Part shown: positions 1 to 64,000 of the stretch, one piece after another | Numbering within the stretch: position 1 is the first letter of the stretch | Layout of the letters: every line of letters begins with the position of its first letter | DNA from: an uncultured Eubacteriales bacterium | GTDB lineage: Bacteria > Bacillota > Clostridia > Christensenellales > CAG-138 | NCBI GenBank assembly: GCA_902765005.1 | Contig: CACWYB010000008.1 | Coordinates: 19,164-83,163, forward strand | Direction: 5' to 3' | Length of the DNA: 64,000 nucleotides | The notes under the pieces: generated by a model | Databases searched by the model: none | What the model saw: the letters and a program-made list of their open reading frames with translations, nothing else | What the model was told of the DNA's origin: nothing | Program-made: the position numbers and the translations under genes

Positions 1-1
1 G

Positions 2-784
2 AAATTGACCGGGGACGGAAAGCTCCGGCTCTTCACGGACCGGGGGGATATGCTCATGCTGAACGTGGGCGACATCCCCGAGACCCGGCCCACAGCCCGG
101 GCGGTGAGCCTGACCTCCCTGCTGGCCTTTGAAAAGAACGAGCAGATCGTGAACGTGTTCCCCGAGGATGGGGAAGGGGACTACCTCTTCTTCACGGCCG
201 GCGGCGCGGTGAAGCGGACCCCCTGCGCCGACTACAGCGTGCGGGCAAAGCGCACCGCCGCCCTGAACCTGAAGGAAAAGGACAGGCTCATCGCCGTGGA
301 GAAGGCCAACGGGCTCTCCGTCCTGCTGGTGACGGAGAAGGGCATGAGCATCCGCTTTGCCGCCGAGGAGGTGCCGGCCATGGGCCGGGTGTCCTCCGGC
401 GTGCGGGGCATCAAGCTGGACGACAAGGACCGGGTGCTCTTCGCCGGCCAGACCGACGACGAAGGGGAGCTGGCCCTCATCACGGACCGGGGGTTCTCCA
501 AGCGGAGCTTCCTCTTTGAGTATGAGACCCAGGGCCGGGGCGGCAAGGGCCTCAAGACCTTCGACTTCAACAAGAAGGGAAGCAACGGCACCCGGCTCGT
601 ATGGGCGGCGCCGGTGAAGGAGCCCTATGACTTTGTGATCGAGCAGCGGCGGAGCCCGGAGACCACCATGAACACGGAGCAGCTTCGGCTGGAGGACCGG
701 TTCAGCAAGGGGACCATGGCGGTGCCGGTGCTGCTGGACGACGATGTGGTGGGCGTGCGCCCCGTGCTTCTCGGAAAAATTTGA
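2..784 (+). CDS. Type II DNA topoisomerase subunit A (GyrA/ParC), C-terminal part; 5' end outside window
   Basis: The reading frame is open at the left edge, so this is only the last 260 or so residues of a larger protein. What is present is the C-terminal DNA-wrapping beta-propeller: blade-like repeats such as FFTAGGAVKRTP, LVTEKGMSIRF and LITDRGFSKRS, each a hydrophobic strand plus a T-x-x-G turn. A GyrA-box-like stretch QGRGGKG precedes KTFDFNKKGSNG. In gyrase this domain wraps DNA for supercoiling; in topoisomerase IV it guides decatenation. The catalytic Tyr domain lies outside the window. From this part alone gyrA and parC cannot be told apart. A location about 47 kb from dnaA fits a second, ParC-like copy, but that is inference. 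No terminator is visible before the next gene, 66 bp downstream. Confidence 0.85.
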   Translation, partial: KLTGDGKLRLFTDRGDMLMLNVGDIPETRPTARAVSLTSLLAFEKNEQIVNVFPEDGEGDYLFFTAGGAVKRTPCADYSVRAKRTAALNLKEKDRLIAVEKANGLSVLLVTEKGMSIRFAAEEVPAMGRVSSGVRGIKLDDKDRVLFAGQTDDEGELALITDRGFSKRSFLFEYETQGRGGKGLKTFDFNKKGSNGTRLVWAAPVKEPYDFVIEQRRSPETTMNTEQLRLEDRFSKGTMAVPVLLDDDVVGVRPVLLGKI

Positions 785-850
785 AGCCGGCGCAACCTTT
801 GGCCCTCCTGAGCGGTGTTACTGGTGAAACAACAAGGGAGGAAATGCAAA

Positions 851-1924
851 ATGAAGCGTAAACAAACCATCATCGCCCTGCTGCTGGCGGCGCTGTTCAT
901 CCTTTCACTGGGAGGCTGCGCCAGCAAGAGCGCCGACCGGGGCTACGACAGCTCCATGGTGTATGGGTCCTATCCCCAGGAAGCCGCTTACGACATGGAT
1001 ATGCCTATGCCGGAGGAGCCGGTTGCCATGGCCGATGAGACGGCGGAGTATGGGTACCGATCCGAAGCGAAGGCAGCCGGGAATGTGTCCACCACTGCTT
1101 CCCAAATGAAGGGGGAGAGCGCCAACCTTACCGGGGCGGTCAGCGGACGGAAGATCATCAAAAACGGGGACCTGTCCATTCAGACCCGGGAATTTGACGC
1201 CTTTTTGGAGGATCTGAGCCATTCCATCCTGGCGGTGGGCGGGTATGTGGAGGCCTCCAGCATCAGCGGCAACAGCTACAACCGGAACCGGATGCGGTCC
1301 GCGGACATCACCGCCCGCATCCCCGCGGAGCAGCTGGACGCCTTCTGCGACCAGGTGTCCGACCTGGGGAACGTGACCTACAAGAACCTGTACACCCGGG
1401 ACGTCACCTTGACCTATGTGGACCTGGAGAGCCATGTGAAGGCCCTGCGCCAGGAGCAGGAGACCCTTATGGAGCTGCTGAAGAAGGCGGAGAGCGTGGA
1501 GGACATCATCGCCATCCAGTCCCGGCTTTCGGACGTGATCTATGAGATCGAGAGCTATGAGTCCACCCTGCGCACCTACGACGACCAGATCGCCTATTCC
1601 TCCGTGTACCTGAACATCCAGGAGGTGGCTCGGGAGACGGCGGTGGAGAAGGAGACCGCCGGTCAGGAGATCGCCCGCCGGTTCCGGGAGAACTGGGAGG
1701 ACGTGAAGGACGGCGCGACCCGGTTCGGCATCAACTTCGTGTCCGATCTGCCGGTGATCCTGGTCTGGGTGGTGTTCCTGGGGATCGTCGCGGTGGTGAT
1801 CGTGATCATCGTCAAGGGCGCACCCAAGCGGAAGGCGAAGCGGGAGCGCCGCAGGGCCCTGAAGCTCCAGAAGAAATACCAGAAGGAGCAGGCGAAGCTT
1901 GCCGCCGAGGGGAAGAAGGAATAG
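851..1924 (+). CDS. DUF4349 domain lipoprotein
   Basis: The 357-aa product begins with a lipoprotein signal peptide: Lys/Arg n-region, hydrophobic core, and lipobox LGGC with the acylated Cys at residue 23. It should be anchored to the outer face of the membrane. The middle matches the DUF4349 family: KIIKNGDLSIQTREFDAF, the SISGNSYNRNRMRSADITARIPAEQ region, and a predicted coiled-coil around QEQETLMELLKKAESVEDIIAIQSRL. A transmembrane helix near residues 300-325 is followed by a basic Lys/Arg-rich tail in the cytoplasm. The start at 851 is chosen because AAGGGAGGA lies 8 nt upstream and the signal peptide begins there; an in-frame start at 815 would add 12 residues ahead of the signal peptide. 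The biochemical function of DUF4349 is unknown. Confidence 0.85.
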   Translation: MKRKQTIIALLLAALFILSLGGCASKSADRGYDSSMVYGSYPQEAAYDMDMPMPEEPVAMADETAEYGYRSEAKAAGNVSTTASQMKGESANLTGAVSGRKIIKNGDLSIQTREFDAFLEDLSHSILAVGGYVEASSISGNSYNRNRMRSADITARIPAEQLDAFCDQVSDLGNVTYKNLYTRDVTLTYVDLESHVKALRQEQETLMELLKKAESVEDIIAIQSRLSDVIYEIESYESTLRTYDDQIAYSSVYLNIQEVARETAVEKETAGQEIARRFRENWEDVKDGATRFGINFVSDLPVILVWVVFLGIVAVVIVIIVKGAPKRKAKRERRRALKLQKKYQKEQAKLAAEGKKE

Positions 1925-1941
1925 GTTCGCGAGCTTGGGTT

Positions 1942-2076
1942 GCCGCTTTTTTCTCTTCCGTGAAGAGAAAAAAGCGGCACAGAAAAGAGAAGCTTAGGAA
2001 AGAAAAATGGCTTCGCAAACATAGCTATACAGTTGGTCAAAGTTCTTTTACACAGCTTTTCTTTCAAGAAAAGCTG
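1942..2076 (-). repeat. Composite three-hairpin palindromic element, copy A (reverse)
   Basis: In reverse orientation it contains hairpin iii (1942-1978: 17-bp perfect arms GCCGCTTTTTTCTCTTC, loop CGT), a decayed hairpin ii (only the arm AGCTTAGGA-like near 1990-2000 remains), the conserved linker AAAGTTCTTTT (2039-2050), and hairpin i (2053-2076: arms CAGCTTTTCTT, loop TC). It lies between two + genes, directly after the DUF4349 gene, so it may act as that gene's terminator. Seven related copies occur in the window. Confidence 0.85.
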
Positions 2077-2112
2077 TTAATTATAAATTATTCCACATAA
2101 AAAGGAGCAATC

Positions 2113-3408
2113 ATGAAACGCCTGCTGGCACACGCCGACATACTTGCCTGGGAAAACGGCGGGTTCGTCTGCCTGAAAAACGGATATCTGGGCATCAACG
2201 GGGACAGGATCGACTATCTGGGCACCCAGGCGCCCCAAGCCCCCTACGCCGAAACCCGGGACATGACCGGCAAGCTCCTGTTGCCCGGCCTCATCAACGG
2301 CCACACCCACACGGGCATGAGCCTGCTGCGGGGCCTGGGCAGCGATCTGCCCCTGGATAAATGGCTGTTCGACACGGTCTTCCCCGTGGAGGACCGGCTC
2401 ACCGACGAAGATCTGCGCATCGGCATGGAGCTTTCCATGCTGGAAATGCTGGCTTCCGGCATCACCTCCTTCACGGATATGTACATGGGCGCCAGCTATT
2501 GCGCCCCGGTCATCCTGGCTTCCGGCATGAAAGCCAACCTGTGCCGCCCGATGCAGTCCTTCGATCCCGACGAGGACCCCATGACCTGCCGCCGGATGCG
2601 GGAAATGCTGGCTCTGTACGACGAGTGGAACGGGGCCGGGGACGGCCGGATCGTCACGGATTTCTCCATTCACGCCGAATACACCTGCACGGAGCGGATG
2701 GTCCGGGCCGCGGCGGAGGAAGCGCAAAAGCGGGGCGCCGGCATGCACGTCCACCTTTCGGAAACGGAAGCGGAGCAGCAGAAGTGCATTGAGAGATACG
2801 GCATGACCCCGGCGGAATGGTTCGACAGCCTGGGCGCCTTTGGGGGCCGGGCCTACGCCGCCCACGGCGTGTGGCTTACGGAATCGGACCGGGCGCTGCT
2901 GAAACAGAGGGGCGTGAGCGTGGTCCACTGCCCGGAGAGCAACCTGAAGCTGGGCAGCGGCGTGGCGAACGTGCCCGCCCTGGTGGCCGAGGGGCTGAAC
3001 GTGGCCATCGGCACGGACGGGGCCGCCAGCAACAACAATCTGAACATGCTGGAAGAAATGCACCTGGTGGGTCTGCTGCACAAGGGCGTGCAGCGAGACC
3101 CCACCCTCATCTCCCCGGCCCAGGTCCTTTCCATGGCTACGGTGAACGGGGCCAGGCTCCAGGGGCGGACGGACACCGGCGCTCTTGCCGTGGGCCGAAA
3201 GGCGGACATCGTCGCCATCGACACGGATCGGCCCCACCTGACGCCCAATATCGATCCTATGGCCAACCTCATCTACGCCGCCCAGGGCGCGGACGTGGTG
3301 CTGACCATGGTGGACGGGCGCATCCTCTATGAGAACGGCGCATACCTGACGCTGGATAGGGAGCGCATCCTCTTTGACGCCCGAAAAGCGGCCCGTCGAC
3401 TGCTCTGA
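2113..3408 (+). CDS. mtaD: Amidohydrolase, 5-methylthioadenosine/S-adenosylhomocysteine deaminase type
   Basis: This 431-aa cytosolic metallo-hydrolase belongs to the ATZ/TRZ and MTA/SAH deaminase branch of the amidohydrolase superfamily. All metal and catalytic residues are visible: NGHTHTGMS (His64, His66), SIHAEYT (His187), HVHLSETEAE (His212, His214, Glu217), AAHGVWL (His251) and GTDGAASNNNLNM (Asp302). The length fits the family. Known members deaminate MTA, SAH or adenosine; the exact substrate cannot be read from sequence, and a guanine- or triazine-like substrate remains possible. AAGGAG lies 7 nt before the ATG. The gene stands alone between a composite repeat and the promoter of the TRAP transporter operon. 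A link to that transporter (purine or nucleoside salvage) is speculative. Confidence 0.82.
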   Translation: MKRLLAHADILAWENGGFVCLKNGYLGINGDRIDYLGTQAPQAPYAETRDMTGKLLLPGLINGHTHTGMSLLRGLGSDLPLDKWLFDTVFPVEDRLTDEDLRIGMELSMLEMLASGITSFTDMYMGASYCAPVILASGMKANLCRPMQSFDPDEDPMTCRRMREMLALYDEWNGAGDGRIVTDFSIHAEYTCTERMVRAAAEEAQKRGAGMHVHLSETEAEQQKCIERYGMTPAEWFDSLGAFGGRAYAAHGVWLTESDRALLKQRGVSVVHCPESNLKLGSGVANVPALVAEGLNVAIGTDGAASNNNLNMLEEMHLVGLLHKGVQRDPTLISPAQVLSMATVNGARLQGRTDTGALAVGRKADIVAIDTDRPHLTPNIDPMANLIYAAQGADVVLTMVDGRILYENGAYLTLDRERILFDARKAARRLL

Positions 3409-3527
3409 TGGGTGCAGGGGAACCTGCAAAAAATGATATACGAAATCAAAAATCGCAGGAATCGGGTCAGGAATACGGTCTTGCGCATGTTTATTCAGGG
3501 GGTGCGTCATAAAAACAAGAAAATGAC

Positions 3528-3556
3528 TTGAATTTTTTTCAGGCATAGCTTAAAAT
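3528..3556 (+). promoter_or_regulatory. SigA-type promoter for the TAXI-TRAP operon
   Basis: TTGAAT at 3528-3533, a 17-bp spacer and TAAAAT at 3551-3556. It lies about 50 bp upstream of the solute-binding-protein start. Confidence 0.65.
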
Positions 3557-3606
3557 ATTATACGTCGAGTCATACCCGGCAAACAAAACTGAAAAGGAGA
3601 TCTATC

Positions 3607-4593
3607 ATGAAAAAGTTTCTGGCGATTATCCTGGTTTTGATTCTGGCCGTTTCCGCGGTTGCCTGCTCCGGCGGCGGCGCGGCGAACACCGCTAAGAAAG
3701 CCTCCCTCACCATGGGCACCGGCGGTGAGTCCGGCACCTACTTCGCGGTGGGCGGCGTGCTCGCAAATGTGCTCAACGAGAAGAACCCCGACCTCATGAA
3801 CGTGAACGTGGTGTCCACCGGCGGCTCCGCTGACAACCTGCAGAACATGGCTGCCGGCGTCTACCAGCTGGCCACCGTTCAGTCCGACGTGATGACCTAC
3901 GCCTACAACGGCACCCGTTCCTTCGAGCAGACCGGCGCCGTGCCCAACGTGCGGATCCTGGCCGGCCTCTATGCCGAGACCGTGCAGATCGTGACCACCG
4001 ACCCCAACATCAAGACCGTGGCCGATCTGAAGGGCAAAGCCGTCTGCGTGGGCGACCAGAACTCCGGTACCTACTTCAACGCCAAGGATGTGTTCGATGC
4101 CTACGGCATGGACATTGAGAACGACATCAAGCCCATCTTCCAGTCCTTCGGCGCCTCCACCGAAAGCCTGAAGGACGGCAAGATCGACGCCGCCTTCCTG
4201 ACCGCCGGCGCACCCACCACCTCCGTTGTGGATCTGGGCACCGCCAAGACCGTGTACCTGGTCTCCATCGATGACGAGCACATGGGCAAGCTCCTGGAGG
4301 CCTGCCCCTTCTATGCCAAGTACATCATCGGCAAGGACGTGTACAAGACCCCCGAAGACTGCCAGACCGTGACCGTGAAGGCGACCTTGGTGGCTGACGC
4401 CGCCATCAGCGACGACGTGGCCTACGCCATCGTGAAGACCATCTTTGAGGGCAAGGACGAGATCACCGCGGCCCACGCCAAGGGCGCCGAGCTGGACCTC
4501 ACCTTCGCCACCGACGGCATGGCCATCCCCTTCCATCCCGGCGCTGCCAAGTACTTCGCCGAGAAGGGCATCACCGTGTCCACCGGCAAGTAA
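3607..4593 (+). CDS. TAXI-family TRAP transporter solute-binding lipoprotein
   Basis: The 328-aa protein has a lipoprotein signal peptide with the acylated Cys at residue 20 (AVAC), then a TAXI-type binding domain beginning SLTMGTGGESGTYFAVGGVLA. The glycine-rich GTGGESGTYFAVGG stretch and the later VCVGDQNSGTYFNAKDVFDAYG are typical of TAXI proteins, which bind small carboxylates or amino acids (glutamate in the best-known case) outside the membrane. The ligand is not predictable here. AAGGAG lies 7 nt before the ATG, and a SigA-like promoter precedes it. The permease follows after 116 bp. Codon use matches neighbouring core genes. The Firmicute protein is lipid-anchored, as expected for a cell without a periplasm. 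Confidence 0.92.
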   Translation: MKKFLAIILVLILAVSAVACSGGGAANTAKKASLTMGTGGESGTYFAVGGVLANVLNEKNPDLMNVNVVSTGGSADNLQNMAAGVYQLATVQSDVMTYAYNGTRSFEQTGAVPNVRILAGLYAETVQIVTTDPNIKTVADLKGKAVCVGDQNSGTYFNAKDVFDAYGMDIENDIKPIFQSFGASTESLKDGKIDAAFLTAGAPTTSVVDLGTAKTVYLVSIDDEHMGKLLEACPFYAKYIIGKDVYKTPEDCQTVTVKATLVADAAISDDVAYAIVKTIFEGKDEITAAHAKGAELDLTFATDGMAIPFHPGAAKYFAEKGITVSTGK

Positions 4594-4626
4594 GGATGGA
4601 CCCGGCAAAAAGATAAACTGAACGAT

Positions 4627-4668
4627 CGGGAGCTGCGGCGGTTTCTCAGCAAAGCGCGGCGGCTCCCG
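4627..4668 (+). other. Intercistronic hairpin between TAXI binding protein and permease
   Basis: CGGGAGC (4627-4633) can pair with GCTCCCG (4662-4668) across a 28-nt loop. It has no strong U-tract, so it is not a clear terminator. It could stabilise the upstream message so that binding protein is made in excess over permease, a common arrangement in binding-protein operons. The call rests on one 7-bp stem. Confidence 0.35.
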
Positions 4669-4709
4669 CTGTTTACAGAGAGCATACTTATTATTCGGAG
4701 GAACACTCC

Positions 4710-6710
4710 ATGCCAATGAATAGGAAACGCAAAGCCGGCGTTACGGATATACCGGATAGGAAACCAACCCACGAGCGGGGCGAATTCGATGTGGTCTCCC
4801 AGGAAGAAGTAGACGAGATCATGAAGAACTATGACCCGGAAAGCAACGTTCGGGTCTGGTCCGGTTGGCAGGAATACCTGGTGAAGGGCATCCTGGCCGC
4901 CTTCTCCGTGTACACCATCTATGTAACTTTGTTTGCCACCCTTCTGGACCAGGTGCGCCTGCCCAGCTTTGTGGGCATGGGCATCCTGATGGGCTATCTA
5001 GTGTACCCTGCCAAGAAGGGCAAGCAGAAGATCAACCACATCCCCTGGTACGATTGGATCATCATGGTCCTGGGCACGGCCGCCTTCTTCTATTTCGCCT
5101 TCAACGCCGTGGCCATCATCAAGCAGGGCATCTACTTCGCCTGGTATGAATACGTCATCGGCGCCATCGGCATCCTGGCTCTTGCCGAGCTGTGCCGCCG
5201 CAGCGTGGGCATCCCCATTCTGTGCGTGGCCGGTTTCTTCATCGCCTACGCCCTCTACTTCTTCTCCCAGAAGCTGGGCTTCGTGGGCGCCGTGAAGACC
5301 ATGATCTACCGGCTCTTCTACACCACCACCGGCATCTTCACCACGCCCATCGACGTGTGCTCCAAGTATATCGCGGTGTTCATCATCTTCGGCGCGTTCC
5401 TGGAGCGGACGGGCATCTCCGACTTCTTCATTCAGCTGGCCAACTCCCTGGCGGGCTCCGCCAGCGGCGGCCCGGCCAAGGTGGCGGTCATCTCCTCCGC
5501 TCTGTGCGGCATGGTGTCCGGCTCCTCCGTGGGCAACACCGTGACCACCGGTTCCGTGACCATCCCCATGATGAAAAAGACCGGCTACCGGCCTGAGTTC
5601 GCCGGGGCCGTGGAAGCGGCGGCCTCCACCGGCGGCCAGATCATGCCCCCGGTCATGGGCGCGGCGGCGTTCTTGATGATCGACTACGTGGGCGTGCCCT
5701 ACTCCAGCATCATCGTCCGAGCCATCCTGCCCGCGGTGCTCTACTTCATGGGCATCTTCATCGCGGTCCATCTGGAAGCCAAGCGCACCGGCCTGAAGGG
5801 TATCCCCAAGGATCAGCTGCCCCAGTTCTCCAAGCTCATCAAGAAAGCCTATCTGCTGCTGCCCCTCATCATCCTGGTGGTGATGGTCTCCATGAATTTG
5901 AAGACCATGGCCTTCTCCGCGGCGACGGCCATCGTGGCCTGCATCGTGGTGAGCCTGTTCAACAAGGATAACCGGATCACCCCCATGAAGTTCTTCGACG
6001 CCCTCTCCAACGGCGGCAAGAGCTGCATCTCCATTATCGCGGCCTGCGGCATCGCCGGCTGCGTGGCGGGCTGCATCGCCATGACGGGCCTTGCGTCCCA
6101 GATCATCTCCTTCATCATCCGCATCGCCGGGGATAAGCTGATCATCGCCCTGTTCTTCACCATGATCTGCTGCATCGTGCTGGGCATGGGCGTGCCCACC
6201 ACCGCCAACTACTGCATCATGGCCTCCACCTGCGCTCCCATCCTCATCAAGATGGGCGTGCCCACCATCGCGGCCCACTTCTTCGTGTTCTACTTCGGCA
6301 TCGTGGCGGACATCACCCCGCCCGTGGCCCTGGCTGCCTACGCCGGCTCGGCCATCGCCAAGTCCGACCCCATGAAGACGGGCGTCAACGCCACAAGGCT
6401 GGCCATTGCGGCCTTCATCGTGCCCTACATCTTTGCCATGGACCCCACCATGATGTTCGTGGGCATCGGGCATTGGTATGAGGTGGTGCTCATCTGCATC
6501 ACGTCCGTCATGGGCATCTACGGCGTGGCCTCGGGTCTGGCGGGATTCACCTTCACTAACATGGCCTGGTATATGCGCATCCTGGCTGTTGTGGGCGGTC
6601 TGTTGCTGCTGGCCCCCTCCACCTGGACGGATATCGCCGGCCTGGTGATCGTGGGCGGCGTGATCGTTGTCCAGTATCTGCTGAGCAAGAAAGCGCCGGC
6701 TCAGGCCTGA
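4710..6710 (+). CDS. TRAP transporter fused permease (4TM/12TM, TAXI-associated)
   Basis: This 666-aa polytopic membrane protein fuses the small (DctQ-like, about 4 TM) and large (DctM-like, about 12 TM) TRAP permease subunits, as is usual for TAXI systems. Family motifs are clear: a Gly/Ser-rich SGSASGGPAKVAVISSALCGMVSGSSVGNTVTTGSVTIPMMKK region, EAAASTGGQIMPPVMGAAAFLM, and GMGVPTTANYCIMASTCAPIL with PPVALAAYAGSAIAKSDPMKTG. It uses an ion gradient (Na+ or H+) to import the ligand delivered by the lipoprotein encoded just upstream. The cytosolic N-terminus of about 50 residues is charged (EEVDEIMKNYDPESN). CGGAGG precedes the ATG by 8-9 nt. No other TRAP gene is near, so the two genes form a complete transporter. 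Confidence 0.93.
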   Translation: MPMNRKRKAGVTDIPDRKPTHERGEFDVVSQEEVDEIMKNYDPESNVRVWSGWQEYLVKGILAAFSVYTIYVTLFATLLDQVRLPSFVGMGILMGYLVYPAKKGKQKINHIPWYDWIIMVLGTAAFFYFAFNAVAIIKQGIYFAWYEYVIGAIGILALAELCRRSVGIPILCVAGFFIAYALYFFSQKLGFVGAVKTMIYRLFYTTTGIFTTPIDVCSKYIAVFIIFGAFLERTGISDFFIQLANSLAGSASGGPAKVAVISSALCGMVSGSSVGNTVTTGSVTIPMMKKTGYRPEFAGAVEAAASTGGQIMPPVMGAAAFLMIDYVGVPYSSIIVRAILPAVLYFMGIFIAVHLEAKRTGLKGIPKDQLPQFSKLIKKAYLLLPLIILVVMVSMNLKTMAFSAATAIVACIVVSLFNKDNRITPMKFFDALSNGGKSCISIIAACGIAGCVAGCIAMTGLASQIISFIIRIAGDKLIIALFFTMICCIVLGMGVPTTANYCIMASTCAPILIKMGVPTIAAHFFVFYFGIVADITPPVALAAYAGSAIAKSDPMKTGVNATRLAIAAFIVPYIFAMDPTMMFVGIGHWYEVVLICITSVMGIYGVASGLAGFTFTNMAWYMRILAVVGGLLLLAPSTWTDIAGLVIVGGVIVVQYLLSKKAPAQA

Positions 6711-6781
6711 AAAAGCAAATAGGACTTTGCTGCGGATCGGGAGCTTTCCCGGTCCGCGCTTCATTTCCGGAAAGGAGACGT

Positions 6782-7756
6782 ATGGACCGCTATATTTTGA
6801 CCGGCGCCGCAGGCCATGTGGGGTCCACGGTGCTGAAGGAGCTGTTGCATCGAGGGGACCGGGTCCGGGCCCTGCTGCTGCCGGGGCAGACGCCGCCGGT
6901 GCAGGGGCCGGAGTATGTCTACGGGGACGTGCGGGACGCCGGATCCCTGCAGCCCCTGTTCGCGGGGATGGGCGGCGCCACCGTCGTCCACACCGCGGCG
7001 ATCATCTCCATCGCGGGCCGGGTCAGCGACCAGGTCCGGGCGGTGAACGTGGGCGGGACCCGAAACATCCTGGACCTGTGCCGGCAGAGCGGGATCCGGC
7101 GGCTGGTCCACGTGTGCTCCTCCCACGCCCTGCCGGAGCTGCCTCGGGGGCAGGTCCAGCGGGAGATCGACGATTACGACCCGGACAAGGTCCGAGGCTG
7201 CTATGCCAAGACCAAGGCCGAGGCCGCCCGGGACGTGGTGGCCGCGGCGAAGAAGGGGCTGGACGCGGTGCTGGTGCTGCCCACAGGGATCTTCGGTCCC
7301 GGGGACAGGGGCGGGAACCACCTGCTGCAGATGGTGATCCAGTACATGCAGGGGAAGCTCCCCGCCTATGTGAAGGGCGGCTACGATTTTGTGGATGTGC
7401 GGGACGTGGCCCGGGGCATTCTGCTGGCGGCGGAGAAGGGCCGGACCGGGGAGAGCTATCTGCTGAACGGGACATACGCCTCCCTGCGGCAGGTGCTCAC
7501 CCAGGTGAAGGAGCTGTGCCATCTGAAGGCCCTGCCGGAGCTGCCCCGTTTCCTGGGGCAGGCGGCGGTGCCCTTTGTGGAGCTGGCATCCAGGATCAGC
7601 GGCCATCGGCCCCTGTACACGGCCTACTCTTTGCGGGTGCTGGGGTCCAACGCCGCCTATTCCCACGAGAAGGCCACCCGGGAGCTGGGCTATGCCCCCC
7701 GCCCCCTGACCGAGACCATCCAAGACATGGTCGCCTGGCTGCAGGAGAATTTGTAA
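6782..7756 (+). CDS. NAD(P)-dependent epimerase/dehydratase, extended SDR family
   Basis: The 324-aa cytosolic protein has the Rossmann signature TGAAGHVGSTV at residues 7-17 and an acidic residue after the second strand region (YGDVRDAGSL). The active-site motif is YAKTK (YxxxK), with an upstream Ser in HVCSSHALPEL, followed by PTGIFGPGDRGGNHLL. This is the extended SDR pattern of sugar-nucleotide epimerases, dihydroflavonol reductases and 3-beta-HSD-like enzymes. VNVGGTRNILDLCRQSGIRRLVHVCS resembles the dihydroflavonol-reductase-like subgroup. The substrate is unknown. AAAGGAG lies 6-7 nt before the ATG. It follows the TRAP permease by 71 bp with no evident terminator, so co-transcription is possible. 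Confidence 0.85.
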   Translation: MDRYILTGAAGHVGSTVLKELLHRGDRVRALLLPGQTPPVQGPEYVYGDVRDAGSLQPLFAGMGGATVVHTAAIISIAGRVSDQVRAVNVGGTRNILDLCRQSGIRRLVHVCSSHALPELPRGQVQREIDDYDPDKVRGCYAKTKAEAARDVVAAAKKGLDAVLVLPTGIFGPGDRGGNHLLQMVIQYMQGKLPAYVKGGYDFVDVRDVARGILLAAEKGRTGESYLLNGTYASLRQVLTQVKELCHLKALPELPRFLGQAAVPFVELASRISGHRPLYTAYSLRVLGSNAAYSHEKATRELGYAPRPLTETIQDMVAWLQENL

Positions 7757-7770
7757 ACAGGAGAGCAGTT

Positions 7771-7909
7771 GCTGCACGCATTTTATTCTGAAAACTGTGC
7801 AGCCTAAAGATCTTTACGAACACAAAAAGCTCAGGAATCCTAATTCGTTAGTCTTCCTGAGCTTTTCTTTTTCTGCGACTTTTTCTTTTCACTGAAAAGA
7901 AAAAGTCGC
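7771..7909 (+). repeat. Composite three-hairpin palindromic element, copy B (forward)
   Basis: Hairpin i is a diverged form (GCTGCAC 7771-7777 with GTGCAGC 7797-7803). The linker reads CTAAAGATCTTTA. Hairpin ii is 7825-7866: arms AAAAGCTCAGGAA and TTCCTGAGCTTTT, inner CTAA-TTCG-TTAG. Hairpin iii is 7875-7909: arms GCGACTTTTTCTTTTC, loop ACT. It sits between convergent genes, and hairpin ii with its flanking A and T tracts looks like a bidirectional terminator. Confidence 0.85.
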
Positions 7910-7921
7910 AAAAACGGACCT

Positions 7922-9178
7922 TCAATACAATCGCAGCCCCTTTGGCAGATGATTCTTCAGAATGCCGTCAGCGCCCTTAGCAAGGCCCAGGACAAGGCCC
8001 TCGTGCGTCACGGCGCACCAGCCGGAAACCGAGGCGGGCAGGGTTTCGCCGCGAAGATACTTCAGGGCGTCGGACTCCGACAGCTCCACCCGCTGCTTCA
8101 GCGGCAGCCCCCAGGCCATGGCCAGGGCGTGGGCCGGGACGAACCGCCCCTTGGCGGCCTCCCCCAACAGCAGCCCGGCCCGCAGCACCCGCATCCCCTC
8201 CAGGGCGCAGGGCAGCGGCGGCAGCAGTAGTGCTCGCCCGTCCGGCAGCAGGCGCAGGGGCCCGGAGAGGCCTTCGCACGATTCCGCCATAAACGCCTCC
8301 GCAAGGGGCGCCCGGTCGCTCCGCTGGGGCAGATAGGCCGTTTCTTGGGCCGTCCCCTTTCGCCGGAGCAGGGCCCCGTACTGCCCCTCCCCCTGGGAGG
8401 TGTGGGGGTAGAGATGCCGCTCCGTCACCAGCTCAAAATCAGGATACGCCGCCAGGAACCAGGCCACATTTTCTTCGTTTTCCGCAGGCGAAAAGGAGCA
8501 GGTGGAATACACCAGCTGCCCCCCGGGCTTCACGGCCTTCCGGGCGGAGCTCAGTATGGCCCGCTGCCGCCCGGCGCAGGCCGCCACATGCTCCGGCGAC
8601 CACTCCGCCACCGCCCCCGGGTCCTTGCGAAACATCCCCTCCCCGGCGCAGGGCGCGTCCACCAGCACCCCGTCGAAGACCGGCCCCGTGATGTTCACCA
8701 GCTTCTCCGGGTCCATGCTGATCACCACGGCGTTGCGGGCGCCCATCCGCTCCAGGTTCCCCAGCAGCACGCCGGCCCGGTTGGACACGATCTCGTTGGC
8801 GAATACCACGCCCGCCCTGACCTTTGCCGCCAGCTGCCCGGACTTGCCCCCCGGCGCGGCGCACAGGTCCAGCACCGCCATCCCGGGGGTGAGCGCAAAC
8901 AGGTTCGCCGGCACCTGGGCCGACAGCTCCTGCACATAATACCCCCCGGCGGCGTGCAGCGGGTCCTTCCCCGGGGCGAATCCCTCCGGCAGCAGGAACC
9001 CCTCCTCCCCAACTGGCAGGAAATCGGGCCGCAGCCCGTGGAGCGCCGCCGGGTCCAGTTTCAGCCCGTTGACCCGGGCCGCCCGCTTCGCCGGCGCCTC
9101 CATGGCCGCCAGATAGGCGGGGAACGCCGGCCCCAGCTGTGCCTCCATTCTCTTGAGATAGGCTTCCGGCAGCTTCAT
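7922..9178 (-). CDS. rsmF: RsmB/RsmF-type (NOL1/NOP2/Sun) RNA m5C methyltransferase
   Basis: The 418-aa S-adenosylmethionine-dependent enzyme methylates a cytosine C5 in RNA, probably 16S rRNA. Motif I is LDLCAAPGGKSGQLAAK. Motif IV is VDAPCAGEGMFRKDP, with the PC cysteine that releases product. Motif VI is YSTCSFSPAENEENV, with the catalytic TC cysteine. After residue 290 a PUA-like/RsmF C-terminal region follows (RVELSESDALKYLRGETLP), typical of RsmF rather than RsmB. The start at 9178 is chosen because its ATG overlaps the addA stop as ATGA and the protein then begins MKLPEAYLKRMEAQLG; an in-frame start at 9298 would lie inside addA. It is the last gene of a thpR-addB-addA-rsmF operon and is probably translationally coupled to addA. 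The rRNA target is inferred from the family. Confidence 0.9.
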   Translation of the reverse strand: MKLPEAYLKRMEAQLGPAFPAYLAAMEAPAKRAARVNGLKLDPAALHGLRPDFLPVGEEGFLLPEGFAPGKDPLHAAGGYYVQELSAQVPANLFALTPGMAVLDLCAAPGGKSGQLAAKVRAGVVFANEIVSNRAGVLLGNLERMGARNAVVISMDPEKLVNITGPVFDGVLVDAPCAGEGMFRKDPGAVAEWSPEHVAACAGRQRAILSSARKAVKPGGQLVYSTCSFSPAENEENVAWFLAAYPDFELVTERHLYPHTSQGEGQYGALLRRKGTAQETAYLPQRSDRAPLAEAFMAESCEGLSGPLRLLPDGRALLLPPLPCALEGMRVLRAGLLLGEAAKGRFVPAHALAMAWGLPLKQRVELSESDALKYLRGETLPASVSGWCAVTHEGLVLGLAKGADGILKNHLPKGLRLY

Positions 9179-12100
9179 AGCCTGACACACGCCTTTCCGT
9201 TCAAAAACACGATATACTTCTCCTGTACCGGCCGCCCGGACAGGGTCTCCAGCGCCCGGGCGTATAGCTCCGCCTGCCGCCGGTGCCGCTCCGCCCACAG
9301 GACCGGGTCCCCCTCCACATGGTCGGTCTTATAGTCCAAGAGCACGAAGCCCTCCCCCTCCCGGAAGCACACGTCGATGACGCCCTGCAGGAGCACCCGC
9401 TCCTGGGACTCGATCCCCAGAAGCTCCGCCGTGTCCATGGCCAGGGTGAAGGGCAGCTCCCGATATACCTGCTGGCTCAAACGCATGCGGGCAAAGAGAG
9501 GCGTTTCGATGAAATAGGCAAGGCTGCTTCTGTATTTTTCTCCGCCTCGCTGGGCAAGATACTCGTCCAGCTCCGCCTGGCTCAGCGCCCGCAGCGGCAA
9601 GCGCCGCAGCAGCTCATGGACATCCGTGCCCCGCTGAAGGGCCCCCTCTTTTTCGATAAAGGCGGGCTCGGCAAAGGTCAGGGTGTGCCTGTCCGCCAGG
9701 GCGGTGACGGAGGTTTTGTTGGGCACTCCCGCCGCCGAGGCGAAGGGATACCGATAGGCGTACCGGCGGGCCAAGGCCTCCACCAGCACCGGGTCCCCGG
9801 CGGGGAGGCTGGGCCTGGTTTCCCCCTCGGGCAGCGAAAACTCCTCCCGGCCATGGACGGTGGCGGGCAGGGCCCCCTTCCCCGTCATCAGCAGCCAGCT
9901 CAAGTATGACCGGGCTCGGAGCACCCCATAGGGAGTCACGGCCTCGGGCCGCAGCAGAGCCTCCTGGGCGTTTTTCAGGGTCCCCACCAGAACCAGCTTC
10001 CGCTTGGGGCGGGTCATGGCCACATACAAAACCCGCATCTCCTCCTCTATTTGCTGCCGCCGGTTCTTGAGCAGCACCGCCCGGCGGGACAGGGGCTCCC
10101 GCTTGATGCCGGTTTCGTCCACAAAGTTCAGCCCCATGCCCATCTGCCGGTGCAGCAGCAGGGGCGCGTTCTCCCCCTCTCGGCTGAACTGCCGGTTCAA
10201 CTCGCACAGGAACACCACCGGGAATTCCAGCCCCTTGGACTTATGGACGGACAATATCCGCACCACGTCGCTCTGGGCGGTCTGCGCCGCGCCGGACTTG
10301 GCGGAGTCCCGGGCGTCGTCCATATACCGCAAAAAACCGTGGAGCCCGAAGCTCCCCGTGTCGTCATAGCTTCGGCCTTTGCTCACCAGGGCGTCCAGAT
10401 TGGCCTGGCGCTGGGCGCCGCCGGGCATGGCCCCCATCTCCTCATAGAGCTCCGTTTCGTCGAGGAGCTTGCCCAGCAGAGTCTCCACCTGCATGATCAG
10501 GCTCTCCTGCCGCCAGCTCTCCACCCGGCCTAAAAACTTGGCCGCCTTGCCGCCCGGGTCCGCCTCCGCCGCAAAGAGCAGGCAATCCAGCAGCTCCCCC
10601 TTGGGGCACCGGGTCCTCAGCTCGATCAGCTCCTCGTGGGAGAACCCCCCTACCCCGGATTTGAGCACGGACAGCAGGGGGATGTCCTGCCGCCGGTTGT
10701 CGATGACCCGCAGCAGGTTCAGCATGACCATCACCTCCACGGACTCGAAATATCCGCCGGAAAGCTGGGCATAGCAGGGGATGCCCCCCAAAGCCAGCGT
10801 CCGGGCAAAGGTCCGGGCGTTGCCCATGCTCCGCAGCAGGATGGCAAAATCTCCGAACCGGAACCGGCGCGGCTCCGCCCCCGCCTTCTCCTGGTACAGC
10901 TCGTTTTCCATCAGCTCCCGGATCCGCCGGGCGCAGAAGCGGGCCTCCGCCTCCGCATTCTCTATATCCTCTGCGTCCTCACTGTCCTCGGCCTTGTCCC
11001 GCTCAATGAGGTGCAGCTCCACGCTGCCCGCCGGCTGTTCCGCCCCGGGCCGCAGGGCTGCCGTCTCGTCGTATTCGATGGCGCTCTGCTCCGGTCGCAT
11101 GAGCTTTTCAAAGACCCGGTTCACCGCCTCCAAAATCTGGGGGCTGCTGCGGAAGTTGTGGCTCAGGTCGATCCGGCTGCCGGCCGCCCCCGTGAAGGTG
11201 CGCAGCTTTTCCAGAAACAGCCCCGGCTCCGCCATGCGAAAACCGTAGATGCTCTGCTTCACGTCCCCCACGAAGAAAAGGTCGTCCGCCCGCTTGATCC
11301 GGTTCAGGATGGCTTCCTGAACGGCGTTGCTGTCCTGATACTCATCCACGATGATGGCCGTGAACCGGTCCCGATACTCGGCGGCGGCCTCCTCGTTCTC
11401 CAAAATTTTGGCGCAGAAATGCTCCAAATCGTTGAAATCGATCCGGTCCCGGTCCCGCTTCTTCTGATCGTAAATGACTTCCTGCCGCCGCCACAGGCCG
11501 ATGAGGGCCGAGAGGATCCGGGCCCCCGCCAGGTGGATACCCCACTGTTTTTCCTGATCCTGCCCGTAGGCCTCGGCCTGCTTCTGGGCTTCCTCCTTCA
11601 CCTTGTCCCGGGTCTTTTTCAGGGCTTCTTTATCCTGCTCCTCCATATCCTTTATGACGGGCAGCCGGCCGAAGGTCACCGACGACAGGGCCTGGGCGTA
11701 GGAGGCCGAATCCTTCTGCAGCAGGGCGCCCCGGGCATGGGGGATGGCCTCGTCCAGATAGGCGATCAGCTTTCCCCATTCCGGCGGATAGCTGTCCCGC
11801 AGCCGGACCAGGTCCGTGAGGGCCGCCTCGAAGGTGGCCTTATCTTCAGCAAAGCAAACGTCCATGGCCCGGTCATAGGCGTCCCGGCTGGTCAGCGCCC
11901 CTTCCACGTCCTTGAGCCAGCCCTCCGGGTCCGGCTGGGCCATCAAAAATCCGTTCAGGGAGGTAAGGGCTTTCTTCAGGGCGTCCTCCCGTTCCAGGCC
12001 CCGGATCAGCAGCTTATACGCTTCCGGGTCCTCGGTGGCAAGGGCCGTCAGCGCCTCGTCCATGGCCTGGTCCCGGAGCACGGCGCTTTCCGTTTCGTCC

Positions 12101-12471
12101 AGGGTCCGGGCGGAGGGGGATAGGCCCACCAGATGGAAATACCGGTTCACCACCCGGGCGCAGAAGGCATGGATGGTGGAGATGCTGGCATTGGGGCACC
12201 GGGCGCTCTGCCGGTAGAGCCGGGCGCGCAAGCCTTCCTCCTCCGCCTGGGCGGCCCGCTGCTGCAGGGTGTTCTGGATGCGCTCCTTCATCTCCGCGGC
12301 GGCGGCCCGGGTGAAGGTCAGGATAAGGAGCCGGTCGATGTCCATGCCCCCCTCCACCAGGCGGACCACCCGCTCCGTGAGCACGGCGGTCTTGCCCGCG
12401 CCGGCGGCGGCGGACACGATCAAATTTCCCTGTTCCTCTATGGCGCGCTGCTGTTCCCTCGTCCAGTTCAT
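9175..12471 (-). CDS. addA: ATP-dependent helicase/nuclease subunit A (AddA)
   Basis: This 1098-aa UvrD-like SF1 helicase carries a C-terminal RecB-type nuclease. Seen in order: Walker A AAAGAGKTAVLTERV (residues 21-35), motif Ia ILTFTRAAAAEMKERI, Walker B IVDEYQDSN, motif III FFVGDVKQSIYGFRMAEP, motif V LSVHKSKGLEFPVVFL, motif VI VAMTRPKRKLVLVG, and a nuclease motif LLDYKTDHVE near the C-terminus (D-x-K). With AddB it resects double-strand breaks for RecA loading and degrades foreign linear DNA. The ATG at 12471 is preferred over a GTG at 12486 because AAGGAA lies 7 nt upstream and the ATG sits one base after the addB stop. The stop codon overlaps the rsmF start (ATGA). Confidence 0.97.
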   Translation of the reverse strand: MNWTREQQRAIEEQGNLIVSAAAGAGKTAVLTERVVRLVEGGMDIDRLLILTFTRAAAAEMKERIQNTLQQRAAQAEEEGLRARLYRQSARCPNASISTIHAFCARVVNRYFHLVGLSPSARTLDETESAVLRDQAMDEALTALATEDPEAYKLLIRGLEREDALKKALTSLNGFLMAQPDPEGWLKDVEGALTSRDAYDRAMDVCFAEDKATFEAALTDLVRLRDSYPPEWGKLIAYLDEAIPHARGALLQKDSASYAQALSSVTFGRLPVIKDMEEQDKEALKKTRDKVKEEAQKQAEAYGQDQEKQWGIHLAGARILSALIGLWRRQEVIYDQKKRDRDRIDFNDLEHFCAKILENEEAAAEYRDRFTAIIVDEYQDSNAVQEAILNRIKRADDLFFVGDVKQSIYGFRMAEPGLFLEKLRTFTGAAGSRIDLSHNFRSSPQILEAVNRVFEKLMRPEQSAIEYDETAALRPGAEQPAGSVELHLIERDKAEDSEDAEDIENAEAEARFCARRIRELMENELYQEKAGAEPRRFRFGDFAILLRSMGNARTFARTLALGGIPCYAQLSGGYFESVEVMVMLNLLRVIDNRRQDIPLLSVLKSGVGGFSHEELIELRTRCPKGELLDCLLFAAEADPGGKAAKFLGRVESWRQESLIMQVETLLGKLLDETELYEEMGAMPGGAQRQANLDALVSKGRSYDDTGSFGLHGFLRYMDDARDSAKSGAAQTAQSDVVRILSVHKSKGLEFPVVFLCELNRQFSREGENAPLLLHRQMGMGLNFVDETGIKREPLSRRAVLLKNRRQQIEEEMRVLYVAMTRPKRKLVLVGTLKNAQEALLRPEAVTPYGVLRARSYLSWLLMTGKGALPATVHGREEFSLPEGETRPSLPAGDPVLVEALARRYAYRYPFASAAGVPNKTSVTALADRHTLTFAEPAFIEKEGALQRGTDVHELLRRLPLRALSQAELDEYLAQRGGEKYRSSLAYFIETPLFARMRLSQQVYRELPFTLAMDTAELLGIESQERVLLQGVIDVCFREGEGFVLLDYKTDHVEGDPVLWAERHRRQAELYARALETLSGRPVQEKYIVFLNGKACVRL

Positions 12472-12472
12472 G

Positions 12473-15400
12473 TTAGTTTCCTTCACTTTCTGCCAGCGAC
12501 AACAGTTCTTTCAGCGTCAGCTTCCCCGGGTCCCGCTCCTTGCAGCCTTTCTGCTGCCGGTCGAACCGGCACACCGACTGATAGGGGCACCAGGTGCAGG
12601 CCCCCTTGTAGGGAGTTACGGCGGCCTCTCCCCGGCGCATGTCGCTCAACGTGCGCTCCGCCACCCGAACGGCCTCTCGGGTCAGGGCCCGCATGTCCTC
12701 GGCGCGGCACACGTTTCCACCCAGCTTCCCGTCCTTGTTGCGCCTGAGCCCCTGAACGATCTGGGATTTTCCCTCCAAATTCCGCTCCAGGGCCTGCAGG
12801 GAGGCTTCGCTAAGGCAGGTGACGCCCCGAAGCACATGGCCCTTCTCCTCCCCCTCCTTGGGGGCGGGCAGGGACAGGGGCATATAGTACATGCCGCCGA
12901 TCTCCCCCTCCAACCCCTCCACGGCGGCCAGATATAGGGGCAGCTGCAGGCTCAGGCCCTTTGCGATCTTGGCGGGCTCAAACTTTCGGTCGCCCATCTT
13001 ATAGTCGATGATACGGTAATAGCCTTCCCGGCTCCTGTCCACCCGGTCGATGCGGCCGTAGAGCTTTACCGTCTGCCCGTCGTCTCCGGTGAGGAGCAGA
13101 GGCGGGAAGGGGCTGTCGGGGCCGAAGCTCAGCTCCGTTTCATAGGGCAGGTAGCTCCCGGCCTGCATCTGTTTGACGATGGACCGGGCGCACTTTTTCA
13201 CGGAATCCACCCGCAAAAACAGCGCCTCCCGGAGCCGCACGTCCCGAAGGAAGATGCCGTCGTTATGCTGGGCGATGAGGGGGGGCATGACCTGGTCCAC
13301 CAGATCGTCCGTCTCCGCGTCGGTGAGGGTGGCCCAGTTGAGGCCCTTTTCCTTCACCAGCTTCAAAAACCCGTCCAGAGCGTCGTGGAGGAAGGTGCCT
13401 GCATCGGCGGCCTCCTCCCGGCTCTCCGGGCGCTCCTTGGCCTTTAGGCCGTACTTCACATAATGGGCGAAGGGGCACCGGTTGAAGAGCTCCAGACGGC
13501 TGGCGCTCATGCTGGGGGCCGCCCCGTACATCCGCTCCGCCAGGGCCTTGCCGAAAGCGCGGGGAGAGATGCCCTGGCTCATGGCCGCCTCGGCCCTTCT
13601 GAGCCGGGGACCGTATTCCTGATCCTGTTCAAAATATGTCTTCTGGGCGGGCAGCTGCTCGCTGATGAAGCCCTCCCGCTCATAGAGGGCCAGCTCCCGG
13701 ATGAGCTGCCGGAAGCTCCCCTCCCGGTCCGATGGGTATTCGCTGCCGGCCCGGGCATCCTCCGTCTGCACCTGGGGGAACAGCCGCCGGAGCCGCCCCA
13801 TCAGGGGCGCCGGGGAAAGCTCCTCCCCGTCGGCGGTGTAGCTATAGCAGAAATAGATCCTTCGCTGGGCCTTGTTGAAGGCGGTGTACAACTCCAGCCG
13901 CTCCATTTCGGAAAGAGCCTCCGTGCCGTTCCACAGCTCCAACCCCTGCTCCCGAAGCAGGTCCAGCTCCCCGTCGTTGATGAGTTCGTCGTCGGTGCGC
14001 ACGGGGGGCAGCAGGCCCTCGTTGCACCCCAGCACGAACAGGGCCTGGACCGCCGGCGTCCGGGTCCGGGCAAAGTCGCCCAGGATCACCTGGTCCGCCG
14101 TGCCGGGCAGCACGCCCATGGTGGAGCTCATGGCCCCCTCCTCCAGCAGGGCGATGAACTCCCGGTGGCTCAGCTCGTCCTGGCCCCAGATGGCGGCGAT
14201 GTCGCTCAAAAGTCCTGTCAAAATGGTGTAGGCCTGGCTGAACAGCTCCCCGTCGTTGGGGCGTCCGGCAGCGATGAGGGCCTCCCCCGCGGCGCGGAGC
14301 TTGTCCCGGAGGCAAACCTCCTCCATGTAGGCGTACACCGCCCGGGCCTTCTGCGCCCCGGTGGTGCCCCGGGCGCAACCCTCCTTCAGCTTTTCCAGGG
14401 GCGGATAGAGGGCGGCGCGAACCTTCTCCGCCGCCTCGGGCACCTCTCCGAAGGTGAAGGGCTTTGCAAGGCTGCTGCCGAAGAGGCCGTAGCGCAGCAC
14501 ATAGTTTTCAAAGATCTCCCCCTCGCTGACCGTGCCGGGGCCGAAGCCGCTTTTGAGCACATGGAGGGCGTCCTCCATGGATCCGCTCTGGCTGAAGCGC
14601 ACGGCGGAAAGGATCATGTCCATGGCGCTGTGGCCCGTCACCGGCCGGGTGGCATCATAGAACAGGGGGATGCCCTTGCGGGCGAAGGCCCGGCGGATGG
14701 GAGACACATAGCCGGCCCCGTCCGTGACCATCACCGCCATGTCCCGATAGCGGTAGCCCTGGCGCACCAGCTTCTGCACCTCCTGGGCGCAGCGCTCCGC
14801 CGCCTCCTCCCGATCCGCCGCTGCCCACAGCCCGATGGCCGGAGCGGGGCCGGGGAAGATCGCCTCGTCCTGGGCAAAGAGATGCTTCTCCAAATGTTTC
14901 AGCTCCGCCGGCCGGGGCGTATCCTTCCAGCAGCCCTCCGAGAAAAAGGGGCTGCCCGCCTCCTGCGCCGTCTCCTGAAGCTTGTAATAGGTGCGGATAT
15001 CCGGGCCGAACAGCTCTCCGTCCGCCCCGTCCGGGTCCATGCGCAAGGTCACGGTCACGGTTTTGCACACCCGCAGCAAACGCCCGATGAGCCGGAACAT
15101 CTGCCGGCTGGGGATGTCGATCCCGTCGATATACAGGTCCGTTCCCGCCAGGAAGGACCCTTCCAGCGCCTCCCCGGCCCTGTCCCACAGGTCGCTCTCC
15201 GTCAGGTACCGGGCCGCAAGAAAGGCTTCGCTGGTTTCATAGAGCAGGGCGATGTCCTCCATCTTTCCCCTGAGCTGGCTTCCCTCGCTCAGGGTCTGGG
15301 CCGCGCGCCTTAGGTCCTCCGGTCCGGCGCCGCTCTGCTTGCAGCGGGTGATGATATCGTCCATCCGCTGCACGAAGCCCCGACTGTCCGCCACATGGCC

Positions 15401-15718
15401 GAAGAGCCGCAGCGCCCCCTTGCGGTTCACCGCGGCCTTCTTTAGGATCATCCGCCGCCCCGGACCGCCGATGACGGGCAGGGTGTTTCCCTTCTCCTGG
15501 AGCACCCGCTCGCAGAGCCGGGAAAAGGAGAGCACCTGCACCCCCAAGAGCCCGTCCAGCTTGCTGCAGAGGGCCTTTTCCGCCTCAAAGGTGTATTGCT
15601 CCGCCACCACCAGGGTGGCCCGCTCCCCCCTTTGGGCATGGGCAAAGAGCCTCTCGTACAGGCGGGAGCTCTTCCCGCTGCCCGAGCGGCCCATCCAAAC
15701 GGTGAGGGGCGCGGCCAT
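12473..15718 (-). CDS. addB: ATP-dependent helicase/deoxyribonuclease subunit B (AddB)
   Basis: The 1081-aa partner of AddA begins with a P-loop WMGRSGSGKSSRLYERLF. The helicase-like core is degenerate, as in known AddB. The C-terminus holds the second nuclease domain (GRIDRVDRSREGYYRIIDYKMGDRKF) and an iron-sulphur cluster whose last three cysteines are visible in CTWCPYQSVCRF; the first Cys should be the one in RCPFAHYVKYG about 300 residues earlier. The length is normal for the low-GC Gram-positive type. The start codon overlaps the thpR stop (TGATG), and the stop lies one base before the addA ATG, so thpR, addB and addA are probably made in step. The complex acts on DNA ends in the cytosol. 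Confidence 0.96.
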   Translation of the reverse strand: MAAPLTVWMGRSGSGKSSRLYERLFAHAQRGERATLVVAEQYTFEAEKALCSKLDGLLGVQVLSFSRLCERVLQEKGNTLPVIGGPGRRMILKKAAVNRKGALRLFGHVADSRGFVQRMDDIITRCKQSGAGPEDLRRAAQTLSEGSQLRGKMEDIALLYETSEAFLAARYLTESDLWDRAGEALEGSFLAGTDLYIDGIDIPSRQMFRLIGRLLRVCKTVTVTLRMDPDGADGELFGPDIRTYYKLQETAQEAGSPFFSEGCWKDTPRPAELKHLEKHLFAQDEAIFPGPAPAIGLWAAADREEAAERCAQEVQKLVRQGYRYRDMAVMVTDGAGYVSPIRRAFARKGIPLFYDATRPVTGHSAMDMILSAVRFSQSGSMEDALHVLKSGFGPGTVSEGEIFENYVLRYGLFGSSLAKPFTFGEVPEAAEKVRAALYPPLEKLKEGCARGTTGAQKARAVYAYMEEVCLRDKLRAAGEALIAAGRPNDGELFSQAYTILTGLLSDIAAIWGQDELSHREFIALLEEGAMSSTMGVLPGTADQVILGDFARTRTPAVQALFVLGCNEGLLPPVRTDDELINDGELDLLREQGLELWNGTEALSEMERLELYTAFNKAQRRIYFCYSYTADGEELSPAPLMGRLRRLFPQVQTEDARAGSEYPSDREGSFRQLIRELALYEREGFISEQLPAQKTYFEQDQEYGPRLRRAEAAMSQGISPRAFGKALAERMYGAAPSMSASRLELFNRCPFAHYVKYGLKAKERPESREEAADAGTFLHDALDGFLKLVKEKGLNWATLTDAETDDLVDQVMPPLIAQHNDGIFLRDVRLREALFLRVDSVKKCARSIVKQMQAGSYLPYETELSFGPDSPFPPLLLTGDDGQTVKLYGRIDRVDRSREGYYRIIDYKMGDRKFEPAKIAKGLSLQLPLYLAAVEGLEGEIGGMYYMPLSLPAPKEGEEKGHVLRGVTCLSEASLQALERNLEGKSQIVQGLRRNKDGKLGGNVCRAEDMRALTREAVRVAERTLSDMRRGEAAVTPYKGACTWCPYQSVCRFDRQQKGCKERDPGKLTLKELLSLAESEGN

Positions 15719-16242
15719 CAGAACCGGGCGGTGTGCACCGGCGTGTACACCATCCTGCCTTTCTCGTTGGAACTTTCATACAGAACGATGGAGTTCACCC
15801 GGAAGCTGGCGTTCTCCGGCGGAACAAGGTGGGAGATGTCCCCGTGCTCCACGGCCCGGCCCAGCGTCACATGGGGCACCAGCCGCCCTTTTCCCTTGCA
15901 GAAGCCCCGCTCCCACAGGTTCATCTCCAGCATCTCGTGGATGCGGAACAGCTCTTCCAGATCTCCCTCCGCCTTGAGGAAGCTGGTGCGGGCGCCGCCG
16001 TGGTCGAAGTAGCCATAGCCTCCCAGCTTCAGGGTGAAGGGCCGGGCGTCGGACACGGCCTGCTCCATGGCAAAGGCGATGTCCGCCAGCTCGTTGCTTT
16101 CCCCGATGAACCGCAGGGTGATATGGTGGTTGCCCGGGGGCACGAACCGACCTCCGGTGGAATTCTCCTTCAGCGCCTGCTCAAAGGCAAACACCTTCTT
16201 CTGCACATCCCTGGGCAGCGGCACGGCGATAAACAGTCTCAT
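15718..16242 (-). CDS. thpR: RNA 2',3'-cyclic phosphodiesterase
   Basis: This 174-aa protein of the 2H phosphoesterase (LigT/ThpR) family carries both H-x-T-x motifs: HITLRFIG near residue 45 and HVTLGRAV near residue 130. The N-terminus MRLFIAVPLP is characteristic. The enzyme opens 2',3'-cyclic phosphate RNA ends to 2'-phosphates. GAAGGGG lies just before the ATG. It is the first gene of the operon with addB, addA and rsmF, and overlaps addB by one base. A plausible SigA promoter lies about 30-60 bp upstream on the same strand. Joining an RNA-end enzyme with the AddAB nuclease need not mean a shared pathway; the tight overlap mainly indicates shared expression. Confidence 0.92.
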   Translation of the reverse strand: MRLFIAVPLPRDVQKKVFAFEQALKENSTGGRFVPPGNHHITLRFIGESNELADIAFAMEQAVSDARPFTLKLGGYGYFDHGGARTSFLKAEGDLEELFRIHEMLEMNLWERGFCKGKGRLVPHVTLGRAVEHGDISHLVPPENASFRVNSIVLYESSNEKGRMVYTPVHTARF

Positions 16243-16273
16243 TCCCCTTCTCCCCCATGTTCTTGATGCCCCT

Positions 16274-16302
16274 ATTGTACCGAAATTTCGCCCCCTTGTA
16301 CA
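16274..16302 (-). promoter_or_regulatory. Putative promoter of the thpR-addBA-rsmF operon
   Basis: On the minus strand TGTACA (16302-16297), a 17-bp spacer and TACAAT (16279-16274). The -35 matches consensus at 4 of 6 positions and the -10 at 5 of 6. Confidence 0.5.
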
Positions 16303-16361
16303 GAACTTTCCCCCATCTTTCTCCCCGGGGGTCCCCCCTTTTCTTTTGCTCGGTTCTTTGC

Positions 16362-16367
16362 TATACT
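16362..16367 (+). promoter_or_regulatory. -10 element immediately upstream of the solute-binding-protein start
   Basis: TATACT at 16362-16367, with only a weak TTTTCT 17 bp upstream as -35. The expected transcription start (about 16373-16375) falls on the proposed ATG at 16375, which implies a leaderless or nearly leaderless message. Confidence 0.4.
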
Positions 16368-16374
16368 AAAAAAG

Positions 16375-17229
16375 ATGGAGACCCGGTTCAACAAAAAAGT
16401 TCAGAAGCATCGGCGGCGCCTCCTGCCCGACAACTGGCAGGAGAAGCTCCCCCTGCGCCCGGTGCTCTTCCTGCTCTCGGCGCTGCTGCTGGTGCTGCTG
16501 GCCATCCTGGTGAACCAGCCGGCGGACAGCTATCTCAACAACGCGGAGATCGACGTGCTCCGCAGCAAGGGCACCCTGCGGGTGGGGGTGGATGAGAACA
16601 TCTACGGCCTGAACCAAAACGGCCAGGGCCTGGAGCCCGCCCTCTGCGCCGCCCTGTCCCAGGTCATCTTCAACAGCGACGACGGGTGCGAGATGCAGAC
16701 CGTCTCCCGCCACACGGTCGTCTGGCAGATGAGCGAGGAGAAGATCGACATCGCCATCATGACATTGGACAAGCTCTCCGGCAAAAACTATCTGGCCACC
16801 GAGAACCCATTCTACAGCGAGCCCTGCCTGCTCATGGGCTACACCATTCCCCCGGCGGAGGAGCTGGCGGAGAAGCGGATCGGCGTCCTCCACGACACCG
16901 CCGCCTACAACGCGGTGAGCAAGTATCAGCAGGATGAGGAAAACGGCCTGATCATCGTCCCCTACGCCGCCTATTACGACATGCTGGTGGCCCTGCGGGC
17001 CGGCTCCCTGGACGCGGTGTGCATGCCCCGGTCCCTGGCCATCACCCACCAGGAGAAGGCCATGGTCCTCTCCCCCTATGCCCTGGGCACGGTGAACTAT
17101 CACGTGATCGGCACCGCCGAGGAAAAGGACCTTTTGTCCCTCATCGACAGCCAGCTGGCCCGCTGGGCCCAGGACGGGACCCTTCGGGCCTGGTATGAGC
17201 GGTACGACCTGGTCTACACCCTCTCCTGA
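16375..17229 (+). CDS. Membrane-anchored extracellular solute-binding protein (PBP type 3-like)
   Basis: The 284-aa product has a basic N-terminus (NKKVQKHRRRLLPDNWQEK), one uncleaved-looking transmembrane helix at about residues 28-45 (RPVLFLLSALLLVLLAILV), then an outside domain. That domain opens LRSKGTLRVGVDENIYGLNQNG and continues CAALSQVIF and IDIAIMTLDKLSGKNYLATENPFYSEPCLLMG. This is the fold pattern of amino-acid-type (family 3) ABC binding proteins. There is no lipobox and no transporter gene beside it, so it may be a sensor or an orphan binding protein. No ribosome-binding site is visible before the ATG, and the -10 box is 7 bp upstream. A later start would remove the basic N-terminus. 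It lies 80 bp upstream of murA. Confidence 0.75.
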   Translation: METRFNKKVQKHRRRLLPDNWQEKLPLRPVLFLLSALLLVLLAILVNQPADSYLNNAEIDVLRSKGTLRVGVDENIYGLNQNGQGLEPALCAALSQVIFNSDDGCEMQTVSRHTVVWQMSEEKIDIAIMTLDKLSGKNYLATENPFYSEPCLLMGYTIPPAEELAEKRIGVLHDTAAYNAVSKYQQDEENGLIIVPYAAYYDMLVALRAGSLDAVCMPRSLAITHQEKAMVLSPYALGTVNYHVIGTAEEKDLLSLIDSQLARWAQDGTLRAWYERYDLVYTLS

Positions 17230-17241
17230 GGGGAAAACCTG

Positions 17242-17270
17242 TTGACTTGATGCTATAAATTCGCTACACT
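17242..17270 (+). promoter_or_regulatory. SigA-type promoter of the first murA
   Basis: TTGACT at 17242-17247, a 17-bp spacer, TACACT at 17265-17270. GGGAGG follows before the ATG at 17310. Confidence 0.7.
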
Positions 17271-17309
17271 AACGAATAGGGCATTCATCCTGCATAGGGA
17301 GGTTATTCT

Positions 17310-18590
17310 ATGAATCAATATTACAGCATTCAGGGCGGCCGTCGGCTGGAGGGCACCGTGACCATCAGCGGCGCCAAGAACGCGGCGGTGGCCATCATCC
17401 CCGCATCCATCCTGGCCGGGGAATGCTGTATTTTGGAAAACCTGCCCTCCATTCAGGATGTGCAGACCCTGAAGCATATCCTTTCCCGCATGGGCGCCCA
17501 GGTGGACTTCACCCGGGGCGACTGCATGCGGGTGGACCCCACCAGCATCAACACCGTGGACGCCACCTTCCCGGAGGTGAGCGCCATGCGGGCATCCTAC
17601 TACCTTCTGGGCGCCATGCTGGGCGCATACGGCGAGGTGGAGCTGGCGCTGCCCGGCGGCTGCGTCATCGGCCCCAGGCCCATCGACCAGCACATAAAAG
17701 GCCTAAGGGCCCTGGGCGCCAACGTGTATATCGACGAGAGCCGTAATGTGGTCCGGGCCCAGGCCACCAAGCTCCACGGGGCGGAGATCTTCTTTGACCT
17801 GGTTTCCGTAGGCGCCACCATCAACCTTATGCTGGCCGCCTGCAAGGCCGAAGGACAAACCGTGCTGCAGAATGTGGCCAAGGAGCCCCATGTGGTGGAC
17901 GTGGCCAACTTCCTCAACATGATGGGCGCCTCCATCAAGGGCGCCGGCACCGACGTGATCCGCATCCGGGGCAAGAAAAAGCTCCACGGCTGCAGCTACG
18001 CCGTGATCCCGGACCAGATCGAGACCGGCACCTATATGATCGCTGCCGCCGCCACCCGGGGGGACGTGATCGTGAAGAACGTGATCCCCACCCATATGGA
18101 GGCCATCACCGCCAAGCTCCTGGAGAGCGGTGCCCAGATCATCGAAGGCGACGACGGGCGGGAGTTCTTCCTTCGGGTGAAGATGGACCACCGGCCACGG
18201 GGCGTGAACATCAAGACCGCTGTGTACCCTGGCTTCCCCACGGACCTGCAGCAGCCCATGATGGCCTACCTCACCACCGCCGCCAACAACTCCATCGTTA
18301 CGGAGAACATCTTTGAGAACCGGTTCAACCATGTGAAGGAGCTGCGCAAGATGGGCGCTTCCATCAGCGTCAGCAAGCGCACCGCCCGCATCCGGGGGGT
18401 GGAAGGGCTCCGGGGCGCGGACATCCACGCCACGGACCTGCGGGCCGGCGCCGCCCTCATCGTGGCGGGCCTTTCCGCCAGCGGGGAGACCAAGGTGCGG
18501 GGCATCGAATACATCGATCGGGGGTATGAGCACCTGGAGCACAAGTTCAACGCCCTGGGCGCCAGCATCACACGAATCGAAGAGGAATAA
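17310..18590 (+). CDS. murA: UDP-N-acetylglucosamine 1-carboxyvinyltransferase, first paralogue
   Basis: The 426-aa cytosolic enzyme catalyses the first committed step of peptidoglycan synthesis, transferring enolpyruvate from PEP to UDP-GlcNAc. Visible are the N-terminal GTVTISGAKNAAVAIIPA with the substrate-binding Lys-Asn pair, the active-site loop LPGGCVIGPRPIDQH (Cys, so fosfomycin-sensitive chemistry is expected), and the C-terminal LRAGAALIVAGLSASGETKV and DRGYEHLEHKFNALGA. It is transcribed alone from its own promoter and ends at a strong terminator, away from the dcw cluster, where a second murA lies at 61096. Two copies are common in low-GC Gram-positives. Which one is dominant cannot be told from sequence. 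Confidence 0.96.
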   Translation: MNQYYSIQGGRRLEGTVTISGAKNAAVAIIPASILAGECCILENLPSIQDVQTLKHILSRMGAQVDFTRGDCMRVDPTSINTVDATFPEVSAMRASYYLLGAMLGAYGEVELALPGGCVIGPRPIDQHIKGLRALGANVYIDESRNVVRAQATKLHGAEIFFDLVSVGATINLMLAACKAEGQTVLQNVAKEPHVVDVANFLNMMGASIKGAGTDVIRIRGKKKLHGCSYAVIPDQIETGTYMIAAAATRGDVIVKNVIPTHMEAITAKLLESGAQIIEGDDGREFFLRVKMDHRPRGVNIKTAVYPGFPTDLQQPMMAYLTTAANNSIVTENIFENRFNHVKELRKMGASISVSKRTARIRGVEGLRGADIHATDLRAGAALIVAGLSASGETKVRGIEYIDRGYEHLEHKFNALGASITRIEEE

Positions 18591-18597
18591 GCTTCCA

Positions 18598-18619
18598 GGC
18601 TGCCGCGGCAGCCTTTTTT
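18598..18619 (+). terminator. Intrinsic terminator after the first murA
   Basis: GGCTGC-CGCG-GCAGCC at 18598-18613 followed by TTTTTT. Confidence 0.9.
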
Positions 18620-18642
18620 GTTGGAAAGCCTTCTTTTGTCTA

Positions 18643-18671
18643 TTCCCACCCGGTCCAAACTATGGTATACT
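18643..18671 (+). promoter_or_regulatory. Putative promoter of the methyltransferase-pseudouridine synthase-phosphohexomutase operon
   Basis: TTCCCA at 18643-18648, a 17-bp spacer and TATACT at 18666-18671. It lies just after the murA terminator and 33 bp before the methyltransferase start. Confidence 0.5.
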
Positions 18672-18704
18672 TTTTTAATAAACTGGGTAATAAGGCGGTA
18701 TAGG

Positions 18705-19556
18705 ATGTATTTAGCCGACGGTTGGCAGGATTTTGAGATATTGGACGCGGGCAACGGCGACAAGCTGGAGCGCTGGGGCAGCTTTGTACTCCTGCGGCCC
18801 GACCCGCAGGCGGTGTGGCCCATGGCGCGCCACGGGGCGGACGCGGTGTACTATCGCTCCCAGACCGGCGGCGGCCACTGGGAGTTTCAAAAGGAGCTCC
18901 CCGAGAGCTGGCGCATCCGCTACAAGGGGCTCACCTTCATCGTCCGGCCCACGGGCTTCAAGCACACGGGCCTGTTCCCCGAGCAGGCGGTGAACTGGGA
19001 CTTTATGAGCGGGCGGCTGAACGCCTGGCGGAAGACCCATGACCGGGCCCCTCGGGTGCTCAACCTCTTTGCCTATACCGGCGGCGCCACCTGCGCCTGC
19101 GCCAAGGCGGGGGCCGAGGTGGTTCATGTGGACGCGGCTAAGGGCATGGTGGCCTGGGCCAAGGACAACGCCGCCGCTTCGGGCCTCGGGGACGCCCCCA
19201 TCCGCTACATCGTGGACGACTGTCTGAAGTTCGTCCGCCGGGAACAGCGCCGGGGCAACCGATACGAGGGCATCCTCATGGATCCCCCCAGCTACGGCCG
19301 GGGTCCGGGCGGCGAGATGTGGAAGATCGAAACGAGCCTCTATGAGCTGGTCGAAGAGTGCGCCAAGCTCCTCAGCGACGAGCCCTGCTTCTTCCTCATC
19401 AACAGCTACACCACGGGTCTGGCTCCCAGCGTGCTGAAGAACGTGCTCACCGTGGCCCTGCCCCAGGGTCATGCGGAGGCGGACGAGGTGGGCCTGCCCA
19501 TCCGCCGGGAGAACCTGGTCCTGCCCTGCGGCGCCACGGGAAGATGGATCCCATAG
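18705..19556 (+). CDS. Class I SAM-dependent methyltransferase, RlmI/RlmK-like domain
   Basis: The 283-aa protein has a small N-terminal region (MYLADGWQDFEILDAGNGDKLERWG) and a Rossmann methyltransferase domain: motif I VLNLFAYTGGATCACAKAGA, the acidic residue in VVHVDAAKGM, a D-D motif in IVDDCLKFVRRE, and motif IV MDPPSYGRGP. The DPPSYG pattern resembles 23S rRNA cytosine methyltransferases of the RlmI family, but no PUA domain precedes it, so the RNA target is uncertain. The start at 18705 is chosen because AAGGCGG lies 6 nt before it; an in-frame start at 18618 would lie upstream of the promoter. Three bases separate its stop from the following pseudouridine synthase, which supports a joint rRNA-modification role. 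Confidence 0.82.
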   Translation: MYLADGWQDFEILDAGNGDKLERWGSFVLLRPDPQAVWPMARHGADAVYYRSQTGGGHWEFQKELPESWRIRYKGLTFIVRPTGFKHTGLFPEQAVNWDFMSGRLNAWRKTHDRAPRVLNLFAYTGGATCACAKAGAEVVHVDAAKGMVAWAKDNAAASGLGDAPIRYIVDDCLKFVRREQRRGNRYEGILMDPPSYGRGPGGEMWKIETSLYELVEECAKLLSDEPCFFLINSYTTGLAPSVLKNVLTVALPQGHAEADEVGLPIRRENLVLPCGATGRWIP

Positions 19557-19559
19557 CCT

Positions 19560-20861
19560 ATGGATATTCGCGTATTATATGAGGACAATCACCTGCTGGT
19601 GGTGGAGAAGCCTATGAATGTCCCCGTCCAGGCGGACATCTCCGGGGACGAGGACCTGCTCACCGCCTGCAAGGGGTACATAAAGGAAAGGTATCAGAAG
19701 CCCGGCGAGGTCTACTTGGGCCTGGTGCACCGGCTGGATCGGCCTGTGGGGGGCGTCATGGTCTTTGCCCACACCAGCAAGGCCGCCGCCCGGCTCACGG
19801 AGCAGTTTTCCGCCCATCGGACCGAGAAGCGCTACGCCGCCGTGGTGGAGGGATTCGCCCCCGCCGAGGGGAATCTGTTCGATTATCTGCTCAAGAACGA
19901 AGCCACCAACACCACCGCCGTGGTCCCGGCAGGCACCCCCGGCGCCAAGCCCGCCCGGCTGAGCTTTCGGACCCTGGCCCGGGAGAAGGGGCTCTCCCTG
20001 CTGGATGTGAATCTGCAGACCGGCCGGCCCCACCAGATCCGGGTCCAGCTCTCCCATCGGGGCCTTCCCCTCAAGGGGGACCAGCGGTACAACCCCAGCG
20101 CCCGCGTGGGCGAGCAGATCCGCCTGTGGGCCTACGCCCTGACCCTGACCCACCCCACGTTGAAGGAGCCCATGACCTTCTACGCCCTGCCGCCCTTTGC
20201 GGAGTTCTCCACGGCGGTGAAGTATCTGCCCGCCTTTCGGGCCTGCTCCGCCGTCTATGAGGACGAGAGCATGCTGGTGGTGGACAAGAACCCGGGCACC
20301 GAGGTGGAAACGGACCTTCTTTCGGAGCTCACGCCCATCACAGAACCGCTGTATCCGGTCCACCGGCTGGATGCCAACACCATGGGCTTGGTGGCCCTGG
20401 CCAAGACCGAGGCGGCCCAAGAGCAGCTGAGCGAGGCCTTTGCCCGCCACGAAACAAACAAGGTCTATGAGGCCATCTTAACGGGCGTTCCCGACAAGCG
20501 GGAGGGGACCTTGGTCCACTACGGCCTGAAGGACGGGGAAAAGGCCCTCATGCGCCTGGTGCCCAAGGATACGCCGGGGGCGCTGCGGATGGAGCTTTCC
20601 TACCGGGTCGTGGAGGAGAGCGGCGGCCTTTGCAAGGCGCAGATCCGGCTCTTCACCGGCCGTACCCACCAGATACGGGTCCAGATGGCGGCCCTGGGCT
20701 GCCCCGTGCTGGGGGACGATAAATATGGCGATCGGGAGGCGAACCGGCGCTGCCGGCAGAAGCGGCAGCTGCTTTTGTCCAAGCGCCTGACCCTCCTTGG
20801 CAAAACCTTTGAAAGCACACGAGAACTTACCCTACAACAGATCAAACAGGAGGACCTATGA
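19560..20861 (+). CDS. Tandem double-domain RluA-family pseudouridine synthase
   Basis: The 433-aa protein carries two complete RluA-type catalytic domains in one chain. Domain 1 (about 1-215) has VVEKPMNVPV, VHRLDRPVGGVMVFA with catalytic Asp60, and GRPHQIRVQLSHRG. Domain 2 (about 228-433) has VVDKNPGTEV, VHRLDANTMGLVALA with catalytic Asp271, and GRTHQIRVQMAALG. Single-domain members are usually 220-320 aa and often carry an S4 domain, which is absent here. Both aspartates and both substrate-binding HQIRVQ motifs are kept, so both halves may be active, perhaps at two rRNA or tRNA uridines. The sequence is continuous with no internal stop or restart. Its stop overlaps the next start (ATGA). 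Confidence 0.88.
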   Translation: MDIRVLYEDNHLLVVEKPMNVPVQADISGDEDLLTACKGYIKERYQKPGEVYLGLVHRLDRPVGGVMVFAHTSKAAARLTEQFSAHRTEKRYAAVVEGFAPAEGNLFDYLLKNEATNTTAVVPAGTPGAKPARLSFRTLAREKGLSLLDVNLQTGRPHQIRVQLSHRGLPLKGDQRYNPSARVGEQIRLWAYALTLTHPTLKEPMTFYALPPFAEFSTAVKYLPAFRACSAVYEDESMLVVDKNPGTEVETDLLSELTPITEPLYPVHRLDANTMGLVALAKTEAAQEQLSEAFARHETNKVYEAILTGVPDKREGTLVHYGLKDGEKALMRLVPKDTPGALRMELSYRVVEESGGLCKAQIRLFTGRTHQIRVQMAALGCPVLGDDKYGDREANRRCRQKRQLLLSKRLTLLGKTFESTRELTLQQIKQEDL

Positions 20862-22558
20862 ACGCACAGGAAAGGTATGAATACTGGCTGAACAGTCCCG
20901 ACGTGGACGAGAGCACCAAGGCGGAGCTGCGCGCCATCGCGGGCGATTCCACCGAGATCGAGGATCGGTTCTATCAGGAGCTGTCCTTCGGCACGGCGGG
21001 CCTTCGGGGCGTGCTGGGCGCCGGGGACAACCGGATGAACGTCTACAACGTCCGCAAGGCCACCGAGGGCCTGGCCCGGCATCTGAAAGAGCGGTTCCCG
21101 GCGGGAGCCAGCGTGGCCATCGCCTATGATTCCCGGAACTTCTCCGATGTGTTCGCCCGGGAGACCGCCTGTGTGCTGGCCGGCCACGGCATCCATGTGT
21201 ACCTGTACAGCACCCTCCACTCCGTGCCCCAGCTGTCCTTCACCGTGCTGCACCTCCATTGCAGCGCCGGCGTGGTGATCACCGCCAGCCATAACCCGCC
21301 CAAGTACAACGGCTACAAGGTCTATTGGACCACCGGCGGCCAGGTGGACCCGGTGGAGGCCGACGCCATCACCGCCCGCATCCGGGAGGTGGAGGGGTTC
21401 GCAACCTGCTATATGCCTTATGAGCAGGGCCTTGCCAACGGCACCATTGAGCTCATCGGCAAGGAGGTGGACGAAGCCTACTACGCCGCCACCATGTCGC
21501 TGCTGCAGCAGCCCAAGCTCCTGCAGGAGAAGGGCAAGAACGTGACCATGGTCTACACGCCCCTCCACGGCTCCGGCTATGTGCCGGTGACCACGGTCCT
21601 CAGCCGCATCGGCATGAAGAACGTGTTCCCCGTGCCCGAGCAGGTGAAGCCCGACGGCAACTTCCCCACGGTGAAGGCCCCCAATCCCGAGGACCCCAAC
21701 GCCTTCACCCTGGCGTTCAAATTGGCGGAAGAGAAAAAAGCGGACGTGATCATCGGCACCGACCCGGATTCCGATCGGCTCGGCGTGGCCGTCCGCAAGC
21801 ATGACGGGACCTGGGCCGTGCTCACCGGGAATCAGATCGGGTCCATCCTGCTCTATTGCCTGCTCACCGCCAAGAAGGAAGCGGGCATCCTGCCCAAGAA
21901 CGGGCTGGTGGTCCGGTCCCTGGTGTCCACCCCCCTGGCCGACGCCATCTGCGCCAGCTTCGGCGTGGAGATCCGGGAGGTTTTGACGGGGTTCCGGTTC
22001 ATTTCCGAGCAGATCGCCGAATGCGAAGAGAAGCACGAGCACACCTTCCTCTTCGGCTTCGAGGAGAGCTTCGGGTTCCTGGCCGGCGGCTTCTCCCGGG
22101 ACAAGGACGCCGTCTGCGCCGCCATGCTGGTGGCCGAGGGCTGCACGCTCTTCAAGGAGCAGGGGCTGACGCTGTATGACGTGCTCCAGAAGATCTACGC
22201 CACCTACGGCTATTACAAGGAGAAGACCGTGTCCTACACCCTGGAGGGGAAGGCCGGCATCGAGAAGATCCAGGCAGCCATGGCCCAGCTGCGGCAGAAC
22301 CCGCCCGCTGCCATCGGCGGCAAGGATGTGGTGAAGACCGTGGACTACGAGGATTCCGCCGCCACGGGCCTGCCCAAGAGCAACGTGCTCCGCTGGACGC
22401 TCTCTGACGGGAGTTGGGCCATTGCCCGGCCCTCCGGCACGGAGCCCAAGCTGAAGATCTATTCCGGCGTTCGGGGCGAAAACCCCTCTGACGCTGAGGA
22501 TAAGCTCGCCGCTCTTGCTGCGGCCATGGACCAGCTGCTGAAGCCGTACCTGGCATAA
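20858..22558 (+). CDS. pgcA: Alpha-D-phosphohexomutase (phosphoglucomutase/phosphomannomutase)
   Basis: The 566-aa cytosolic enzyme interconverts hexose 1- and 6-phosphates and supplies sugar nucleotides for wall and polysaccharide synthesis. The four expected elements are present: an N-terminal TAGLRGVLGAGDNRMN, the phosphoserine loop VVITASHNPPKYNGYK, the metal loop GTDPDSDRLG, the sugar loop GFEESFGFLAGG, and the phosphate loop RPSGTEPKLKIYSG. The length of about 565-580 aa matches the PgcA/PgmB2 group, which are alpha-phosphoglucomutases. AGGAGG lies at 20848-20853 inside the preceding gene, and the ATG overlaps that gene's stop. It closes the three-gene operon before composite repeat C. 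Confidence 0.92.
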   Translation: MNAQERYEYWLNSPDVDESTKAELRAIAGDSTEIEDRFYQELSFGTAGLRGVLGAGDNRMNVYNVRKATEGLARHLKERFPAGASVAIAYDSRNFSDVFARETACVLAGHGIHVYLYSTLHSVPQLSFTVLHLHCSAGVVITASHNPPKYNGYKVYWTTGGQVDPVEADAITARIREVEGFATCYMPYEQGLANGTIELIGKEVDEAYYAATMSLLQQPKLLQEKGKNVTMVYTPLHGSGYVPVTTVLSRIGMKNVFPVPEQVKPDGNFPTVKAPNPEDPNAFTLAFKLAEEKKADVIIGTDPDSDRLGVAVRKHDGTWAVLTGNQIGSILLYCLLTAKKEAGILPKNGLVVRSLVSTPLADAICASFGVEIREVLTGFRFISEQIAECEEKHEHTFLFGFEESFGFLAGGFSRDKDAVCAAMLVAEGCTLFKEQGLTLYDVLQKIYATYGYYKEKTVSYTLEGKAGIEKIQAAMAQLRQNPPAAIGGKDVVKTVDYEDSAATGLPKSNVLRWTLSDGSWAIARPSGTEPKLKIYSGVRGENPSDAEDKLAALAAAMDQLLKPYLA

Positions 22559-22570
22559 TCATTCTTCTTC

Positions 22571-22706
22571 GCGACTTTTTCTTTTCAGTGAAAAGAAAAA
22601 GTCGCCCAAAAAGAAAAGCTTAGGAGTCTAATGAATTAGATGTCCTAAGCTTTTTATTATGAAAAAGTTCTTTTGGGCCCCTTCTCTTTCCCAAGAAGAG
22701 GGGCGA
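22571..22706 (-). repeat. Composite three-hairpin palindromic element, copy C (reverse)
   Basis: Hairpin iii is 22571-22605 (arms GCGACTTTTTCTTTTC, loop AGT). Hairpin ii is 22614-22654 (arms AAAAGCTTAGGA and TCCTAAGCTTTT, inner TCTAAT-GA-ATTAGA). The linker AAAGTTCTTTTG is 22664-22675. Hairpin i is 22676-22706, imperfect, built on GCCCC and GGGGC arms. It lies between convergent genes and probably terminates both. Confidence 0.85.
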
Positions 22707-22723
22707 AGCCTTCCATAGGTCCC

Positions 22724-24079
22724 TCAATAAAACATATTCCAATACACCGGCCCCCACATGTTGAGCAGCACGCACAGGAGGATCAGCGCCGTCTTCCATC
22801 CTCCCAGGGGCCGGCGCGTCAGGCCCATGGCCGCCAGTATGCCCACGTAGGGGATAAAGTCCATGGCGTACCGCATGCCGAACTGGGCGAACCCGTTCCC
22901 GTAATTCATGAGGAACGGCACCGCGCATACCGCCGCCGTCAGCAGCAGGAACCAAGTCAGCCTGTCCTTCCGATAGTCCACCCAGCCGGCGGCGTACAGC
23001 GCCGGGGAAAGGTGCGTCAGCGACACCCCCGCCAGCGTGGGGATCACATAGGGATAGGTCCGGGAGAACTCCGGCCCCAGCAAAAAGATGGAGTACAGGT
23101 TATACCCCACATGCTTCAGCTGCAGCGGACCGCCCACTTCCTTCTCCACCGCCTTCAAAAAGGCCAGCTGCTCCTCCTTGGGCAGAGCCTGCATCTGCAG
23201 ATACAGCGCCCGGTGCTTGTCCTTCAGGTGGGTCAGGTTATACCCTTGGTCCATGATCGTGCCGAACCGCACATAGTTATAGAGCATATACAGGCCCCCG
23301 GGCACCGCCGCGCCCAGGCAGAAGAAGAGAAGCGACCGCAGCCAGGCCTCCCGCTTATACCGGGTCAGGATATACCCGCCGAAGAACAGCGCCCCCAGCA
23401 GGTTCGGCATCCGGCAGGTCACCGCGCAGCCGTAGAACACCCCGGCCAGCAGCAGGTGGATGTCCTTACGCTTCTCTTCCGGCGCCGTCAAAAACGCCAT
23501 CCCCAGCAGCAGGAAGAACCAGCTGCTCACATGCCCCAAAAACCATCCGTGGCCCAGGGCCGCCAGGAAGCAGTGGACCGTGCCGAAGGTCAGCAGCGCC
23601 GCGCACCAGATCCGCTCCCGCCGATCCCGGCCGATGCCCATCTGCCGAAACACCCGGTAGCTGAGGGCCGTGTTCGCCCCGCCCAGCGCCAACGACAGCC
23701 AGGCGATGTTAAACCCGTTTATGCCGAACAGGGCCACGAACGGCAGGCACAGAATGGCCGGCCCCGGGGCAAAATGCATGTACACATGGCCGCCGAACTC
23801 CACCGATTCCAGATACGCCGGCATCCCGTCCACATACAGGTGCCCGTGGAGCAGGGCGTCCGCCAGGTAGCTATAGTTATTATAGTAGACAAAGTTGTGT
23901 TTGTTCAGCAGGAACAGCGCCAGGAAGCTCACCAAGAACAGCCCCAGCTCCACCGTTCCCTCCCGCCGGGGCCAGCCCTTCCTTTCGCGGCGCGCAAGGA
24001 CCCTGTCCAGCAGAAACAGCGCCAGCAGCACCAGGCCGATAGCCCCCATGGTGCCGAAGTAGCTGACCTTGCCCTCCAT
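22724..24079 (-). CDS. Polytopic membrane protein, GT-C glycosyltransferase-like
   Basis: The 451-aa protein has about 10-11 transmembrane helices. An outside loop after the second helix reads NNYSYLADALLHGHLYVDG. Such long first loops with acidic or polar residues, plus the layout ALLHGHLYVDGMPAYLESVEFGGHVYMHFAPGPAILCLP, recall GT-C mannosyl/arabinosyl-type transferases that use polyprenyl-phosphate sugars. I see no diagnostic D-x-D pair, so the enzymatic call is tentative. It stands alone, minus strand, with a weak AAGG 7 nt before the ATG. Upstream lies the long gene-free stretch with DnaA boxes. Surface glycan or lipid glycosylation would be the expected role if the family call is right. 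Confidence 0.6.
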   Translation of the reverse strand: MEGKVSYFGTMGAIGLVLLALFLLDRVLARRERKGWPRREGTVELGLFLVSFLALFLLNKHNFVYYNNYSYLADALLHGHLYVDGMPAYLESVEFGGHVYMHFAPGPAILCLPFVALFGINGFNIAWLSLALGGANTALSYRVFRQMGIGRDRRERIWCAALLTFGTVHCFLAALGHGWFLGHVSSWFFLLLGMAFLTAPEEKRKDIHLLLAGVFYGCAVTCRMPNLLGALFFGGYILTRYKREAWLRSLLFFCLGAAVPGGLYMLYNYVRFGTIMDQGYNLTHLKDKHRALYLQMQALPKEEQLAFLKAVEKEVGGPLQLKHVGYNLYSIFLLGPEFSRTYPYVIPTLAGVSLTHLSPALYAAGWVDYRKDRLTWFLLLTAAVCAVPFLMNYGNGFAQFGMRYAMDFIPYVGILAAMGLTRRPLGGWKTALILLCVLLNMWGPVYWNMFY

Positions 24080-24099
24080 TTTGCGCCTTGCCCCCTTTC

Positions 24100-24111
24100 A
24101 TCCTGCAGGAT
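24100..24111. repeat. 12-bp palindrome, first copy
   Basis: ATCCTGCAGGAT, a perfect palindrome, also present at 24406-24417. The two copies bracket the DnaA-box cluster. This copy lies about 20 bp upstream of the GT-C-like gene start. Confidence 0.5.
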
Positions 24112-24227
24112 CGATCCTTTTGGACATTGTACCCCAAGCCCCGCCCCCTGTCAACGCGCCCGGAGCCACCCTTCGTCAAAAAGCCCCGATTTTCGGAATT
24201 TCTCCTCAAACCAACCCTTTTGCCCCT

Positions 24228-24315
24228 TTATCCACACCCTGAGCCGGAAAATTATCCACATTATCCACAGCCTTATCCACCGAAGACGGATTTCCGTTCT
24301 TTTTTCTGTGGATAA
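24228..24315. other. Cluster of five DnaA boxes
   Basis: Four perfect copies of TTATCCACA occur at 24228-24236, 24252-24260, 24261-24269 (directly abutting the previous one) and, inverted, at 24307-24315. A fifth, TTATCCACC, lies at 24273-24281. Five boxes in 88 bp of non-coding DNA is far above chance. This set is closer to consensus than the boxes at the dnaA-dnaN origin. No AT-rich unwinding stretch or TAG-triplet array is next to it, so a DnaA-titrating or regulatory cluster is more likely than a second origin. Confidence 0.8.
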
Positions 24316-24331
24316 CGCCGTGGAAAAGGCA

Positions 24332-24388
24332 CGCGAAAGGCTGCCGTCGGTCCCATGGGCGTAGGACCGTCCCGGCAGCCGTTTCGCG
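24332..24388. other. 57-nt long hairpin beside the DnaA-box cluster
   Basis: Nested arms CGCGAAA/TTTCGCG, GGCTGCCG/CGGCAGCC and CGGTCC/GGACCG give about 21 bp of pairing with a 10-nt apical loop. It has no U-tract on either side, so it does not look like a standard terminator. Confidence 0.6.
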
Positions 24389-24405
24389 GATCATGAGGGC
24401 GGGGC

Positions 24406-24417
24406 ATCCTGCAGGAT
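24406..24417. repeat. 12-bp palindrome, second copy
   Basis: ATCCTGCAGGAT, identical to 24100-24111. Confidence 0.5.
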
Positions 24418-24456
24418 GGGGGGAGCCGTCCTGCAAGCTTGGCATTTGGTTCTGTT

Positions 24457-24489
24457 GTTCCTTTTCTCTTCCGTGAAGAGAAAAGGAAC
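24457..24489 (-). repeat. Partial composite element, copy D (hairpin iii only)
   Basis: Perfect 15-bp arms GTTCCTTTTCTCTTC with loop CGT, followed by CGAAAAGAGAAGCTCAGGAAG, the decayed start of hairpin ii in reverse orientation. The remainder of the element is missing. Confidence 0.75.
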
Positions 24490-24499
24490 CGAAAAGAGA

Positions 24500-24713
24500 A
24501 GCTCAGGAAGATAATATGATATCCATGATTCCATCTATCTTCCATTCAAAGGACAAATTGGTCATTATATCACCCCATTTATATGAGATTCTCGGACCCA
24601 ATAAATCCTGAAAGTTAGTCGGCTTACGCCAAAAAGTTAGTAGGTTTAGAACGCCGTTTCCAGTGATACTTTCATTGTGTTCATAGGCTCAGCCCTTTCA
24701 AAAAACCCAGACT
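24500..24713. other. AT-richer non-coding stretch downstream of spo0A
   Basis: Base composition falls well below the flanks. A 28-codon open frame at 24525-24611 has no ribosome-binding site and is not called a gene. A direct repeat AAAGTTAGT occurs near 24611 and 24634. It may be debris of a mobile element, but no transposase is recognisable. Confidence 0.4.
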
Positions 24714-25493
24714 TCATCCCGCCTTTTTCCCCTGCTCCTCCATCAAGAGCTTGTCCGCCACCAGGGCGATGAACTCTCCGTTGGTGGGCTTGTCATTCTT
24801 GCCGTAGATGTTGTAGCCGAATAGGGCGTTCAGGTTTTCGATCTTGCCCCGGGTCCAGGCCACCTCGATGGCGTGGCGGATGGCCCGCTCCACTTTGCTG
24901 GGGGAGGTGTCGAACCGCTTGGCGATGCCCGGGTACAGCTCTTTGGTGATCCGGTTGATGAGATCCGGGTCGTTGTACACCAGTCGGATGCCCTCCCTGA
25001 GGTAGTGATAGCCCTTGATGTGGGCCGGGATGCCCGCCACCAGGAAGATGGCGGTCACCTTCTCCTCAAAGGACCGGTGGGTGGGGGCGTAGGGCATGAC
25101 GCCCCCCTTCACCGGCTCTCCTTCCAGCGTCTCCAGCAGGCGTTTGCTGATCGTGTCCGCGTCCACAGGCTTCACCATATAATATCGGGCCCCCAGCGCG
25201 CAGCACCGGCGCACCATGGCCTCGTTCTTTAATGCGGAAATCACCACCACAGCCGGCGCCGGGTTCAGCGGCAGCACCGACATCTGCTCCAGCACCGCCA
25301 GCCCGTCCGCGTTGGGCATGATGAGGTCCAGCGTCATCACGTCATAGGTCTTCTCCCTGAGCTTCTTCAGCGCCTCCCGGCCGTCCTGGGCGGTGTCCAC
25401 CTCGCTGAACCGGTCCTGGCTCAGCAGATACCCCTTCACGCTCTCGGTGAACTGGGTGTTGTCGTCGATCAAAAGAGCTTTGTACTTTGCCAT
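24714..25493 (-). CDS. spo0A: Stage 0 sporulation protein A, response regulator
   Basis: The 259-aa master regulator of sporulation entry. The N-terminal receiver domain has the acidic pocket LLIDDN (Asp10, Asp11), phospho-acceptor Asp56 in MTLDLIMPN, and the conserved Lys in MVKPVDAD. After a linker the Spo0A-specific DNA-binding domain runs from EEKVTAIFLVAGIPAHIKGYHYLR to GYNIYGKNDKPTNGEF. It includes the helix-turn-helix SKVERAIRHAIEVAWTRG, which contacts the TGNCGAA box. Start 25493 is supported by AAGGAGGAAGG just upstream and agrees with the family N-terminus; a start at 25556 would add 21 unconserved residues. A -10-like TACAAT and a consensus 0A box lie upstream. Its presence marks an endospore-forming lineage, though actual sporulation cannot be shown here. 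Confidence 0.97.
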   Translation of the reverse strand: MAKYKALLIDDNTQFTESVKGYLLSQDRFSEVDTAQDGREALKKLREKTYDVMTLDLIMPNADGLAVLEQMSVLPLNPAPAVVVISALKNEAMVRRCCALGARYYMVKPVDADTISKRLLETLEGEPVKGGVMPYAPTHRSFEEKVTAIFLVAGIPAHIKGYHYLREGIRLVYNDPDLINRITKELYPGIAKRFDTSPSKVERAIRHAIEVAWTRGKIENLNALFGYNIYGKNDKPTNGEFIALVADKLLMEEQGKKAG

Positions 25494-25519
25494 TTGCCTT
25501 CCTCCTTCGCTGTGCTTAG

Positions 25520-25525
25520 ATTGTA
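25520..25525 (-). promoter_or_regulatory. -10-like element upstream of spo0A
   Basis: TACAAT on the minus strand (25525-25520), about 27 bp before the start codon. No good -35 is present at 16-18 bp, so it may need an activator. Confidence 0.45.
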
Positions 25526-25569
25526 CCATCCCCCTCCCCAACTGGTTAGAGTGCAAATTCAGCGACCCC

Positions 25570-25576
25570 TGGCGAA
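25570..25576 (+). promoter_or_regulatory. Putative 0A box upstream of spo0A
   Basis: TGGCGAA matches the Spo0A-binding consensus TGNCGAA. A one-mismatch copy TAGCGAA follows at 25581-25587. The pair sits about 45-60 bp upstream of the -10-like element, where an activator could bind. Confidence 0.4.
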
Positions 25577-25638
25577 TGGATAGCGAATAAAGGAAGGTGG
25601 CGGCATAGGAGGTTATTTAGGGGCATAGCTTTTCTTTT

Positions 25639-25674
25639 GTTCCTTTTTCTCTTCTGTGAAGAGGAAAAAGGAAC
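25639..25674 (-). repeat. Partial composite element, copy E (hairpin iii only)
   Basis: GTTCCTTTTTCTCTTC pairs with GAAGAGGAAAAAGGAAC around TGT with a single-base bulge. CGAAAAAGAGAAGC follows. Rest missing. Confidence 0.7.
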
Positions 25675-25745
25675 CGAAAAAGAGAAGCGCATAGGGGGGC
25701 TGTATATCGGCAGGCATGACCTTCTTCCCCCACGCCGGGCCCTCC

Positions 25746-25828
25746 GTAGGGGAGGGCTTGCCCCTCCCGCCTTACATCACAAAAACACATCCTTGACGCT
25801 ATGGGCCGGGCAAAGCCACGGCCCCTAC
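25746..25828. repeat. 83-bp REPIN-like element with inverted ends
   Basis: The ends are GTAGGGG (25746-25752) and CCCCTAC (25822-25828). Each end forms its own small hairpin: GGGAGGG/CCCTCCC at 25750-25768 and GGGCCG/CGGCCC at 25803-25824. This is the layout of two palindromic REP units in head-to-head orientation. Only one copy is in the window. Confidence 0.6.
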
Positions 25829-25886
25829 TTTTAGGCCTTCCCCCGGGAGAAGGTCCGCCGCAGGCGGCGGCAAGGAATGCCACCAT

Positions 25887-25914
25887 AAAAAAGCAGAGAG
25901 CTTTTGCTCCCTGC
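25887..25914 (-). terminator. Intrinsic terminator for the small minus-strand genes
   Basis: On the minus strand GCAGGGAGC-AAAA-GCTCTCTGC followed by TTTTTT. It ends the transcript of the lipoprotein and the 55-aa membrane protein. Confidence 0.85.
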
Positions 25915-25939
25915 CTTTCTAAAATCATCAGTATTCCCT

Positions 25940-26107
25940 TTATTTTTTGTCGTTGGGACGGACGGCAACGATGATGATCCCGATGATGCCCAGGAAAAAC
26001 CCCCACCAGAATCCGCCCTCCATGCCCCTGTTATTCGTGATAGCTTTCGTGATAAAACCACAAATAACGCCAACAACCAAATACCCAATCAAATATGCAA
26101 TTTCCAT
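25940..26107 (-). CDS. Small two-helix membrane protein, 55 aa
   Basis: A short open frame of 55 codons begins MEIAYLIGYLVVGVICGF and ends VAVRPNDKK. It has two hydrophobic helices (residues about 4-20 and 33-50) separated by a polar loop KAITNNRGMEGGFWW. AAGGAG lies 7 nt before the ATG, and a strong terminator follows 26 bp after the stop. These two signals and the clean two-helix pattern support a real gene. The GGFWWGFFLGIIGIIIVAVRP half resembles small glycine-rich membrane proteins common in Firmicutes; the function is unknown. It is the second gene of a transcript starting with the 78-aa lipoprotein, 17 bp downstream of it. Confidence 0.8.
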   Translation of the reverse strand: MEIAYLIGYLVVGVICGFITKAITNNRGMEGGFWWGFFLGIIGIIIVAVRPNDKK

Positions 26108-26124
26108 CTTTCCACTCCTTTTTT

Positions 26125-26361
26125 TTAATTTCCGCCGCCAGCTGCTTTTAATAAGCGTTCATACTCTGCCCAATCCTTTTGCAGTTTTTCATATTCCTGC
26201 CGTGCTTCCTCTGCTCTCCTCGCTGCCTGCTCCGAGCCTTCGTGAAGCGAATTGAGCATTCGTTGGTTTTCATCTACCTTGCTCTTCTCGCATCCCAGCA
26301 GGCAAAAAGCCATGCTGGCAATAATGCAAAAGATTAGCAGGATTGACAAACTCCTTTTCAT
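26125..26361 (-). CDS. Small coiled-coil lipoprotein, 78 aa
   Basis: The signal peptide MKRSLSILLIFCIIASMAFCLLGC ends in lipobox LLGC, so the mature protein of about 55 residues is lipid-anchored outside the cell. The rest is one charged alpha-helix with heptad-like spacing (EQAARRAEEARQEYEKLQKDWAEYERLL) and a short Gly tail. GGAGGGAG precedes the ATG. It has a strong promoter with an inverted-repeat operator candidate, and it diverges from a ribbon-helix-helix regulator gene. Base composition is lower in GC than that of core neighbours. No known family is recognised; the function is unknown. Confidence 0.75.
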   Translation of the reverse strand: MKRSLSILLIFCIIASMAFCLLGCEKSKVDENQRMLNSLHEGSEQAARRAEEARQEYEKLQKDWAEYERLLKAAGGGN

Positions 26362-26374
26362 CTGCTCCCTCCTC

Positions 26375-26439
26375 TGTATGTATTACAAGAATATCTATCT
26401 TGTATCTGCATTGTATCATACATACATTTCGTTCGTCAA
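26375..26439 (-). promoter_or_regulatory. Lipoprotein promoter with nested inverted repeats
   Basis: On the minus strand TTGACG (26439-26434), an 18-bp spacer with TG just before the -10, and TACAAT (26415-26410). Over and beyond the start site lie two nested inverted repeats: TGTATGTAT/ATACATACA (26375-26383, 26418-26426) and TACAAGA/TCTTGTA (26384-26390, 26398-26404). This could be an operator for the divergently encoded ribbon-helix-helix protein. Confidence 0.55.
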
Positions 26440-26478
26440 TATATACTTAAAATACAAATAGATTGCGAGGTGGAGAAA

Positions 26479-26661
26479 ATGCTGAAGGAACCCCTAATTA
26501 TTAAAAAGCGCGGCGAAGACGGGAACCGCATCATTTCCGTCCGCATTCGGGAGGAGATTCTGGCCAAGCTGGACAAGCTGTCCGCCGAAACCAACCACTC
26601 CCGCAACGAGCTGATCAACTTGATCCTGGCCCATGGCGTGGACAACATCGAAATACAATAA
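26479..26661 (+). CDS. Ribbon-helix-helix (Arc/CopG-like) DNA-binding protein
   Basis: The 60-aa protein reads as one RHH domain: a beta-strand RIISVRIREEI, then helix ILAKLDKLSAETN, the turn HSRN, and helix ELINLILAHGVDNI. Such proteins are dimeric repressors binding short inverted repeats. The ATG at 26479 is chosen because GAGGTGG lies 5 nt before it; a GTG three codons earlier is possible. A strong terminator follows directly. The gene diverges from the small lipoprotein and may regulate it. RHH proteins are also common as antitoxins, but no toxin-like gene is next to this one. Confidence 0.78.
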   Translation: MLKEPLIIKKRGEDGNRIISVRIREEILAKLDKLSAETNHSRNELINLILAHGVDNIEIQ

Positions 26662-26675
26662 CCCTTTTGACACAC

Positions 26676-26721
26676 AAAAAGCGCCTCCCGTCGTTAGCTT
26701 CGACAGGCGGCGCTTGTTTTT
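26676..26721 (+). terminator. Intrinsic terminator after the RHH gene
   Basis: AAAAAGCGCC and GGCGCTT arms (26679-26685, 26709-26715), inner GTCG/CGAC, then GTTTTTTG. Confidence 0.85.
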
Positions 26722-26746
26722 TGTCTTGTTAAGTTTCTCTTTTTCC

Positions 26747-26782
26747 GCCGCTTTTACTCTTTGTATAAAGAGAAAAAGCGGC
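26747..26782 (+). repeat. Partial composite element, copy F (hairpin iii only)
   Basis: GCCGCTTTTACTCTTT pairs with AAAGAGAAAAAGCGGC around GTAT with one mismatch. It is followed by AAAAGAAATCT as in copy G. It lies between convergent genes. Confidence 0.75.
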
Positions 26783-26794
26783 AAAAGAAATCTT

Positions 26795-27469
26795 TCATTT
26801 CTTCCTTACCTTCGGCCACCAATACTCCTTCCCGTACACCAGCGCCTCCGCCAGCAGGCACACGGGCAGGGCGGCGAACACGTCCAGGGCCGAATGCTGC
26901 TTCACAAAGCAGACGGCGCAGCACACGCCGATGACGAAAAGGGTAAGCAGCGCCTTTATCCATCCGGGCAGGGTCTCGTCCTTGAGACCCACGGAGAGGA
27001 TGCCCAGGGAATAGCCCACATGGAGGCTGGGGCACACCCCCGTGCTGGTGTCGAAGCTGTAGATGAAGGCCATCACCGAGGTGAGGAAATTCTCCCGGGG
27101 GAAGGTTTCCGGCCTGAGATCCTGGCGGGAGGGCCAGAGGATATAGCAGAGCATGGCCACCGCCTGGGTGATCATGATGAAGGTCTGCACCTTTTTGAAC
27201 CGGGGCACATCAAAGAAAAACGTGTAGGCGAGCGTCCCGAACACCAGGGCATACCACCCCACGTAGAACAGCACGAACCACTCGTTGAACGGGATCAGGT
27301 CGTCCAGCGCGCAGTGGATGGGCGTGCATTTTTCATAGGGGATCAGGTTCTCCGTGATGAAATACAGGCAGAAATAGGCGATCCAGCCCCCCAGGAGCTT
27401 TACGTGGGCGAACCGGGGCTCATTCAGCTTTTTCAGGGAAAAGCCCCGGTAATCATAGGGTTTCTTCAT
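26795..27469 (-). CDS. PAP2-superfamily membrane phosphatase/transferase
   Basis: The 224-aa protein has about six transmembrane helices and the PAP2 catalytic motifs CPSLHVGYS (C2, catalytic His) and KQHSALDVFAALP (C3, His and Asp). The C1 motif is reduced to a region around YILWPSRQDLRPE. Members dephosphorylate lipid phosphates or move phospho-head groups at the outer membrane face. Its ATG overlaps the stop of the acyltransferase-like gene upstream (ATGA), so the two likely act in the same lipid pathway, such as phosphatidate or inositol-lipid turnover. The exact substrate is unknown. Confidence 0.78.
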   Translation of the reverse strand: MKKPYDYRGFSLKKLNEPRFAHVKLLGGWIAYFCLYFITENLIPYEKCTPIHCALDDLIPFNEWFVLFYVGWYALVFGTLAYTFFFDVPRFKKVQTFIMITQAVAMLCYILWPSRQDLRPETFPRENFLTSVMAFIYSFDTSTGVCPSLHVGYSLGILSVGLKDETLPGWIKALLTLFVIGVCCAVCFVKQHSALDVFAALPVCLLAEALVYGKEYWWPKVRKK

Positions 27470-28257
27470 TTGGAATATACCTCGAGCGGCCTGTTTTTCG
27501 GGTACTGCCCCTTGGGAATGTTGGGGTAGGGCACCACGGTGTGCTCCGGCAGACGGAGGGCCATGTTTGTGATGGCGTCCATCAGCGCCTCCGCCACCCG
27601 CTTGCGCTCCTCCTCCAGGGGCGCCTGGGGATCGAAGGCGATGGGCTGGCCATAGTACATGCTCTTGAGCCGGGGCGCCAAATACAGGGGCACGAACCGG
27701 AGCGCCTGCCCGGTCTGCTTATAGTACATCCGCCCCAGGTCGATGAACCGGTCCTGGAAGGCGTGGACGATGTTGTTATGCTCGTCGTAGCACTCGGGGA
27801 AGATCACCAGCCGATCCCCCGCCGCCAGCTTCTGCACCGACTCCCGGAAGGTGGTCAGGAGCCTTGCGTCATGGTACACCCCCACGGTGTGGGCGTTGTT
27901 GAACACGCACACGGCCAGGGGCACGATGAGGTGGCTCAGCAGCTTATAGAACCAGCGCACGGCCTTGGGCTTGCCGGACCAGAAATCTCGGTAGGCATAG
28001 GCCGCCACCTCCTCCTTGTGCATCATCTCCCCGGTGCACCACACCCAGTGCTTCCCCGGCACATACAGCTCCCCGGCGATGGGCCCGTACATCTGGCTGT
28101 GGTTCCCCACGATGACGCAGGGGCCTCCGGGCAGATTTTCCGCCCCAACGGTGGTCAGCTTGGGGGAAAAGAGCCACACCCCGAACCGGATCACCCGATA
28201 GGCAAACGAGGTGGGCTTTTCGCCCACCTCCGCTTTCTTCAATGACGGCGCCCTCAT
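27466..28257 (-). CDS. PlsC-like acyltransferase domain protein with altered HX4D motif
   Basis: The 263-aa protein has the layout of 1-acyl-glycerol-3-phosphate acyltransferases: TVGAENLPGGPCVIVGNHSQMYGPI, then LIVPLAVCVFNNAHTVGV, RESVQKLAAGDRLVIFPECYDEHNN, and FVPLYLAP. The catalytic HX4D is changed: His53 is kept but the fifth position is Gly58 (HSQMYG) instead of Asp. The usual EGTRS block reads FPECYDE. The enzyme may therefore be inactive or use another residue. It lies in a coupled operon (ATGA overlaps on both sides) between a PrsA-like foldase and a PAP2 protein. Membrane-lipid metabolism is likely; acylation activity is not assured. Confidence 0.7.
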   Translation of the reverse strand: MRAPSLKKAEVGEKPTSFAYRVIRFGVWLFSPKLTTVGAENLPGGPCVIVGNHSQMYGPIAGELYVPGKHWVWCTGEMMHKEEVAAYAYRDFWSGKPKAVRWFYKLLSHLIVPLAVCVFNNAHTVGVYHDARLLTTFRESVQKLAAGDRLVIFPECYDEHNNIVHAFQDRFIDLGRMYYKQTGQALRFVPLYLAPRLKSMYYGQPIAFDPQAPLEEERKRVAEALMDAITNMALRLPEHTVVPYPNIPKGQYPKNRPLEVYSK

Positions 28258-29678
28258 TGCACGCCTACGCCCGCGTAATTGTCTTCATAAAACACGGCCG
28301 CGTTCCGGGCCTCGTTCAGCCAGTCCTCCTGAACGGCGTCCCATTCCTCCATCTGCCGCTGGGCCAGGGCGTCGGCGGTGTAATTCTCCGGGTCGTCCTC
28401 GAAGGCCGCCTCCCCGGCGGGCAGGTCGCTGAGCCGCTTGATGAGGTAAAAGCTGTCCCCCACCTGCAGCACCGGGGCCACCTCGCCCTCCTTCAAATCA
28501 TTGGCCGCGGTCCACACCTGCTCCGGCCAATCCGTGTCCTGCGCCTTGGTGTAGAAAATCACCGTGCCGTCCCGCAGGGGCTCGCCCTCCACGTAGCCGT
28601 AGAAGCTCATGGTCCCCTCCTGATCGGAGTAGGTGGTAAACAGCTCCGTGAAGTCCATTCCGTTCAGGGCGTCGGCCCTGGCCTTCTCCGCCTTCTCGCT
28701 GCTCTTCTGAAGCAGCTCGGCGTTCATGGTCTGCAGCTCCTGATACCGGGTCAAAATCTCCTGCTGCCGGGCCTCGTCCTGGCCCCGGAGCACCAGCTTG
28801 CCGTACTCCGCTTCCAGATTGGTCATCTCCAGCTCGTTGGCGGCATAGGCGGCGCTGTCGTCCTCGTCGACATCAAAGCTGATCACCTGCATCCGGCCGA
28901 AGCCCTCCGGCGTGAACAGGGCCGGAATATCCGACTCGCCCGCCCGATAGGCCTCATTCTGGGTCTTAAAGCCGGTGTAATCCTCCGTGAAGCTGTCCTT
29001 TTGGGCCGCCAGCTCCTGGCTGAACCAGGCCTTGGCCTCCTCCTCGGTGATGCTCACGCCCTCGTTGAACTTTTCCTGCAGCAGCTCCGTCAGGGCGCCC
29101 TCCGTATAGGAGGCGGTCACCTCCTCCAGCCACTGGCTGAAGGGATAGCCGAAATAGTCCTCCACATCCTGCTCCAGGATCGCCCGGGCCTTTTCGGCCA
29201 GAGCCACGTCGTCCGCGTCCTCGCCCAGCTCCTGGCGGGCATCCTCCAGATAGTCACCGGCATACTCGGCAATGAGCTCCTCCACGTCCCGGGCCACCTC
29301 TTCCCGCTTCTCTTCGGTGAGCTCGATGCCCATCTGCTGGGCCTTCCAGGGAAGCATCTTGGCGGAGAGCAGGTCTTCGATGACCATGCTCCGATAGGTG
29401 TTGATCTCCTCCGCCGTGGTGGGGGCGGACAGGCCGTAGTAGCTCATATAATCCAAAACGGTGTTGTAGCTGCTGCGGACCTCTCCTACGGTCACCGTGA
29501 AATCGCCCAGGGTGAAGGCGGGCAGGGCATCCGTCTCGCTGGTGTCGGCCGGGGCCGTGGCGGCGGGATTGCTCTCAGGCGCCTCCGCTTTCGTCCCGTC
29601 CTCCGCTTTTTCCAGGCACCCCACCGCGCCCACTATCATCAGCGCGCACAGCAGCAGCGCCAGAGCTTTCTTTTTCAC
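28254..29678 (-). CDS. PrsA/SurA-like foldase lipoprotein
   Basis: The 474-aa protein starts at a GTG with AAAGGAT upstream and has a lipoprotein signal peptide with lipobox VGC (residue 21). An acidic Ala/Pro/Thr linker follows. The SurA-N-like chaperone region contains VIEDLLSAKMLPWKAQQMGIELTEEKREEVARDVEELI. A second helical part with long charged helices follows. The C-terminal parvulin-like segment is FTELFTTYSDQEGTMSFYGYVEGEPL and LKEGEVAPVLQVGDSFYLIKRL. It is expected to help secreted proteins fold outside the membrane. It is longer than typical PrsA (about 300 aa) and very acidic. It heads the three-gene operon with the acyltransferase-like and PAP2 genes. Confidence 0.85.
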   Translation of the reverse strand: MKKKALALLLCALMIVGAVGCLEKAEDGTKAEAPESNPAATAPADTSETDALPAFTLGDFTVTVGEVRSSYNTVLDYMSYYGLSAPTTAEEINTYRSMVIEDLLSAKMLPWKAQQMGIELTEEKREEVARDVEELIAEYAGDYLEDARQELGEDADDVALAEKARAILEQDVEDYFGYPFSQWLEEVTASYTEGALTELLQEKFNEGVSITEEEAKAWFSQELAAQKDSFTEDYTGFKTQNEAYRAGESDIPALFTPEGFGRMQVISFDVDEDDSAAYAANELEMTNLEAEYGKLVLRGQDEARQQEILTRYQELQTMNAELLQKSSEKAEKARADALNGMDFTELFTTYSDQEGTMSFYGYVEGEPLRDGTVIFYTKAQDTDWPEQVWTAANDLKEGEVAPVLQVGDSFYLIKRLSDLPAGEAAFEDDPENYTADALAQRQMEEWDAVQEDWLNEARNAAVFYEDNYAGVGVQ

Positions 29679-29717
29679 GTTTCGTCTATCCTTTCTGTTT
29701 CCTTTTGCTTCGCCCCA

Positions 29718-32700
29718 TTATACCCTCTCGGACCGCAGGTTGCAATCCGCCAGAATGGAAAGAAATTGTGGCAGTTTTTTTACGAAATCATCGGCGCTGC
29801 GGCACTTGACGCTCAGCTCCACCGCCGCCGGGTCCCCGGCCAGGAGCCGGGCGCCCTGCTCATTGGACAGGGCCAGCAGGAGCTTTCCCCCGTCGGGCCG
29901 GGCGCTTTGGTCATATTTTAGGGTGGCCTTCCCCGGCTTCACCGTGACGGAGGCGAACCCCGCCCGGGCTCCCAGGTGCTTGATGAGGCTCAGCCGCATG
30001 AGCCGCTCCACGCTCTCGGGCAAGTCCCCGTACCGGTCCGTGAACTCGTCATACATATCGTCGAACATGCCCTGATCCTCGATTTCGGCGATCCGCTTAT
30101 ACATGGCCATCCGCTGTAGCTCCCCGTTCACCAGCCCCTTTGGCACAAAGGCGTCTCCGGGGGCGTCCACCGCCGTGTCGATGAGGGGCAACACCTCCCG
30201 GCCCGTGGCCTCGTCCACGGCCTGGCGGATGAGCTTGCAGTAGTATTCGTAGCCCACGTCCGAAAGGTGGCCGTGCTGCTCGGCGCCCAGCAGGCTCCCG
30301 GCCCCCCGGATCTCCAGATCCCGCATGGCCAGCCTGTATCCCGCGCCGAACTGGGTAAACTCCCGCACCGCCAGCAGCCGCTTCTGGGCCGCCTCGGGCA
30401 AGGACCGGCTCTGGGGCACGGTGAGATAGGCGTAGGCGATCCGATTCGACCGCCCCACACGGCCCCTGAGCTGATAGAGCTGGGCCAGGCCCAGTTTGTC
30501 CGCGTCCAGCACGATGAGGGTGTTGCAGTTGGGGATATCCACCCCGCTCTCCACAATGGTGGAGCACAGCAGCACATCCGCCTCCCGCTGGATAAAGCTC
30601 ATCATGGCCTGCTCCAGGGCATGCTCGTTCATCTGCCCGTGGGCCATGAGGAACCGCGCCTCCGGCACCAACTCCTGAAAATGGGCCAGGGTGCCCTCCA
30701 TGCCCATGACCTTGTTGCTCACGATGAAGCACTGGCCGCCCCGCCCCAGCTCCCGCCGGATGGCGGCGGCGATCTGGGCGTCGGTGTATTCCACCACGTA
30801 GGTCTGCACCGGGAACCGGTTCTCCGGGGGCGTCTCGATGATGGACACGTCCCGCACCCCGGTCATGGCCATATTCAGCGTCCGGGGGATGGGCGTGGCC
30901 GTCATGGTCAGCACGTCCACCTGGCTGCGGATGGCTTTGATCTGCTCCTTATGGTTCACCCCGAACCGGTGCTCCTCGTCGATGATGAGCAGGCCCAGGT
31001 CCTTGAATTTCACATCCTTGGCCAACAGGGCGTGGGTGCCGACCACCATGTCCAGCTCTCCCGTGGCCAGGGCCTTTTTCACCCGCTCCCGCTCCTTGGG
31101 GGTCTGGAACCGACTCAGGCACCCCACCGTCACCGGATAGGCGGCAAACCGTTCCGAAACCGTGGCGTAATGCTGCTGGGCCAGGATGGTGGTGGGAACC
31201 AGCAGGGCCGCCTGTTTCCCGTCCTGCACCGCCTTGAAGGCCGCCCGGATGGCCACCTCCGTCTTACCGTAGCCCACATCTCCGCACAACAGCCGATCCA
31301 TGGGCCGGCGGCTCTCCATGTCCGCCTTTACCTCCCGGATGCACCGGAGCTGGTCCTTTGTCTCCTCGTAAGGGAAGGCCGCCTCCAGCCGCCGCTGCCA
31401 GGCCGTGTCCGGGGAAAAGGCGTGGCCGGGCACGGAAGCCCGCCGGGCGTAGAGGGCCGCCAGGTCCACCGCCAGCTTCCTGGCGGCCGCCCGGGCCTTC
31501 TGAACCTTCTGCTGCCATTCGCCGCCCCCCAGCTTGCTGAGCGTAGGAGCCACGTCCTCCCCAGAGGAGCCCATATACTTCTGGATCCTGTCCAGCTGGT
31601 CCGTGGGGATGTAGAGCTTGTCGCCCCCCTTGTAGAGGAGCAGCAGATAGTCCCGGGTGCTGTTCTCCACGGTCAGCTGCTCCACGCCCACGAACCGGCC
31701 CACGCCGTGAGCTTCGTGGACCACATAGTCCCCCACGGTGAGGTCCGAAAACTTCAGTCCGCTCTTCTTTTTCCGGGGGCGACTCATCTGCTTGCCGAAG
31801 AGCTCCGTCCCCGTGAGCACCATGAGCTTCAGCGCCGGGCACAAAAAGCCCCTGGGCAGGCTTTCGCCCAGGATCAGCACCTCCCCCGGCTCCGGCTCCC
31901 GGTCCAGGCTCTGCGCCCGGGCGCAGCGGAGCTCGTCCTGCAGAGTGTCCATGAGGGCGTCCGCGCTCTCCCCGCCGTAGAGCAGGGCACAGCCGCCGCT
32001 CTGCCGGAACCGCTTCAGCTCCCGCGCCAGCTCCCCCATGTCACCCAGGTACATGGGCGCGGTCTCCAGGGTGAACTTCACCCGCATCCTGTGCTCGATC
32101 TGCCGGCTGGTCCGAAACAGGGCGTAGATGGCCCCGGTTCGCCGCTGGTCCGCCAGGGTCTCCAAGTACCCCTCCTCCCGCAGGAGCTTGGCCTGCTTGG
32201 GATGGCCCTCCCCCCGCTCCAGCATGGCGGTGACGGCCTCCAGGAACAGGTTCCGGGCCGTCCGCCCCTCCTCCATCACCCGGTCCGGCTCGATGAAAAA
32301 CCGCAGGCAATCCTGGGGCAGGTAGTTCTCCAAGGAGGCCTCCTCCTCATACAGCAGGGGCAGCAGCACGTCCGCCCCCAGGGTGGGCCGGTCCTGGGCC
32401 CAATCCTCCCGCTCCCGGTCAAAGCCCGCCCGGTCCCCCAGGGCCTTCAGGGCCTTGCGCACCCGCGCCCCGGGCTGGGGCGTTTCAAAGGCCGGGGGCA
32501 GCAGCGCCCGGTCCGTCTGTCGGATGGACCGCTGGGTGTTCACGTCGAAATACCGCAGCTGATCCACCTCGTCGTCAAAAAACTCGATCCGGCAGGGGTC
32601 CTCCCCCTGGGGCGGAAACACGTCCAGAATATCCCCCCGCAGAGCCACCTGCCCGGGGCCTTCCAGCATGTCCACCCGCTCGTAGCCCGCCGTCACCAGA

Positions 32701-33158
32701 TCGGCAAGCAGCGCCCGGGGCTCCAGGGTATCCCCCCGCTTCACCACCTTTAGCTGGGAGATGAACGCCTCCGGCGGGGCCAGCCGCTCCATCAGCGCCC
32801 CCGCGCAGGTGACAAACAGGGTGGGCACCCCCAGCGCCAGCCGGGACAGCACCCCCAGCCGCTGGCTTCGCCGCTCCGGGGCGGCGGCCTGCACGTGCAC
32901 CAGGGGCAGCTCCCGGGGCAAAAACAGCTGCGCGTCCGGCCGATAGCTCTTCAGCTCCGTAAACAGCTCGATGGCCGCCGTTTCCGTGTCCAGCACGGCC
33001 ATGACCGTTCCCTCCTGGCCGAGGGCCGCGAACACCGGCGCCCGGGCAGCGTCAGGCAGGGAAAAGACCGCCGCGGGGCCCCTTCCCTCCCTGAGCCCGG
33101 ACAAAAGTTCCTTCACCGCCGGGTCCCGTTTCAGTTGTGCAATCAGCCTTTCCTTCAT
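29718..33158 (-). CDS. mfd: Transcription-repair coupling factor
   Basis: The 1146-aa SF2 translocase removes RNA polymerase stalled at DNA damage and recruits UvrA. In order: a UvrB-like N-terminal part (VDMLEGPGQVALRGDILDVFPPQGEDPCRIEFFDDEV), the RNA-polymerase-interaction domain (GDYVVHEAHGVGRFVGVE), and the helicase core with GDVGYGKTEVAIRAAF (Walker A), DEEHRFGV (Walker B DEEH), TATPIPRTLNMA and GRVGRSNRIAYAYL. The TRCF C-terminal domain comes last (DEFTDRYGDLPESVERLM). The length is normal. The ATG overlaps the pth stop as ATGA. The pair pth-mfd is a known neighbourhood in Firmicutes, but here it directly follows rsmG and mnmG near the origin. Confidence 0.98.
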   Translation of the reverse strand: MKERLIAQLKRDPAVKELLSGLREGRGPAAVFSLPDAARAPVFAALGQEGTVMAVLDTETAAIELFTELKSYRPDAQLFLPRELPLVHVQAAAPERRSQRLGVLSRLALGVPTLFVTCAGALMERLAPPEAFISQLKVVKRGDTLEPRALLADLVTAGYERVDMLEGPGQVALRGDILDVFPPQGEDPCRIEFFDDEVDQLRYFDVNTQRSIRQTDRALLPPAFETPQPGARVRKALKALGDRAGFDREREDWAQDRPTLGADVLLPLLYEEEASLENYLPQDCLRFFIEPDRVMEEGRTARNLFLEAVTAMLERGEGHPKQAKLLREEGYLETLADQRRTGAIYALFRTSRQIEHRMRVKFTLETAPMYLGDMGELARELKRFRQSGGCALLYGGESADALMDTLQDELRCARAQSLDREPEPGEVLILGESLPRGFLCPALKLMVLTGTELFGKQMSRPRKKKSGLKFSDLTVGDYVVHEAHGVGRFVGVEQLTVENSTRDYLLLLYKGGDKLYIPTDQLDRIQKYMGSSGEDVAPTLSKLGGGEWQQKVQKARAAARKLAVDLAALYARRASVPGHAFSPDTAWQRRLEAAFPYEETKDQLRCIREVKADMESRRPMDRLLCGDVGYGKTEVAIRAAFKAVQDGKQAALLVPTTILAQQHYATVSERFAAYPVTVGCLSRFQTPKERERVKKALATGELDMVVGTHALLAKDVKFKDLGLLIIDEEHRFGVNHKEQIKAIRSQVDVLTMTATPIPRTLNMAMTGVRDVSIIETPPENRFPVQTYVVEYTDAQIAAAIRRELGRGGQCFIVSNKVMGMEGTLAHFQELVPEARFLMAHGQMNEHALEQAMMSFIQREADVLLCSTIVESGVDIPNCNTLIVLDADKLGLAQLYQLRGRVGRSNRIAYAYLTVPQSRSLPEAAQKRLLAVREFTQFGAGYRLAMRDLEIRGAGSLLGAEQHGHLSDVGYEYYCKLIRQAVDEATGREVLPLIDTAVDAPGDAFVPKGLVNGELQRMAMYKRIAEIEDQGMFDDMYDEFTDRYGDLPESVERLMRLSLIKHLGARAGFASVTVKPGKATLKYDQSARPDGGKLLLALSNEQGARLLAGDPAAVELSVKCRSADDFVKKLPQFLSILADCNLRSERV

Positions 33159-33751
33159 GCCTCGCCCTGGCTCTGCCGGGGATTCTTCTCGTGGCGCTTG
33201 TTGAACCGGCTCTGGGCTCCCTCCACGTCCCCCTTCACCATCATCTCCGCCGCATCCGCCGCCTTCTCATAGGCCTCCCGGAGCAGCTGCTGCTCCTCCT
33301 TGCCGGGGCACTTGAGCACATAATCCCGCAGCTGGAGCGACACGTCCTGTCCCGCCCCGATCCGGATCCGGGCAAAGTTCTCCGAATTCAGGCAGGCGAT
33401 GATGCTCTTTAGACCGTTGTGGGTGCCGGCGGACCCCCTGGCCCGGATGCGCATGCTGCCGCAGGGCAGATCCACGTCGTCGCAGAGGACGATCAGCTTT
33501 TCCGGGGGCAGCTTATAAAAGTGCATCACCTGCTGGAGGCAGTCGCCGCTCAGGTTCATATAGGTCTGGGGCTTCACCAGGATCACCCGCTCGCCGTTTA
33601 GCTCGCCCTCGCCCAGCAGGCCCGAAAATTTCTTGTCCTTTATCTTAACCCCGATCCGATCGGCGATCACGTCCAGAGCCATGAAGCCGATGTTGTGGCG
33701 GGTCTTTCGATAGCTCAGCCCGGGGTTGCCTAATCCCGCGATCACGTACAT
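33155..33751 (-). CDS. pth: Peptidyl-tRNA hydrolase
   Basis: The 198-aa cytosolic enzyme recycles peptidyl-tRNA released during abortive translation. Family motifs are visible: AGLGNPGLSYRKTRHNIGFMALD with the catalytic His, PQTYMNLSG, LCDDVDLPCGSMRIRARGSAGTHNGLKSI with the catalytic-site Asp, and FARIRIGAG. TAGGAG lies about 10 nt before the ATG. It follows rsmG by 19 bp and overlaps mfd. The C-terminal tail (KRHEKNPRQSQGEA) is unconserved. Confidence 0.97.
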   Translation of the reverse strand: MYVIAGLGNPGLSYRKTRHNIGFMALDVIADRIGVKIKDKKFSGLLGEGELNGERVILVKPQTYMNLSGDCLQQVMHFYKLPPEKLIVLCDDVDLPCGSMRIRARGSAGTHNGLKSIIACLNSENFARIRIGAGQDVSLQLRDYVLKCPGKEEQQLLREAYEKAADAAEMMVKGDVEGAQSRFNKRHEKNPRQSQGEA

Positions 33752-33770
33752 ACTCTTTATCTCCTACTCG

Positions 33771-34457
33771 TTATAGAGGTCTCTTGTTGGGGGTCCCGGC
33801 CTTCCGGGGGTACGCCTTGGGGGTGGGCTCCGTCTTCTCCGCGAGCACCAAACAGCGCTTCCCCAGCGGGGAATTCAGCTCCTCCATCCGCAGCTTCACA
33901 TGGAGCAAAAAGGCCGCCGATTTGGCGTTTTTCAGCTCCTCCGCTCCGTCCCCCTTATAGGCGATGGCCGTGCCGCCCACCCGCACGAAGGGCGTGGTCA
34001 GCTCCAGCAACACCGGCAGGTTCGCCACCGCTCGGGACACCGCCGCGTCAAACTTCTCCCGATAGAGCCGGTTCTGCCCCAGATCCTCCGCCCGGCCGTG
34101 GACCAGCGTCGCCTTCAGGTCCAGCTCACGGAGCAGAGCCTCCAAAAAGGTCAGCCGCTTCTGCAGGCTGTCCGCCAGCGTCAGCTCCAGCTTCGGCTCC
34201 ATGATGAGCAGGGGCACCCCGGGGAACCCGGCCCCGGTACCCACGTCGATGACCTTCATGCCCGCTTTCAGATAGGGCAGGGCCGCCAGGGAATCGGCAA
34301 AATGCTTCTGGGCCACCTCCTCGGGGTCCGTGATGGCGGTCAGGTTCATCCGCTCGTTCCATTCCCCCAGCAGCCTTTGATAGATCTCAAACCGCTCCAG
34401 CGCCCGCTCGTCCGCTTCCGGCAGGGCCTTTTTCAGCAGCGCCCGTATTTCGCTCAT
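33771..34457 (-). CDS. rsmG: 16S rRNA (guanine527-N7)-methyltransferase
   Basis: The 228-aa enzyme carries the RsmG signature: the N-terminal WNERMNLTAITDPEEVAQKHFADSL, the SAM loop VIDVGTGAGFPGVPLLI, and ADSLQKRLTFLEALLREL. It methylates the N7 of G527 in 16S rRNA near the decoding site; loss gives low-level streptomycin resistance in known species. The ATG overlaps the mnmG stop (ATGA), the classic gidA-gidB pair found at bacterial origins. Confidence 0.97.
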   Translation of the reverse strand: MSEIRALLKKALPEADERALERFEIYQRLLGEWNERMNLTAITDPEEVAQKHFADSLAALPYLKAGMKVIDVGTGAGFPGVPLLIMEPKLELTLADSLQKRLTFLEALLRELDLKATLVHGRAEDLGQNRLYREKFDAAVSRAVANLPVLLELTTPFVRVGGTAIAYKGDGAEELKNAKSAAFLLHVKLRMEELNSPLGKRCLVLAEKTEPTPKAYPRKAGTPNKRPL

Positions 34458-36346
34458 AGCATCCCCCGTTTCTGGGCCACCAGCAGCACGCTCACGTCCG
34501 CCGGGGACACCCCCGAAATGCGGGACGCCTGGCCGATGCTGGTGGGTTTTATCCCGTTCAGCTTCTGCCGGGCCTCCAGGCGAAGGCCGGACAGGCTGCC
34601 GTAATCAAACTCCTTCGGCAGGCTCAGCGCTTCCAGGCTTCGCATCCGCTCCACCTCCCGCCGTTCCTTCTCAATATATCCGTCGTACCGGGCCATGACC
34701 TCGATCTGCTCCATTGTCTCCCGGTCCAGCGGGTCCAGATCGTCCCCGTACAGCGCCAGCAGGTCCGTGTAGCTGACCCCCGGGCGCTTCAGCAGCTCAA
34801 AGAGCCTGGCCCCGTCGTGTGGCACGCTTTGGCCCACGCGCTCCAGGTACCCTCGCAGCTTCTCGTCCGCGTTCACATGCTTGTCCAGCTTCGTCCGGGC
34901 CTCGGCCACTTTCTCCCGCTTTTTGAGCAGCTTTTCATACCGCTCATCTGAAATAAGCCCCGTGCGCCGTGCCTTTTCCGTGAGCCGCAGGTCCGCGTTG
35001 TCCTGCCGGAGCAGGAGCCGGTATTCGCAGCGGGAGGTCATCATCCGATAGGGCTCCGGAGTCCCCTTGGTCACCAGGTCGTCCACCAGCACCCCCAGAT
35101 ACCCTTCGTCCCGGCCCAGGATAAAGGGGGCCTCCCCCTTCACATACAGCGCCGCGTTCACCCCGGCGTAAAAGCCCTGGGCGGCGGCCTCCTCATAGCC
35201 GGAGCTGCCGTTGATTTGCCCGCCGGAGAATATGCCCGGTATGCCTTTCACCATCAGGCTCAGATCCAACGCCTGGGGGTCCAGGCAATCGTATTCGATG
35301 GCGTAGCCGTAGCGCATGATCTTCGCCCGTTCCAGCCCCGGGATGGTGTGGAGCATCTCCTCCTGCACATCCGCCGGCAGGCTGGTGCTCAGCCCCTGAA
35401 CGTACATCTCCTGGGTGGTCCGACCCTCGGGCTCGATGAACAGCTGGTGCCGGTCCTTGTCCGCGAACTTCACCACCTTGTCCTCGATGGACGGGCAGTA
35501 GCGGGTCCCTGTGGCGTGGATGCGCCCGGCATAGAGGGGGGACCGGTTCAGGTTATCCAAGATGATCCGGTGGGTGTCCCGGTTCGTATAGGTTAGGTAG
35601 CATCGATCCTGATCGAGATGCAGCTCCCCATGGAGGAAGGAGAAGGCCGGCGTGGGCTCGTCCCCCTCCTGAACGGCCATTTTATCCAGGTCCAGGGTGT
35701 CCCGCTTCACCCGGGGAGGCGTGCCGGTCTTGAACCGGCGCAGCGGCAGACCGATCCTTGCCAGATTCCCGGAAAGGCCTTCGCTTCGGAGCATGCCGCT
35801 GGGGCCGCTTTCCCGCATGAATTCGCCGATGAGAATGCGGCTCTGCAAATACACTCCCGTGCACAGCACCGCCGCCCGGCAAGGGTAGCAAAAGCCCTCC
35901 GCCGTGACCACGCCGGACAGGCGCCCGCCCTCCGTTTCAAAATCCACGGCCTCGCTTTGGATCAGGGTCAAATTCTCCTCCGCCTCCAAAGCCGCCTTCA
36001 TCCGCTCGTGATACCGGCGCTTGTCCATCTGCGCTCGCAGGGAATGGACCGCCGGGCCCTTGCCCGTGTTCAGCATGCGCATTTGGATCAGGGTGTCGTC
36101 CGCCGCAAGGCCCATTTCGCCCCCCATGGCGTCCAGCTCCCGGACCAGGTGCCCTTTCCCCGTGCCGCCGATGGAGGGGTTGCAGGGCATCATGCCGATG
36201 CTGTCCAGATTCAAGGTCAGCAGGGCCGTCTTCAGTCCCATTCGGGCGCAAGCCAAGGCCGCTTCGCAGCCCCCGTGTCCCGCGCCGATGACCACGCAGT
36301 CAAAGCTTTCTCCCCTGAGGGGTTTGGTTGTCCATCCGTTGCTCAT
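34454..36346 (-). CDS. mnmG: tRNA uridine-5-carboxymethylaminomethyl modification enzyme MnmG (GidA)
   Basis: The 630-aa FAD enzyme, with MnmE, modifies the wobble uridine of several tRNAs. The N-terminal FAD loop is CVVIGAGHGGCEAALACARMG, followed by MMPCNPSIGGTGKGHLVRELDAMGGEMG. Then come RVKRDTLDLDKM, the catalytic Cys region, NADLRLTEKARRTGLI, and a C-terminal helical domain (GYIEKERREVERMR, ISGVSPADVSVLLV). AGGAG lies about 8 nt before the ATG at 36346, and a good SigA promoter lies upstream. It is transcribed away from yhaM and heads the mnmG-rsmG-pth-mfd unit. mnmE is not in the window. Confidence 0.98.
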   Translation of the reverse strand: MSNGWTTKPLRGESFDCVVIGAGHGGCEAALACARMGLKTALLTLNLDSIGMMPCNPSIGGTGKGHLVRELDAMGGEMGLAADDTLIQMRMLNTGKGPAVHSLRAQMDKRRYHERMKAALEAEENLTLIQSEAVDFETEGGRLSGVVTAEGFCYPCRAAVLCTGVYLQSRILIGEFMRESGPSGMLRSEGLSGNLARIGLPLRRFKTGTPPRVKRDTLDLDKMAVQEGDEPTPAFSFLHGELHLDQDRCYLTYTNRDTHRIILDNLNRSPLYAGRIHATGTRYCPSIEDKVVKFADKDRHQLFIEPEGRTTQEMYVQGLSTSLPADVQEEMLHTIPGLERAKIMRYGYAIEYDCLDPQALDLSLMVKGIPGIFSGGQINGSSGYEEAAAQGFYAGVNAALYVKGEAPFILGRDEGYLGVLVDDLVTKGTPEPYRMMTSRCEYRLLLRQDNADLRLTEKARRTGLISDERYEKLLKKREKVAEARTKLDKHVNADEKLRGYLERVGQSVPHDGARLFELLKRPGVSYTDLLALYGDDLDPLDRETMEQIEVMARYDGYIEKERREVERMRSLEALSLPKEFDYGSLSGLRLEARQKLNGIKPTSIGQASRISGVSPADVSVLLVAQKRGML

Positions 36347-36369
36347 ATGCGCATACTCCTATGTATAGC

Positions 36370-36398
36370 AGTATAGCATAGCTTTTCCCATTCTACAA
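36370..36398 (-). promoter_or_regulatory. SigA-type promoter of mnmG operon
   Basis: On the minus strand TTGTAG (36398-36393), a 17-bp spacer, TATACT (36375-36370). Confidence 0.75.
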
Positions 36399-36407
36399 TC
36401 TTCCTGT

Positions 36408-36435
36408 TTGCTATCGGGCGAAAATCTGCTATACT
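36408..36435 (+). promoter_or_regulatory. SigA-type promoter of yhaM
   Basis: TTGCTA (36408-36413), a 16-bp spacer, TATACT (36430-36435), about 43 bp before the start codon. It is divergent from the mnmG promoter. Confidence 0.65.
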
Positions 36436-36477
36436 ATATTTATGTATCGCAGGTCTTGATTTGGGAGGGATCGAAAC

Positions 36478-37428
36478 ATGAGCCGAATGAATCTTTTGAA
36501 TGAACCCGGCCAGCAGACGGAAGGGTTTTGCATGGTGAAGAGCGCCGCCGTGCGCACAGACAGCAAGGGCGGCGCTTACATGGACATGGTCCTGGCGGAC
36601 GCCGGCGGCGAATGCGTGGCCAAGATCTGGAATTACGGCCCCTCCATGGGCATGTACGAGCCGGAGGACATCGTCAAGGTCCGGGGCGTGGTCACCATCT
36701 GGAAGGACAGCGAGCAGCTAAAGATCGAGCGCATCCGCCAGGCCACGGAAGCGGACCAGGTGGACATGTCCCGGATCGTCCCCTGCTCCCCCCAGGACCC
36801 CCACGCCGCCTACGAGCTCCTCTGGCAGGAAACGGAAGCTTTCCGGGATCAGGATCTCAAGCGCCTGGTCCAATATCTCATGAAGGAGCATAAGCAGCAG
36901 ATGCTCTACTACCCTGCCGCCGTCAAGCTCCACCACGCCACCCGGGGCGGCTTTTTGGAGCACACATTGAACATCGTCTCCCTGGGCAAGGCCGTGGCCG
37001 CCCGCTACCCGGAGCTGGACGCCGAGCTCATCGTGGCCGGCGCCATCCTCCACGATGTGGGCAAGCTCTCCGAGCTGGCCACCGGCAAGCTTGGCATCGC
37101 CACCGCCTACACCCCCGAGGGCCAGCTCCTGGGGCACATCAACATCGGCATGGCCGAGGTCCGCTCCGCCGCGGAGCTCCTCCAGATCCCCGAGGAGACC
37201 GCCGTCCTCCTGGAGCACATGCTCCTCTCCCACCACGGCCAGCCTGAATTCGGCTCCCCTAAGCTCCCCATGTTCCCGGAGGCGGAGGTCCTCTCCGTCA
37301 TGGACCGTCTGGACGCCCAGCTCTTTGAAATGTTCTCCGCCCTGGACGGCGTCATGAAGGGTGGCTTCTCCGAGCGCCAGTGGGCCCTGGACAACCGCCA
37401 GCTCTACCAGCACGGGCGGAAACTTTAA
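36478..37428 (+). CDS. yhaM: YhaM-family 3'-5' exoribonuclease
   Basis: The 316-aa protein has an N-terminal OB-fold nucleic-acid-binding part (AAVRTDSKGGAYMDMVLADAGGECVAKIWNYG) and a C-terminal HD phosphohydrolase domain: HHATRGGFLEHTLNIVSL (His), GAILHDVGKLSEL (HD pair), LLEHMLLSHHGQPEFGSP, and VLSVMDRLDAQ. This order defines YhaM/CBF1-type nucleases, which trim RNA and single-stranded DNA 3' ends. The length matches Bacillus YhaM (314 aa). GGGAGG lies about 9 nt before the ATG. The gene is monocistronic and ends at composite repeat G. Confidence 0.92.
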   Translation: MSRMNLLNEPGQQTEGFCMVKSAAVRTDSKGGAYMDMVLADAGGECVAKIWNYGPSMGMYEPEDIVKVRGVVTIWKDSEQLKIERIRQATEADQVDMSRIVPCSPQDPHAAYELLWQETEAFRDQDLKRLVQYLMKEHKQQMLYYPAAVKLHHATRGGFLEHTLNIVSLGKAVAARYPELDAELIVAGAILHDVGKLSELATGKLGIATAYTPEGQLLGHINIGMAEVRSAAELLQIPEETAVLLEHMLLSHHGQPEFGSPKLPMFPEAEVLSVMDRLDAQLFEMFSALDGVMKGGFSERQWALDNRQLYQHGRKL

Positions 37429-37445
37429 AGGAATAATTAAAGCAC

Positions 37446-37580
37446 GCACCCTTTCTTGAAAGAAAGGGTGCAACCCCAAAGAACTTTACCCAAGCAAAAA
37501 GCTTAGGACATCTAATTCATTAGATTCCTAAGCTTTTTTTTGCGCCGCTTTTTTCTCTTCACCGAAGAGAAAAAAGCGGC
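37446..37580 (+). repeat. Composite three-hairpin palindromic element, copy G (forward, most regular)
   Basis: Hairpin i is 37446-37471 (GCACCCTTTCTT-GA-AAGAAAGGGTGC). The linker is AAAGAACTTTA (37478-37488). Hairpin ii is 37496-37538 (arms AAAAAGCTTAGGA and TCCTAAGCTTTTT, inner TCTAAT-TC-ATTAGA). Hairpin iii is 37544-37580 (17-bp arms GCCGCTTTTTTCTCTTC, loop ACC). It lies exactly between the convergent yhaM and MmcQ-like genes and should serve as a bidirectional terminator. Confidence 0.9.
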
Positions 37581-37589
37581 AAAAGAAAT

Positions 37590-37958
37590 CTATTTCCTCT
37601 TCCTGCTCTTGGTCAGCTCGAAGCTCTGCCGCAGCAGAAATTTCAGCCGCTCGTCGTCCGCGGTGCCGTCCAGCAGAATGGTGACCCAATGGGCCTTGTT
37701 CATGTGATAAGCGGGCAGTATCCCCGGCTCGCCCCGCAGCATCCCGATCAGGATCGGATCGCACTTCACGTTCACCGCATCCACCTCTCCCGTCTCCCCG
37801 GGATAAGCATAGCGGCGGGGCACCGGCATGCTCAAAGCAAACCACTTCCGGTTGTCCCCGTGGCGGAACACGGCCCCCTCCGGCGATTCCAGCCAGGGAT
37901 AATCCGGCTTCACATTATACTCCCGCTCAATATGGGCAAACAGCTCTTCCTTGGTCAT
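37590..37958 (-). CDS. MmcQ/YjbR family protein
   Basis: The 122-aa protein matches the MmcQ/YjbR (DUF419) family: WLESPEGAVFRHGDNRKWFALSM, VNVKCDPILIGMLRGEPGILPAYHMNKAHWVTILLDG, then a basic C-terminus. The fold is that of a small DNA-binding-like 'double-wing' protein; the function is unknown. The ATG at 37958 is chosen because it restores the family N-terminus (MTKEELFAHIEREY). An in-frame start at 38000 would overlap parB. The region in front of this ATG is the 16-bp parS site and has no Shine-Dalgarno sequence, so translation may depend on coupling to parB or be weak. Confidence 0.8.
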   Translation of the reverse strand: MTKEELFAHIEREYNVKPDYPWLESPEGAVFRHGDNRKWFALSMPVPRRYAYPGETGEVDAVNVKCDPILIGMLRGEPGILPAYHMNKAHWVTILLDGTADDERLKFLLRQSFELTKSRKRK

Positions 37959-37974
37959 GGTTTCACGTGAAACA
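37959..37974. promoter_or_regulatory. parS: parS site (15 of 16), between parB and MmcQ-like gene
   Basis: GGTTTCACGTGAAACA differs from the canonical TGTTTCACGTGAAACA at one position. It fills exactly the gap between the parB stop codon (37975-37977) and the next ATG (37956-37958). Confidence 0.9.
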
Positions 37975-38823
37975 TCACTCTTCGTTGCCCAAGATGGCAT
38001 CGCAGATGTTCATCAGATCATCCTTCGAGAAATAGGAGATGACGATCTTCCCCTTCTCCTGGTCCCCCTCGATGGCCACCTTGGCCCGCAGCCGGCTCCG
38101 CAGGGCGCTGGCCGCCCGCTTTACCTCCGGGTCCATGCGGTGGGTGACCTTCTTCCGGGGCAGGGCGTCCAGCCGCACCGCCTCCTCCAGCTGCCGCACG
38201 CTCCAGCCCTCCTTGGCCGTCTTCTGCGCCAGCTTCTCCGCCTTCTCCGGGTCGTTGAGCCCGGCCAGCATCTTCCCGTGCCCGGCGGATAAAGTTCCCT
38301 CCTTCAGCATCTCCTGCACCCTCTCCGGCAGGTTCAACAGCCGCAGGGCGTTGGTCACCGCCGGCCGGCTCCGGCCGATGCGGCTGCTGACCTCCTCCTG
38401 GGTCAGGTTATGCTGAACCATCAAAAACCGGATGGCCGCTGCTTCCTCCACCGGGTTCAGATCCTCCCGCTGCAGATTTTCAATGAGGGAAACCTCCTGA
38501 AGCTCATGCTCCTCCTTGTCCGTGATCACCGCGGGCACGACCTTGAGCCCCGCCAGTCGGGCCGCCCGGAAGCGCCGCTCTCCGGCCACGATGGTATACC
38601 GCTCCCCCTGCCGATACAGGATCAGGGGCTGCACGATGCCGTGGGTCCGAATGGAGGAAGCCAGCTCGTTCAGCTTTTCCTCGTCGAAGGTCTTCCGGGG
38701 CTGATCCGGATTGGTGTCGATATCGTAAACGGAAACTTCCTGCAGGGAGGCCGGCGCCTTCCCCGGTTCAAAGCTCTCCAGCAGGGCGTCCAGCCCCCGT
38801 CCTAACCCTTTCTTCGCTGCCAT
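37975..38823 (-). CDS. parB: Chromosome partitioning protein ParB (Spo0J)
   Basis: The 282-aa CTP-dependent DNA clamp loads at parS and recruits SMC to the origin. Visible: KKGLGRGLDALL (ParA-stimulating N-terminus), PRKTFDEEKLNELASSIRTHGIVQPLIL, the CTP-binding GERRFRAARLAGL, ENLQREDLNPVEEAAAIRFLM, and the helix-turn-helix LTQEEVSSRIGRSRPAVTNALRLLNLP. LSAGHGKMLAGL and a C-terminal dimer domain (GKIVISYFSKDDLMNICD) follow. It is 12 bp downstream of parA in the same operon, and two parS sites flank the pair. Confidence 0.98.
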   Translation of the reverse strand: MAAKKGLGRGLDALLESFEPGKAPASLQEVSVYDIDTNPDQPRKTFDEEKLNELASSIRTHGIVQPLILYRQGERYTIVAGERRFRAARLAGLKVVPAVITDKEEHELQEVSLIENLQREDLNPVEEAAAIRFLMVQHNLTQEEVSSRIGRSRPAVTNALRLLNLPERVQEMLKEGTLSAGHGKMLAGLNDPEKAEKLAQKTAKEGWSVRQLEEAVRLDALPRKKVTHRMDPEVKRAASALRSRLRAKVAIEGDQEKGKIVISYFSKDDLMNICDAILGNEE

Positions 38824-38835
38824 ACGTTTCCCTCC

Positions 38836-39597
38836 TTACGCTTTCTCCACCAGCTCCGCCGCCAAGGTCCCGTAGGCCGTGGCCCCCGTGCTCTTGGGGG
38901 CATACAGGCTGATGGGCAGCCCGAAGCTGGGCGCTTCCCCCAGTCGCACGGACCGGGGGATGATGGTGTCATACACCTTGTTCTTAAAGAACCGCTTGAC
39001 CTCTCCCACCACCTGCTGGGACAGGTTCGTCCGCCCGTCGTACATGGTGAGCACCACGCCCTCCACCTCCAGCCGGGGGTTCAGGTTCCGGCGAATGAGC
39101 TTCACCGTGTTCATAAGCTGGGACAGCCCCTCCAAAGCGTAGTATTCACACTGAATGGGCACCAGGAGGGTGTCCGCCATGGTCAGGGCGTTCAGCGTCA
39201 GCAGGCCCAGGGAGGGCGGGCAGTCCACAAAGATGTAGTCATACTGATTCCGAATGGGGGCGATGGCGTTCTTCAGCCGCTGCTCCCGGGCCAGCAGGTT
39301 CACCAGCTCCACCTCCGCTCCGGCCAGCTCCATCCGGGAGGGCAAGAGCTTTAGGGTCTCGATCATGGTGTCCCGCACCGCCTCCGCCGCGTCCACGTCG
39401 TTGATGAGCACGTCGTACACGGATGTTTCCAGCTTATTCTTGTTCACCCCCAGGCCGCTGGTGGTGTTCCCCTGGGGATCGATGTCGATGAGCAGCACCC
39501 GCTTGCCCAGCTGGGCCACGCAGGCGGACAGGTTCACGGCCGTGGTGGTTTTGCCCACGCCGCCCTTCTGATTGGCAACGCATATGATCTTAGCCAA
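38836..39597 (-). CDS. parA: Chromosome partitioning ATPase ParA (Soj)
   Basis: The 253-aa Walker-type ATPase works with ParB in origin segregation and, in relatives, modulates DnaA. Motifs: deviant Walker A NQKGGVGKTTTAVNLSA, LLIDIDPQGNTTSGLG, Walker B DYIFVDCPPSLGLLTLNAL, and LTMYDGRTNLSQQVVGEVKRFF. The start is taken as the TTG at 39597 because the protein then begins (M)AKIICVANQKGG as in known Soj, and AAAAGGAG lies 7-8 nt upstream. An ATG at 39669 would lie upstream of the promoter and inside parS. Use of TTG suggests modest translation. Confidence 0.97.
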   Translation of the reverse strand: MAKIICVANQKGGVGKTTTAVNLSACVAQLGKRVLLIDIDPQGNTTSGLGVNKNKLETSVYDVLINDVDAAEAVRDTMIETLKLLPSRMELAGAEVELVNLLAREQRLKNAIAPIRNQYDYIFVDCPPSLGLLTLNALTMADTLLVPIQCEYYALEGLSQLMNTVKLIRRNLNPRLEVEGVVLTMYDGRTNLSQQVVGEVKRFFKNKVYDTIIPRSVRLGEAPSFGLPISLYAPKSTGATAYGTLAAELVEKA

Positions 39598-39631
39598 GGA
39601 TCTCTCTCCTTTTATGTCAGATTGTACTTTC

Positions 39632-39660
39632 AGTATACCGTACCCGTCACAAAAATGCAA
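39632..39660 (-). promoter_or_regulatory. SigA-type promoter of parA-parB
   Basis: On the minus strand TTGCAT (39660-39655), a 17-bp spacer, TATACT (39637-39632). The perfect parS lies 8 bp upstream of the -35. Confidence 0.8.
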
Positions 39661-39668
39661 CGCCTGCA

Positions 39669-39684
39669 TGTTTCACGTGAAACA
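39669..39684. promoter_or_regulatory. parS: Perfect parS site upstream of parA
   Basis: TGTTTCACGTGAAACA, the exact 16-bp ParB-binding palindrome, 8 bp upstream of the parA promoter. Confidence 0.97.
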
Positions 39685-39700
39685 TACCTCCTTCGGCAAG

Positions 39701-39728
39701 AAAAAAGCCTTCCCCTTGAATGGAAGGC
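39701..39728 (-). terminator. Intrinsic terminator of lgt
   Basis: On the minus strand GCCTTCC-ATTCAAGG-GGAAGGC then TTTTTTC. Confidence 0.85.
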
Positions 39729-39760
39729 GATTCGATTCAACAAAACCGAATAGACGGACC

Positions 39761-40567
39761 CTATTCTTGCTCCTGCTCTTTCTTTTCCTCTGCCGCCGCT
39801 TCCTCCTCCGGTTCCGCCGGCGCCGCGGCAGCAAAGTCGTTCACGGTCTTCCGGCTGCGGATGAGCAGGAACAGGCCGAAGGCGAAGATGAACAGGGAGA
39901 TGAACTGGCTGGTGGACAGGGCTCCCACCGCGCCTCGGTCATCCGCCCGGAAGAATTCGATGATAAACCTCCACACAGCGTACAGCACCATGTACCAGCC
40001 CGTTACCGCGCCCCGGTTGGGCTTTTTCAGGAAGATGGCCGTCAGCACCCCGGAGAGGATCACCAGGAACCCGGCCTCCATGGGCTGGGTGGCCAGCCGG
40101 GACACCCCGTCCAGCACCACGGAGCAGAACCCCGTATGCTCGATCCCGTAGCAGCAGCCTGCCATCAGGCAGCCGACCCGCCCGCCGGCATGGGCCAGGC
40201 AGAAGCAGGGCGCCATCAAGTCCGTGTAGGTGATGATATTTTTCTTCGTTTTCAGGCTGACGAGGAGCAGCCCCAGCAGACCGCCCAGCAGGCCGCCGTA
40301 GAAGACCAGCCCCGCGGAGATCAAATCCCACAGCTCCCGCCAGGAGTGGGGCATCTGGGGCGGGTCCACCATATAGTACAGGAGCTTGGCGCATAGAAAC
40401 CCCAGCAATATGGCCCAGATCAGGGCGTCCAGCAGATTGTCCTCCGAGATGGGCGAGCCCTTCTTTCTGAGCCGGAACACCGCCAGCAGGGCAAAGATCG
40501 TCCCCACCATGGTGCACAGCCCGTACATGGGCAGCGAGATATTTCCGATATGTAAAAACGGATGCAT
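39761..40567 (-). CDS. lgt: Prolipoprotein diacylglyceryl transferase-family membrane protein
   Basis: The 268-aa protein has about seven transmembrane helices. It begins FLHIGNISLPMYGLCTMVG, like Lgt, and has GLVFYGGLLGGLLGL (the Y/H-G-G-L region) and the signature segment HAGGRVGCLMAGCCYG, where classical Lgt has GRxGNFxNxE. The Cys-rich GCCYG form is a recognised Firmicute variant of the family. It then continues RGAVTGWYMVLYAVWRFIIEFFRADDR. Lgt attaches diacylglyceryl to the lipobox Cys, and several lipoproteins in this window would be clients. The start at 40567 gives the family N-terminus; GGGAGG is 10-12 nt upstream. The C-terminal tail is Ala/Glu/Lys-rich and cytosolic. A second, classical Lgt elsewhere in the genome is possible. 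Confidence 0.82.
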   Translation of the reverse strand: MHPFLHIGNISLPMYGLCTMVGTIFALLAVFRLRKKGSPISEDNLLDALIWAILLGFLCAKLLYYMVDPPQMPHSWRELWDLISAGLVFYGGLLGGLLGLLLVSLKTKKNIITYTDLMAPCFCLAHAGGRVGCLMAGCCYGIEHTGFCSVVLDGVSRLATQPMEAGFLVILSGVLTAIFLKKPNRGAVTGWYMVLYAVWRFIIEFFRADDRGAVGALSTSQFISLFIFAFGLFLLIRSRKTVNDFAAAAPAEPEEEAAAEEKKEQEQE

Positions 40568-40634
40568 TGTGTTTTTAGGCCTCCCGCCGGTTTTTTTGCA
40601 TCTTATCACACTTGGGGGTCCCTTGTAAAGTTTG

Positions 40635-40663
40635 TTGACAAAAGCTCACAAAGGTTATACATT
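40635..40663 (+). promoter_or_regulatory. SigA-type promoter of leuS
   Basis: TTGACA (40635-40640), a 17-bp spacer, TACATT (40658-40663). The leader of about 40 nt is too short for a T-box. Confidence 0.75.
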
Positions 40664-40710
40664 TATGTTTTAAGAAAGTCTGTTTATTTCAAGTTTTTCA
40701 GGAGGAAACC

Positions 40711-43119
40711 ATGGCGACTACCTACGATCCCAAAGTCATCGAGCCCAAGTGGCAGGCCCGCTGGGCGGAGCAAAAGGCCTTTGAGGCTTCGGACGATTTC
40801 ACCAAGCCCAAGTTCTACGGTCTGGTGGAGTTCCCCTATCCTTCCGGCGCCGGCATGCACGTGGGCCATATCAAGGCCTACACCAGCCTGGAGGTCATCT
40901 CCCGCAAGCGCCGCATGGAGGGCTACAATGTGCTCTTCCCCATGGGCTTCGACTCCTTCGGCCTTCCCGCGGAAAACTACGCCATCAAGACCAACACCCA
41001 TCCCCACATCATCACCACCCGGAACGTGGACCACTTCAAGGATCAGATGAAGCGGGTGGGCTATTCCTTCGACTGGACCCACGAGATCTCCACCTCTCTG
41101 CCGGACTACTACAAGTGGACCCAGTGGATCTTCCTTAAGATGTTCGAAAACGGCCTGGTGTTCCGGGCCAAGACCCAGGTGAACTACTGCCCCCACTGCA
41201 AGGTGGTCCTTTCCAACGAGGATTCTCAGGGGGGCAAGTGCGACGTGTGCCACAGCGACGTGATCCAGCTTCCCAAGGACGTGTGGTATCTGAAGATCAC
41301 CCAATACGCCGACCGGCTCCTTTCCGGCCTGGACACCGTGGACTATCCGGACTCCATCAAGCAGCAGGAAGTGGAGTGGATCGGCAAATCCACCGGCGCT
41401 TTCGTCAACTTCGCCATTGAAGGCGTGCCCGAGTCCCTGGAAATCTACACCACCCGCTGCGACACCCTTTTCGGCGTCACCTTCATGGTCATGGCCCCCG
41501 AGCATCCCATGCTGGACAAATATAAGGACCGTATCTCCAACTGGGATGAGGTGGAGGCCTATCGGGCCGCCTGCGCCAAAAAGACCGAGTTTGAGCGTAC
41601 CCAGCTGGTGAAGGACAAGACCGGCGTGAAGCTGGAGGGTTTCACCGCCATCAATCCCGTCAGCGGCAAGCGGATCCCCATCTTCATCGCGGACTATGTG
41701 ATGATGGGCTACGGCACCGGGGCCATCATGGCCGTCCCCGCCCACGACGAGCGGGACTGGGCCTTCGCCAAGAAGTTCGGCGTGGACATCATCCCCGTTA
41801 TTGAGGGCGGCGACATCGACGAGGCCGCCTACACCGGCAACGGGCCTATGATCAACTCCGATTTCTTGAACGCCTACGACAACAAAAAGGACTCCATCGC
41901 CGCCATGCTCCGCTTCCTGGAGGAGAAGGGCCTGGGCCACAAGGGCGTCCAATATAAGATGAAGGACTGGGCCTTCAACCGCCAGCGGTACTGGGGCGAG
42001 CCCATCCCCCTCATCCACTGCCCGGTTTGCGGCACCGTGGGCGTGCCCTACGACCAGCTGCCCCTCACCCTGCCCGATGTGGAAAACTTCGAGCCCGGCA
42101 CCGACGGCCAAAGCCCCCTGGCCCGCATCCCGTCCTTTGTGAACTGCACCTGCCCCAAGTGCGGCGGTCCCGCCAAGCGGGAGACCGACACCATGCCGCA
42201 GTGGGCCGGGTCCAGCTGGTACTACCTGCGCTTCATCGATCCCCACAACGACAAGGAATTCTGCAACAAGGAGAAGATGAAGTACTGGATGCCCGTGGAT
42301 TGGTACAACGGCGGCATGGAGCATGTGACCCGTCACTTGCTCTACTCCCGCTTCTGGCACCAGTTCCTCTATGATATCCAGGAGGTCAACACCCCCGAGC
42401 CCTACGCCAAGCGCACCTACCAGGGCCTTATTCTCGGCCCCGACGGGGAGAAGATGAGCAAGTCCAAGGGCAACGTGGTGGATCCCATCGACGTCATCGA
42501 GCGCCTGGGGGCCGACACCCTGCGCACCTACGTCATGTTCATGGGCGATTATATGGCCGCCACCCCCTGGAGCGAGCAGAGCGCCAACGGCTGCAAACGC
42601 TTCCTGGACCGGGTATGGCGCCTGATGGACATGGTCCAGGGCCAGGGCGACACGGACAAGAAGCAGCGCAGCGCCCTCCACGCCTGCATCAAGAAGGTGA
42701 CAGACGATATCGAGCACATGAAGTTCAACACCGCCATCGCCGCTATGATGAGCTTGGTGAACGACTTCTACGCCGCCGGCCGCCTCACGAAGGATGAGCT
42801 GCACACCCTGCTCGTTCTCCTCAACCCCTTCGCGCCCCATATCACGGAGGAGATGAATGAGATGCTGGGATACGCCGATCCTCTCTATCGGACCCCCTGG
42901 CCCACCTATGACGAATCCGCCCTCCAGGCCAGCGAAGTGGAGTATGGCATCCAGATCAACGGCAAAATCCGCACCCGCATCGCCCTCCCCGCGGATTTGG
43001 ATAAAGCCGCCGTGGAGCAGGCAGCCCTGGCGGCGGACGCCGTTCAGCCCTTCCTTGCCGGCAAGACCGTCCGCAAGGTCATCGTGGTTAAAAATATCGT
43101 CAACATCGTTGTGGCATAA
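40711..43119 (+). CDS. leuS: Leucyl-tRNA synthetase
   Basis: The 802-aa class I synthetase charges tRNA-Leu. The HIGH motif is HVGHIKAYTS (after PYPSGAGM). Zinc-type cysteine pairs are YCPHCKVVLSNEDSQGGKCDVC and CPVCGTVGVP, with CTCPKCGGPAKRETDTMPQWAGSSWYYLRF. The CP1 editing domain has YTTRCDTLFGVTFMVMAPEHP and GYGTGAIMAVPAHDERDWAFAKKF. The KMSKS motif is KMSKSKGNVVDP. The length is normal. AGGAGG lies 5-6 nt before the ATG, with its own promoter and no T-box. mscS follows after 26 bp in the same transcript. Confidence 0.98.
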   Translation: MATTYDPKVIEPKWQARWAEQKAFEASDDFTKPKFYGLVEFPYPSGAGMHVGHIKAYTSLEVISRKRRMEGYNVLFPMGFDSFGLPAENYAIKTNTHPHIITTRNVDHFKDQMKRVGYSFDWTHEISTSLPDYYKWTQWIFLKMFENGLVFRAKTQVNYCPHCKVVLSNEDSQGGKCDVCHSDVIQLPKDVWYLKITQYADRLLSGLDTVDYPDSIKQQEVEWIGKSTGAFVNFAIEGVPESLEIYTTRCDTLFGVTFMVMAPEHPMLDKYKDRISNWDEVEAYRAACAKKTEFERTQLVKDKTGVKLEGFTAINPVSGKRIPIFIADYVMMGYGTGAIMAVPAHDERDWAFAKKFGVDIIPVIEGGDIDEAAYTGNGPMINSDFLNAYDNKKDSIAAMLRFLEEKGLGHKGVQYKMKDWAFNRQRYWGEPIPLIHCPVCGTVGVPYDQLPLTLPDVENFEPGTDGQSPLARIPSFVNCTCPKCGGPAKRETDTMPQWAGSSWYYLRFIDPHNDKEFCNKEKMKYWMPVDWYNGGMEHVTRHLLYSRFWHQFLYDIQEVNTPEPYAKRTYQGLILGPDGEKMSKSKGNVVDPIDVIERLGADTLRTYVMFMGDYMAATPWSEQSANGCKRFLDRVWRLMDMVQGQGDTDKKQRSALHACIKKVTDDIEHMKFNTAIAAMMSLVNDFYAAGRLTKDELHTLLVLLNPFAPHITEEMNEMLGYADPLYRTPWPTYDESALQASEVEYGIQINGKIRTRIALPADLDKAAVEQAALAADAVQPFLAGKTVRKVIVVKNIVNIVVA

Positions 43120-43145
43120 ATAAATTCAAAACAGGAGGAAAAAAC

Positions 43146-43961
43146 ATGTTGCACGACAAAGTAGATCTTGGCGCCCTGGTGGGCGGCGGTCTGGCCGAAC
43201 TGGCCATGAAGATCGTGGCCGCCATTCTGATCCTGCTGGTCGGCCTCTGGCTGGTCCGTCTGCTGGTCAAGCTGATCAAGAAAGGAAAAGCTTTCCAGAA
43301 ACTGGCTCCCGAGGTGCAGACCTTCGCCGCCAGCGCCCTGAAGGTGCTGGGCTACGCCCTGGTCATCATCATGGCCATCACCACCGTGGGCATCCCCACC
43401 GCCTCCATCATCGCGGTCCTGGGCTCCTGCGGCCTGACCATCGGCCTGGCGCTGCAGGGATCCTTGGCCAACCTGGCCGGCGGCATCATGCTGCTGGTCT
43501 TCCGCCCCTTCCGGGTGGGCGATTTTATCAGCGACGGCGCCCATGACGGCACGGTGAAGAACATCACCCTCTTCTACACCACCATCGCCACCGCGGACAA
43601 CCTGCAGGTCACCCTGCCCAACGGGGCTCTGGCCAACGCCGCCATCAAGAACCTGAACGCCAACGACATCCGTCGTCTGGACATCGACGTCACCCTGAGC
43701 CCCGCCGCGGATAAGGAAAAGGTCTGCGCCCTGCTCTTGGACTGCGCCAAGAAGAACGAGCTGGTCCTTGCTGACCCGGCCCCCGAGGCGCTGGTCACCG
43801 TCACCGACGGAGGCCTGCCCACCTTCAAGCTCCGCACCTGGTTCAAGTCCGGCGACTACTGGACCGTTTACTTCGGTCTCAACGAAGCCGTTCAGAAGAC
43901 CCTCACCGAGAACAACCTCCCCCTGGCTCATGCCCAGGTGGATCTGCACACCGACAAATAA
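43146..43961 (+). CDS. mscS: Small-conductance mechanosensitive channel
   Basis: The 271-aa protein has the MscS core: helices TM1-TM2 near residues 15-40 and 60-85, then the pore helix TM3 ASIIAVLGSCGLTIGLALQGSLANLAGGIMLLVFRPFRVGDFI with its Gly/Ala packing pattern. The beta domain follows (TVKNITLFYTTIATADNLQVTLPNGALANAAIKN) and the cytosolic alpha/beta cage. It relieves turgor on osmotic downshock. AGGAGG precedes the ATG by 7 nt. The gene ends at a strong terminator. Confidence 0.95.
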   Translation: MLHDKVDLGALVGGGLAELAMKIVAAILILLVGLWLVRLLVKLIKKGKAFQKLAPEVQTFAASALKVLGYALVIIMAITTVGIPTASIIAVLGSCGLTIGLALQGSLANLAGGIMLLVFRPFRVGDFISDGAHDGTVKNITLFYTTIATADNLQVTLPNGALANAAIKNLNANDIRRLDIDVTLSPAADKEKVCALLLDCAKKNELVLADPAPEALVTVTDGGLPTFKLRTWFKSGDYWTVYFGLNEAVQKTLTENNLPLAHAQVDLHTDK

Positions 43962-43983
43962 TCCCCGTTTTTCCACACAAAAA

Positions 43984-44010
43984 GGACCCTGCTTTCAGGG
44001 TCCATTTTTT
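43984..44010 (+). terminator. Intrinsic terminator after mscS
   Basis: GGACCCTG-CTTT-CAGGGTCC then ATTTTTTT. The upstream A-run lets it work also for the convergent signal peptidase operon. Confidence 0.92.
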
Positions 44011-44017
44011 TATTCCA

Positions 44018-44575
44018 TTATTCAAATATGGCAAAAGCAGGCAGCAGCCTCACTTCCATCACACCCACCACATCGTCCAGATCGATGCAGCCGATGCCCT
44101 CCTCCCGGCTGTCCTCCATGAACTGCCGATCATCGGAAAGCACAAACACATACCCCTCCGGCACCTTTACCAGATCAAAATCCTTGCCGTTGGTTGCCCC
44201 GTATTCCTCCTCCGACAGGCAATACTTTTCATCGATCCAGATGCTTCCGTTCTGTCCCTGAACGCTTTCGCCTCCGGTGGCCACCACCCGTTTGATGAGC
44301 AGCTCCTTCGTGCCCGGCCGATAAAAGGCCACCATATCCGTGCGCTCGATCTCCTTATAATACTTGCGCATCCGGTTCACCAGCACCAAATCTCCCTTTT
44401 GCAGGGTGGGCGCCATGGAATCGTTGCCCATCTTCACCCAGGCAAACCAAACGGTGCACAGAAACAGCAGACAGGCGGCCGCCAGGGAAAAGCTGAAGAT
44501 CCAGCGCGCCACGTTGTGGCGGCGGTGCAGCTTTTTAAAATTTTCCCGCCGCAAGGGCATTTTTCCCTTGCTCAT
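44018..44575 (-). CDS. lepB: Signal peptidase I, second copy of a tandem pair
   Basis: The 185-aa type I signal peptidase has one N-terminal transmembrane helix (about 24-43), box B GNDSMAPTLQKGD with nucleophile Ser53, and box D TKELLIKRVVATGG with general-base Lys95. Box E reads YVFVLSDDRQFMEDSREEGIGCID, with SDDR instead of the usual GDNR. The catalytic dyad is intact. It is the last gene of the operon and overlaps the other signal peptidase gene by ATGA. The N-terminus is long and basic. The altered box E suggests a specialised substrate set. Confidence 0.92.
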   Translation of the reverse strand: MSKGKMPLRRENFKKLHRRHNVARWIFSFSLAAACLLFLCTVWFAWVKMGNDSMAPTLQKGDLVLVNRMRKYYKEIERTDMVAFYRPGTKELLIKRVVATGGESVQGQNGSIWIDEKYCLSEEEYGATNGKDFDLVKVPEGYVFVLSDDRQFMEDSREEGIGCIDLDDVVGVMEVRLLPAFAIFE

Positions 44576-45177
44576 ATGCCGTAGTCCACTCCCTCCACCT
44601 TCTTGGCTCGATCAAGCGGCAACAGCACCCGATTCACGCGCCCGAGGACCCGCTCCAGAGGCACGCTCCCCACCAGGCCGTCCGTGCTGTCGTGAGACAC
44701 CAGCCGGTTGTCCCCCATGACGAACACGCATCCTTCCTCCACCATGTACACCCCGTCATGCTTGGCGGTCATGCCAGTGGTCACATAGTCCTCCTGCAGG
44801 GTCACTCCGTTCACGCTCACCGTGCCGAATTCGATCCTGACCTCGTCCCCGGCCAGGCCGATGATCCGTTTTACACAGGTGTATTCGTCATTGTTGGGGT
44901 AGTAGCAGATCACCACGTCCCCCCGCTCCATTGGCTTTACGATATAGGAAAGCTTCTCCACCGCCATATAATCCCCCGGCAGGAGGGTGTTCTCCATGGA
45001 GGATCCCTTCACCCGCACGGGTTCAAACACCGTGGCCCGCAGGGAGAAGACCAGCACCACCATTAGAGCCAGGGTGATGCAGTAGTCCATCACATCCCAG
45101 AACCGGCTCCCCTTCAGGCGTTCGTTTCGATGGGCAACTATCTTCAACAGCTCATTTTTTTCTTTATTCGTCAGCAT
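44572..45177 (-). CDS. lepB: Signal peptidase I, first copy of a tandem pair
   Basis: The 201-aa enzyme has a transmembrane helix near residues 28-50, box B VKGSSMENTLLPGDY (Ser60), box C-D GDVVICYYPNNDEYTCVKRIIGLAGD (Lys103), and box E VFVMGDNRLVSHDSTDGLVG, which is fully canonical. It cleaves signal peptides at the outer membrane face. Its start lies 14 nt inside the DUF951 gene, and its stop overlaps the next lepB. The low identity between the two tandem copies suggests old paralogues rather than a recent duplication. Confidence 0.95.
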   Translation of the reverse strand: MLTNKEKNELLKIVAHRNERLKGSRFWDVMDYCITLALMVVLVFSLRATVFEPVRVKGSSMENTLLPGDYMAVEKLSYIVKPMERGDVVICYYPNNDEYTCVKRIIGLAGDEVRIEFGTVSVNGVTLQEDYVTTGMTAKHDGVYMVEEGCVFVMGDNRLVSHDSTDGLVGSVPLERVLGRVNRVLLPLDRAKKVEGVDYGI

Positions 45178-45373
45178 TTTCTTTCTTCTCCGCCGAAAGT
45201 ATCCGCTTGGCCCGCCGCAAAAACTCCACCCGATCCAGCATCACCACCCGCTGGCATCCCAGGCATTTGAGCTTGACGTCCGCGCCGACGCGGACTATCT
45301 CCCACAGGTTCTCCCCGCAGGCATGGGGCTTTTTTAATATGGCCCGGTCATGGAGCTCAAACCCCTCGATCAT
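45164..45373 (-). CDS. DUF951 domain protein
   Basis: The 69-aa protein shows the DUF951 pattern: LHDRAILKKPHACGENLWEIVRVGADVKLKCLGCQRVVMLDRVEF, with three cysteines (one in HACG, two in CLGC) that may bind metal. Such proteins are small, beta-rich and of unknown function. In Firmicutes they often lie near parB, mscS or translation genes, consistent with this neighbourhood. It overlaps the hydrolase gene before it (ATGA) and the signal peptidase gene after it. Confidence 0.88.
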   Translation of the reverse strand: MIEGFELHDRAILKKPHACGENLWEIVRVGADVKLKCLGCQRVVMLDRVEFLRRAKRILSAEKKENADE

Positions 45374-46254
45374 AGGCCATCCTCCCCGTAGAGGATGTAT
45401 TTGTTCACCATGTCCGCCAGCAGCTCCGCCTTTTCCTCCTGAAAAAAGTGGCCCGCGTTTCGCACGGAGAAAAACTCCCCCTTTTTCAAAGCGTCCCGAA
45501 CCTTCTCCAGGTTCTCAAACGGCTGCATCCGATCCTCCTCGCCCCAGAGCACGAACACCGGGTGATCCGTCTTTTTGAGTCCGTCCCACACCAGCTCCTC
45601 GTCAAAATTCCTTATGCTGTACATCAATGCCTGCCGGGAGGAGTAGCTGTCCAATGTCTCAAAGTATTCGTCCAGCACCTCCTTCGTCAAAACGGTGCTG
45701 TCGTAATAACATTGCTGCAGGACCTTCTTCACGTCCTTTTTCGTGTACCCCTCCCGCACGAAGGGACCGATAAAAGGCGCCCCCATCCGCCGTATCTTCC
45801 GAGGCATCTGCTTGGTGACCCCGCCGGGACAGAGGACCGTCACCTTGTCGAACCGCTCCGGGAACCGGCTCATGGCCCGCAGCAGATACATGCCTCCCAG
45901 AGAGGCCCCCACGGCGTGTACGTGGTCTAAATGCAGCCCGTCGATAAACTCGATCAGGGTATCCGCCATCTCGTCCATGGAGTAGTTCATGGACACCGGC
46001 CGCCCGGAAAACCCGGATCCCACCAGATCCAGGGCGATCACGTTATATTGTTCCGCCAGCAGGGGCATCAAATGGCGCCAGGTATAGATGCTCTGGCCCA
46101 AGGAATGGACCAGCAGCAGCGGCTCTCCTTCCCCCAGCGTCAAGTAGTGGATGGAACATTTCTCCGCCTTGCCGCCAGGAAACCCCGGCAGCTGGATGGT
46201 CATCTTTTCCCCGATCAGATCGGAATTTACGATAGGTCTGTACCAATACGCCAT
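45370..46254 (-). CDS. Alpha/beta-hydrolase fold protein
   Basis: The 294-aa protein carries the alpha/beta-hydrolase core: LLLVHSLGQSIYTWRHLMPLLAEQYNVIALDLVGSGFSGRP, the nucleophile elbow GASLGG (Ser), the acid in FVLWGEEDRMQP, and catalytic His in RNAGHFFQEEKAEL. The triad is intact. Esterase, lipase or haloperoxidase-like chemistry is possible; the substrate is unknown. The start at 46254 is chosen because AAGGAG lies 9 nt upstream; an in-frame ATG at 46293 overlaps the promoter. It is the first gene of an operon with DUF951 and two signal peptidases. Confidence 0.88.
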   Translation of the reverse strand: MAYWYRPIVNSDLIGEKMTIQLPGFPGGKAEKCSIHYLTLGEGEPLLLVHSLGQSIYTWRHLMPLLAEQYNVIALDLVGSGFSGRPVSMNYSMDEMADTLIEFIDGLHLDHVHAVGASLGGMYLLRAMSRFPERFDKVTVLCPGGVTKQMPRKIRRMGAPFIGPFVREGYTKKDVKKVLQQCYYDSTVLTKEVLDEYFETLDSYSSRQALMYSIRNFDEELVWDGLKKTDHPVFVLWGEEDRMQPFENLEKVRDALKKGEFFSVRNAGHFFQEEKAELLADMVNKYILYGEDGL

Positions 46255-46275
46255 TTTCTCATTCTCCTTTTCTGT

Positions 46276-46304
46276 ACTATACCGCAAACCCATCCCTGCC
46301 GCAA
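46276..46304 (-). promoter_or_regulatory. SigA-type promoter of the hydrolase-DUF951-lepB-lepB operon
   Basis: On the minus strand TTGCGG (46304-46299), a 17-bp spacer, TATAGT (46281-46276). Confidence 0.65.
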
Positions 46305-46493
46305 TAACACCGATAGTAAAACCTGCTTGAATATTTTGTGAACAAGGAAGAAAACCTTCTTTCTCTTTTGAAGTGAAAAATAATTAATTCAACAAATTGT
46401 GCCCCTGAAAACACAGATGTCTATATGTTGTGTTTTTAATAAAAAGTATCCGTATATAGGGCATTTTTTCTTCTTTCTCCCTTCAAAAACCCT

Positions 46494-46522
46494 TTGCTTT
46501 TTGTATTTTTCTTTGTTATTAT
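46494..46522 (+). promoter_or_regulatory. Putative dnaA promoter
   Basis: TTGCTT (46494-46499), a 17-bp spacer, TATTAT (46517-46522). The 260-bp region upstream of dnaA is strongly AT-rich but holds no good DnaA box. Confidence 0.6.
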
Positions 46523-46556
46523 ATATGGGCTTACTTATTACTTTGGGAGAATATCG

Positions 46557-47873
46557 ATGGAACAGATCCAAGGAATATGGGCCCTGGCCCGTGAAAATAT
46601 GCGTCGGGAAATGTCGTCCATGAGCTTTCATAAGTGGATCGACGTGCTCACCCCCGTCACCATTCAAAACGGCATCCTCATCATTCAGTGCCCGGACTAC
46701 GCCACCAAGTCCACCCTCACCGAATACTATAAGGATTCCCTGCGGATGGCGGCCAAGCAGGCCAATACCCAGATCATCGACATCATGCTGATCCTCCCCG
46801 ATCAGCGCCGGGATTTTGAGCAGAGCGAGGATACCAACACCCCCAGCATCTACGCCCTGAACCCTCGCTATACCTTCGATACCTTTGTGGTTGGCAATTC
46901 CAACCGCTTTGCCCATGCCGCCGCCCAGGCCGTGGCCAACGCCCCCGGCCGGGTCTATAACCCTCTCTTTCTTTACGGCGGCGTGGGTCTGGGCAAAACC
47001 CACCTCATGCATGCCATCGGCCATGCGGTGAAAGACGCCTTTCCCACGGCCCGGGTCCTGTATGTGACCAGCGAGACCTTCACCAACGAGCTCATCGAAG
47101 CCCTGCGCATGGGCAAAAACGCGGAGTTTCGCCATCGGTTTCGGAACGTGGACCTGCTTATGATCGACGACGTTCAGTTCATCGCCAACAAGCAGTCCGT
47201 CCAGGAGGAGTTTTTCAACACCTTCAACACCCTGCACAACGCCGGCAAGGCCATCGTCATCAGCTCCGACCGTCCGCCTAAAGAGATCGCCAACCTGGAG
47301 GAGCGCATCCGTTCCCGCCTGGAGGGCGGCCTCATCACCGACATCCAGGAGCCTGACATCGAAACCCGCATCGCCATCCTGCGGAACAAGGCCCAGCAGG
47401 AGGGCAAGAAGGTGGACGACGCCATCATCCAGTTCATCGCCGAGCATGTGCCCAACAACATCCGACAGCTGGAAGGGAGCCTGACAAAGGTTTTCTTCTA
47501 CTCTAACTTAAAGGAAGAGCCCATCACCATGTCGTTGGCGCGGGAGGCCCTCAAGGACCTGCTCCCCGAGGACAAGAAGGTGGACGTGACCCCCACCCGC
47601 ATCAAGGAGATCGTGGCGGATTATTTTCATATCTCCCTTCAGAGCCTCATGTCCCAGCGGCGGGATAAGGAGGTGGTGGTCCCCCGGCAGATCGCCATGT
47701 ACCTCTGCCACGACATGCTCTCTCTTCCTTATAAACGGATCGCCATTTTGTTCGACCGTTCCGATCACACCACCGCCATCTCCGCCTGCGGCCGCATCGA
47801 AACCATGGCAAAAGAGGATTCCGAGTTCAAAAAGAGCCTGGATGACATCCGAAAGAAGATCACCGAGGGGTGA
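46557..47873 (+). CDS. dnaA: Chromosomal replication initiator DnaA
   Basis: The 438-aa AAA+ initiator. Domain I: MEQIQGIWALARENMRREMSSMSFHKWID. A short domain II linker precedes domain III, which opens NPRYTFDTFVVGNSNRFAHAAA and has Walker A YGGVGLGKTHLMHAIGH, Walker B LLMIDDVQFIANK, and sensor ISSDRPPKEIANLEERIRSRLEGGL. Domain IV has the DnaA signature around VVVPRQIAMYLCHDMLSLPYKRIAILFDRSDHTT, which recognises TTATNCACA boxes. The start at 46557 matches the family N-terminus and has GGGAG 8 nt upstream; an in-frame ATG 63 nt earlier overlaps the promoter. oriC follows. Confidence 0.99.
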   Translation: MEQIQGIWALARENMRREMSSMSFHKWIDVLTPVTIQNGILIIQCPDYATKSTLTEYYKDSLRMAAKQANTQIIDIMLILPDQRRDFEQSEDTNTPSIYALNPRYTFDTFVVGNSNRFAHAAAQAVANAPGRVYNPLFLYGGVGLGKTHLMHAIGHAVKDAFPTARVLYVTSETFTNELIEALRMGKNAEFRHRFRNVDLLMIDDVQFIANKQSVQEEFFNTFNTLHNAGKAIVISSDRPPKEIANLEERIRSRLEGGLITDIQEPDIETRIAILRNKAQQEGKKVDDAIIQFIAEHVPNNIRQLEGSLTKVFFYSNLKEEPITMSLAREALKDLLPEDKKVDVTPTRIKEIVADYFHISLQSLMSQRRDKEVVVPRQIAMYLCHDMLSLPYKRIAILFDRSDHTTAISACGRIETMAKEDSEFKKSLDDIRKKITEG

Positions 47874-47880
47874 TTTTTCC

Positions 47881-48110
47881 ATCCACATCCGTGGATAGAC
47901 CGTGGATAACCTGCGTGGAAACTTTGGACGGCGGGGATAGCGTGCATATCCCCGCTCACTTTTCCACCCCCTTCCCACCCCCTTTTCCACATCTCTTTTC
48001 TCGCGATGCAGGCCCTTTTTCTCCCTTTCCCACACCTCCCACAGCCCCTACTAAAACTACTTCTATAAAATTAATAATTCCCTCCTCCCAATTATCAACT
48101 TCTTGTAAAA
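47881..48110. other. oriC: oriC: DnaA boxes, DnaA-trio-like array and AT-rich unwinding region
   Basis: The 303-bp dnaA-dnaN gap holds degenerate DnaA boxes: CGTGGATAG 47890-47898, CGTGGATAA 47901-47909, TTTTCCACC 47960-47968, TTTTCCACA 47983-47991, and TTTCCCACA 48026-48034. A GC stretch follows, then a triplet array at 48048-48065 that reads TAG AAG TAG TTT TAG TAG on the minus strand. Last comes the AT-rich ATAAAATTAATAATT. The order box, GC stretch, triplets, AT-rich region, and the strand polarity, match the basal unwinding system known from Bacillus. Confidence 0.75.
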
Positions 48111-48176
48111 TCATGATAAAAGGGATTGAGAAACGCCCTGAACCGTGGTATTCTGGCTAAAAGTGAGGTAAATACT

Positions 48177-49274
48177 ATGAGATTTTGTGTGGATTCCAAA
48201 AATTTGCTGGACGGCGTACTTTCCGTCACCAAGGCCCTTCCCGTTCGCTCCTCCATGCCGGTATTGGAAGGCATCCATCTGGTGGTGAACGAAGAGGGCG
48301 TTTTGATGCGCTGCTCCGATTTGACGCTGCAGAAGGAGTATCGGCTGCCCGCCACCGTGGAGGATGAGGGCGAATGCGTCATCCGCGGCCGCATCTTCTC
48401 CGACATCGTGCGCAAGCTTCCCGCGGAGAACGCCTTTTTCTCCATGGACGGTCAAACGCTCACCATCCGCTGCGGCCGCACGGTGAATCAGCTCCAGTGC
48501 ATGGAATATGACGAATATCCCCGCATGAACTTTGACGGGGAGGATCAGTTCACCATCAGCTTCGACAGGGAAAAGGCGAAGAAGACCATTGAGCACACTG
48601 CCTTTGCCGTGGCCCAGGACGACAGCCGTCCGGTGCTGGCCGGCGTGCTGCTGGAGAGTGAGGGAAAAACCCTGTCCCTGGTGGCCACCGATTCCTATCA
48701 GTTCGCCAAAAACACCCTGTCCATCCAGGAGGAGGCGCCCCAGAAGCGGGTGGTCCTGCCCGGCAAGACCATCAATGAGATCGGCCGCATGATGGAGGAG
48801 GGCGAAGGCAAGGCCTCCCTCACCTTCTCCCGCACCCATATGAAGGCGGACATGGGCAGCACCATTCTCATCTCCCGCCTCATCGACAGCGATTACATCG
48901 ACTATAAGCGCATCCTCCCCAAGTCCTGCAAGACCCGGGTCCTGGTGGATAAGGACGCCCTCATGGAGAGCGTGGACAGGGCTCAGCTGGTTTCCCGGGA
49001 GGGGAACAACAGCGTTCTCTTGCGGATCGGCACGGACAGCATGATCGTCAAGGCCGAGAGCATCATCGGCAAGGTGGAGGAGGAGCTTTCCGTTCAGATC
49101 ATGGGCGACGGGCTGGATATCGCCTTCAACCCCCGGTTCATCCTCAACGTTCTCAAGAACATCGATGAGGACAAGGTATACCTGGAGTGCAACAGCTCCA
49201 TCAACCCCTGCGTGATCCGGCCGGTGAACAGCGAGGAATACTTCTATCTGATCGTTCCCATGAGAATTTTCTAA
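48177..49274 (+). CDS. dnaN: DNA polymerase III beta subunit (sliding clamp)
   Basis: The 365-aa clamp protein has the three-domain beta fold: MRFCVDSKNLLDGVLSVTKALPVRSSMPVLEGIHL, then HTAFAVAQDDSRPVLAGVLLESEGKTLSLVATDSYQFAKNTL, and the C-terminal ending CVIRPVNSEEYFYLIVPMRIF (typical ...P.R). The start at 48177 agrees with the family and has GAGG about 10 nt upstream; an in-frame ATG at 48126 would add 17 residues encoded inside the origin region. The stop is 3 bp from the next ATG, so the following unusual gene is co-transcribed with the clamp. Confidence 0.98.
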   Translation: MRFCVDSKNLLDGVLSVTKALPVRSSMPVLEGIHLVVNEEGVLMRCSDLTLQKEYRLPATVEDEGECVIRGRIFSDIVRKLPAENAFFSMDGQTLTIRCGRTVNQLQCMEYDEYPRMNFDGEDQFTISFDREKAKKTIEHTAFAVAQDDSRPVLAGVLLESEGKTLSLVATDSYQFAKNTLSIQEEAPQKRVVLPGKTINEIGRMMEEGEGKASLTFSRTHMKADMGSTILISRLIDSDYIDYKRILPKSCKTRVLVDKDALMESVDRAQLVSREGNNSVLLRIGTDSMIVKAESIIGKVEEELSVQIMGDGLDIAFNPRFILNVLKNIDEDKVYLECNSSINPCVIRPVNSEEYFYLIVPMRIF

Positions 49275-49277
49275 AAG

Positions 49278-51839
49278 ATGAGAAAAACAATCCGGACAGC
49301 GTGCATACTTTTCCTTACGGTATTGATCATTGCGGCCAATACCGTATTTTCTGTTGCGGAAACGGAAGCGGTGGACATGGGGGAGATATTGAACGTCTCC
49401 GACAGCAAAAACCCCGCCTATGTGAAACGCCTTTTGGACCGGGCCTACAACACCCGGGTCTCCTATACGGCCGGCCAATCCTTTGAGGTGTTCGGCTCCG
49501 AGCAGATGGGCTATGCCTACATCGGCTGGCACACCTTGCCCGGCCAGGTGAAAATAACCTGGATGGACAAAAATAAGCAATCCCTTTCCAGCCAGGACCA
49601 TGCCCCCGGCCTGTACGATGAAATTTTACCCGTTCCCGGCGAGGGTGTTTATGGGTTCAAGGTGGAGTTCAAGCAGGAGGGCGCCGTCAGCGAGGTGAGC
49701 GCCTTCACCCCCGGCACCCTGCCCGCCGACCTGCCGCAGATGAAAGCGCCCATACGGAAGCCAGCGGTCATGCTGATCTGCGGGTATCCGGGGGACGAGC
49801 TCGCCTGCTTCGGCGGCCTGCTGCCGACCCTTGCCCATTCGGGCGTCCCGGTGCAGGTGGTGTATCTCAACTACTACAACCGGGAGCGGCAGGAGGAGAG
49901 CATCCGCGCCCTTTGGGACCTGGGCATCCAGAATAGCCCCGTCTTTCTGCCCACGAAGGGTAAGCGTTCTTTGGACGCCAAGACCCTGAAAAGCAATTGG
50001 GAGACCAACGGCGATGTGTCCCGCGAGCTCCTGGCCCTGATCCATGAATATGAGCCTTCCGTCATCGTGACATTCGGCAGCGACAGGTTCTTCCCACTCA
50101 TGTCGCAAACGGAGGCCGCCAACCTGGTCTTCACCGGCATCTTCAGCAAGATCAAAAAGGGCAACTGGCTGAAAAAGGTCTATCTTCTGACCGCCAAGGA
50201 CGGCAAGGACGGGGCTGTGTATGATCTTTCCGGCGGCTATGAACGGGCGGCGGAGGTGTTCAAGAAGAACTACGCTTCTCTCCGCACGTATCACTACACG
50301 CCCAACGCCGACGATACCTACTCCCTCTACTTCACCGGCGTAGGCAAGGATACGGCCGGGGATCTGTTGGAAAATATTGCATACACGGCGCTTGATACCC
50401 CTGCGCCGGCGGCCACCGCCACGCCGGAACCGACCCAGGAGCCAACCCCTGAGCCTACGGCAGAGCCCACAGAGGAACCCACCCAGGAACCGACCCAAGA
50501 ACCCACGATGGCGCCAACGGCCACGCCGGCGCTCACAGAAGCCCCTGCGGTGGCGGCGCCTGTGGTGAAAGCGGGACCCACGGCCACGCCCATGCCCCGA
50601 CTGGCGGAAACAAAGGCAGTTATGCTGCCCATTCTGCTGTCCATGATGATGGCGGCGGTCCTGTTCGGGGCGTTGATCGCCCTTAAAAAGCTGCAGAGAA
50701 AGCGGCTGCCCCTTCTGGTGGGAATCCTGGTCCCCGTTCTGGCGGGGATGATCCTGTGCGTGGGACTGTATCGGGCGGCGTCTTTGAATCAGCGGCAGGC
50801 CGCGGCGGCAGATCATTTTGATGCCATGCTGGCGGAGGAAGCGGCAAAGGCGGCGTCGGTTACCACCGCGGAACCTACGGTGGCGCTGACCCCGGCGCCT
50901 ACGGAAGAGCCTACTCATGCGCCAACCGATGCACCCACCGCCGCGCCCACGGAGGAGCCTACGCCCGCGCCGACGGAAGCGCCGACGCCCGCGCCCACCG
51001 CCACCCCGGACCCGGAGGAGGGCCTATATGCCCGGGGAGAGGAGATCGTGGAGCGGGACGAGGACGGCGGAAGGTGGTCCTATAAGAGCGAGACCCTGTC
51101 CATCGAGATCGAGCGGTTCACCGCCCGTTCCTCCAACATCGATTTTCCCTACTATGTGGCGGATATCCACATGCGGGCGGACGAGCTTAGAACCGCCTTC
51201 GGCGATGAGAAGCGAAACGGCATGACCTCCCAGAACGCCATCACCATCGCCCGCAAGTATAAGGCCGTGCTGCTGATCACCGGAGACAACATCCTCAACA
51301 TGGACCGGGAGAAAAAGGGCATTCTAATCCGGGACGGCTGGGTTTATAACACCGCCCGAAAGGCGGATATGATGGCCTGGCATCCGGAGAATCGGACCAT
51401 CGAGCTGGTGCCCAAGGAGAGCACCGTCTCGGCTCAGCTCATGACGGAGGGCGGCGTGGAGAACTGCATCTCCTTCGGCCCCACCCTGATCCTCAACGGG
51501 GAGAAGACCGGGAAAAGGATTTTGGAAAACAACTGGCTATACAAGACCAACCCCCGGGTGGGCGTGGGCATGAAGGAACCGGGCCATTTCATTATCGTGG
51601 TGGGCGGCTACCGGTCCGATAGCCCCAAGGCGAATTTGGGATGGAACCTGGTGGAGTTCGCGGATCTGATGGAGGAGCTGGGCTGCGAGCAGGCCTACAA
51701 CGTGGACGGCGGCGTGTCGGCGGCCATGATCTTCATGGGCGAGCGGCTGAACCAGGGCGGCAGCAAAAAGGACTGGAGCGCCCTGCGGAACCTGCCCGAC
51801 GGCATCATCTTCGGCTATTCCGCCAACGTGCCGGATTGA
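49278..51839 (+). CDS. Fused surface protein: PIG-L-like domain, two TM helices, phosphodiester glycosidase (NAGPA) domain
   Basis: The 853-aa protein has an N-terminal signal-like helix (residues 7-27) and an extracellular domain of about 100 residues. Residues 163-335 resemble PIG-L/LmbE deacetylases (ICGYPGDELACFGGLLPTLAHSG and RERQEESIRALWDLGI), but the metal motif HPDDE is changed to YPGDE. A Thr/Pro/Glu linker (373-440), two close transmembrane helices (447-468, 476-497) and a second such linker (527-578) follow. The NAGPA domain (about 600-853) ends the protein, with SFGPTLILNGE, NPRVGVGM, and NVDGGVSAAMIF. NAGPA domains cleave sugar phosphodiesters and occur in exopolysaccharide and wall-polymer proteins. 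It lies 3 bp after dnaN, an unusual place for a surface enzyme. Membrane topology is inferred. Confidence 0.85.
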   Translation: MRKTIRTACILFLTVLIIAANTVFSVAETEAVDMGEILNVSDSKNPAYVKRLLDRAYNTRVSYTAGQSFEVFGSEQMGYAYIGWHTLPGQVKITWMDKNKQSLSSQDHAPGLYDEILPVPGEGVYGFKVEFKQEGAVSEVSAFTPGTLPADLPQMKAPIRKPAVMLICGYPGDELACFGGLLPTLAHSGVPVQVVYLNYYNRERQEESIRALWDLGIQNSPVFLPTKGKRSLDAKTLKSNWETNGDVSRELLALIHEYEPSVIVTFGSDRFFPLMSQTEAANLVFTGIFSKIKKGNWLKKVYLLTAKDGKDGAVYDLSGGYERAAEVFKKNYASLRTYHYTPNADDTYSLYFTGVGKDTAGDLLENIAYTALDTPAPAATATPEPTQEPTPEPTAEPTEEPTQEPTQEPTMAPTATPALTEAPAVAAPVVKAGPTATPMPRLAETKAVMLPILLSMMMAAVLFGALIALKKLQRKRLPLLVGILVPVLAGMILCVGLYRAASLNQRQAAAADHFDAMLAEEAAKAASVTTAEPTVALTPAPTEEPTHAPTDAPTAAPTEEPTPAPTEAPTPAPTATPDPEEGLYARGEEIVERDEDGGRWSYKSETLSIEIERFTARSSNIDFPYYVADIHMRADELRTAFGDEKRNGMTSQNAITIARKYKAVLLITGDNILNMDREKKGILIRDGWVYNTARKADMMAWHPENRTIELVPKESTVSAQLMTEGGVENCISFGPTLILNGEKTGKRILENNWLYKTNPRVGVGMKEPGHFIIVVGGYRSDSPKANLGWNLVEFADLMEELGCEQAYNVDGGVSAAMIFMGERLNQGGSKKDWSALRNLPDGIIFGYSANVPD

Positions 51840-51858
51840 GAGGTAGTATTCTAATTCT

Positions 51859-51991
51859 CACCTTTTCTTGAAAGAAAAGGTGACCAAAAGAACTTTAGGA
51901 ACAGAAAAGAGCTTAGAGATTCTAATTGATTAGACTTCCTAAGCTTTTCTTTTTGGGCGACTTTTTCTTTTCACAGAAAAGAAAAAGTCGC
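51859..51991 (+). repeat. Composite three-hairpin palindromic element, copy H (forward)
   Basis: Hairpin i is 51859-51882 (CACCTTTTCTT-GA-AAGAAAAGGTG). The linker is AAAAGAACTTTA. Hairpin ii is about 51905-51950, with a bulge on the left arm (inner TCTAAT-TG-ATTAGA). Hairpin iii is 51957-51991 (arms GCGACTTTTTCTTTTC, loop ACA). It is placed between the dnaN-operon end and the dcw promoter. Confidence 0.88.
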
Positions 51992-52041
51992 AAGAAAAAC
52001 ACCAATTTAAAAATCTCTCACGCTCTTATCACAATTTCATA

Positions 52042-52070
52042 CTGACAAATGGGCCGACTTGCGATATAAT
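52042..52070 (+). promoter_or_regulatory. SigA promoter of the dcw cluster
   Basis: CTGACA (52042-52047), a 17-bp spacer, perfect TATAAT (52065-52070). The leader of about 70 nt has two small hairpins: GTGG/CCAC 52088-52103 and GCGCG-CAG-CGCGC 52106-52118. Confidence 0.85.
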
Positions 52071-52147
52071 ACACTCTGTATATATATGTGGACCTATGCC
52101 CACGTGCGCGCAGCGCGCCCTAAATGCCCAAAGAAAGGAGGTCCGCC

Positions 52148-53155
52148 ATGGAGAATACGGCAAAAACGGTGACGTTTCACCATGTCCCCATCATGGTCAG
52201 CGAAGTGACGGACCTGCTCATGCCCGCCCGGGGCGGCCTGTTTGTGGACGGCACCTTGGGCGGCGGCGGCCACAGCCAGGCGATCCTGGAGCTTTTGCCC
52301 CCCACGGGCCGGCTCATCGGCGTGGACCGGGACGAAGCGGCCCTCCGGGCGGCCGGGGAGCGGCTTTCCCCCTTCGGCGACCGGTTCACCGCCATCCACG
52401 GCAACTTCTTCCACCTGAAAACCCTCCTCCAACTGTGGGGCATCCGGGCGGTGGACGGCATCCTTTTGGACCTGGGTGTGTCCTCCTACCAGCTGGACGA
52501 GCCCAGCCGGGGCTTCTCCTACAAGTTCGAGGCCCCTTTGGACATGCGCATGGACCAAAGCGCCGCCCTCACCGCCGGCGAAGTGGTCAACGGTTATCCG
52601 GAGCAGGAGCTGATCCGCATCTTCCGGGACTACGGCGAGGAGCGCTTCTCCCCCCTGATCGCCCGGCGCATCTGCCAGCGGCGGTCGGAGAAGCGGATCG
52701 AGACCACCACGGAGTTGGCGGACCTGATCGCCGGCGCCATCCCCGGCAAGTTCCGCTACAAGGAGCAGCAGCACCCGGCCCGGCGTTGCTTCCAGGCCAT
52801 CCGCATCGAGGTGAACGGGGAGATCAAGGGCCTTCGGGAGGCGGTGGACAGCGCCATCGGCCTGCTGAACCCCGGCGGCCGGATCGTGATCCTCACCTTC
52901 CACTCCCTGGAGGACAGGATCGTGAAGAGCGCCTTCAAAACGGCGGAAAACCCCTGCGTTTGCCCGCCCAAAAGCCCCCAATGCGTCTGCGGCCGGACGC
53001 CCTACGGCAGGGTATTGACAAAGCACCCCCTGGTGGCCTCCCCGGAGGAGCAGCAGCAGAACACCCGCTCCACCAGCTGCAAGCTCCGCGCCCTGGAGAA
53101 GCTGGGGGAAGGTATAGGATCGAAGACGAGCACGTATAGAGAAAGGAGGGCATGA
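52148..53155 (+). CDS. rsmH: 16S rRNA (cytosine1402-N4)-methyltransferase
   Basis: The 335-aa SAM enzyme (MraW) starts HHVPIMVSEVTDLL and has the motif I loop FVDGTLGGGGHSQAILE, GVDRDEAAL, and GILLDLGVSSYQLDEPSRGFSYKFEAPLDMRMD. Later motifs are ARRCFQAIRIEVNGEI and LTFHSLEDRIVKSAF. It methylates C1402 of 16S rRNA. The start at 52148 is set by AAAGGAGG 7 nt upstream; an in-frame ATG at 52124 precedes that site. It is the first dcw gene here, since mraZ, its usual partner, is absent. ftsL follows 3 bp after the stop. Confidence 0.98.
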   Translation: MENTAKTVTFHHVPIMVSEVTDLLMPARGGLFVDGTLGGGGHSQAILELLPPTGRLIGVDRDEAALRAAGERLSPFGDRFTAIHGNFFHLKTLLQLWGIRAVDGILLDLGVSSYQLDEPSRGFSYKFEAPLDMRMDQSAALTAGEVVNGYPEQELIRIFRDYGEERFSPLIARRICQRRSEKRIETTTELADLIAGAIPGKFRYKEQQHPARRCFQAIRIEVNGEIKGLREAVDSAIGLLNPGGRIVILTFHSLEDRIVKSAFKTAENPCVCPPKSPQCVCGRTPYGRVLTKHPLVASPEEQQQNTRSTSCKLRALEKLGEGIGSKTSTYRERRA

Positions 53156-53158
53156 TCC

Positions 53159-53602
53159 ATGGAAGTTTCCTTTGACACGGAGAAGCACAACGGCAGCGGC
53201 GCCCCGGTGACCCGCATCTATGCGCCCTCCCATAAGAACGGCCCGGAGGTGAGGATCGTGGAGGAGGTGGCGGAAAGCCTGCCCGTCTATCCCCAGCCCC
53301 GGGAGAAGGACATCGAAGAGGAGCAGGAGGTGGAGGTCGTTCGGCCCAAGGTCCCCATCTACTCCCGCATCCTCATGATTCTGGCGGTGTTTATGATCGC
53401 GGCCACGGCCATCATCGCCATCAGCGGCAGCGCCCAGATCGCTAAGATATACACCGAGATGAACGCGCTGGACAGCGAGATATCCTCCTATAAGGAGAAA
53501 ATTTCCCTGCTTCGCAAGGAGCAGAGCACCATGAACGATTACGCCACCATCAACGAGGCCAACCAGAGCGTGGGCCGGGTCATGAGCTGGAACGATAACT
53601 AA
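53159..53602 (+). CDS. ftsL: Cell division protein FtsL-like
   Basis: The 147-aa bitopic protein has a cytosolic acidic N-terminus of about 65 residues (KDIEEEQEVEVVRPKVPIYS), one transmembrane helix (RILMILAVFMIAATAIIAIS), then an extracellular leucine-zipper-like coiled coil (IYTEMNALDSEISSYKEKISLLRKEQSTMNDYATINEA). Sequence similarity in FtsL is always low, so the call rests on topology and its position between rsmH and the PBP gene. It would scaffold DivIB/FtsQ and FtsW-PBP at the septum. AAAGGAGG lies 8 nt before the ATG. Confidence 0.85.
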   Translation: MEVSFDTEKHNGSGAPVTRIYAPSHKNGPEVRIVEEVAESLPVYPQPREKDIEEEQEVEVVRPKVPIYSRILMILAVFMIAATAIIAISGSAQIAKIYTEMNALDSEISSYKEKISLLRKEQSTMNDYATINEANQSVGRVMSWNDN

Positions 53603-53623
53603 CGCGGTTTTAAGAAAGGCATC

Positions 53624-55810
53624 GTGGAGAAGAAACGGAGCAAGATAAGGGCACGGCGGCCCCGCATATCCCGTCTGCGCCGGAAGCTGTTGGTGGCTTC
53701 CGCTTTTGCCGTGCTGCTGCTGCTGGCTCTGCTGGTCAACCTCTACTATGTGTCCATCGTCCAGGGCCCGGAATACGCCCGCATGGCCCAGCGCCAGTGG
53801 CAGAGCTCCCTGTCCCTGAAGGCGGAGCGAGGCAGGATCCTGGACAGAAACGGCAACGTGCTGGCGGAGAGCTACACCACCTACCAGGTGTGCGTGAACC
53901 CCCAGGCCATCACCGAGGACGCGGACAGGGAGCGTATCGCCAACATCCTCTCCTCCCTGCTGAACGTGAACTATGAGAGCATCATCAGCAAGATGACCAA
54001 GGTGAACCCCAAGGACGGCAAATACTATCAGCAGGTGAAGATCAAGGACCAGGTGGAGTCCAACGTCATCGCCCAGCTGGTCACCTTCCAGGAGAACCGA
54101 GCCATCAGCTACTATTCCGACGTGAAGCGGAACTATCCCGAGGGGAATCTGTTCGGCCAGCTGCTGGGCTTCACCAACGTGGACGGCGACGGCCAGACCG
54201 GCGTGGAGCTGACCTACAACTCCATCCTCTCCGGTGTGGACGGCAAGCAGATCGCCGAGACGGACCGGGACGGCAACGCCATCCCCGGCGGCGAAAGCTC
54301 CTACATCGCCCCCATCTCCGGGGCCACGATCCAGCTCACCGTGGACACGGGCATCGAAGGCTTTTTGCAGAGCGCCCTGGAGGAGGCAGCCAGGACCAAT
54401 CTGGCCAAATACGCCTACGGGGTGGTCATGAACCCCAAGACCGGGGAGATCTACGCCATCAGCTCCTACCCCACCATCAACCCCAACAGCCCGCCCCGAA
54501 CGGACGCGGAGACGTTGCTGGACCTGTCCCGGCAGCGGATGGTGACGGAAACCTACGAGCCCGGATCCGTGTTCAAGGTGGTCACCCTGGCGGCGGCCCT
54601 GGATTCCGGCACCATAAGCGAGGGAACCACCTTCAACTGCAAGGGGTCCCTTTCCGTGCTGGGGCAGAAGATCAAGTGCTGGCGGACCCGGGGCCACGGG
54701 AAGGAGACCCTGGCCGAGGCCGTGCAGAACAGCTGCAACCCGGCCTTCATGTCTATGGCTCTCAAGATGGGCACGGACAAATTCTATGAATACATCTACG
54801 CCTTCGGCATGAACGACAAGACCGGCGTGGGCATCGGCGGCGAGACCACCGGCAAGGTGACCCACCGCAAGTACATCCGGGACACGGACCTGGCCCGTAT
54901 CGGCTTCGGCCAGAGCATCTCCTGCACGGGCCTGCAGATGGCCATGGCCGTTTCCGCCGCCATCAACGGAGGCGATTTGCTCAAGCCATACTATGTGCAG
55001 GACATCACTGCCGCCGACGGCACCGTGCTGGAGCACAACGAGCGGACGGTGGTACGGAGCGTGATCAGCCCCGAAACTTCCGCCAAGGTGCGGCGGTATC
55101 TCACCGGCGTGGTGGACTCCGGCAGCGGCAAAAACGGGGCCATCCCCGGCTACAGCGTGGGCGGCAAGACCGGCACCTCCCAGAAATACGATGAGAACGG
55201 GAAGGTGTCCAGCACATTGCTGGTGGCCTCCTTCGTGGGCTTCGCCCCGGCGGACGACCCGGAATACCTGTGCATGATCATCGTGGATGAGCCCCAGGTG
55301 CCCGTAGTCTACGGCAGCACGGTGGCGGCCCCCTATGTGCAGCAGGTCCTCAGAAACGTGCTCACCTACTTCTCCGTGCCCACGGATCGGAATGAGAACG
55401 CCGTGTCCGTGCCGGATGTGCGGGGCATGACCGTGGAGCAGGCCAACGCAGCGCTGAAGACCGCCGGGCTGGACGCGGTGTATATGGAGTCGGAGCAGGC
55501 GGCCGCCGTTCAGCGGCAGAGCCCGGCCCCCGGCAACATGGTGACCCGGGGCAGCCCCGTGATCCTCTACACGGCGTGGACCACCTTCCAGGCCGAGGAG
55601 GAGACGGTGGAGATGACCAAGGTGCCCAAGGTGCTGGGGAAGAATCGGATCAACGCCATGGACGCCTTGACCAAGGCCGGCCTCATCATGGACTACGATC
55701 GGAGCAACAGCGCCGGCACCGCCACGCTGGTCCAGTACCCGGAGGGCACGGAGGTGCCCGTGGGGACCACGGTCCACGTGGAGTTTTCCGGCGGGTCCAC
55801 CTCCGAATAA
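53624..55810 (+). CDS. Penicillin-binding transpeptidase with PASTA domains (SpoVD/PBP2B type)
   Basis: The 728-aa class B PBP has a basic N-terminus, one transmembrane helix (residues 22-44), a dimerisation pedestal with GRILDRNGNVLAES, and a transpeptidase domain. Catalytic motifs are intact: SVFK (Ser315, Lys318), SCN (370-372), KTG (515-517). Two PASTA domains close the protein (about 598-655 and 663-727), as in SpoVD and PBP2B. It crosslinks septal or spore-cortex peptidoglycan together with an SEDS glycosyltransferase, here FtsW. The start is a GTG with AAAGG just upstream. It is the only PBP in this cluster, so ftsI and spoVD roles cannot be separated. Confidence 0.95.
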   Translation: MEKKRSKIRARRPRISRLRRKLLVASAFAVLLLLALLVNLYYVSIVQGPEYARMAQRQWQSSLSLKAERGRILDRNGNVLAESYTTYQVCVNPQAITEDADRERIANILSSLLNVNYESIISKMTKVNPKDGKYYQQVKIKDQVESNVIAQLVTFQENRAISYYSDVKRNYPEGNLFGQLLGFTNVDGDGQTGVELTYNSILSGVDGKQIAETDRDGNAIPGGESSYIAPISGATIQLTVDTGIEGFLQSALEEAARTNLAKYAYGVVMNPKTGEIYAISSYPTINPNSPPRTDAETLLDLSRQRMVTETYEPGSVFKVVTLAAALDSGTISEGTTFNCKGSLSVLGQKIKCWRTRGHGKETLAEAVQNSCNPAFMSMALKMGTDKFYEYIYAFGMNDKTGVGIGGETTGKVTHRKYIRDTDLARIGFGQSISCTGLQMAMAVSAAINGGDLLKPYYVQDITAADGTVLEHNERTVVRSVISPETSAKVRRYLTGVVDSGSGKNGAIPGYSVGGKTGTSQKYDENGKVSSTLLVASFVGFAPADDPEYLCMIIVDEPQVPVVYGSTVAAPYVQQVLRNVLTYFSVPTDRNENAVSVPDVRGMTVEQANAALKTAGLDAVYMESEQAAAVQRQSPAPGNMVTRGSPVILYTAWTTFQAEEETVEMTKVPKVLGKNRINAMDALTKAGLIMDYDRSNSAGTATLVQYPEGTEVPVGTTVHVEFSGGSTSE

Positions 55811-55859
55811 GACAGCGCCCGCTTCGGCGGGAGAACCGAATCGAACACAAGGAGAAAAC

Positions 55860-57296
55860 ATGCTTTTATCCAAGATAGCCGAAGAACTGCATGTCGGCGT
55901 CCCGGAGCGGGACACGAACATCACCGACATCGCCTACGATTCCCGGAAGGTGACCCAGGGGGCCCTGTTCTGCTGCATCCGTGGGGAGGTGACCGACGGC
56001 CACCGGTACGCCAGGCAGGCGGTGGAGAAGGGGGCGGCGGCCCTCATCGTGGAGGAAAGGCTGCCGCTGGACGTGCCTCAGCTCCTCGTCACCGACGGGC
56101 GGGAGGCTATGGCCCGGTCCGCGGCCTGCTTCTTCGGCCACCCGGAGCGGAAGATGACCATGCTGGCGGTGACCGGCACCAACGGCAAGACCTCCACCAC
56201 TTACATGGTGAAGGCCGTGGCGGAGGAGGCCGGGCTCAAGGTGGGCCTTATCGGCACCATCCACAATCTGATCGGCGACGAGGTGGTGGAGACTGAGCGG
56301 ACCACCCCCGAATCCGTGGACCTGTTCCGGCTCCTCGGCCACATGGCGGAGAAGGGCGTGGAACTGGTCATCATGGAGGTGAGCAGCTCCGCCCTGGCCC
56401 AGAACCGGGTGGCGGGCATCAAGTTCAAGGCAGCCCTGTTCACCAACCTGTCCCAGGACCATCTGGACTATCACAAGACCTTTGAAGCCTATATGGCGGC
56501 GAAAAAGAAGCTGTTCTACCAGACGGAGCTGACCATCGTCAACGACGACGACCCGGCGGCCGCCTACATGAGCGAAGGCCTGCCCTGCCCGGTGTGGACC
56601 ATGGGCATCTATAAGGGCGGGGACTTCTACGCCAAGAGCATCGAGATCACCACCGCCGGCGCCTCCTTCCACCTGTTCACCCCCAAGGGGGACGGGCGGG
56701 TGAACCTGCATATTTCGGGCCTGTTCTCCGTGTACAACGCCATGGGCACGGCGGCCCTCATGGTGGCGGCGGGGGTGAACGTGAACACCATCCGCAAGGG
56801 GCTGGAAAAGCTCCAGTGCGTGGCGGGGCGGCTCCAGGCGGCCGAGACCTTCGGAAGGCCCTATGCCGTGTATGTGGACTACGCGCACACGCCAGACGCC
56901 CTGCAGAATGTGCTCACCACCGCCCGGGGCTTCGCGAAGAACCGGCTCATCTGCGTCTTCGGCTGCGGCGGGGATCGGGACCACGGCAAGCGGCCCATCA
57001 TGGGGGAGATCTCCGGCAATCACGCGGACTTCACCGTGATCACCAGCGACAACCCCCGGACAGAGGACCCCATGGCCATCATACAGGCCATCGAGGAGGG
57101 GGTCCGCCGGACTGCTGCCCCCTATATCGTCATCGAGGACAGGCAGCGGGCCATCGAGTACGCCCTGGACAACGCCCAGGCCGGGGACGTGATCGTGGTG
57201 GCCGGCAAGGGCCACGAGACCTATCAGGAGGTCAACGGCGTCAAGCATCACTTCGACGATCGGGAGATCGTGGAGAACTATCTGCGGGAGGTCTGA
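55860..57296 (+). CDS. murE: UDP-N-acetylmuramoyl-L-alanyl-D-glutamate:meso-diaminopimelate ligase
   Basis: The 478-aa Mur ligase adds the third stem-peptide residue. ATP loop TGTNGKTST (residues 105-113), EVSSSALAQNRVAGIKF, the carbamylated-Lys region KKKLFYQTE, VDYAHTPDALQNVL, and FGCGGDRDHGKRPIMGEIS are visible. The specificity motif reads TSDNPRTEDP. DNPR is the signature of meso-diaminopimelate enzymes, so the organism's peptidoglycan should be the mDAP type. AAGGAG precedes the ATG. The 49-bp gap after the PBP gene contains a small CCCGC-TTCG-GCGGG hairpin (55818-55831). murF is not adjacent as it is in many dcw clusters. Confidence 0.97.
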   Translation: MLLSKIAEELHVGVPERDTNITDIAYDSRKVTQGALFCCIRGEVTDGHRYARQAVEKGAAALIVEERLPLDVPQLLVTDGREAMARSAACFFGHPERKMTMLAVTGTNGKTSTTYMVKAVAEEAGLKVGLIGTIHNLIGDEVVETERTTPESVDLFRLLGHMAEKGVELVIMEVSSSALAQNRVAGIKFKAALFTNLSQDHLDYHKTFEAYMAAKKKLFYQTELTIVNDDDPAAAYMSEGLPCPVWTMGIYKGGDFYAKSIEITTAGASFHLFTPKGDGRVNLHISGLFSVYNAMGTAALMVAAGVNVNTIRKGLEKLQCVAGRLQAAETFGRPYAVYVDYAHTPDALQNVLTTARGFAKNRLICVFGCGGDRDHGKRPIMGEISGNHADFTVITSDNPRTEDPMAIIQAIEEGVRRTAAPYIVIEDRQRAIEYALDNAQAGDVIVVAGKGHETYQEVNGVKHHFDDREIVENYLREV

Positions 57297-57297
57297 G

Positions 57298-58311
57298 ATG
57301 GCCTTGGTGCACAGGCTGTTGCTGGTGGTTCTGCTGGGATTTCTGTTCACAGCCATCCCGGGACCGGCGGTAATACGCTTTCTCAAAAAAATGGACTTTC
57401 GCCAGACGGAGCGGAAGGAGGGGCCCCAGTCCCACCTGGGCAAGACGGGCACGCCCACCATGGGCGGGGTGCTGGTGCTGGGCGGCTGGCTCCTGGCCGC
57501 GCTCATCGGGGTGAAGGAGGGCTATGCCCTGGTGCTGCCGGTGCTGCTGTGCATGGTGCTCTGCGGCCTCATGGGCTTTTTGGACGACTTCATCAAGACC
57601 AGCAGCGGCACCAGCATGGGCCTGCTCCCCTACCAGAAGGTTTTGCTGCAGTTCGTCATCTCCCTGCTGGCCGCTTCCTGGCTCTATAAGAGCGAGGCGG
57701 TGGGCTCCGTCATCACCCTGCCCTTCTCCGGCAAAAGCTGGGATATGGGGGTGTTCTACCTGCCCTTTGCCCTGTTTGTGCTCATCGGCACCATGAACGC
57801 GGTGAACCTGACCGACGGGCTGGACGGCCTGGCGGCGGGGATTTCCCTGATCGTTCAGATCGGCTTCGTGCTGCTGTTCTGCCTGATGCCCCTGGCGGAG
57901 GGTTTCTCCGGCTTTAACGAACAGAGCATGGACTACGGCGGCATGGCCACCTTCTCGGCGGCGGGGGCGGGGGCCCTCATGGGCTTCCTCCTCTTCAACG
58001 CCTACCCGGCCCGGATCTTCATGGGTGACACGGGCTCCCTGGCCATCGGCGGCGCCATCGCCATGGAGGCGCTGGTGTCCAAATCCCCCCTGCTGCTGCC
58101 CTTCATGGGCATCTGCTTCGTGATGTCCGCCCTGTCGGTCATGATCCAGGTGGGCGCCTATAAGCTGCGCAAGGGGAAGCGGGTGTTCAGGATGGCGCCC
58201 CTGCACCACCACTTTGAGCTCATGGGGGTCAGCGAGCCCAAGATCACCGCATGGTATATGCTCCTCACGGCGGTATGCTGCGCCGCGAGCATCTATATTT
58301 TTACAAAGTAA
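57298..58311 (+). CDS. mraY: Phospho-N-acetylmuramoyl-pentapeptide transferase
   Basis: The 337-aa membrane enzyme (about 10 helices) makes lipid I from UDP-MurNAc-pentapeptide and undecaprenyl phosphate. Motifs: GPQSHLGKTGTPTMGG, the catalytic Asp pair in GFLDDFIKTSSGTSMG, NAVNLTDGLDGLA, FMGDTGSLAIGG, and the loop MAPLHHHFELMG. The start is one base after the murE stop. Codon use matches neighbours. Confidence 0.97.
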   Translation: MALVHRLLLVVLLGFLFTAIPGPAVIRFLKKMDFRQTERKEGPQSHLGKTGTPTMGGVLVLGGWLLAALIGVKEGYALVLPVLLCMVLCGLMGFLDDFIKTSSGTSMGLLPYQKVLLQFVISLLAASWLYKSEAVGSVITLPFSGKSWDMGVFYLPFALFVLIGTMNAVNLTDGLDGLAAGISLIVQIGFVLLFCLMPLAEGFSGFNEQSMDYGGMATFSAAGAGALMGFLLFNAYPARIFMGDTGSLAIGGAIAMEALVSKSPLLLPFMGICFVMSALSVMIQVGAYKLRKGKRVFRMAPLHHHFELMGVSEPKITAWYMLLTAVCCAASIYIFTK

Positions 58312-58326
58312 GCGAGGTATTTGACT

Positions 58327-59679
58327 ATGGCACAGCAAAAGACGGCCCTCATCGTGGGCATGGCCAAGAGCGGCATCGCCGCCGCCCGGCTCCTGTATGA
58401 AAACGGGTATCGGGTGATCATCAACGACATGAAGCCGGAGATCAAGGGGCTCTTCGACGCCCTTTCCGGCATCGCCTACGAGGTTCGGCTGGGGGACGAT
58501 CCCATGGACCTGCTGGACGGGGTGGACCTGTTGATCCCCAGCCCCATCATCCCCTTCTTCCGGCCCTTCATCGTGGAGGCGAAGCGCCGGGGCATCGAGG
58601 TGATCTCCGAGATCGAGCTGGGCTACCGGTATTCGAAGGCTGACTTCGTCTGCATCACCGGCACCAACGGCAAGACCACCTGCACCACGCTCACCGGGGA
58701 GATCTTCAAGGCCTCCGGCCGGAAGACCTTCGTGCTGGGGAACATCGGCGTGGCCATCTCCGCCCATGCCATGGAGACCAAGCCCGGGGACGTGATCGTG
58801 GCCGAGACCGCCGCGTTGCAGCTGGAGGGCAACGTGCGCTTCCACGCCAAGGCCGCGGGCGTGTGCAACATCACCCCGGATCACATCGACCGGTTTGGGT
58901 CCATGGAAAAGTACATCGCCGCCAAGGCCAAGATCTTCGACAACCAGACCGCGGAGGACTTTGCCGTGCTGAACTGGGACGATCCCATCGTTCGCGACTT
59001 TGCCAAGCTCACCGCGGCCCACGTGCTCTACTTTTCCCGCAAGGAGCAGGTGCCCGAGGGCATGTATATGGACGGGGACACCATCATGCTCCGGTACGCC
59101 GGGCAGGATGAGCCCTTCATGGACCGGCGGGAGATCTTCATCCCCGGCGGCCACAATCTGGAGAACGCCATGCTCTGCGCCCTGCTGGCCCTCTCCCAGG
59201 GGGTGGATAAGGACGTGATCCGGGAGACCCTCCGGACCTTCCAGGGGGTGGAGCACAGGATCGAATTCGTTTGCGAGCGCAGCGGCGTCCGCTACATCAA
59301 CGACAGCAAGGGCACCAACCCGGATTCCACGGTGAAGGCCATCGAAGCCATGGACCGGCCCACGGTGCTCATCCTGGGTGGCTACGACAAGCACACGGGC
59401 TTCGAGGAGGTCTTCGACGCCATGCCCGGCAGCCAGGTGAAGGCCTGTGTGGTGCTGGGGCAGACGGCGGACGAGATCATGGAGACCGCCAAGCGCCACG
59501 GCTTCGACGGCATCTGCCACAGGGTCACCACCTTTAGGGAGGCGGTGGAACTGTGCCGGGATCTGGCTGTGCCCGGGGACAACGTGCTCCTTTCCCCCGC
59601 CTGCGCCAGCTGGGGCATGTTCGAGAATTACGAGCAGCGGGGCCAGGTGTTCAAGACCATCGTGCGCAAGTTTGAGTAA
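58327..59679 (+). CDS. murD: UDP-N-acetylmuramoylalanine--D-glutamate ligase
   Basis: The 450-aa Mur ligase has an N-terminal Rossmann-like UDP-binding part (KTALIVGMAKSGIAAARLL), ATP loop ITGTNGKTTCTTLTGEI, NITPDHIDRFGSMEKYIAAKAKIF, HNLENAMLCALLALSQGV, EHRIEFVCERSGVRYINDSKGTNPDST, and LSPACASWGMFENYEQRG. The ATG at 58327 is preferred to a TTG at 58321 because GAGG then lies 9 nt upstream. It adds D-Glu to UDP-MurNAc-L-Ala. ftsW begins 3 bp after its stop. Confidence 0.97.
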   Translation: MAQQKTALIVGMAKSGIAAARLLYENGYRVIINDMKPEIKGLFDALSGIAYEVRLGDDPMDLLDGVDLLIPSPIIPFFRPFIVEAKRRGIEVISEIELGYRYSKADFVCITGTNGKTTCTTLTGEIFKASGRKTFVLGNIGVAISAHAMETKPGDVIVAETAALQLEGNVRFHAKAAGVCNITPDHIDRFGSMEKYIAAKAKIFDNQTAEDFAVLNWDDPIVRDFAKLTAAHVLYFSRKEQVPEGMYMDGDTIMLRYAGQDEPFMDRREIFIPGGHNLENAMLCALLALSQGVDKDVIRETLRTFQGVEHRIEFVCERSGVRYINDSKGTNPDSTVKAIEAMDRPTVLILGGYDKHTGFEEVFDAMPGSQVKACVVLGQTADEIMETAKRHGFDGICHRVTTFREAVELCRDLAVPGDNVLLSPACASWGMFENYEQRGQVFKTIVRKFE

Positions 59680-59682
59680 GGC

Positions 59683-60834
59683 ATGGAGAAGGCGAAAAAC
59701 AACCGGATCATCTATAAAAGACAGACGGGCAGCATGGATTTTTCGATCCTGATGGTGGTCACCATTTTGTGCGCCTTCGGATTGGTCATGGTGTTCTCCG
59801 CCAGCTATTACTATGCTATCCACACCCAGGGGGACGGGTACTACTACCTGAAGCGGCAGCTGGTCTACATGGCGGTGGCCTATCCGCTCATGCTCATCGT
59901 GTCCCGGGTGAACTACCGGTATCTGGATCGGCTCCGGTTCATGTTCCTTCTGGTGTCCGTGGCCCTGCTCATCATGGTTCTGTTCGTGGGCAGCAGCGGC
60001 AGCGGCGACACCGGCGGCGCCACGCTGAACGGCGCCCGGCGCTGGCTTCGCTTCGCGGGTATCTCCATCCAGCCCTCGGAGGTGGCCAAGTTCGGCCTGA
60101 TCTTCTTCATGTGCTCCTACATGGCCCGCCACAAGGACGAGATGCGCACCTTCACCTTGGGCCTTGCGCCTATGCTGCTGGTCATCGGCGTCATCGCCGG
60201 CCTCATCATGCTGCAGCCCAACATGTCCATGGCCGTGATCGTGGCCGGCATAGGTATCATCCTGCTGTACGTGGGCGGTATGGACGAACGGTATATCCTG
60301 GGGCTGGGCGTGGTGGCCATCGTGCTGTTCATCGTGCTGGCTACCTCCGCCAGCTACCGCCTGGCCCGGCTGACCTCCTTCCGGGATCCCTTCCAGGACC
60401 CCCAGGGGGACGGCTATCAGCTCATCCAGTCCTTCTATGCCATCGGCTCCGGGGGCTGGTTCGGCAAGGGCCTGGGCAACAGCTATCAGAAGATGCTGTA
60501 CATGACCTACGGCGAGTCGGACTTCATCTTCGCCATCGTGTGCGAGGAGTTCGGCATGGTGGGCGGGTCCATCGTCATCCTGCTTTACGCCTGGATCGTG
60601 TACCGGGGCATGCGCATCGCCATGCGCTGCCGGAACCGGTACGGGAGCCTGCTGGCCGCCGGTATCTCCATCGTGTTCGGTCTGCAGGTGTTCATCAACA
60701 TCGCCGTGGTCACGGGCCTGGCCCCCACCACCGGCCAGCCCCTGCCCTTCATTTCGGCGGGCGGCTCGTCGCTGCTGGTGTTCATGGTGGCCATGGGCGT
60801 GCTGCTGAATGTCAGCCGAGATGTAGACATATAG
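59683..60834 (+). CDS. ftsW: Septal peptidoglycan glycosyltransferase FtsW (SEDS family)
   Basis: The 383-aa SEDS protein has ten predicted transmembrane helices. Family motifs: VMVFSASYYYA, NGARRWLRFAGISIQPSEVAKFGLIFFMC, QGDGYQLIQSFYAIGSGGWFGKGLGNSYQK, ESDFIFAIVCEEFGMVGG, and GLAPTTGQPLPFISAGGSSLLV. The catalytic Asp should be in the ESDFIF loop region. It polymerises lipid II at the septum with the PASTA PBP encoded upstream. The ribosome-binding site is weak. After the stop comes a structured 260-bp gap where murG would usually lie. Confidence 0.95.
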   Translation: MEKAKNNRIIYKRQTGSMDFSILMVVTILCAFGLVMVFSASYYYAIHTQGDGYYYLKRQLVYMAVAYPLMLIVSRVNYRYLDRLRFMFLLVSVALLIMVLFVGSSGSGDTGGATLNGARRWLRFAGISIQPSEVAKFGLIFFMCSYMARHKDEMRTFTLGLAPMLLVIGVIAGLIMLQPNMSMAVIVAGIGIILLYVGGMDERYILGLGVVAIVLFIVLATSASYRLARLTSFRDPFQDPQGDGYQLIQSFYAIGSGGWFGKGLGNSYQKMLYMTYGESDFIFAIVCEEFGMVGGSIVILLYAWIVYRGMRIAMRCRNRYGSLLAAGISIVFGLQVFINIAVVTGLAPTTGQPLPFISAGGSSLLVFMVAMGVLLNVSRDVDI

Positions 60835-60841
60835 CTTCGCT

Positions 60842-60962
60842 CAGCTGGTCGAAAACGTTGTTTTCAACCAGCTGGTTTTCCGGCCATGCTTATGACGCAA
60901 AGCGTCACCGGGCAGCATGGCCGCAAGGTGTTATTTTTGCCGCACATGTCGCCAAAAATAAC
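60842..60962 (+). other. Three consecutive hairpins between ftsW and murA
   Basis: Hairpin 1 (60842-60874) has CAGCTGGT/ACCAGCTG with inner AAAAC/GTTTT, followed by GTTTTCC, so it may terminate or attenuate. Hairpin 2 (60881-60923) has CGGCCATGC/GCATGGCCG with inner TGACGC-AAA-GCGTCA. Hairpin 3 (60930-60962) has GTTATTTTTG/CAAAAATAAC with a 13-nt loop. Nothing in this stretch looks coding. Confidence 0.7.
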
Positions 60963-61048
60963 GAATGTATAGCCTTCCGTTTGCGCTCCGAGTAGGTAGC
61001 CACATTGCTTCCGTACATGAGAATAGGGCGCGGGTTGTTCACGGATTT

Positions 61049-61088
61049 CTCCTCCTTCGCATACCATAGGATATGCGTGCAGGAGGAG
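61049..61088 (+). promoter_or_regulatory. Hairpin that buries the Shine-Dalgarno of the dcw murA
   Basis: CTCCTCCT (61049-61056) pairs with AGGAGGAG (61081-61088), and CGCATA (61058-61063) with TATGCG (61072-61077). AGGAGG is the ribosome-binding site for the ATG at 61096, so the fold would block initiation. Confidence 0.6.
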
Positions 61089-61095
61089 GGGTCAC

Positions 61096-62352
61096 ATGGC
61101 GAAGCTGATCATCGAGGGAGGGCGGCCGCTGAAGGGGCAGATCAGCCTTCAGGGTGCCAAGAACGCGGCGCTGCCCATTCTGGCGGCAAGCGTGCTGGTG
61201 CCGGAACCGGTGCGGATCACCAACTGCCCCCGGCTCACGGACGTGGAGAACATGGCGGGCATCCTGAAGGCCCTGGGCTGCCGGGTGGAATGGACGGAGG
61301 ACGGCCTGCTCATCGACACCGGCAGCGCCAAATCCGCCCAGCTTCCGGAGGCGCTGTCCGCGTCCATCCGGTCCTCCCTGTTTCTGCTGGGGCCCCTGCT
61401 CGGCCGCTTTGGGGCGGCGGAAGCGCCCTATCCCGGCGGCTGCGATATCGGGAATCGGCCGGTGGACCTGCATCTCAAAGGGCTTCGGGCCATGGGGGTG
61501 CGGGTGGATGAAGCGTCCGGGCGCATCCGCTGCCTGGGACGGCCCAAGGGCGGCGTGGAGATCGCCCTGGAGTATCCCAGCGTGGGGGCCACGGAGAATT
61601 TGATCATGGCGGCCTGCGGGGCTGCCGAGGATACCATTTTGGTGAACCCGGCCCGGGAGCCGGAGATCGACGATCTCATGGCCTTTCTCAACGGGGCCGG
61701 CTTCGACCTCAGGCGGGAGGGCAGCTCCCGCATCCGCATCCGGGGCGGCCGGCAGGGGCACGGCACCCTCCATGCCGTTATGCCGGATCGGATCGAGGCG
61801 GGGACCTACATGGTGGCGGCGGCCATCACCGGGGGGCATCTGCTCCTGCGGGGCGGGCGCCGGGAGCATCTGTCCGCACTGATCACGGCCCTGCGGGAGG
61901 CGGGCTGCCGGATCCGGAGCGAGGGCACGGACCTGGACATCGAAGGGCCGGAGCGGCCAAGGGAGCTGCGGCGGCTGGTCACCCTGCCCTATCCGGGCTT
62001 TCCCACGGATATGCAGAGCCAGGTGTTCGCCCTGTGCACCCTGGCTCGGGGGACCTCCGTGCTGGAGGAGAATGTGTTTGAGGATCGGTTCCGCCACGGG
62101 GCGGAGCTTCGGCGCATGGGCGCGGACTGCCTCATTCGGGGGCGGGCGGCGGTGATCCGGGGGGTGAAGAGCCTCCACGGGGCCACGGTCACGGCCCACG
62201 ATCTGCGGGGCGGCGCGGCTCTGGCGCTGGCGGGGCTTCGGGCCGAGGGCATCACCGTGGTGGAGCGGGCGGAACGGATCGACAGAGGATACGCAAATTT
62301 CGAGGCCAACCTGCGGGACGTGGGAGCGGCCATACGAAGAGAGGACAGTTAG
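61096..62352 (+). CDS. murA: UDP-N-acetylglucosamine 1-carboxyvinyltransferase, second paralogue (dcw cluster)
   Basis: The 418-aa MurA has LKGQISLQGAKNAALPILAAS, the catalytic loop YPGGCDIGNRPVDLHLKGLRAMG with its Cys, GSSRIRIRGGRQGHG, and the C-terminal LRGGAALALAGLRAEGITVVERAERIDRGYANFEANL. Cys is present, so it should be fosfomycin-sensitive. It differs considerably from the copy at 17310. Here it sits between ftsW and ftsQ, where other species place murG, murC or murB. AGGAGG lies 9 nt before the ATG but can be hidden in a hairpin, so expression may be conditional. ftsQ starts directly after the stop. Confidence 0.96.
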   Translation: MAKLIIEGGRPLKGQISLQGAKNAALPILAASVLVPEPVRITNCPRLTDVENMAGILKALGCRVEWTEDGLLIDTGSAKSAQLPEALSASIRSSLFLLGPLLGRFGAAEAPYPGGCDIGNRPVDLHLKGLRAMGVRVDEASGRIRCLGRPKGGVEIALEYPSVGATENLIMAACGAAEDTILVNPAREPEIDDLMAFLNGAGFDLRREGSSRIRIRGGRQGHGTLHAVMPDRIEAGTYMVAAAITGGHLLLRGGRREHLSALITALREAGCRIRSEGTDLDIEGPERPRELRRLVTLPYPGFPTDMQSQVFALCTLARGTSVLEENVFEDRFRHGAELRRMGADCLIRGRAAVIRGVKSLHGATVTAHDLRGGAALALAGLRAEGITVVERAERIDRGYANFEANLRDVGAAIRREDS

Positions 62353-63750
62353 GTGAAGGACGAGCGGCGCGAAAAGAAAAAGAAGAAGCCGGAAGGGTAT
62401 ATCGACCTGTTTGCCGACGACGACGAGGAGGAGGAATCCCCCTTGGCTTCCCTTTTCTCCGACGACGAGGAGGAAGAGGAAGCACAGGCGGATGCTCCGG
62501 AAGAAGCGGAGGAAGAGGTCGGCATGGAGCCGGCGTATGAGGAGCCGGCGGAACCGGCGGACGACCTGGAGCCGGCGCCCCAGCCCAGCTCCCGGGAGAC
62601 CTTCTCCTTTGACCGCTACGGCCGCCGGACGGGCAAGGTGCCTGCCAAGCGCCGCAAGGAGCGCTATGGCAAGCGCAAGCATGCCAAAAAAGCCACCACC
62701 ACCCTGCTGCTCAACGAGACCGAGGCCCGCCGGGAACGGGAGGAGGCCCAGAAGCGGGCCAGCGAGCGGGACAAGCTGCGGGAAAAGCAGCGCAGGCGGG
62801 AGGCGGAGCAGCGCCGGGCCCGGCAGAAGATCGAGGCCAAGAAGCGCCTTTCCGCCCTGCTGGTGCTCCTGGGCCTGGGCGTGCTGGCACTGCTGGCCGG
62901 GTATTTCACCTTCCTGATCCAAAATATCGACATCGTGGGGAACAGCACCCGCTACACGGAGGAGGAGATCATCGCCGCCTCCGGCTTGAAGCGCCATAAG
63001 CACATCCTCCTGCAGGATCTGAAGGACGCCCAGAACAAGCTTCAGCAGGATCCCTATCTCAACGCCTCCGTGCGCTATGTGTTCCCCAACCGCATCCGCA
63101 TCAATCTGGAGGAGCGCACCCGGGCGGGCGCCGTGGCCTGGGGCCCCAACAAGGAGTATATCGCCGTCATCGACAAGGCGGGCATCGTGCTGGAGAGCGA
63201 CGCGGCCAGCTATTCCGGGCTCCCCCTGGTCCAGGGCCTCATCATCACCGGCGCCAACAAGGGCAACCGGATCGGCGACCCGGCGGACGAGCAGGTCCAG
63301 AGCATGCTGGAGGTGCTCTCCACCTTGGAGGAGCTGGGCCTGGCCAGCCGGATCCAGACCGTGGATCTGACGGAGACCATGGGCATCAGCCTCTACACGC
63401 CGGAGGGCTATCGCATCGAGGTGGGGGACACCTCGGAGCTGCTCACCAAGCTGAACCGGCTCAAGAAAAACTTTTCCGCCATCATGGACAAGGCCCAGGA
63501 ATACATGGGCCGGGGCGCGGACAACGTGACCATCTACCTCTACAGCAAAAACGGCGTGGTCATCTCCCCCCACGAGGTGGGCTATGTGGCCGCCTCCCCC
63601 TCGCCCAACAGCACCTTGTTCGTTCCTGTGCAGAACAACCCGGACGAGCCTGCCGAGCCCACCCCGGATCCCTATGCCCAGGCGACCCCGGAGGGCACCC
63701 CCGGGCCGGACACCCCGCCCCCCTTCGACCAGGAAGGGTTCACGGGCTGA
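62353..63750 (+). CDS. ftsQ: Cell division protein FtsQ/DivIB
   Basis: The 465-aa bitopic protein has an unusually long charged cytosolic part: an acidic block (residues 20-75), then a basic helix-rich block (95-165). It is followed by one transmembrane helix (167-187), a POTRA domain (IDIVGNSTRYTEEEIIAASGL to NRIRINLEERTRAGAVAW) and the beta domain. A Pro-rich tail ends the protein. It binds FtsL and FtsB/DivIC at the septum. Typical DivIB is 260-300 aa, so the cytosolic extension is notable. The start is a GTG immediately after the murA stop with GAGAGG upstream; an ATG is not available near the true N-terminus. ftsA and ftsZ do not follow. Confidence 0.9.
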   Translation: MKDERREKKKKKPEGYIDLFADDDEEEESPLASLFSDDEEEEEAQADAPEEAEEEVGMEPAYEEPAEPADDLEPAPQPSSRETFSFDRYGRRTGKVPAKRRKERYGKRKHAKKATTTLLLNETEARREREEAQKRASERDKLREKQRRREAEQRRARQKIEAKKRLSALLVLLGLGVLALLAGYFTFLIQNIDIVGNSTRYTEEEIIAASGLKRHKHILLQDLKDAQNKLQQDPYLNASVRYVFPNRIRINLEERTRAGAVAWGPNKEYIAVIDKAGIVLESDAASYSGLPLVQGLIITGANKGNRIGDPADEQVQSMLEVLSTLEELGLASRIQTVDLTETMGISLYTPEGYRIEVGDTSELLTKLNRLKKNFSAIMDKAQEYMGRGADNVTIYLYSKNGVVISPHEVGYVAASPSPNSTLFVPVQNNPDEPAEPTPDPYAQATPEGTPGPDTPPPFDQEGFTG

Positions 63751-63812
63751 CGTCCGTGCGTGCCGCTGCGGTTGGCATGTCATAACCGATTTCAAAGGCC
63801 TGTAAAATACGG

Positions 63813-63840
63813 AAGGGGCGATTCATGAATCGTCCCTTTT
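63813..63840 (+). terminator. Intrinsic terminator after the dcw cluster
   Basis: AAGGGGCGATTCA pairs with TGAATCGTCCCTT (one G-T pair), followed by TTTTG. Confidence 0.85.
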
Positions 63841-63880
63841 GAATTCTGAAAATATAGCCCTCCCGAGTCGCAAGAATCCA

Positions 63881-63909
63881 TTGACATTTCCGAAAGAAAC
63901 AGTTAAAAT
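63881..63909 (+). promoter_or_regulatory. SigA promoter of the tRNA gene
   Basis: TTGACA (63881-63886), a 17-bp spacer, TAAAAT (63904-63909). About 20 bp before the mature tRNA. Confidence 0.85.
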
Positions 63910-63929
63910 AGTGCGTACCGTGGAAATGT

Positions 63930-64000
63930 GCGGGTGTAGCTCAATGGCAGAGCTCCAGCTTCCCAAGCTGGTCACGAGGGTTCGATTCCCTTCACCCGCT
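63930..64000 (+). tRNA. tRNA-Gly (anticodon CCC)
   Basis: The cloverleaf is complete to the discriminator base at the window edge. Acceptor stem GCGGGTG/CACCCGC, D-arm GCTC/GAGC, anticodon stem CCAGC/GCTGG with loop TTCCCAA (T33 conserved, anticodon CCC reading GGG), and T-arm GAGGG-TTCGATT-CCCTT. CCA or further tRNAs would lie beyond position 64000. Confidence 0.95.

Follow-up and report, generated by a model that had tools for sequence, protein, structure and literature searches.

The window, the whole 64-kb stretch of DNA analysed here, carries a compact array of DnaA boxes between spo0A and a membrane glycosyltransferase-like gene, with dnaA and dnaN further along (Table 1). An earlier note, made from the sequence alone, had pointed out four perfect boxes and one near-perfect box in 88 bp with these neighbours, and both the boxes, at positions 24228-24315, and the flanking genes proved to be as described. 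All perfect copies of TTATCCACA in the 64-kb window (n=4) fall within this interval. Chance would place 0.19 perfect boxes in the window, and four or more occurred in 0 of 100 shuffles. Counting boxes with at most one mismatch per 88 bp, the array holds five, against a maximum of two in 60 simulated windows of 64 kb whose composition was matched to the local make-up. On the shuffles and the simulated windows, chance was rejected as the source of the cluster.

Table 1. Features of the DnaA-box array and its surroundings, in window coordinates.
Feature	Position	Strand	Score or basis
Membrane glycosyltransferase-like gene, downstream of array	22724..24079	-	NF047440 61.1 bits; curated cut-off 200
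Promoter-like TTGACA-17-TACAAT of glycosyltransferase-like gene, in array-gene gap	24126..24154	-	by eye
DnaA-box array (match of model R1, same orientation as spo0A)	24227..24317	-	68.8 bits
Fourth tandem box, perfect TTATCCACA, 24-bp step	24228..24236	+	
Third tandem box, perfect TTATCCACA, 9-bp step	24252..24260	+	
Second tandem box, perfect TTATCCACA, 12-bp step	24261..24269	+	
First tandem box TTATCCACC, near-perfect	24273..24281	+	
Opposing box, perfect TTATCCACA, closest to spo0A	24307..24315	-	
Second opposing box, degenerate TTTTCCACG, at 12 bp from first opposing box	24319..24327	-	scored
spo0A, second (divergent) Spo0A lineage	24714..25493	-	TIGR02875 270.5 bits; tree
dnaA	46494-47873	+	
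oriC (dnaA-dnaN gap), weaker DnaA boxes, outside array	47874..48125	+	
DnaA-trio-like stretch CCTACTAAAACTACTTCTAT in dnaA-dnaN gap	~48048-48068		
dnaN	48126-49274	+	

Read in the direction of spo0A, the array starts with one right-pointing box, followed 34-37 bp on by three left-pointing boxes, usually with more behind them. The left-pointing boxes are spaced by 12 and then 9 bp, and a fit with free steps returned 12 bp in 56 of 60 arrays and 9 bp in 54 of 60. Opposing boxes were counted with the 12/9 triplet held fixed in 56 of the 60 arrays (G008, G007, L219 and L314 were left out). In these 56 arrays, 46 opposing boxes lie at 34-37 bp, 11 at 46-49 bp and four at 53-60 bp, with none at 9-33 or 38-45 bp; an opposing box at 34-37 or 46-49 bp is present in 51 of them. 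The two main spacing classes are 12 bp apart, as with two tandem opposing boxes. Helical phasing, by which 34-37 and 46-49 bp would differ by one turn, was considered as a cause of the two classes, but a tandem pair of opposing boxes at a distance of 12 bp, with one member lost in some genera, fits at least equally well, and no phasing is therefore claimed. An alignment of 14 arrays contains 20 invariant columns, all 20 of which lie within boxes.

Two perfect boxes at a fixed 33-bp unit occur in 10 of the 12 genomes of the window's genus, the exact pair pattern being absent from G003 and G011; the pair scan covered 61 genomes and recorded two perfect boxes at most 30 bp apart. Flanks of spo0A in several genera carry a matching array layout. 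From the 14 aligned arrays we built a sequence-only model, R1, whose rows, the window's copy among them, come from the family and G037 and match by construction, while the arrays of f30, f67, f75 and f86 were not included. Within the window, R1 returned one match besides the array itself, at 23.7 bits and overlapping it. Across the family, R1 matched at E <= 0.01 in 100 of 103 genomes and reached at least 25.5 bits in at least 93; scores of at least 30 bits were found in at least 82 of the 103, as against a maximum of 25.5 bits at 31 dnaA/oriC loci scanned as controls with 1.5 kb of flank. In the window's genus the array scores at least 64 bits in 12 of 12 genomes, seven of which are model rows. 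A partial match of 28.3 bits lies 2.4 kb from dnaA in G036. Beyond the family, the array was found in the isolate Caldicoprobacter algeriensis and in Christensenella sp. UBA6094, and a class-wide draw of 391 genomes contained 67 with an R1 match at E <= 1e-6. Besides the window's genome, 50 of the other 66 have matches away from spo0A, many of these being partial matches that may represent other groups of boxes. The earlier note had proposed looking for the cluster in relatives with conserved flanks, and there the array is kept. Because the same layout recurs in distantly related bacteria, the array is, on this comparison of sequences, probably a working control element.

From the positions of dnaA and dnaN, the distance between the cluster and the dnaA-dnaN gap is ~23.6 kb, in agreement with the ~23 kb to oriC first given; the cumulative GC skew has its minimum at ~50-56 kb of the window. 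The gap holds one perfect TTWTNCACA and several boxes with one or two mismatches, and perfect TTATCCACA is absent from it, so that the assertion that the cluster's boxes are better than those at oriC itself holds. A role of the cluster as the true origin, already thought less likely from the sequence, was rejected because the trio-like stretch sits between dnaA and dnaN; by eye, neither a trio nor an AT-rich unwinding stretch was seen beside the array. In the accessible part of PMC7561715, unwinding of clostridial origins takes place in the dnaA-dnaN gap, beside the trio, and the origin is bipartite, with oriC1 upstream of dnaA and oriC2 between dnaA and dnaN. The array resembles such bipartite origins as a DnaA-box cluster, theirs having a role in replication initiation; it differs from them in that no trio-like stretch was seen next to it and in its distance from dnaA, which ranges from 1.5 kb to tens of kilobases.

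To place the array relative to the origin more widely, we located dnaA in 95 of the 103 family genomes, and both array and dnaA in 88. The two share a contig in 20 of these 88, at distances, worked out by hand, of 1.5-75.5 kb with a median of 11.5 kb (the weakest matches, below 31 bits, are those of G028 and G091), where random placement predicts about three shared contigs, or six with a doubled contig share, as estimated from rounded contig counts and a crude share. In the other 68 the distance is not measurable because array and dnaA are on separate contigs. Nine of the 20 do not have that spo0A beside the array, which in these lies 2.7-12.8 kb from dnaA; spo0A is not above the cut-off in G021, G118, G119, G122 and G091 and is elsewhere in G085, G105, G015 and G028. 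In G015, the array is found between recF-like and dnaN-like genes. At locus L331 of G101, spo0A, array, dnaN and dnaA follow directly on one another, with the array next to dnaN and 1.5 kb from dnaA. In G037, outside the family, the array is ~376 kb from dnaA and still with spo0A.

On the side away from spo0A, the neighbouring gene varies among genera while the array stays. In the Caldicoprobacter-like genome G249, read by eye, a KsgA-family rRNA adenine dimethylase gene is followed by an unassigned protein, the spo0A paralog, two genes and the array, and after it come genes for a zinc-ribbon protein, VEG and SipL (Pfam) and an IspE-like gene. A SipL-family gene adjoins the array in G030, G061, G078 and G032, where spo0A is not beside it, and in genus g11 (G021) the array is near an EPSP-synthase-family (MurA-like) gene. 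The promoter-like element of the window's glycosyltransferase-like gene lies outside the array, and the same motif was seen by eye in genus members. Regulation of the far-side gene was downgraded as a main role, since that gene changes from genus to genus; a constant regulated gene adjoining the boxes, as expected of a DnaA-regulated promoter element, was not found on this side. The constant neighbour of the array in most genomes, if not all, is spo0A.

The reading we favour, at a probability of roughly 0.58, is that the cluster is an old, origin-proximal DnaA-binding control site that would titrate DnaA in the manner of the B. subtilis DnaA-box clusters. It would form a platform of two converging arms, in which one or two right-pointing boxes face three or more left-pointing boxes set at steps of 12, 9 and ~23 bp. 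DnaA may assemble head-to-tail on the tandem arm, facing DnaA on the opposing box. Located near oriC, the array would be doubled soon after each initiation, and the doubled array could then sequester free DnaA and postpone the following initiation. The observations on its side are the confinement of invariant columns to boxes in the 14 rows, the recurrent 12- and 9-bp steps, the gap in R1 scores between family arrays and dnaA/oriC loci, the lack of R1 matches at canonical spo0A loci, the persistence of the array when its neighbours change, an oriC that is separate from it, and its nearness to dnaA where measurable, with many more shared contigs than the three to six expected, including the nine in which spo0A does not adjoin. 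We infer from this binding by DnaA, titration and any effect on timing. Against it stands the distance in G037, as do the 10 of 103 family genomes that, among the matches listed, have none of at least 25.5 bits. Titration by itself would also not predict so tight a linkage to a spo0A paralog.

In the available text of PMC5295017 and PMC13220808, the six B. subtilis DnaA-box clusters, whose joint removal leads to early initiation, are usually explained by titration; clusters outside oriC are attributed there and in PMC4447404 to Okumura et al. 2012. They are like the array in having several high-affinity boxes outside oriC, in a Gram-positive spore-former lineage, with a proposed retention of free DnaA. 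As in that type of cluster, several consensus boxes stand close together here, outside the dnaA-dnaN and dnaA-upstream origin, and their location is origin-proximal both in the window and in the 20 genomes with a measured distance, G037 being the exception. The strong B. subtilis DnaA-binding regions in the accessible portion of PMC4447404 lie near oriC genes, ywcI/vpr, gcp/ydiF, trmE/jag, ywlC, yqeG/sda and yydA, and differ from the array in that none of them is at spo0A. A fixed converging geometry over deep phylogeny is likewise not described in these portions of the literature, the comparison being by description only. The proposal that the cluster is of the titrating kind outside oriC fits best and accords with its retention in relatives; datA, named alongside, is the more distant of the E. 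coli comparisons in box order, as discussed below.

The control of initiation is less clear in Bacillota than in E. coli, and a 2026 review (PMC13220808), in the part available, considers it an unanswered question whether regulators of the DnaA ATP/ADP balance exist in B. subtilis. The array offers a defined piece of DNA for tests, with a near-fixed geometry common to Caldicoprobacter, a Christensenella MAG and uncultured gut Clostridia. Because it marks both a second Spo0A lineage and a family mostly without perfect boxes upstream of dnaA, titration, origin evolution and a link to sporulation can be addressed on one element.

The association with spo0A was examined at several depths. In a tree of 57 Spo0A proteins, rooted at the midpoint, 12 rows, including all 11 labelled canonical, separate from the other 45 (100/100), and this group of 45 contains every array-linked copy together with the window's Spo0A. 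Among the matches listed, the best array match lies within 5 kb downstream of spo0A in 59 of 83 spo0A-bearing family genomes (79 above the cut-off and four below it, namely three fragments in the window's genus and G027), in the same orientation in 59 of 59 and at 102-434 bp in 51. The array is elsewhere in 20 of the 83 and has no match among those listed in four. Of the displaced arrays, that of G019 is 16 kb downstream of spo0A on the same strand, that of G085 is on the spo0A contig but on the other strand, and the remaining 18 are on contigs other than that of spo0A. At least 14 of the 20 family genomes without spo0A above the cut-off also carry the array; in seven of these 20, which all belong to genus g11, a weaker Spo0A-like match (~160 bits) lies elsewhere. 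For 80 named loci closest to the window's Spo0A, some of which stop shortly past spo0A and several of which are also counted within the family, the array is downstream on the same strand in 27, those of Caldicoprobacter algeriensis and Christensenella sp. UBA6094 among them. Class-wide, it lies within 5 kb downstream of spo0A in 16 of the 66 other genomes, from five families and all on the same strand. A full-length, higher-scoring spo0A is present elsewhere in 14 of these 16, the array being with the lower-scoring copy; G296 has two partial spo0A matches elsewhere, and in G409 the array-linked copy stands alone at the threshold used. When 10 genomes with both loci were compared, R1 matched the paralog locus and never the canonical one, and no R1 match was present at 11 canonical spo0A loci scanned over 1.5-2.2 kb of downstream flank. 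The array goes with the second, divergent spo0A paralog through deep phylogeny, not with the canonical copy, and the link is strong yet not obligatory.

This pattern could suggest that the array lets DnaA switch the neighbouring spo0A paralog (or sipL) and so ties sporulation to replication status, a reading we regard as unlikely though worth keeping in view. DnaA bound 3' of spo0A would alter spo0A expression through looping, a road-block or effects at the 3' end, and would thereby directly perform the role of DnaA and Sda in B. subtilis, where, in the sources as far as accessible, DnaA boxes lie upstream of sda and DnaA activates sda. The array would share with those promoter boxes a link between replication and sporulation, but it sits 3' of a spo0A paralog rather than upstream of sda. 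The frequency and uniform orientation of the linkage in the family and class-wide, the preference for the paralog, and G037, where the array adjoins spo0A despite the distant dnaA, all argue for such a switch. However, shared ancestry alone can explain both linkage and orientation, and two genes separate spo0A from the array in Caldicoprobacter-like genomes. An obligatory function for spo0A was downgraded because arrays occur near dnaA without spo0A adjoining, as in the nine genomes above, or beside a SipL-family gene. These exceptions make the link to sporulation weaker than the earlier note had it, although the array does track spo0A over deep phylogeny. No report of DnaA boxes at spo0A was found in the accessible text of the openly licensed literature, including PMC5742627, PMC8682772 and PMC12112137.

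The region upstream of dnaA raises another alternative. In 25 of 28 family genomes, the 600 bp before the DnaA match contain no perfect TTWTNCACA (the exceptions are G030, G033 and G036), and G037 has none in the 600 bp upstream of dnaA either. Apart from G037, eight of nine other genomes of the order have one to six perfect upstream boxes, and all 10 outgroup genomes that carry the array have between four and six. The family has thus kept the array yet mostly lost perfect boxes upstream of dnaA, a loss that may be a single event, in a sample that is small in part. The array might accordingly be a detached origin half that replaced the former upstream boxes in the family and would aid initiation at the dnaA-dnaN unwinding site via DNA looping. 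We consider this quite improbable, even with the contrast in upstream boxes and the nearness of the array to dnaA wherever measurable on its side. Since the outgroups carry upstream boxes and array together, the array is not simply a moved origin half; distances of 20-76 kb, and ~376 kb in G037, are long for looping; and the contrast does not count as independent evidence, since a single event may account for the box loss.

Another comparison is with the E. coli sites DARS1, DARS2 and datA. In the DARS1 and DARS2 cores, we measured one box opposing two others, with steps of 14 and 12 bp. The array is like them in having one box that opposes tandem boxes, as box I opposes II and III, and in the 12-bp step between the first two tandem boxes. 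The spacing is otherwise unlike: the opposing box is 34-37 (or 46-49) bp away as against 14 bp, a step at which, as throughout 9-33 bp, the arrays have none, and an extra tandem box follows 9 bp on. The essential datA boxes, in the parts of the literature available, all point in one direction and need IHF. The array shares with datA a position outside oriC and has a same-direction tandem arm, but it also has an opposing box, which places its box order nearer to DARS than to datA, the counterpart first suggested. The annotated E. coli oriC has a mixed box order. A DARS- or datA-like action, in which the array would alter the nucleotide state of DnaA rather than simply hold it, is nonetheless very unlikely: R1 finds no match in the DARS1, DARS2 or datA regions, and PMC13220808, in the portion accessible, reports B. 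subtilis to be without IHF, datA and DARS. As a long shot, the array could be a DARS-kind site in Bacillota that replaced the control exerted by the lost dnaA-upstream boxes and reads both replication and sporulation beside the second Spo0A; if so, converging DnaA arms would shift the DnaA nucleotide state near the origin. No DARS-kind site in Bacillota is described in the accessible parts of the literature covered. Finally, chance or drift without function, to which the family genomes lacking a match of at least 25.5 bits might point, is extremely improbable, as box numbers in the window far exceed chance and the box geometry is kept although the DNA between boxes varies.

Several further features were seen around these loci. 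A further DnaA-box group occurs in the window's own genome at L032 1480-1543 (G000:C3 near 153354), where it falls within a MutS-like coding sequence, at its 3' end, and is translated as VDN repeats. The gap between spo0A and the array contains a candidate structured RNA (window 24329-24438, minus strand) whose two hairpins surround an invariant TGCCCC and a conserved CCTCATRATCCG linker. Of the 29 pairs that RNAalifold predicts, nine have a kept two-sided change, and a model of the candidate matches downstream of spo0A in further family loci; L195 carries it twice, at 4011-4119 and 6431-6539, ~2.4 kb apart with an ORF in between. At the gathering score, Rfam found tRNA only in the 64-kb window, leaving the candidate without a family, and a known RNA family in the spo0A-array gap was discarded after a permissive Rfam scan of 23900-25800 returned only weak, implausible matches. 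In G003 and G019 (L065 and L079), an integrase-like ORF directly follows spo0A, and the window has a short similar ORF start, MTNLSFEWKIDG, at ~24520-24585 on the minus strand; the interval from spo0A to the array may be a hot spot for insertion. On either side of spo0A, at 24442-24502 and 25626-25694, lie hairpins of the form TTCCTTTT-CTCTTC...GAAGAG-AAAAGGAA, which are perhaps repeated terminators.
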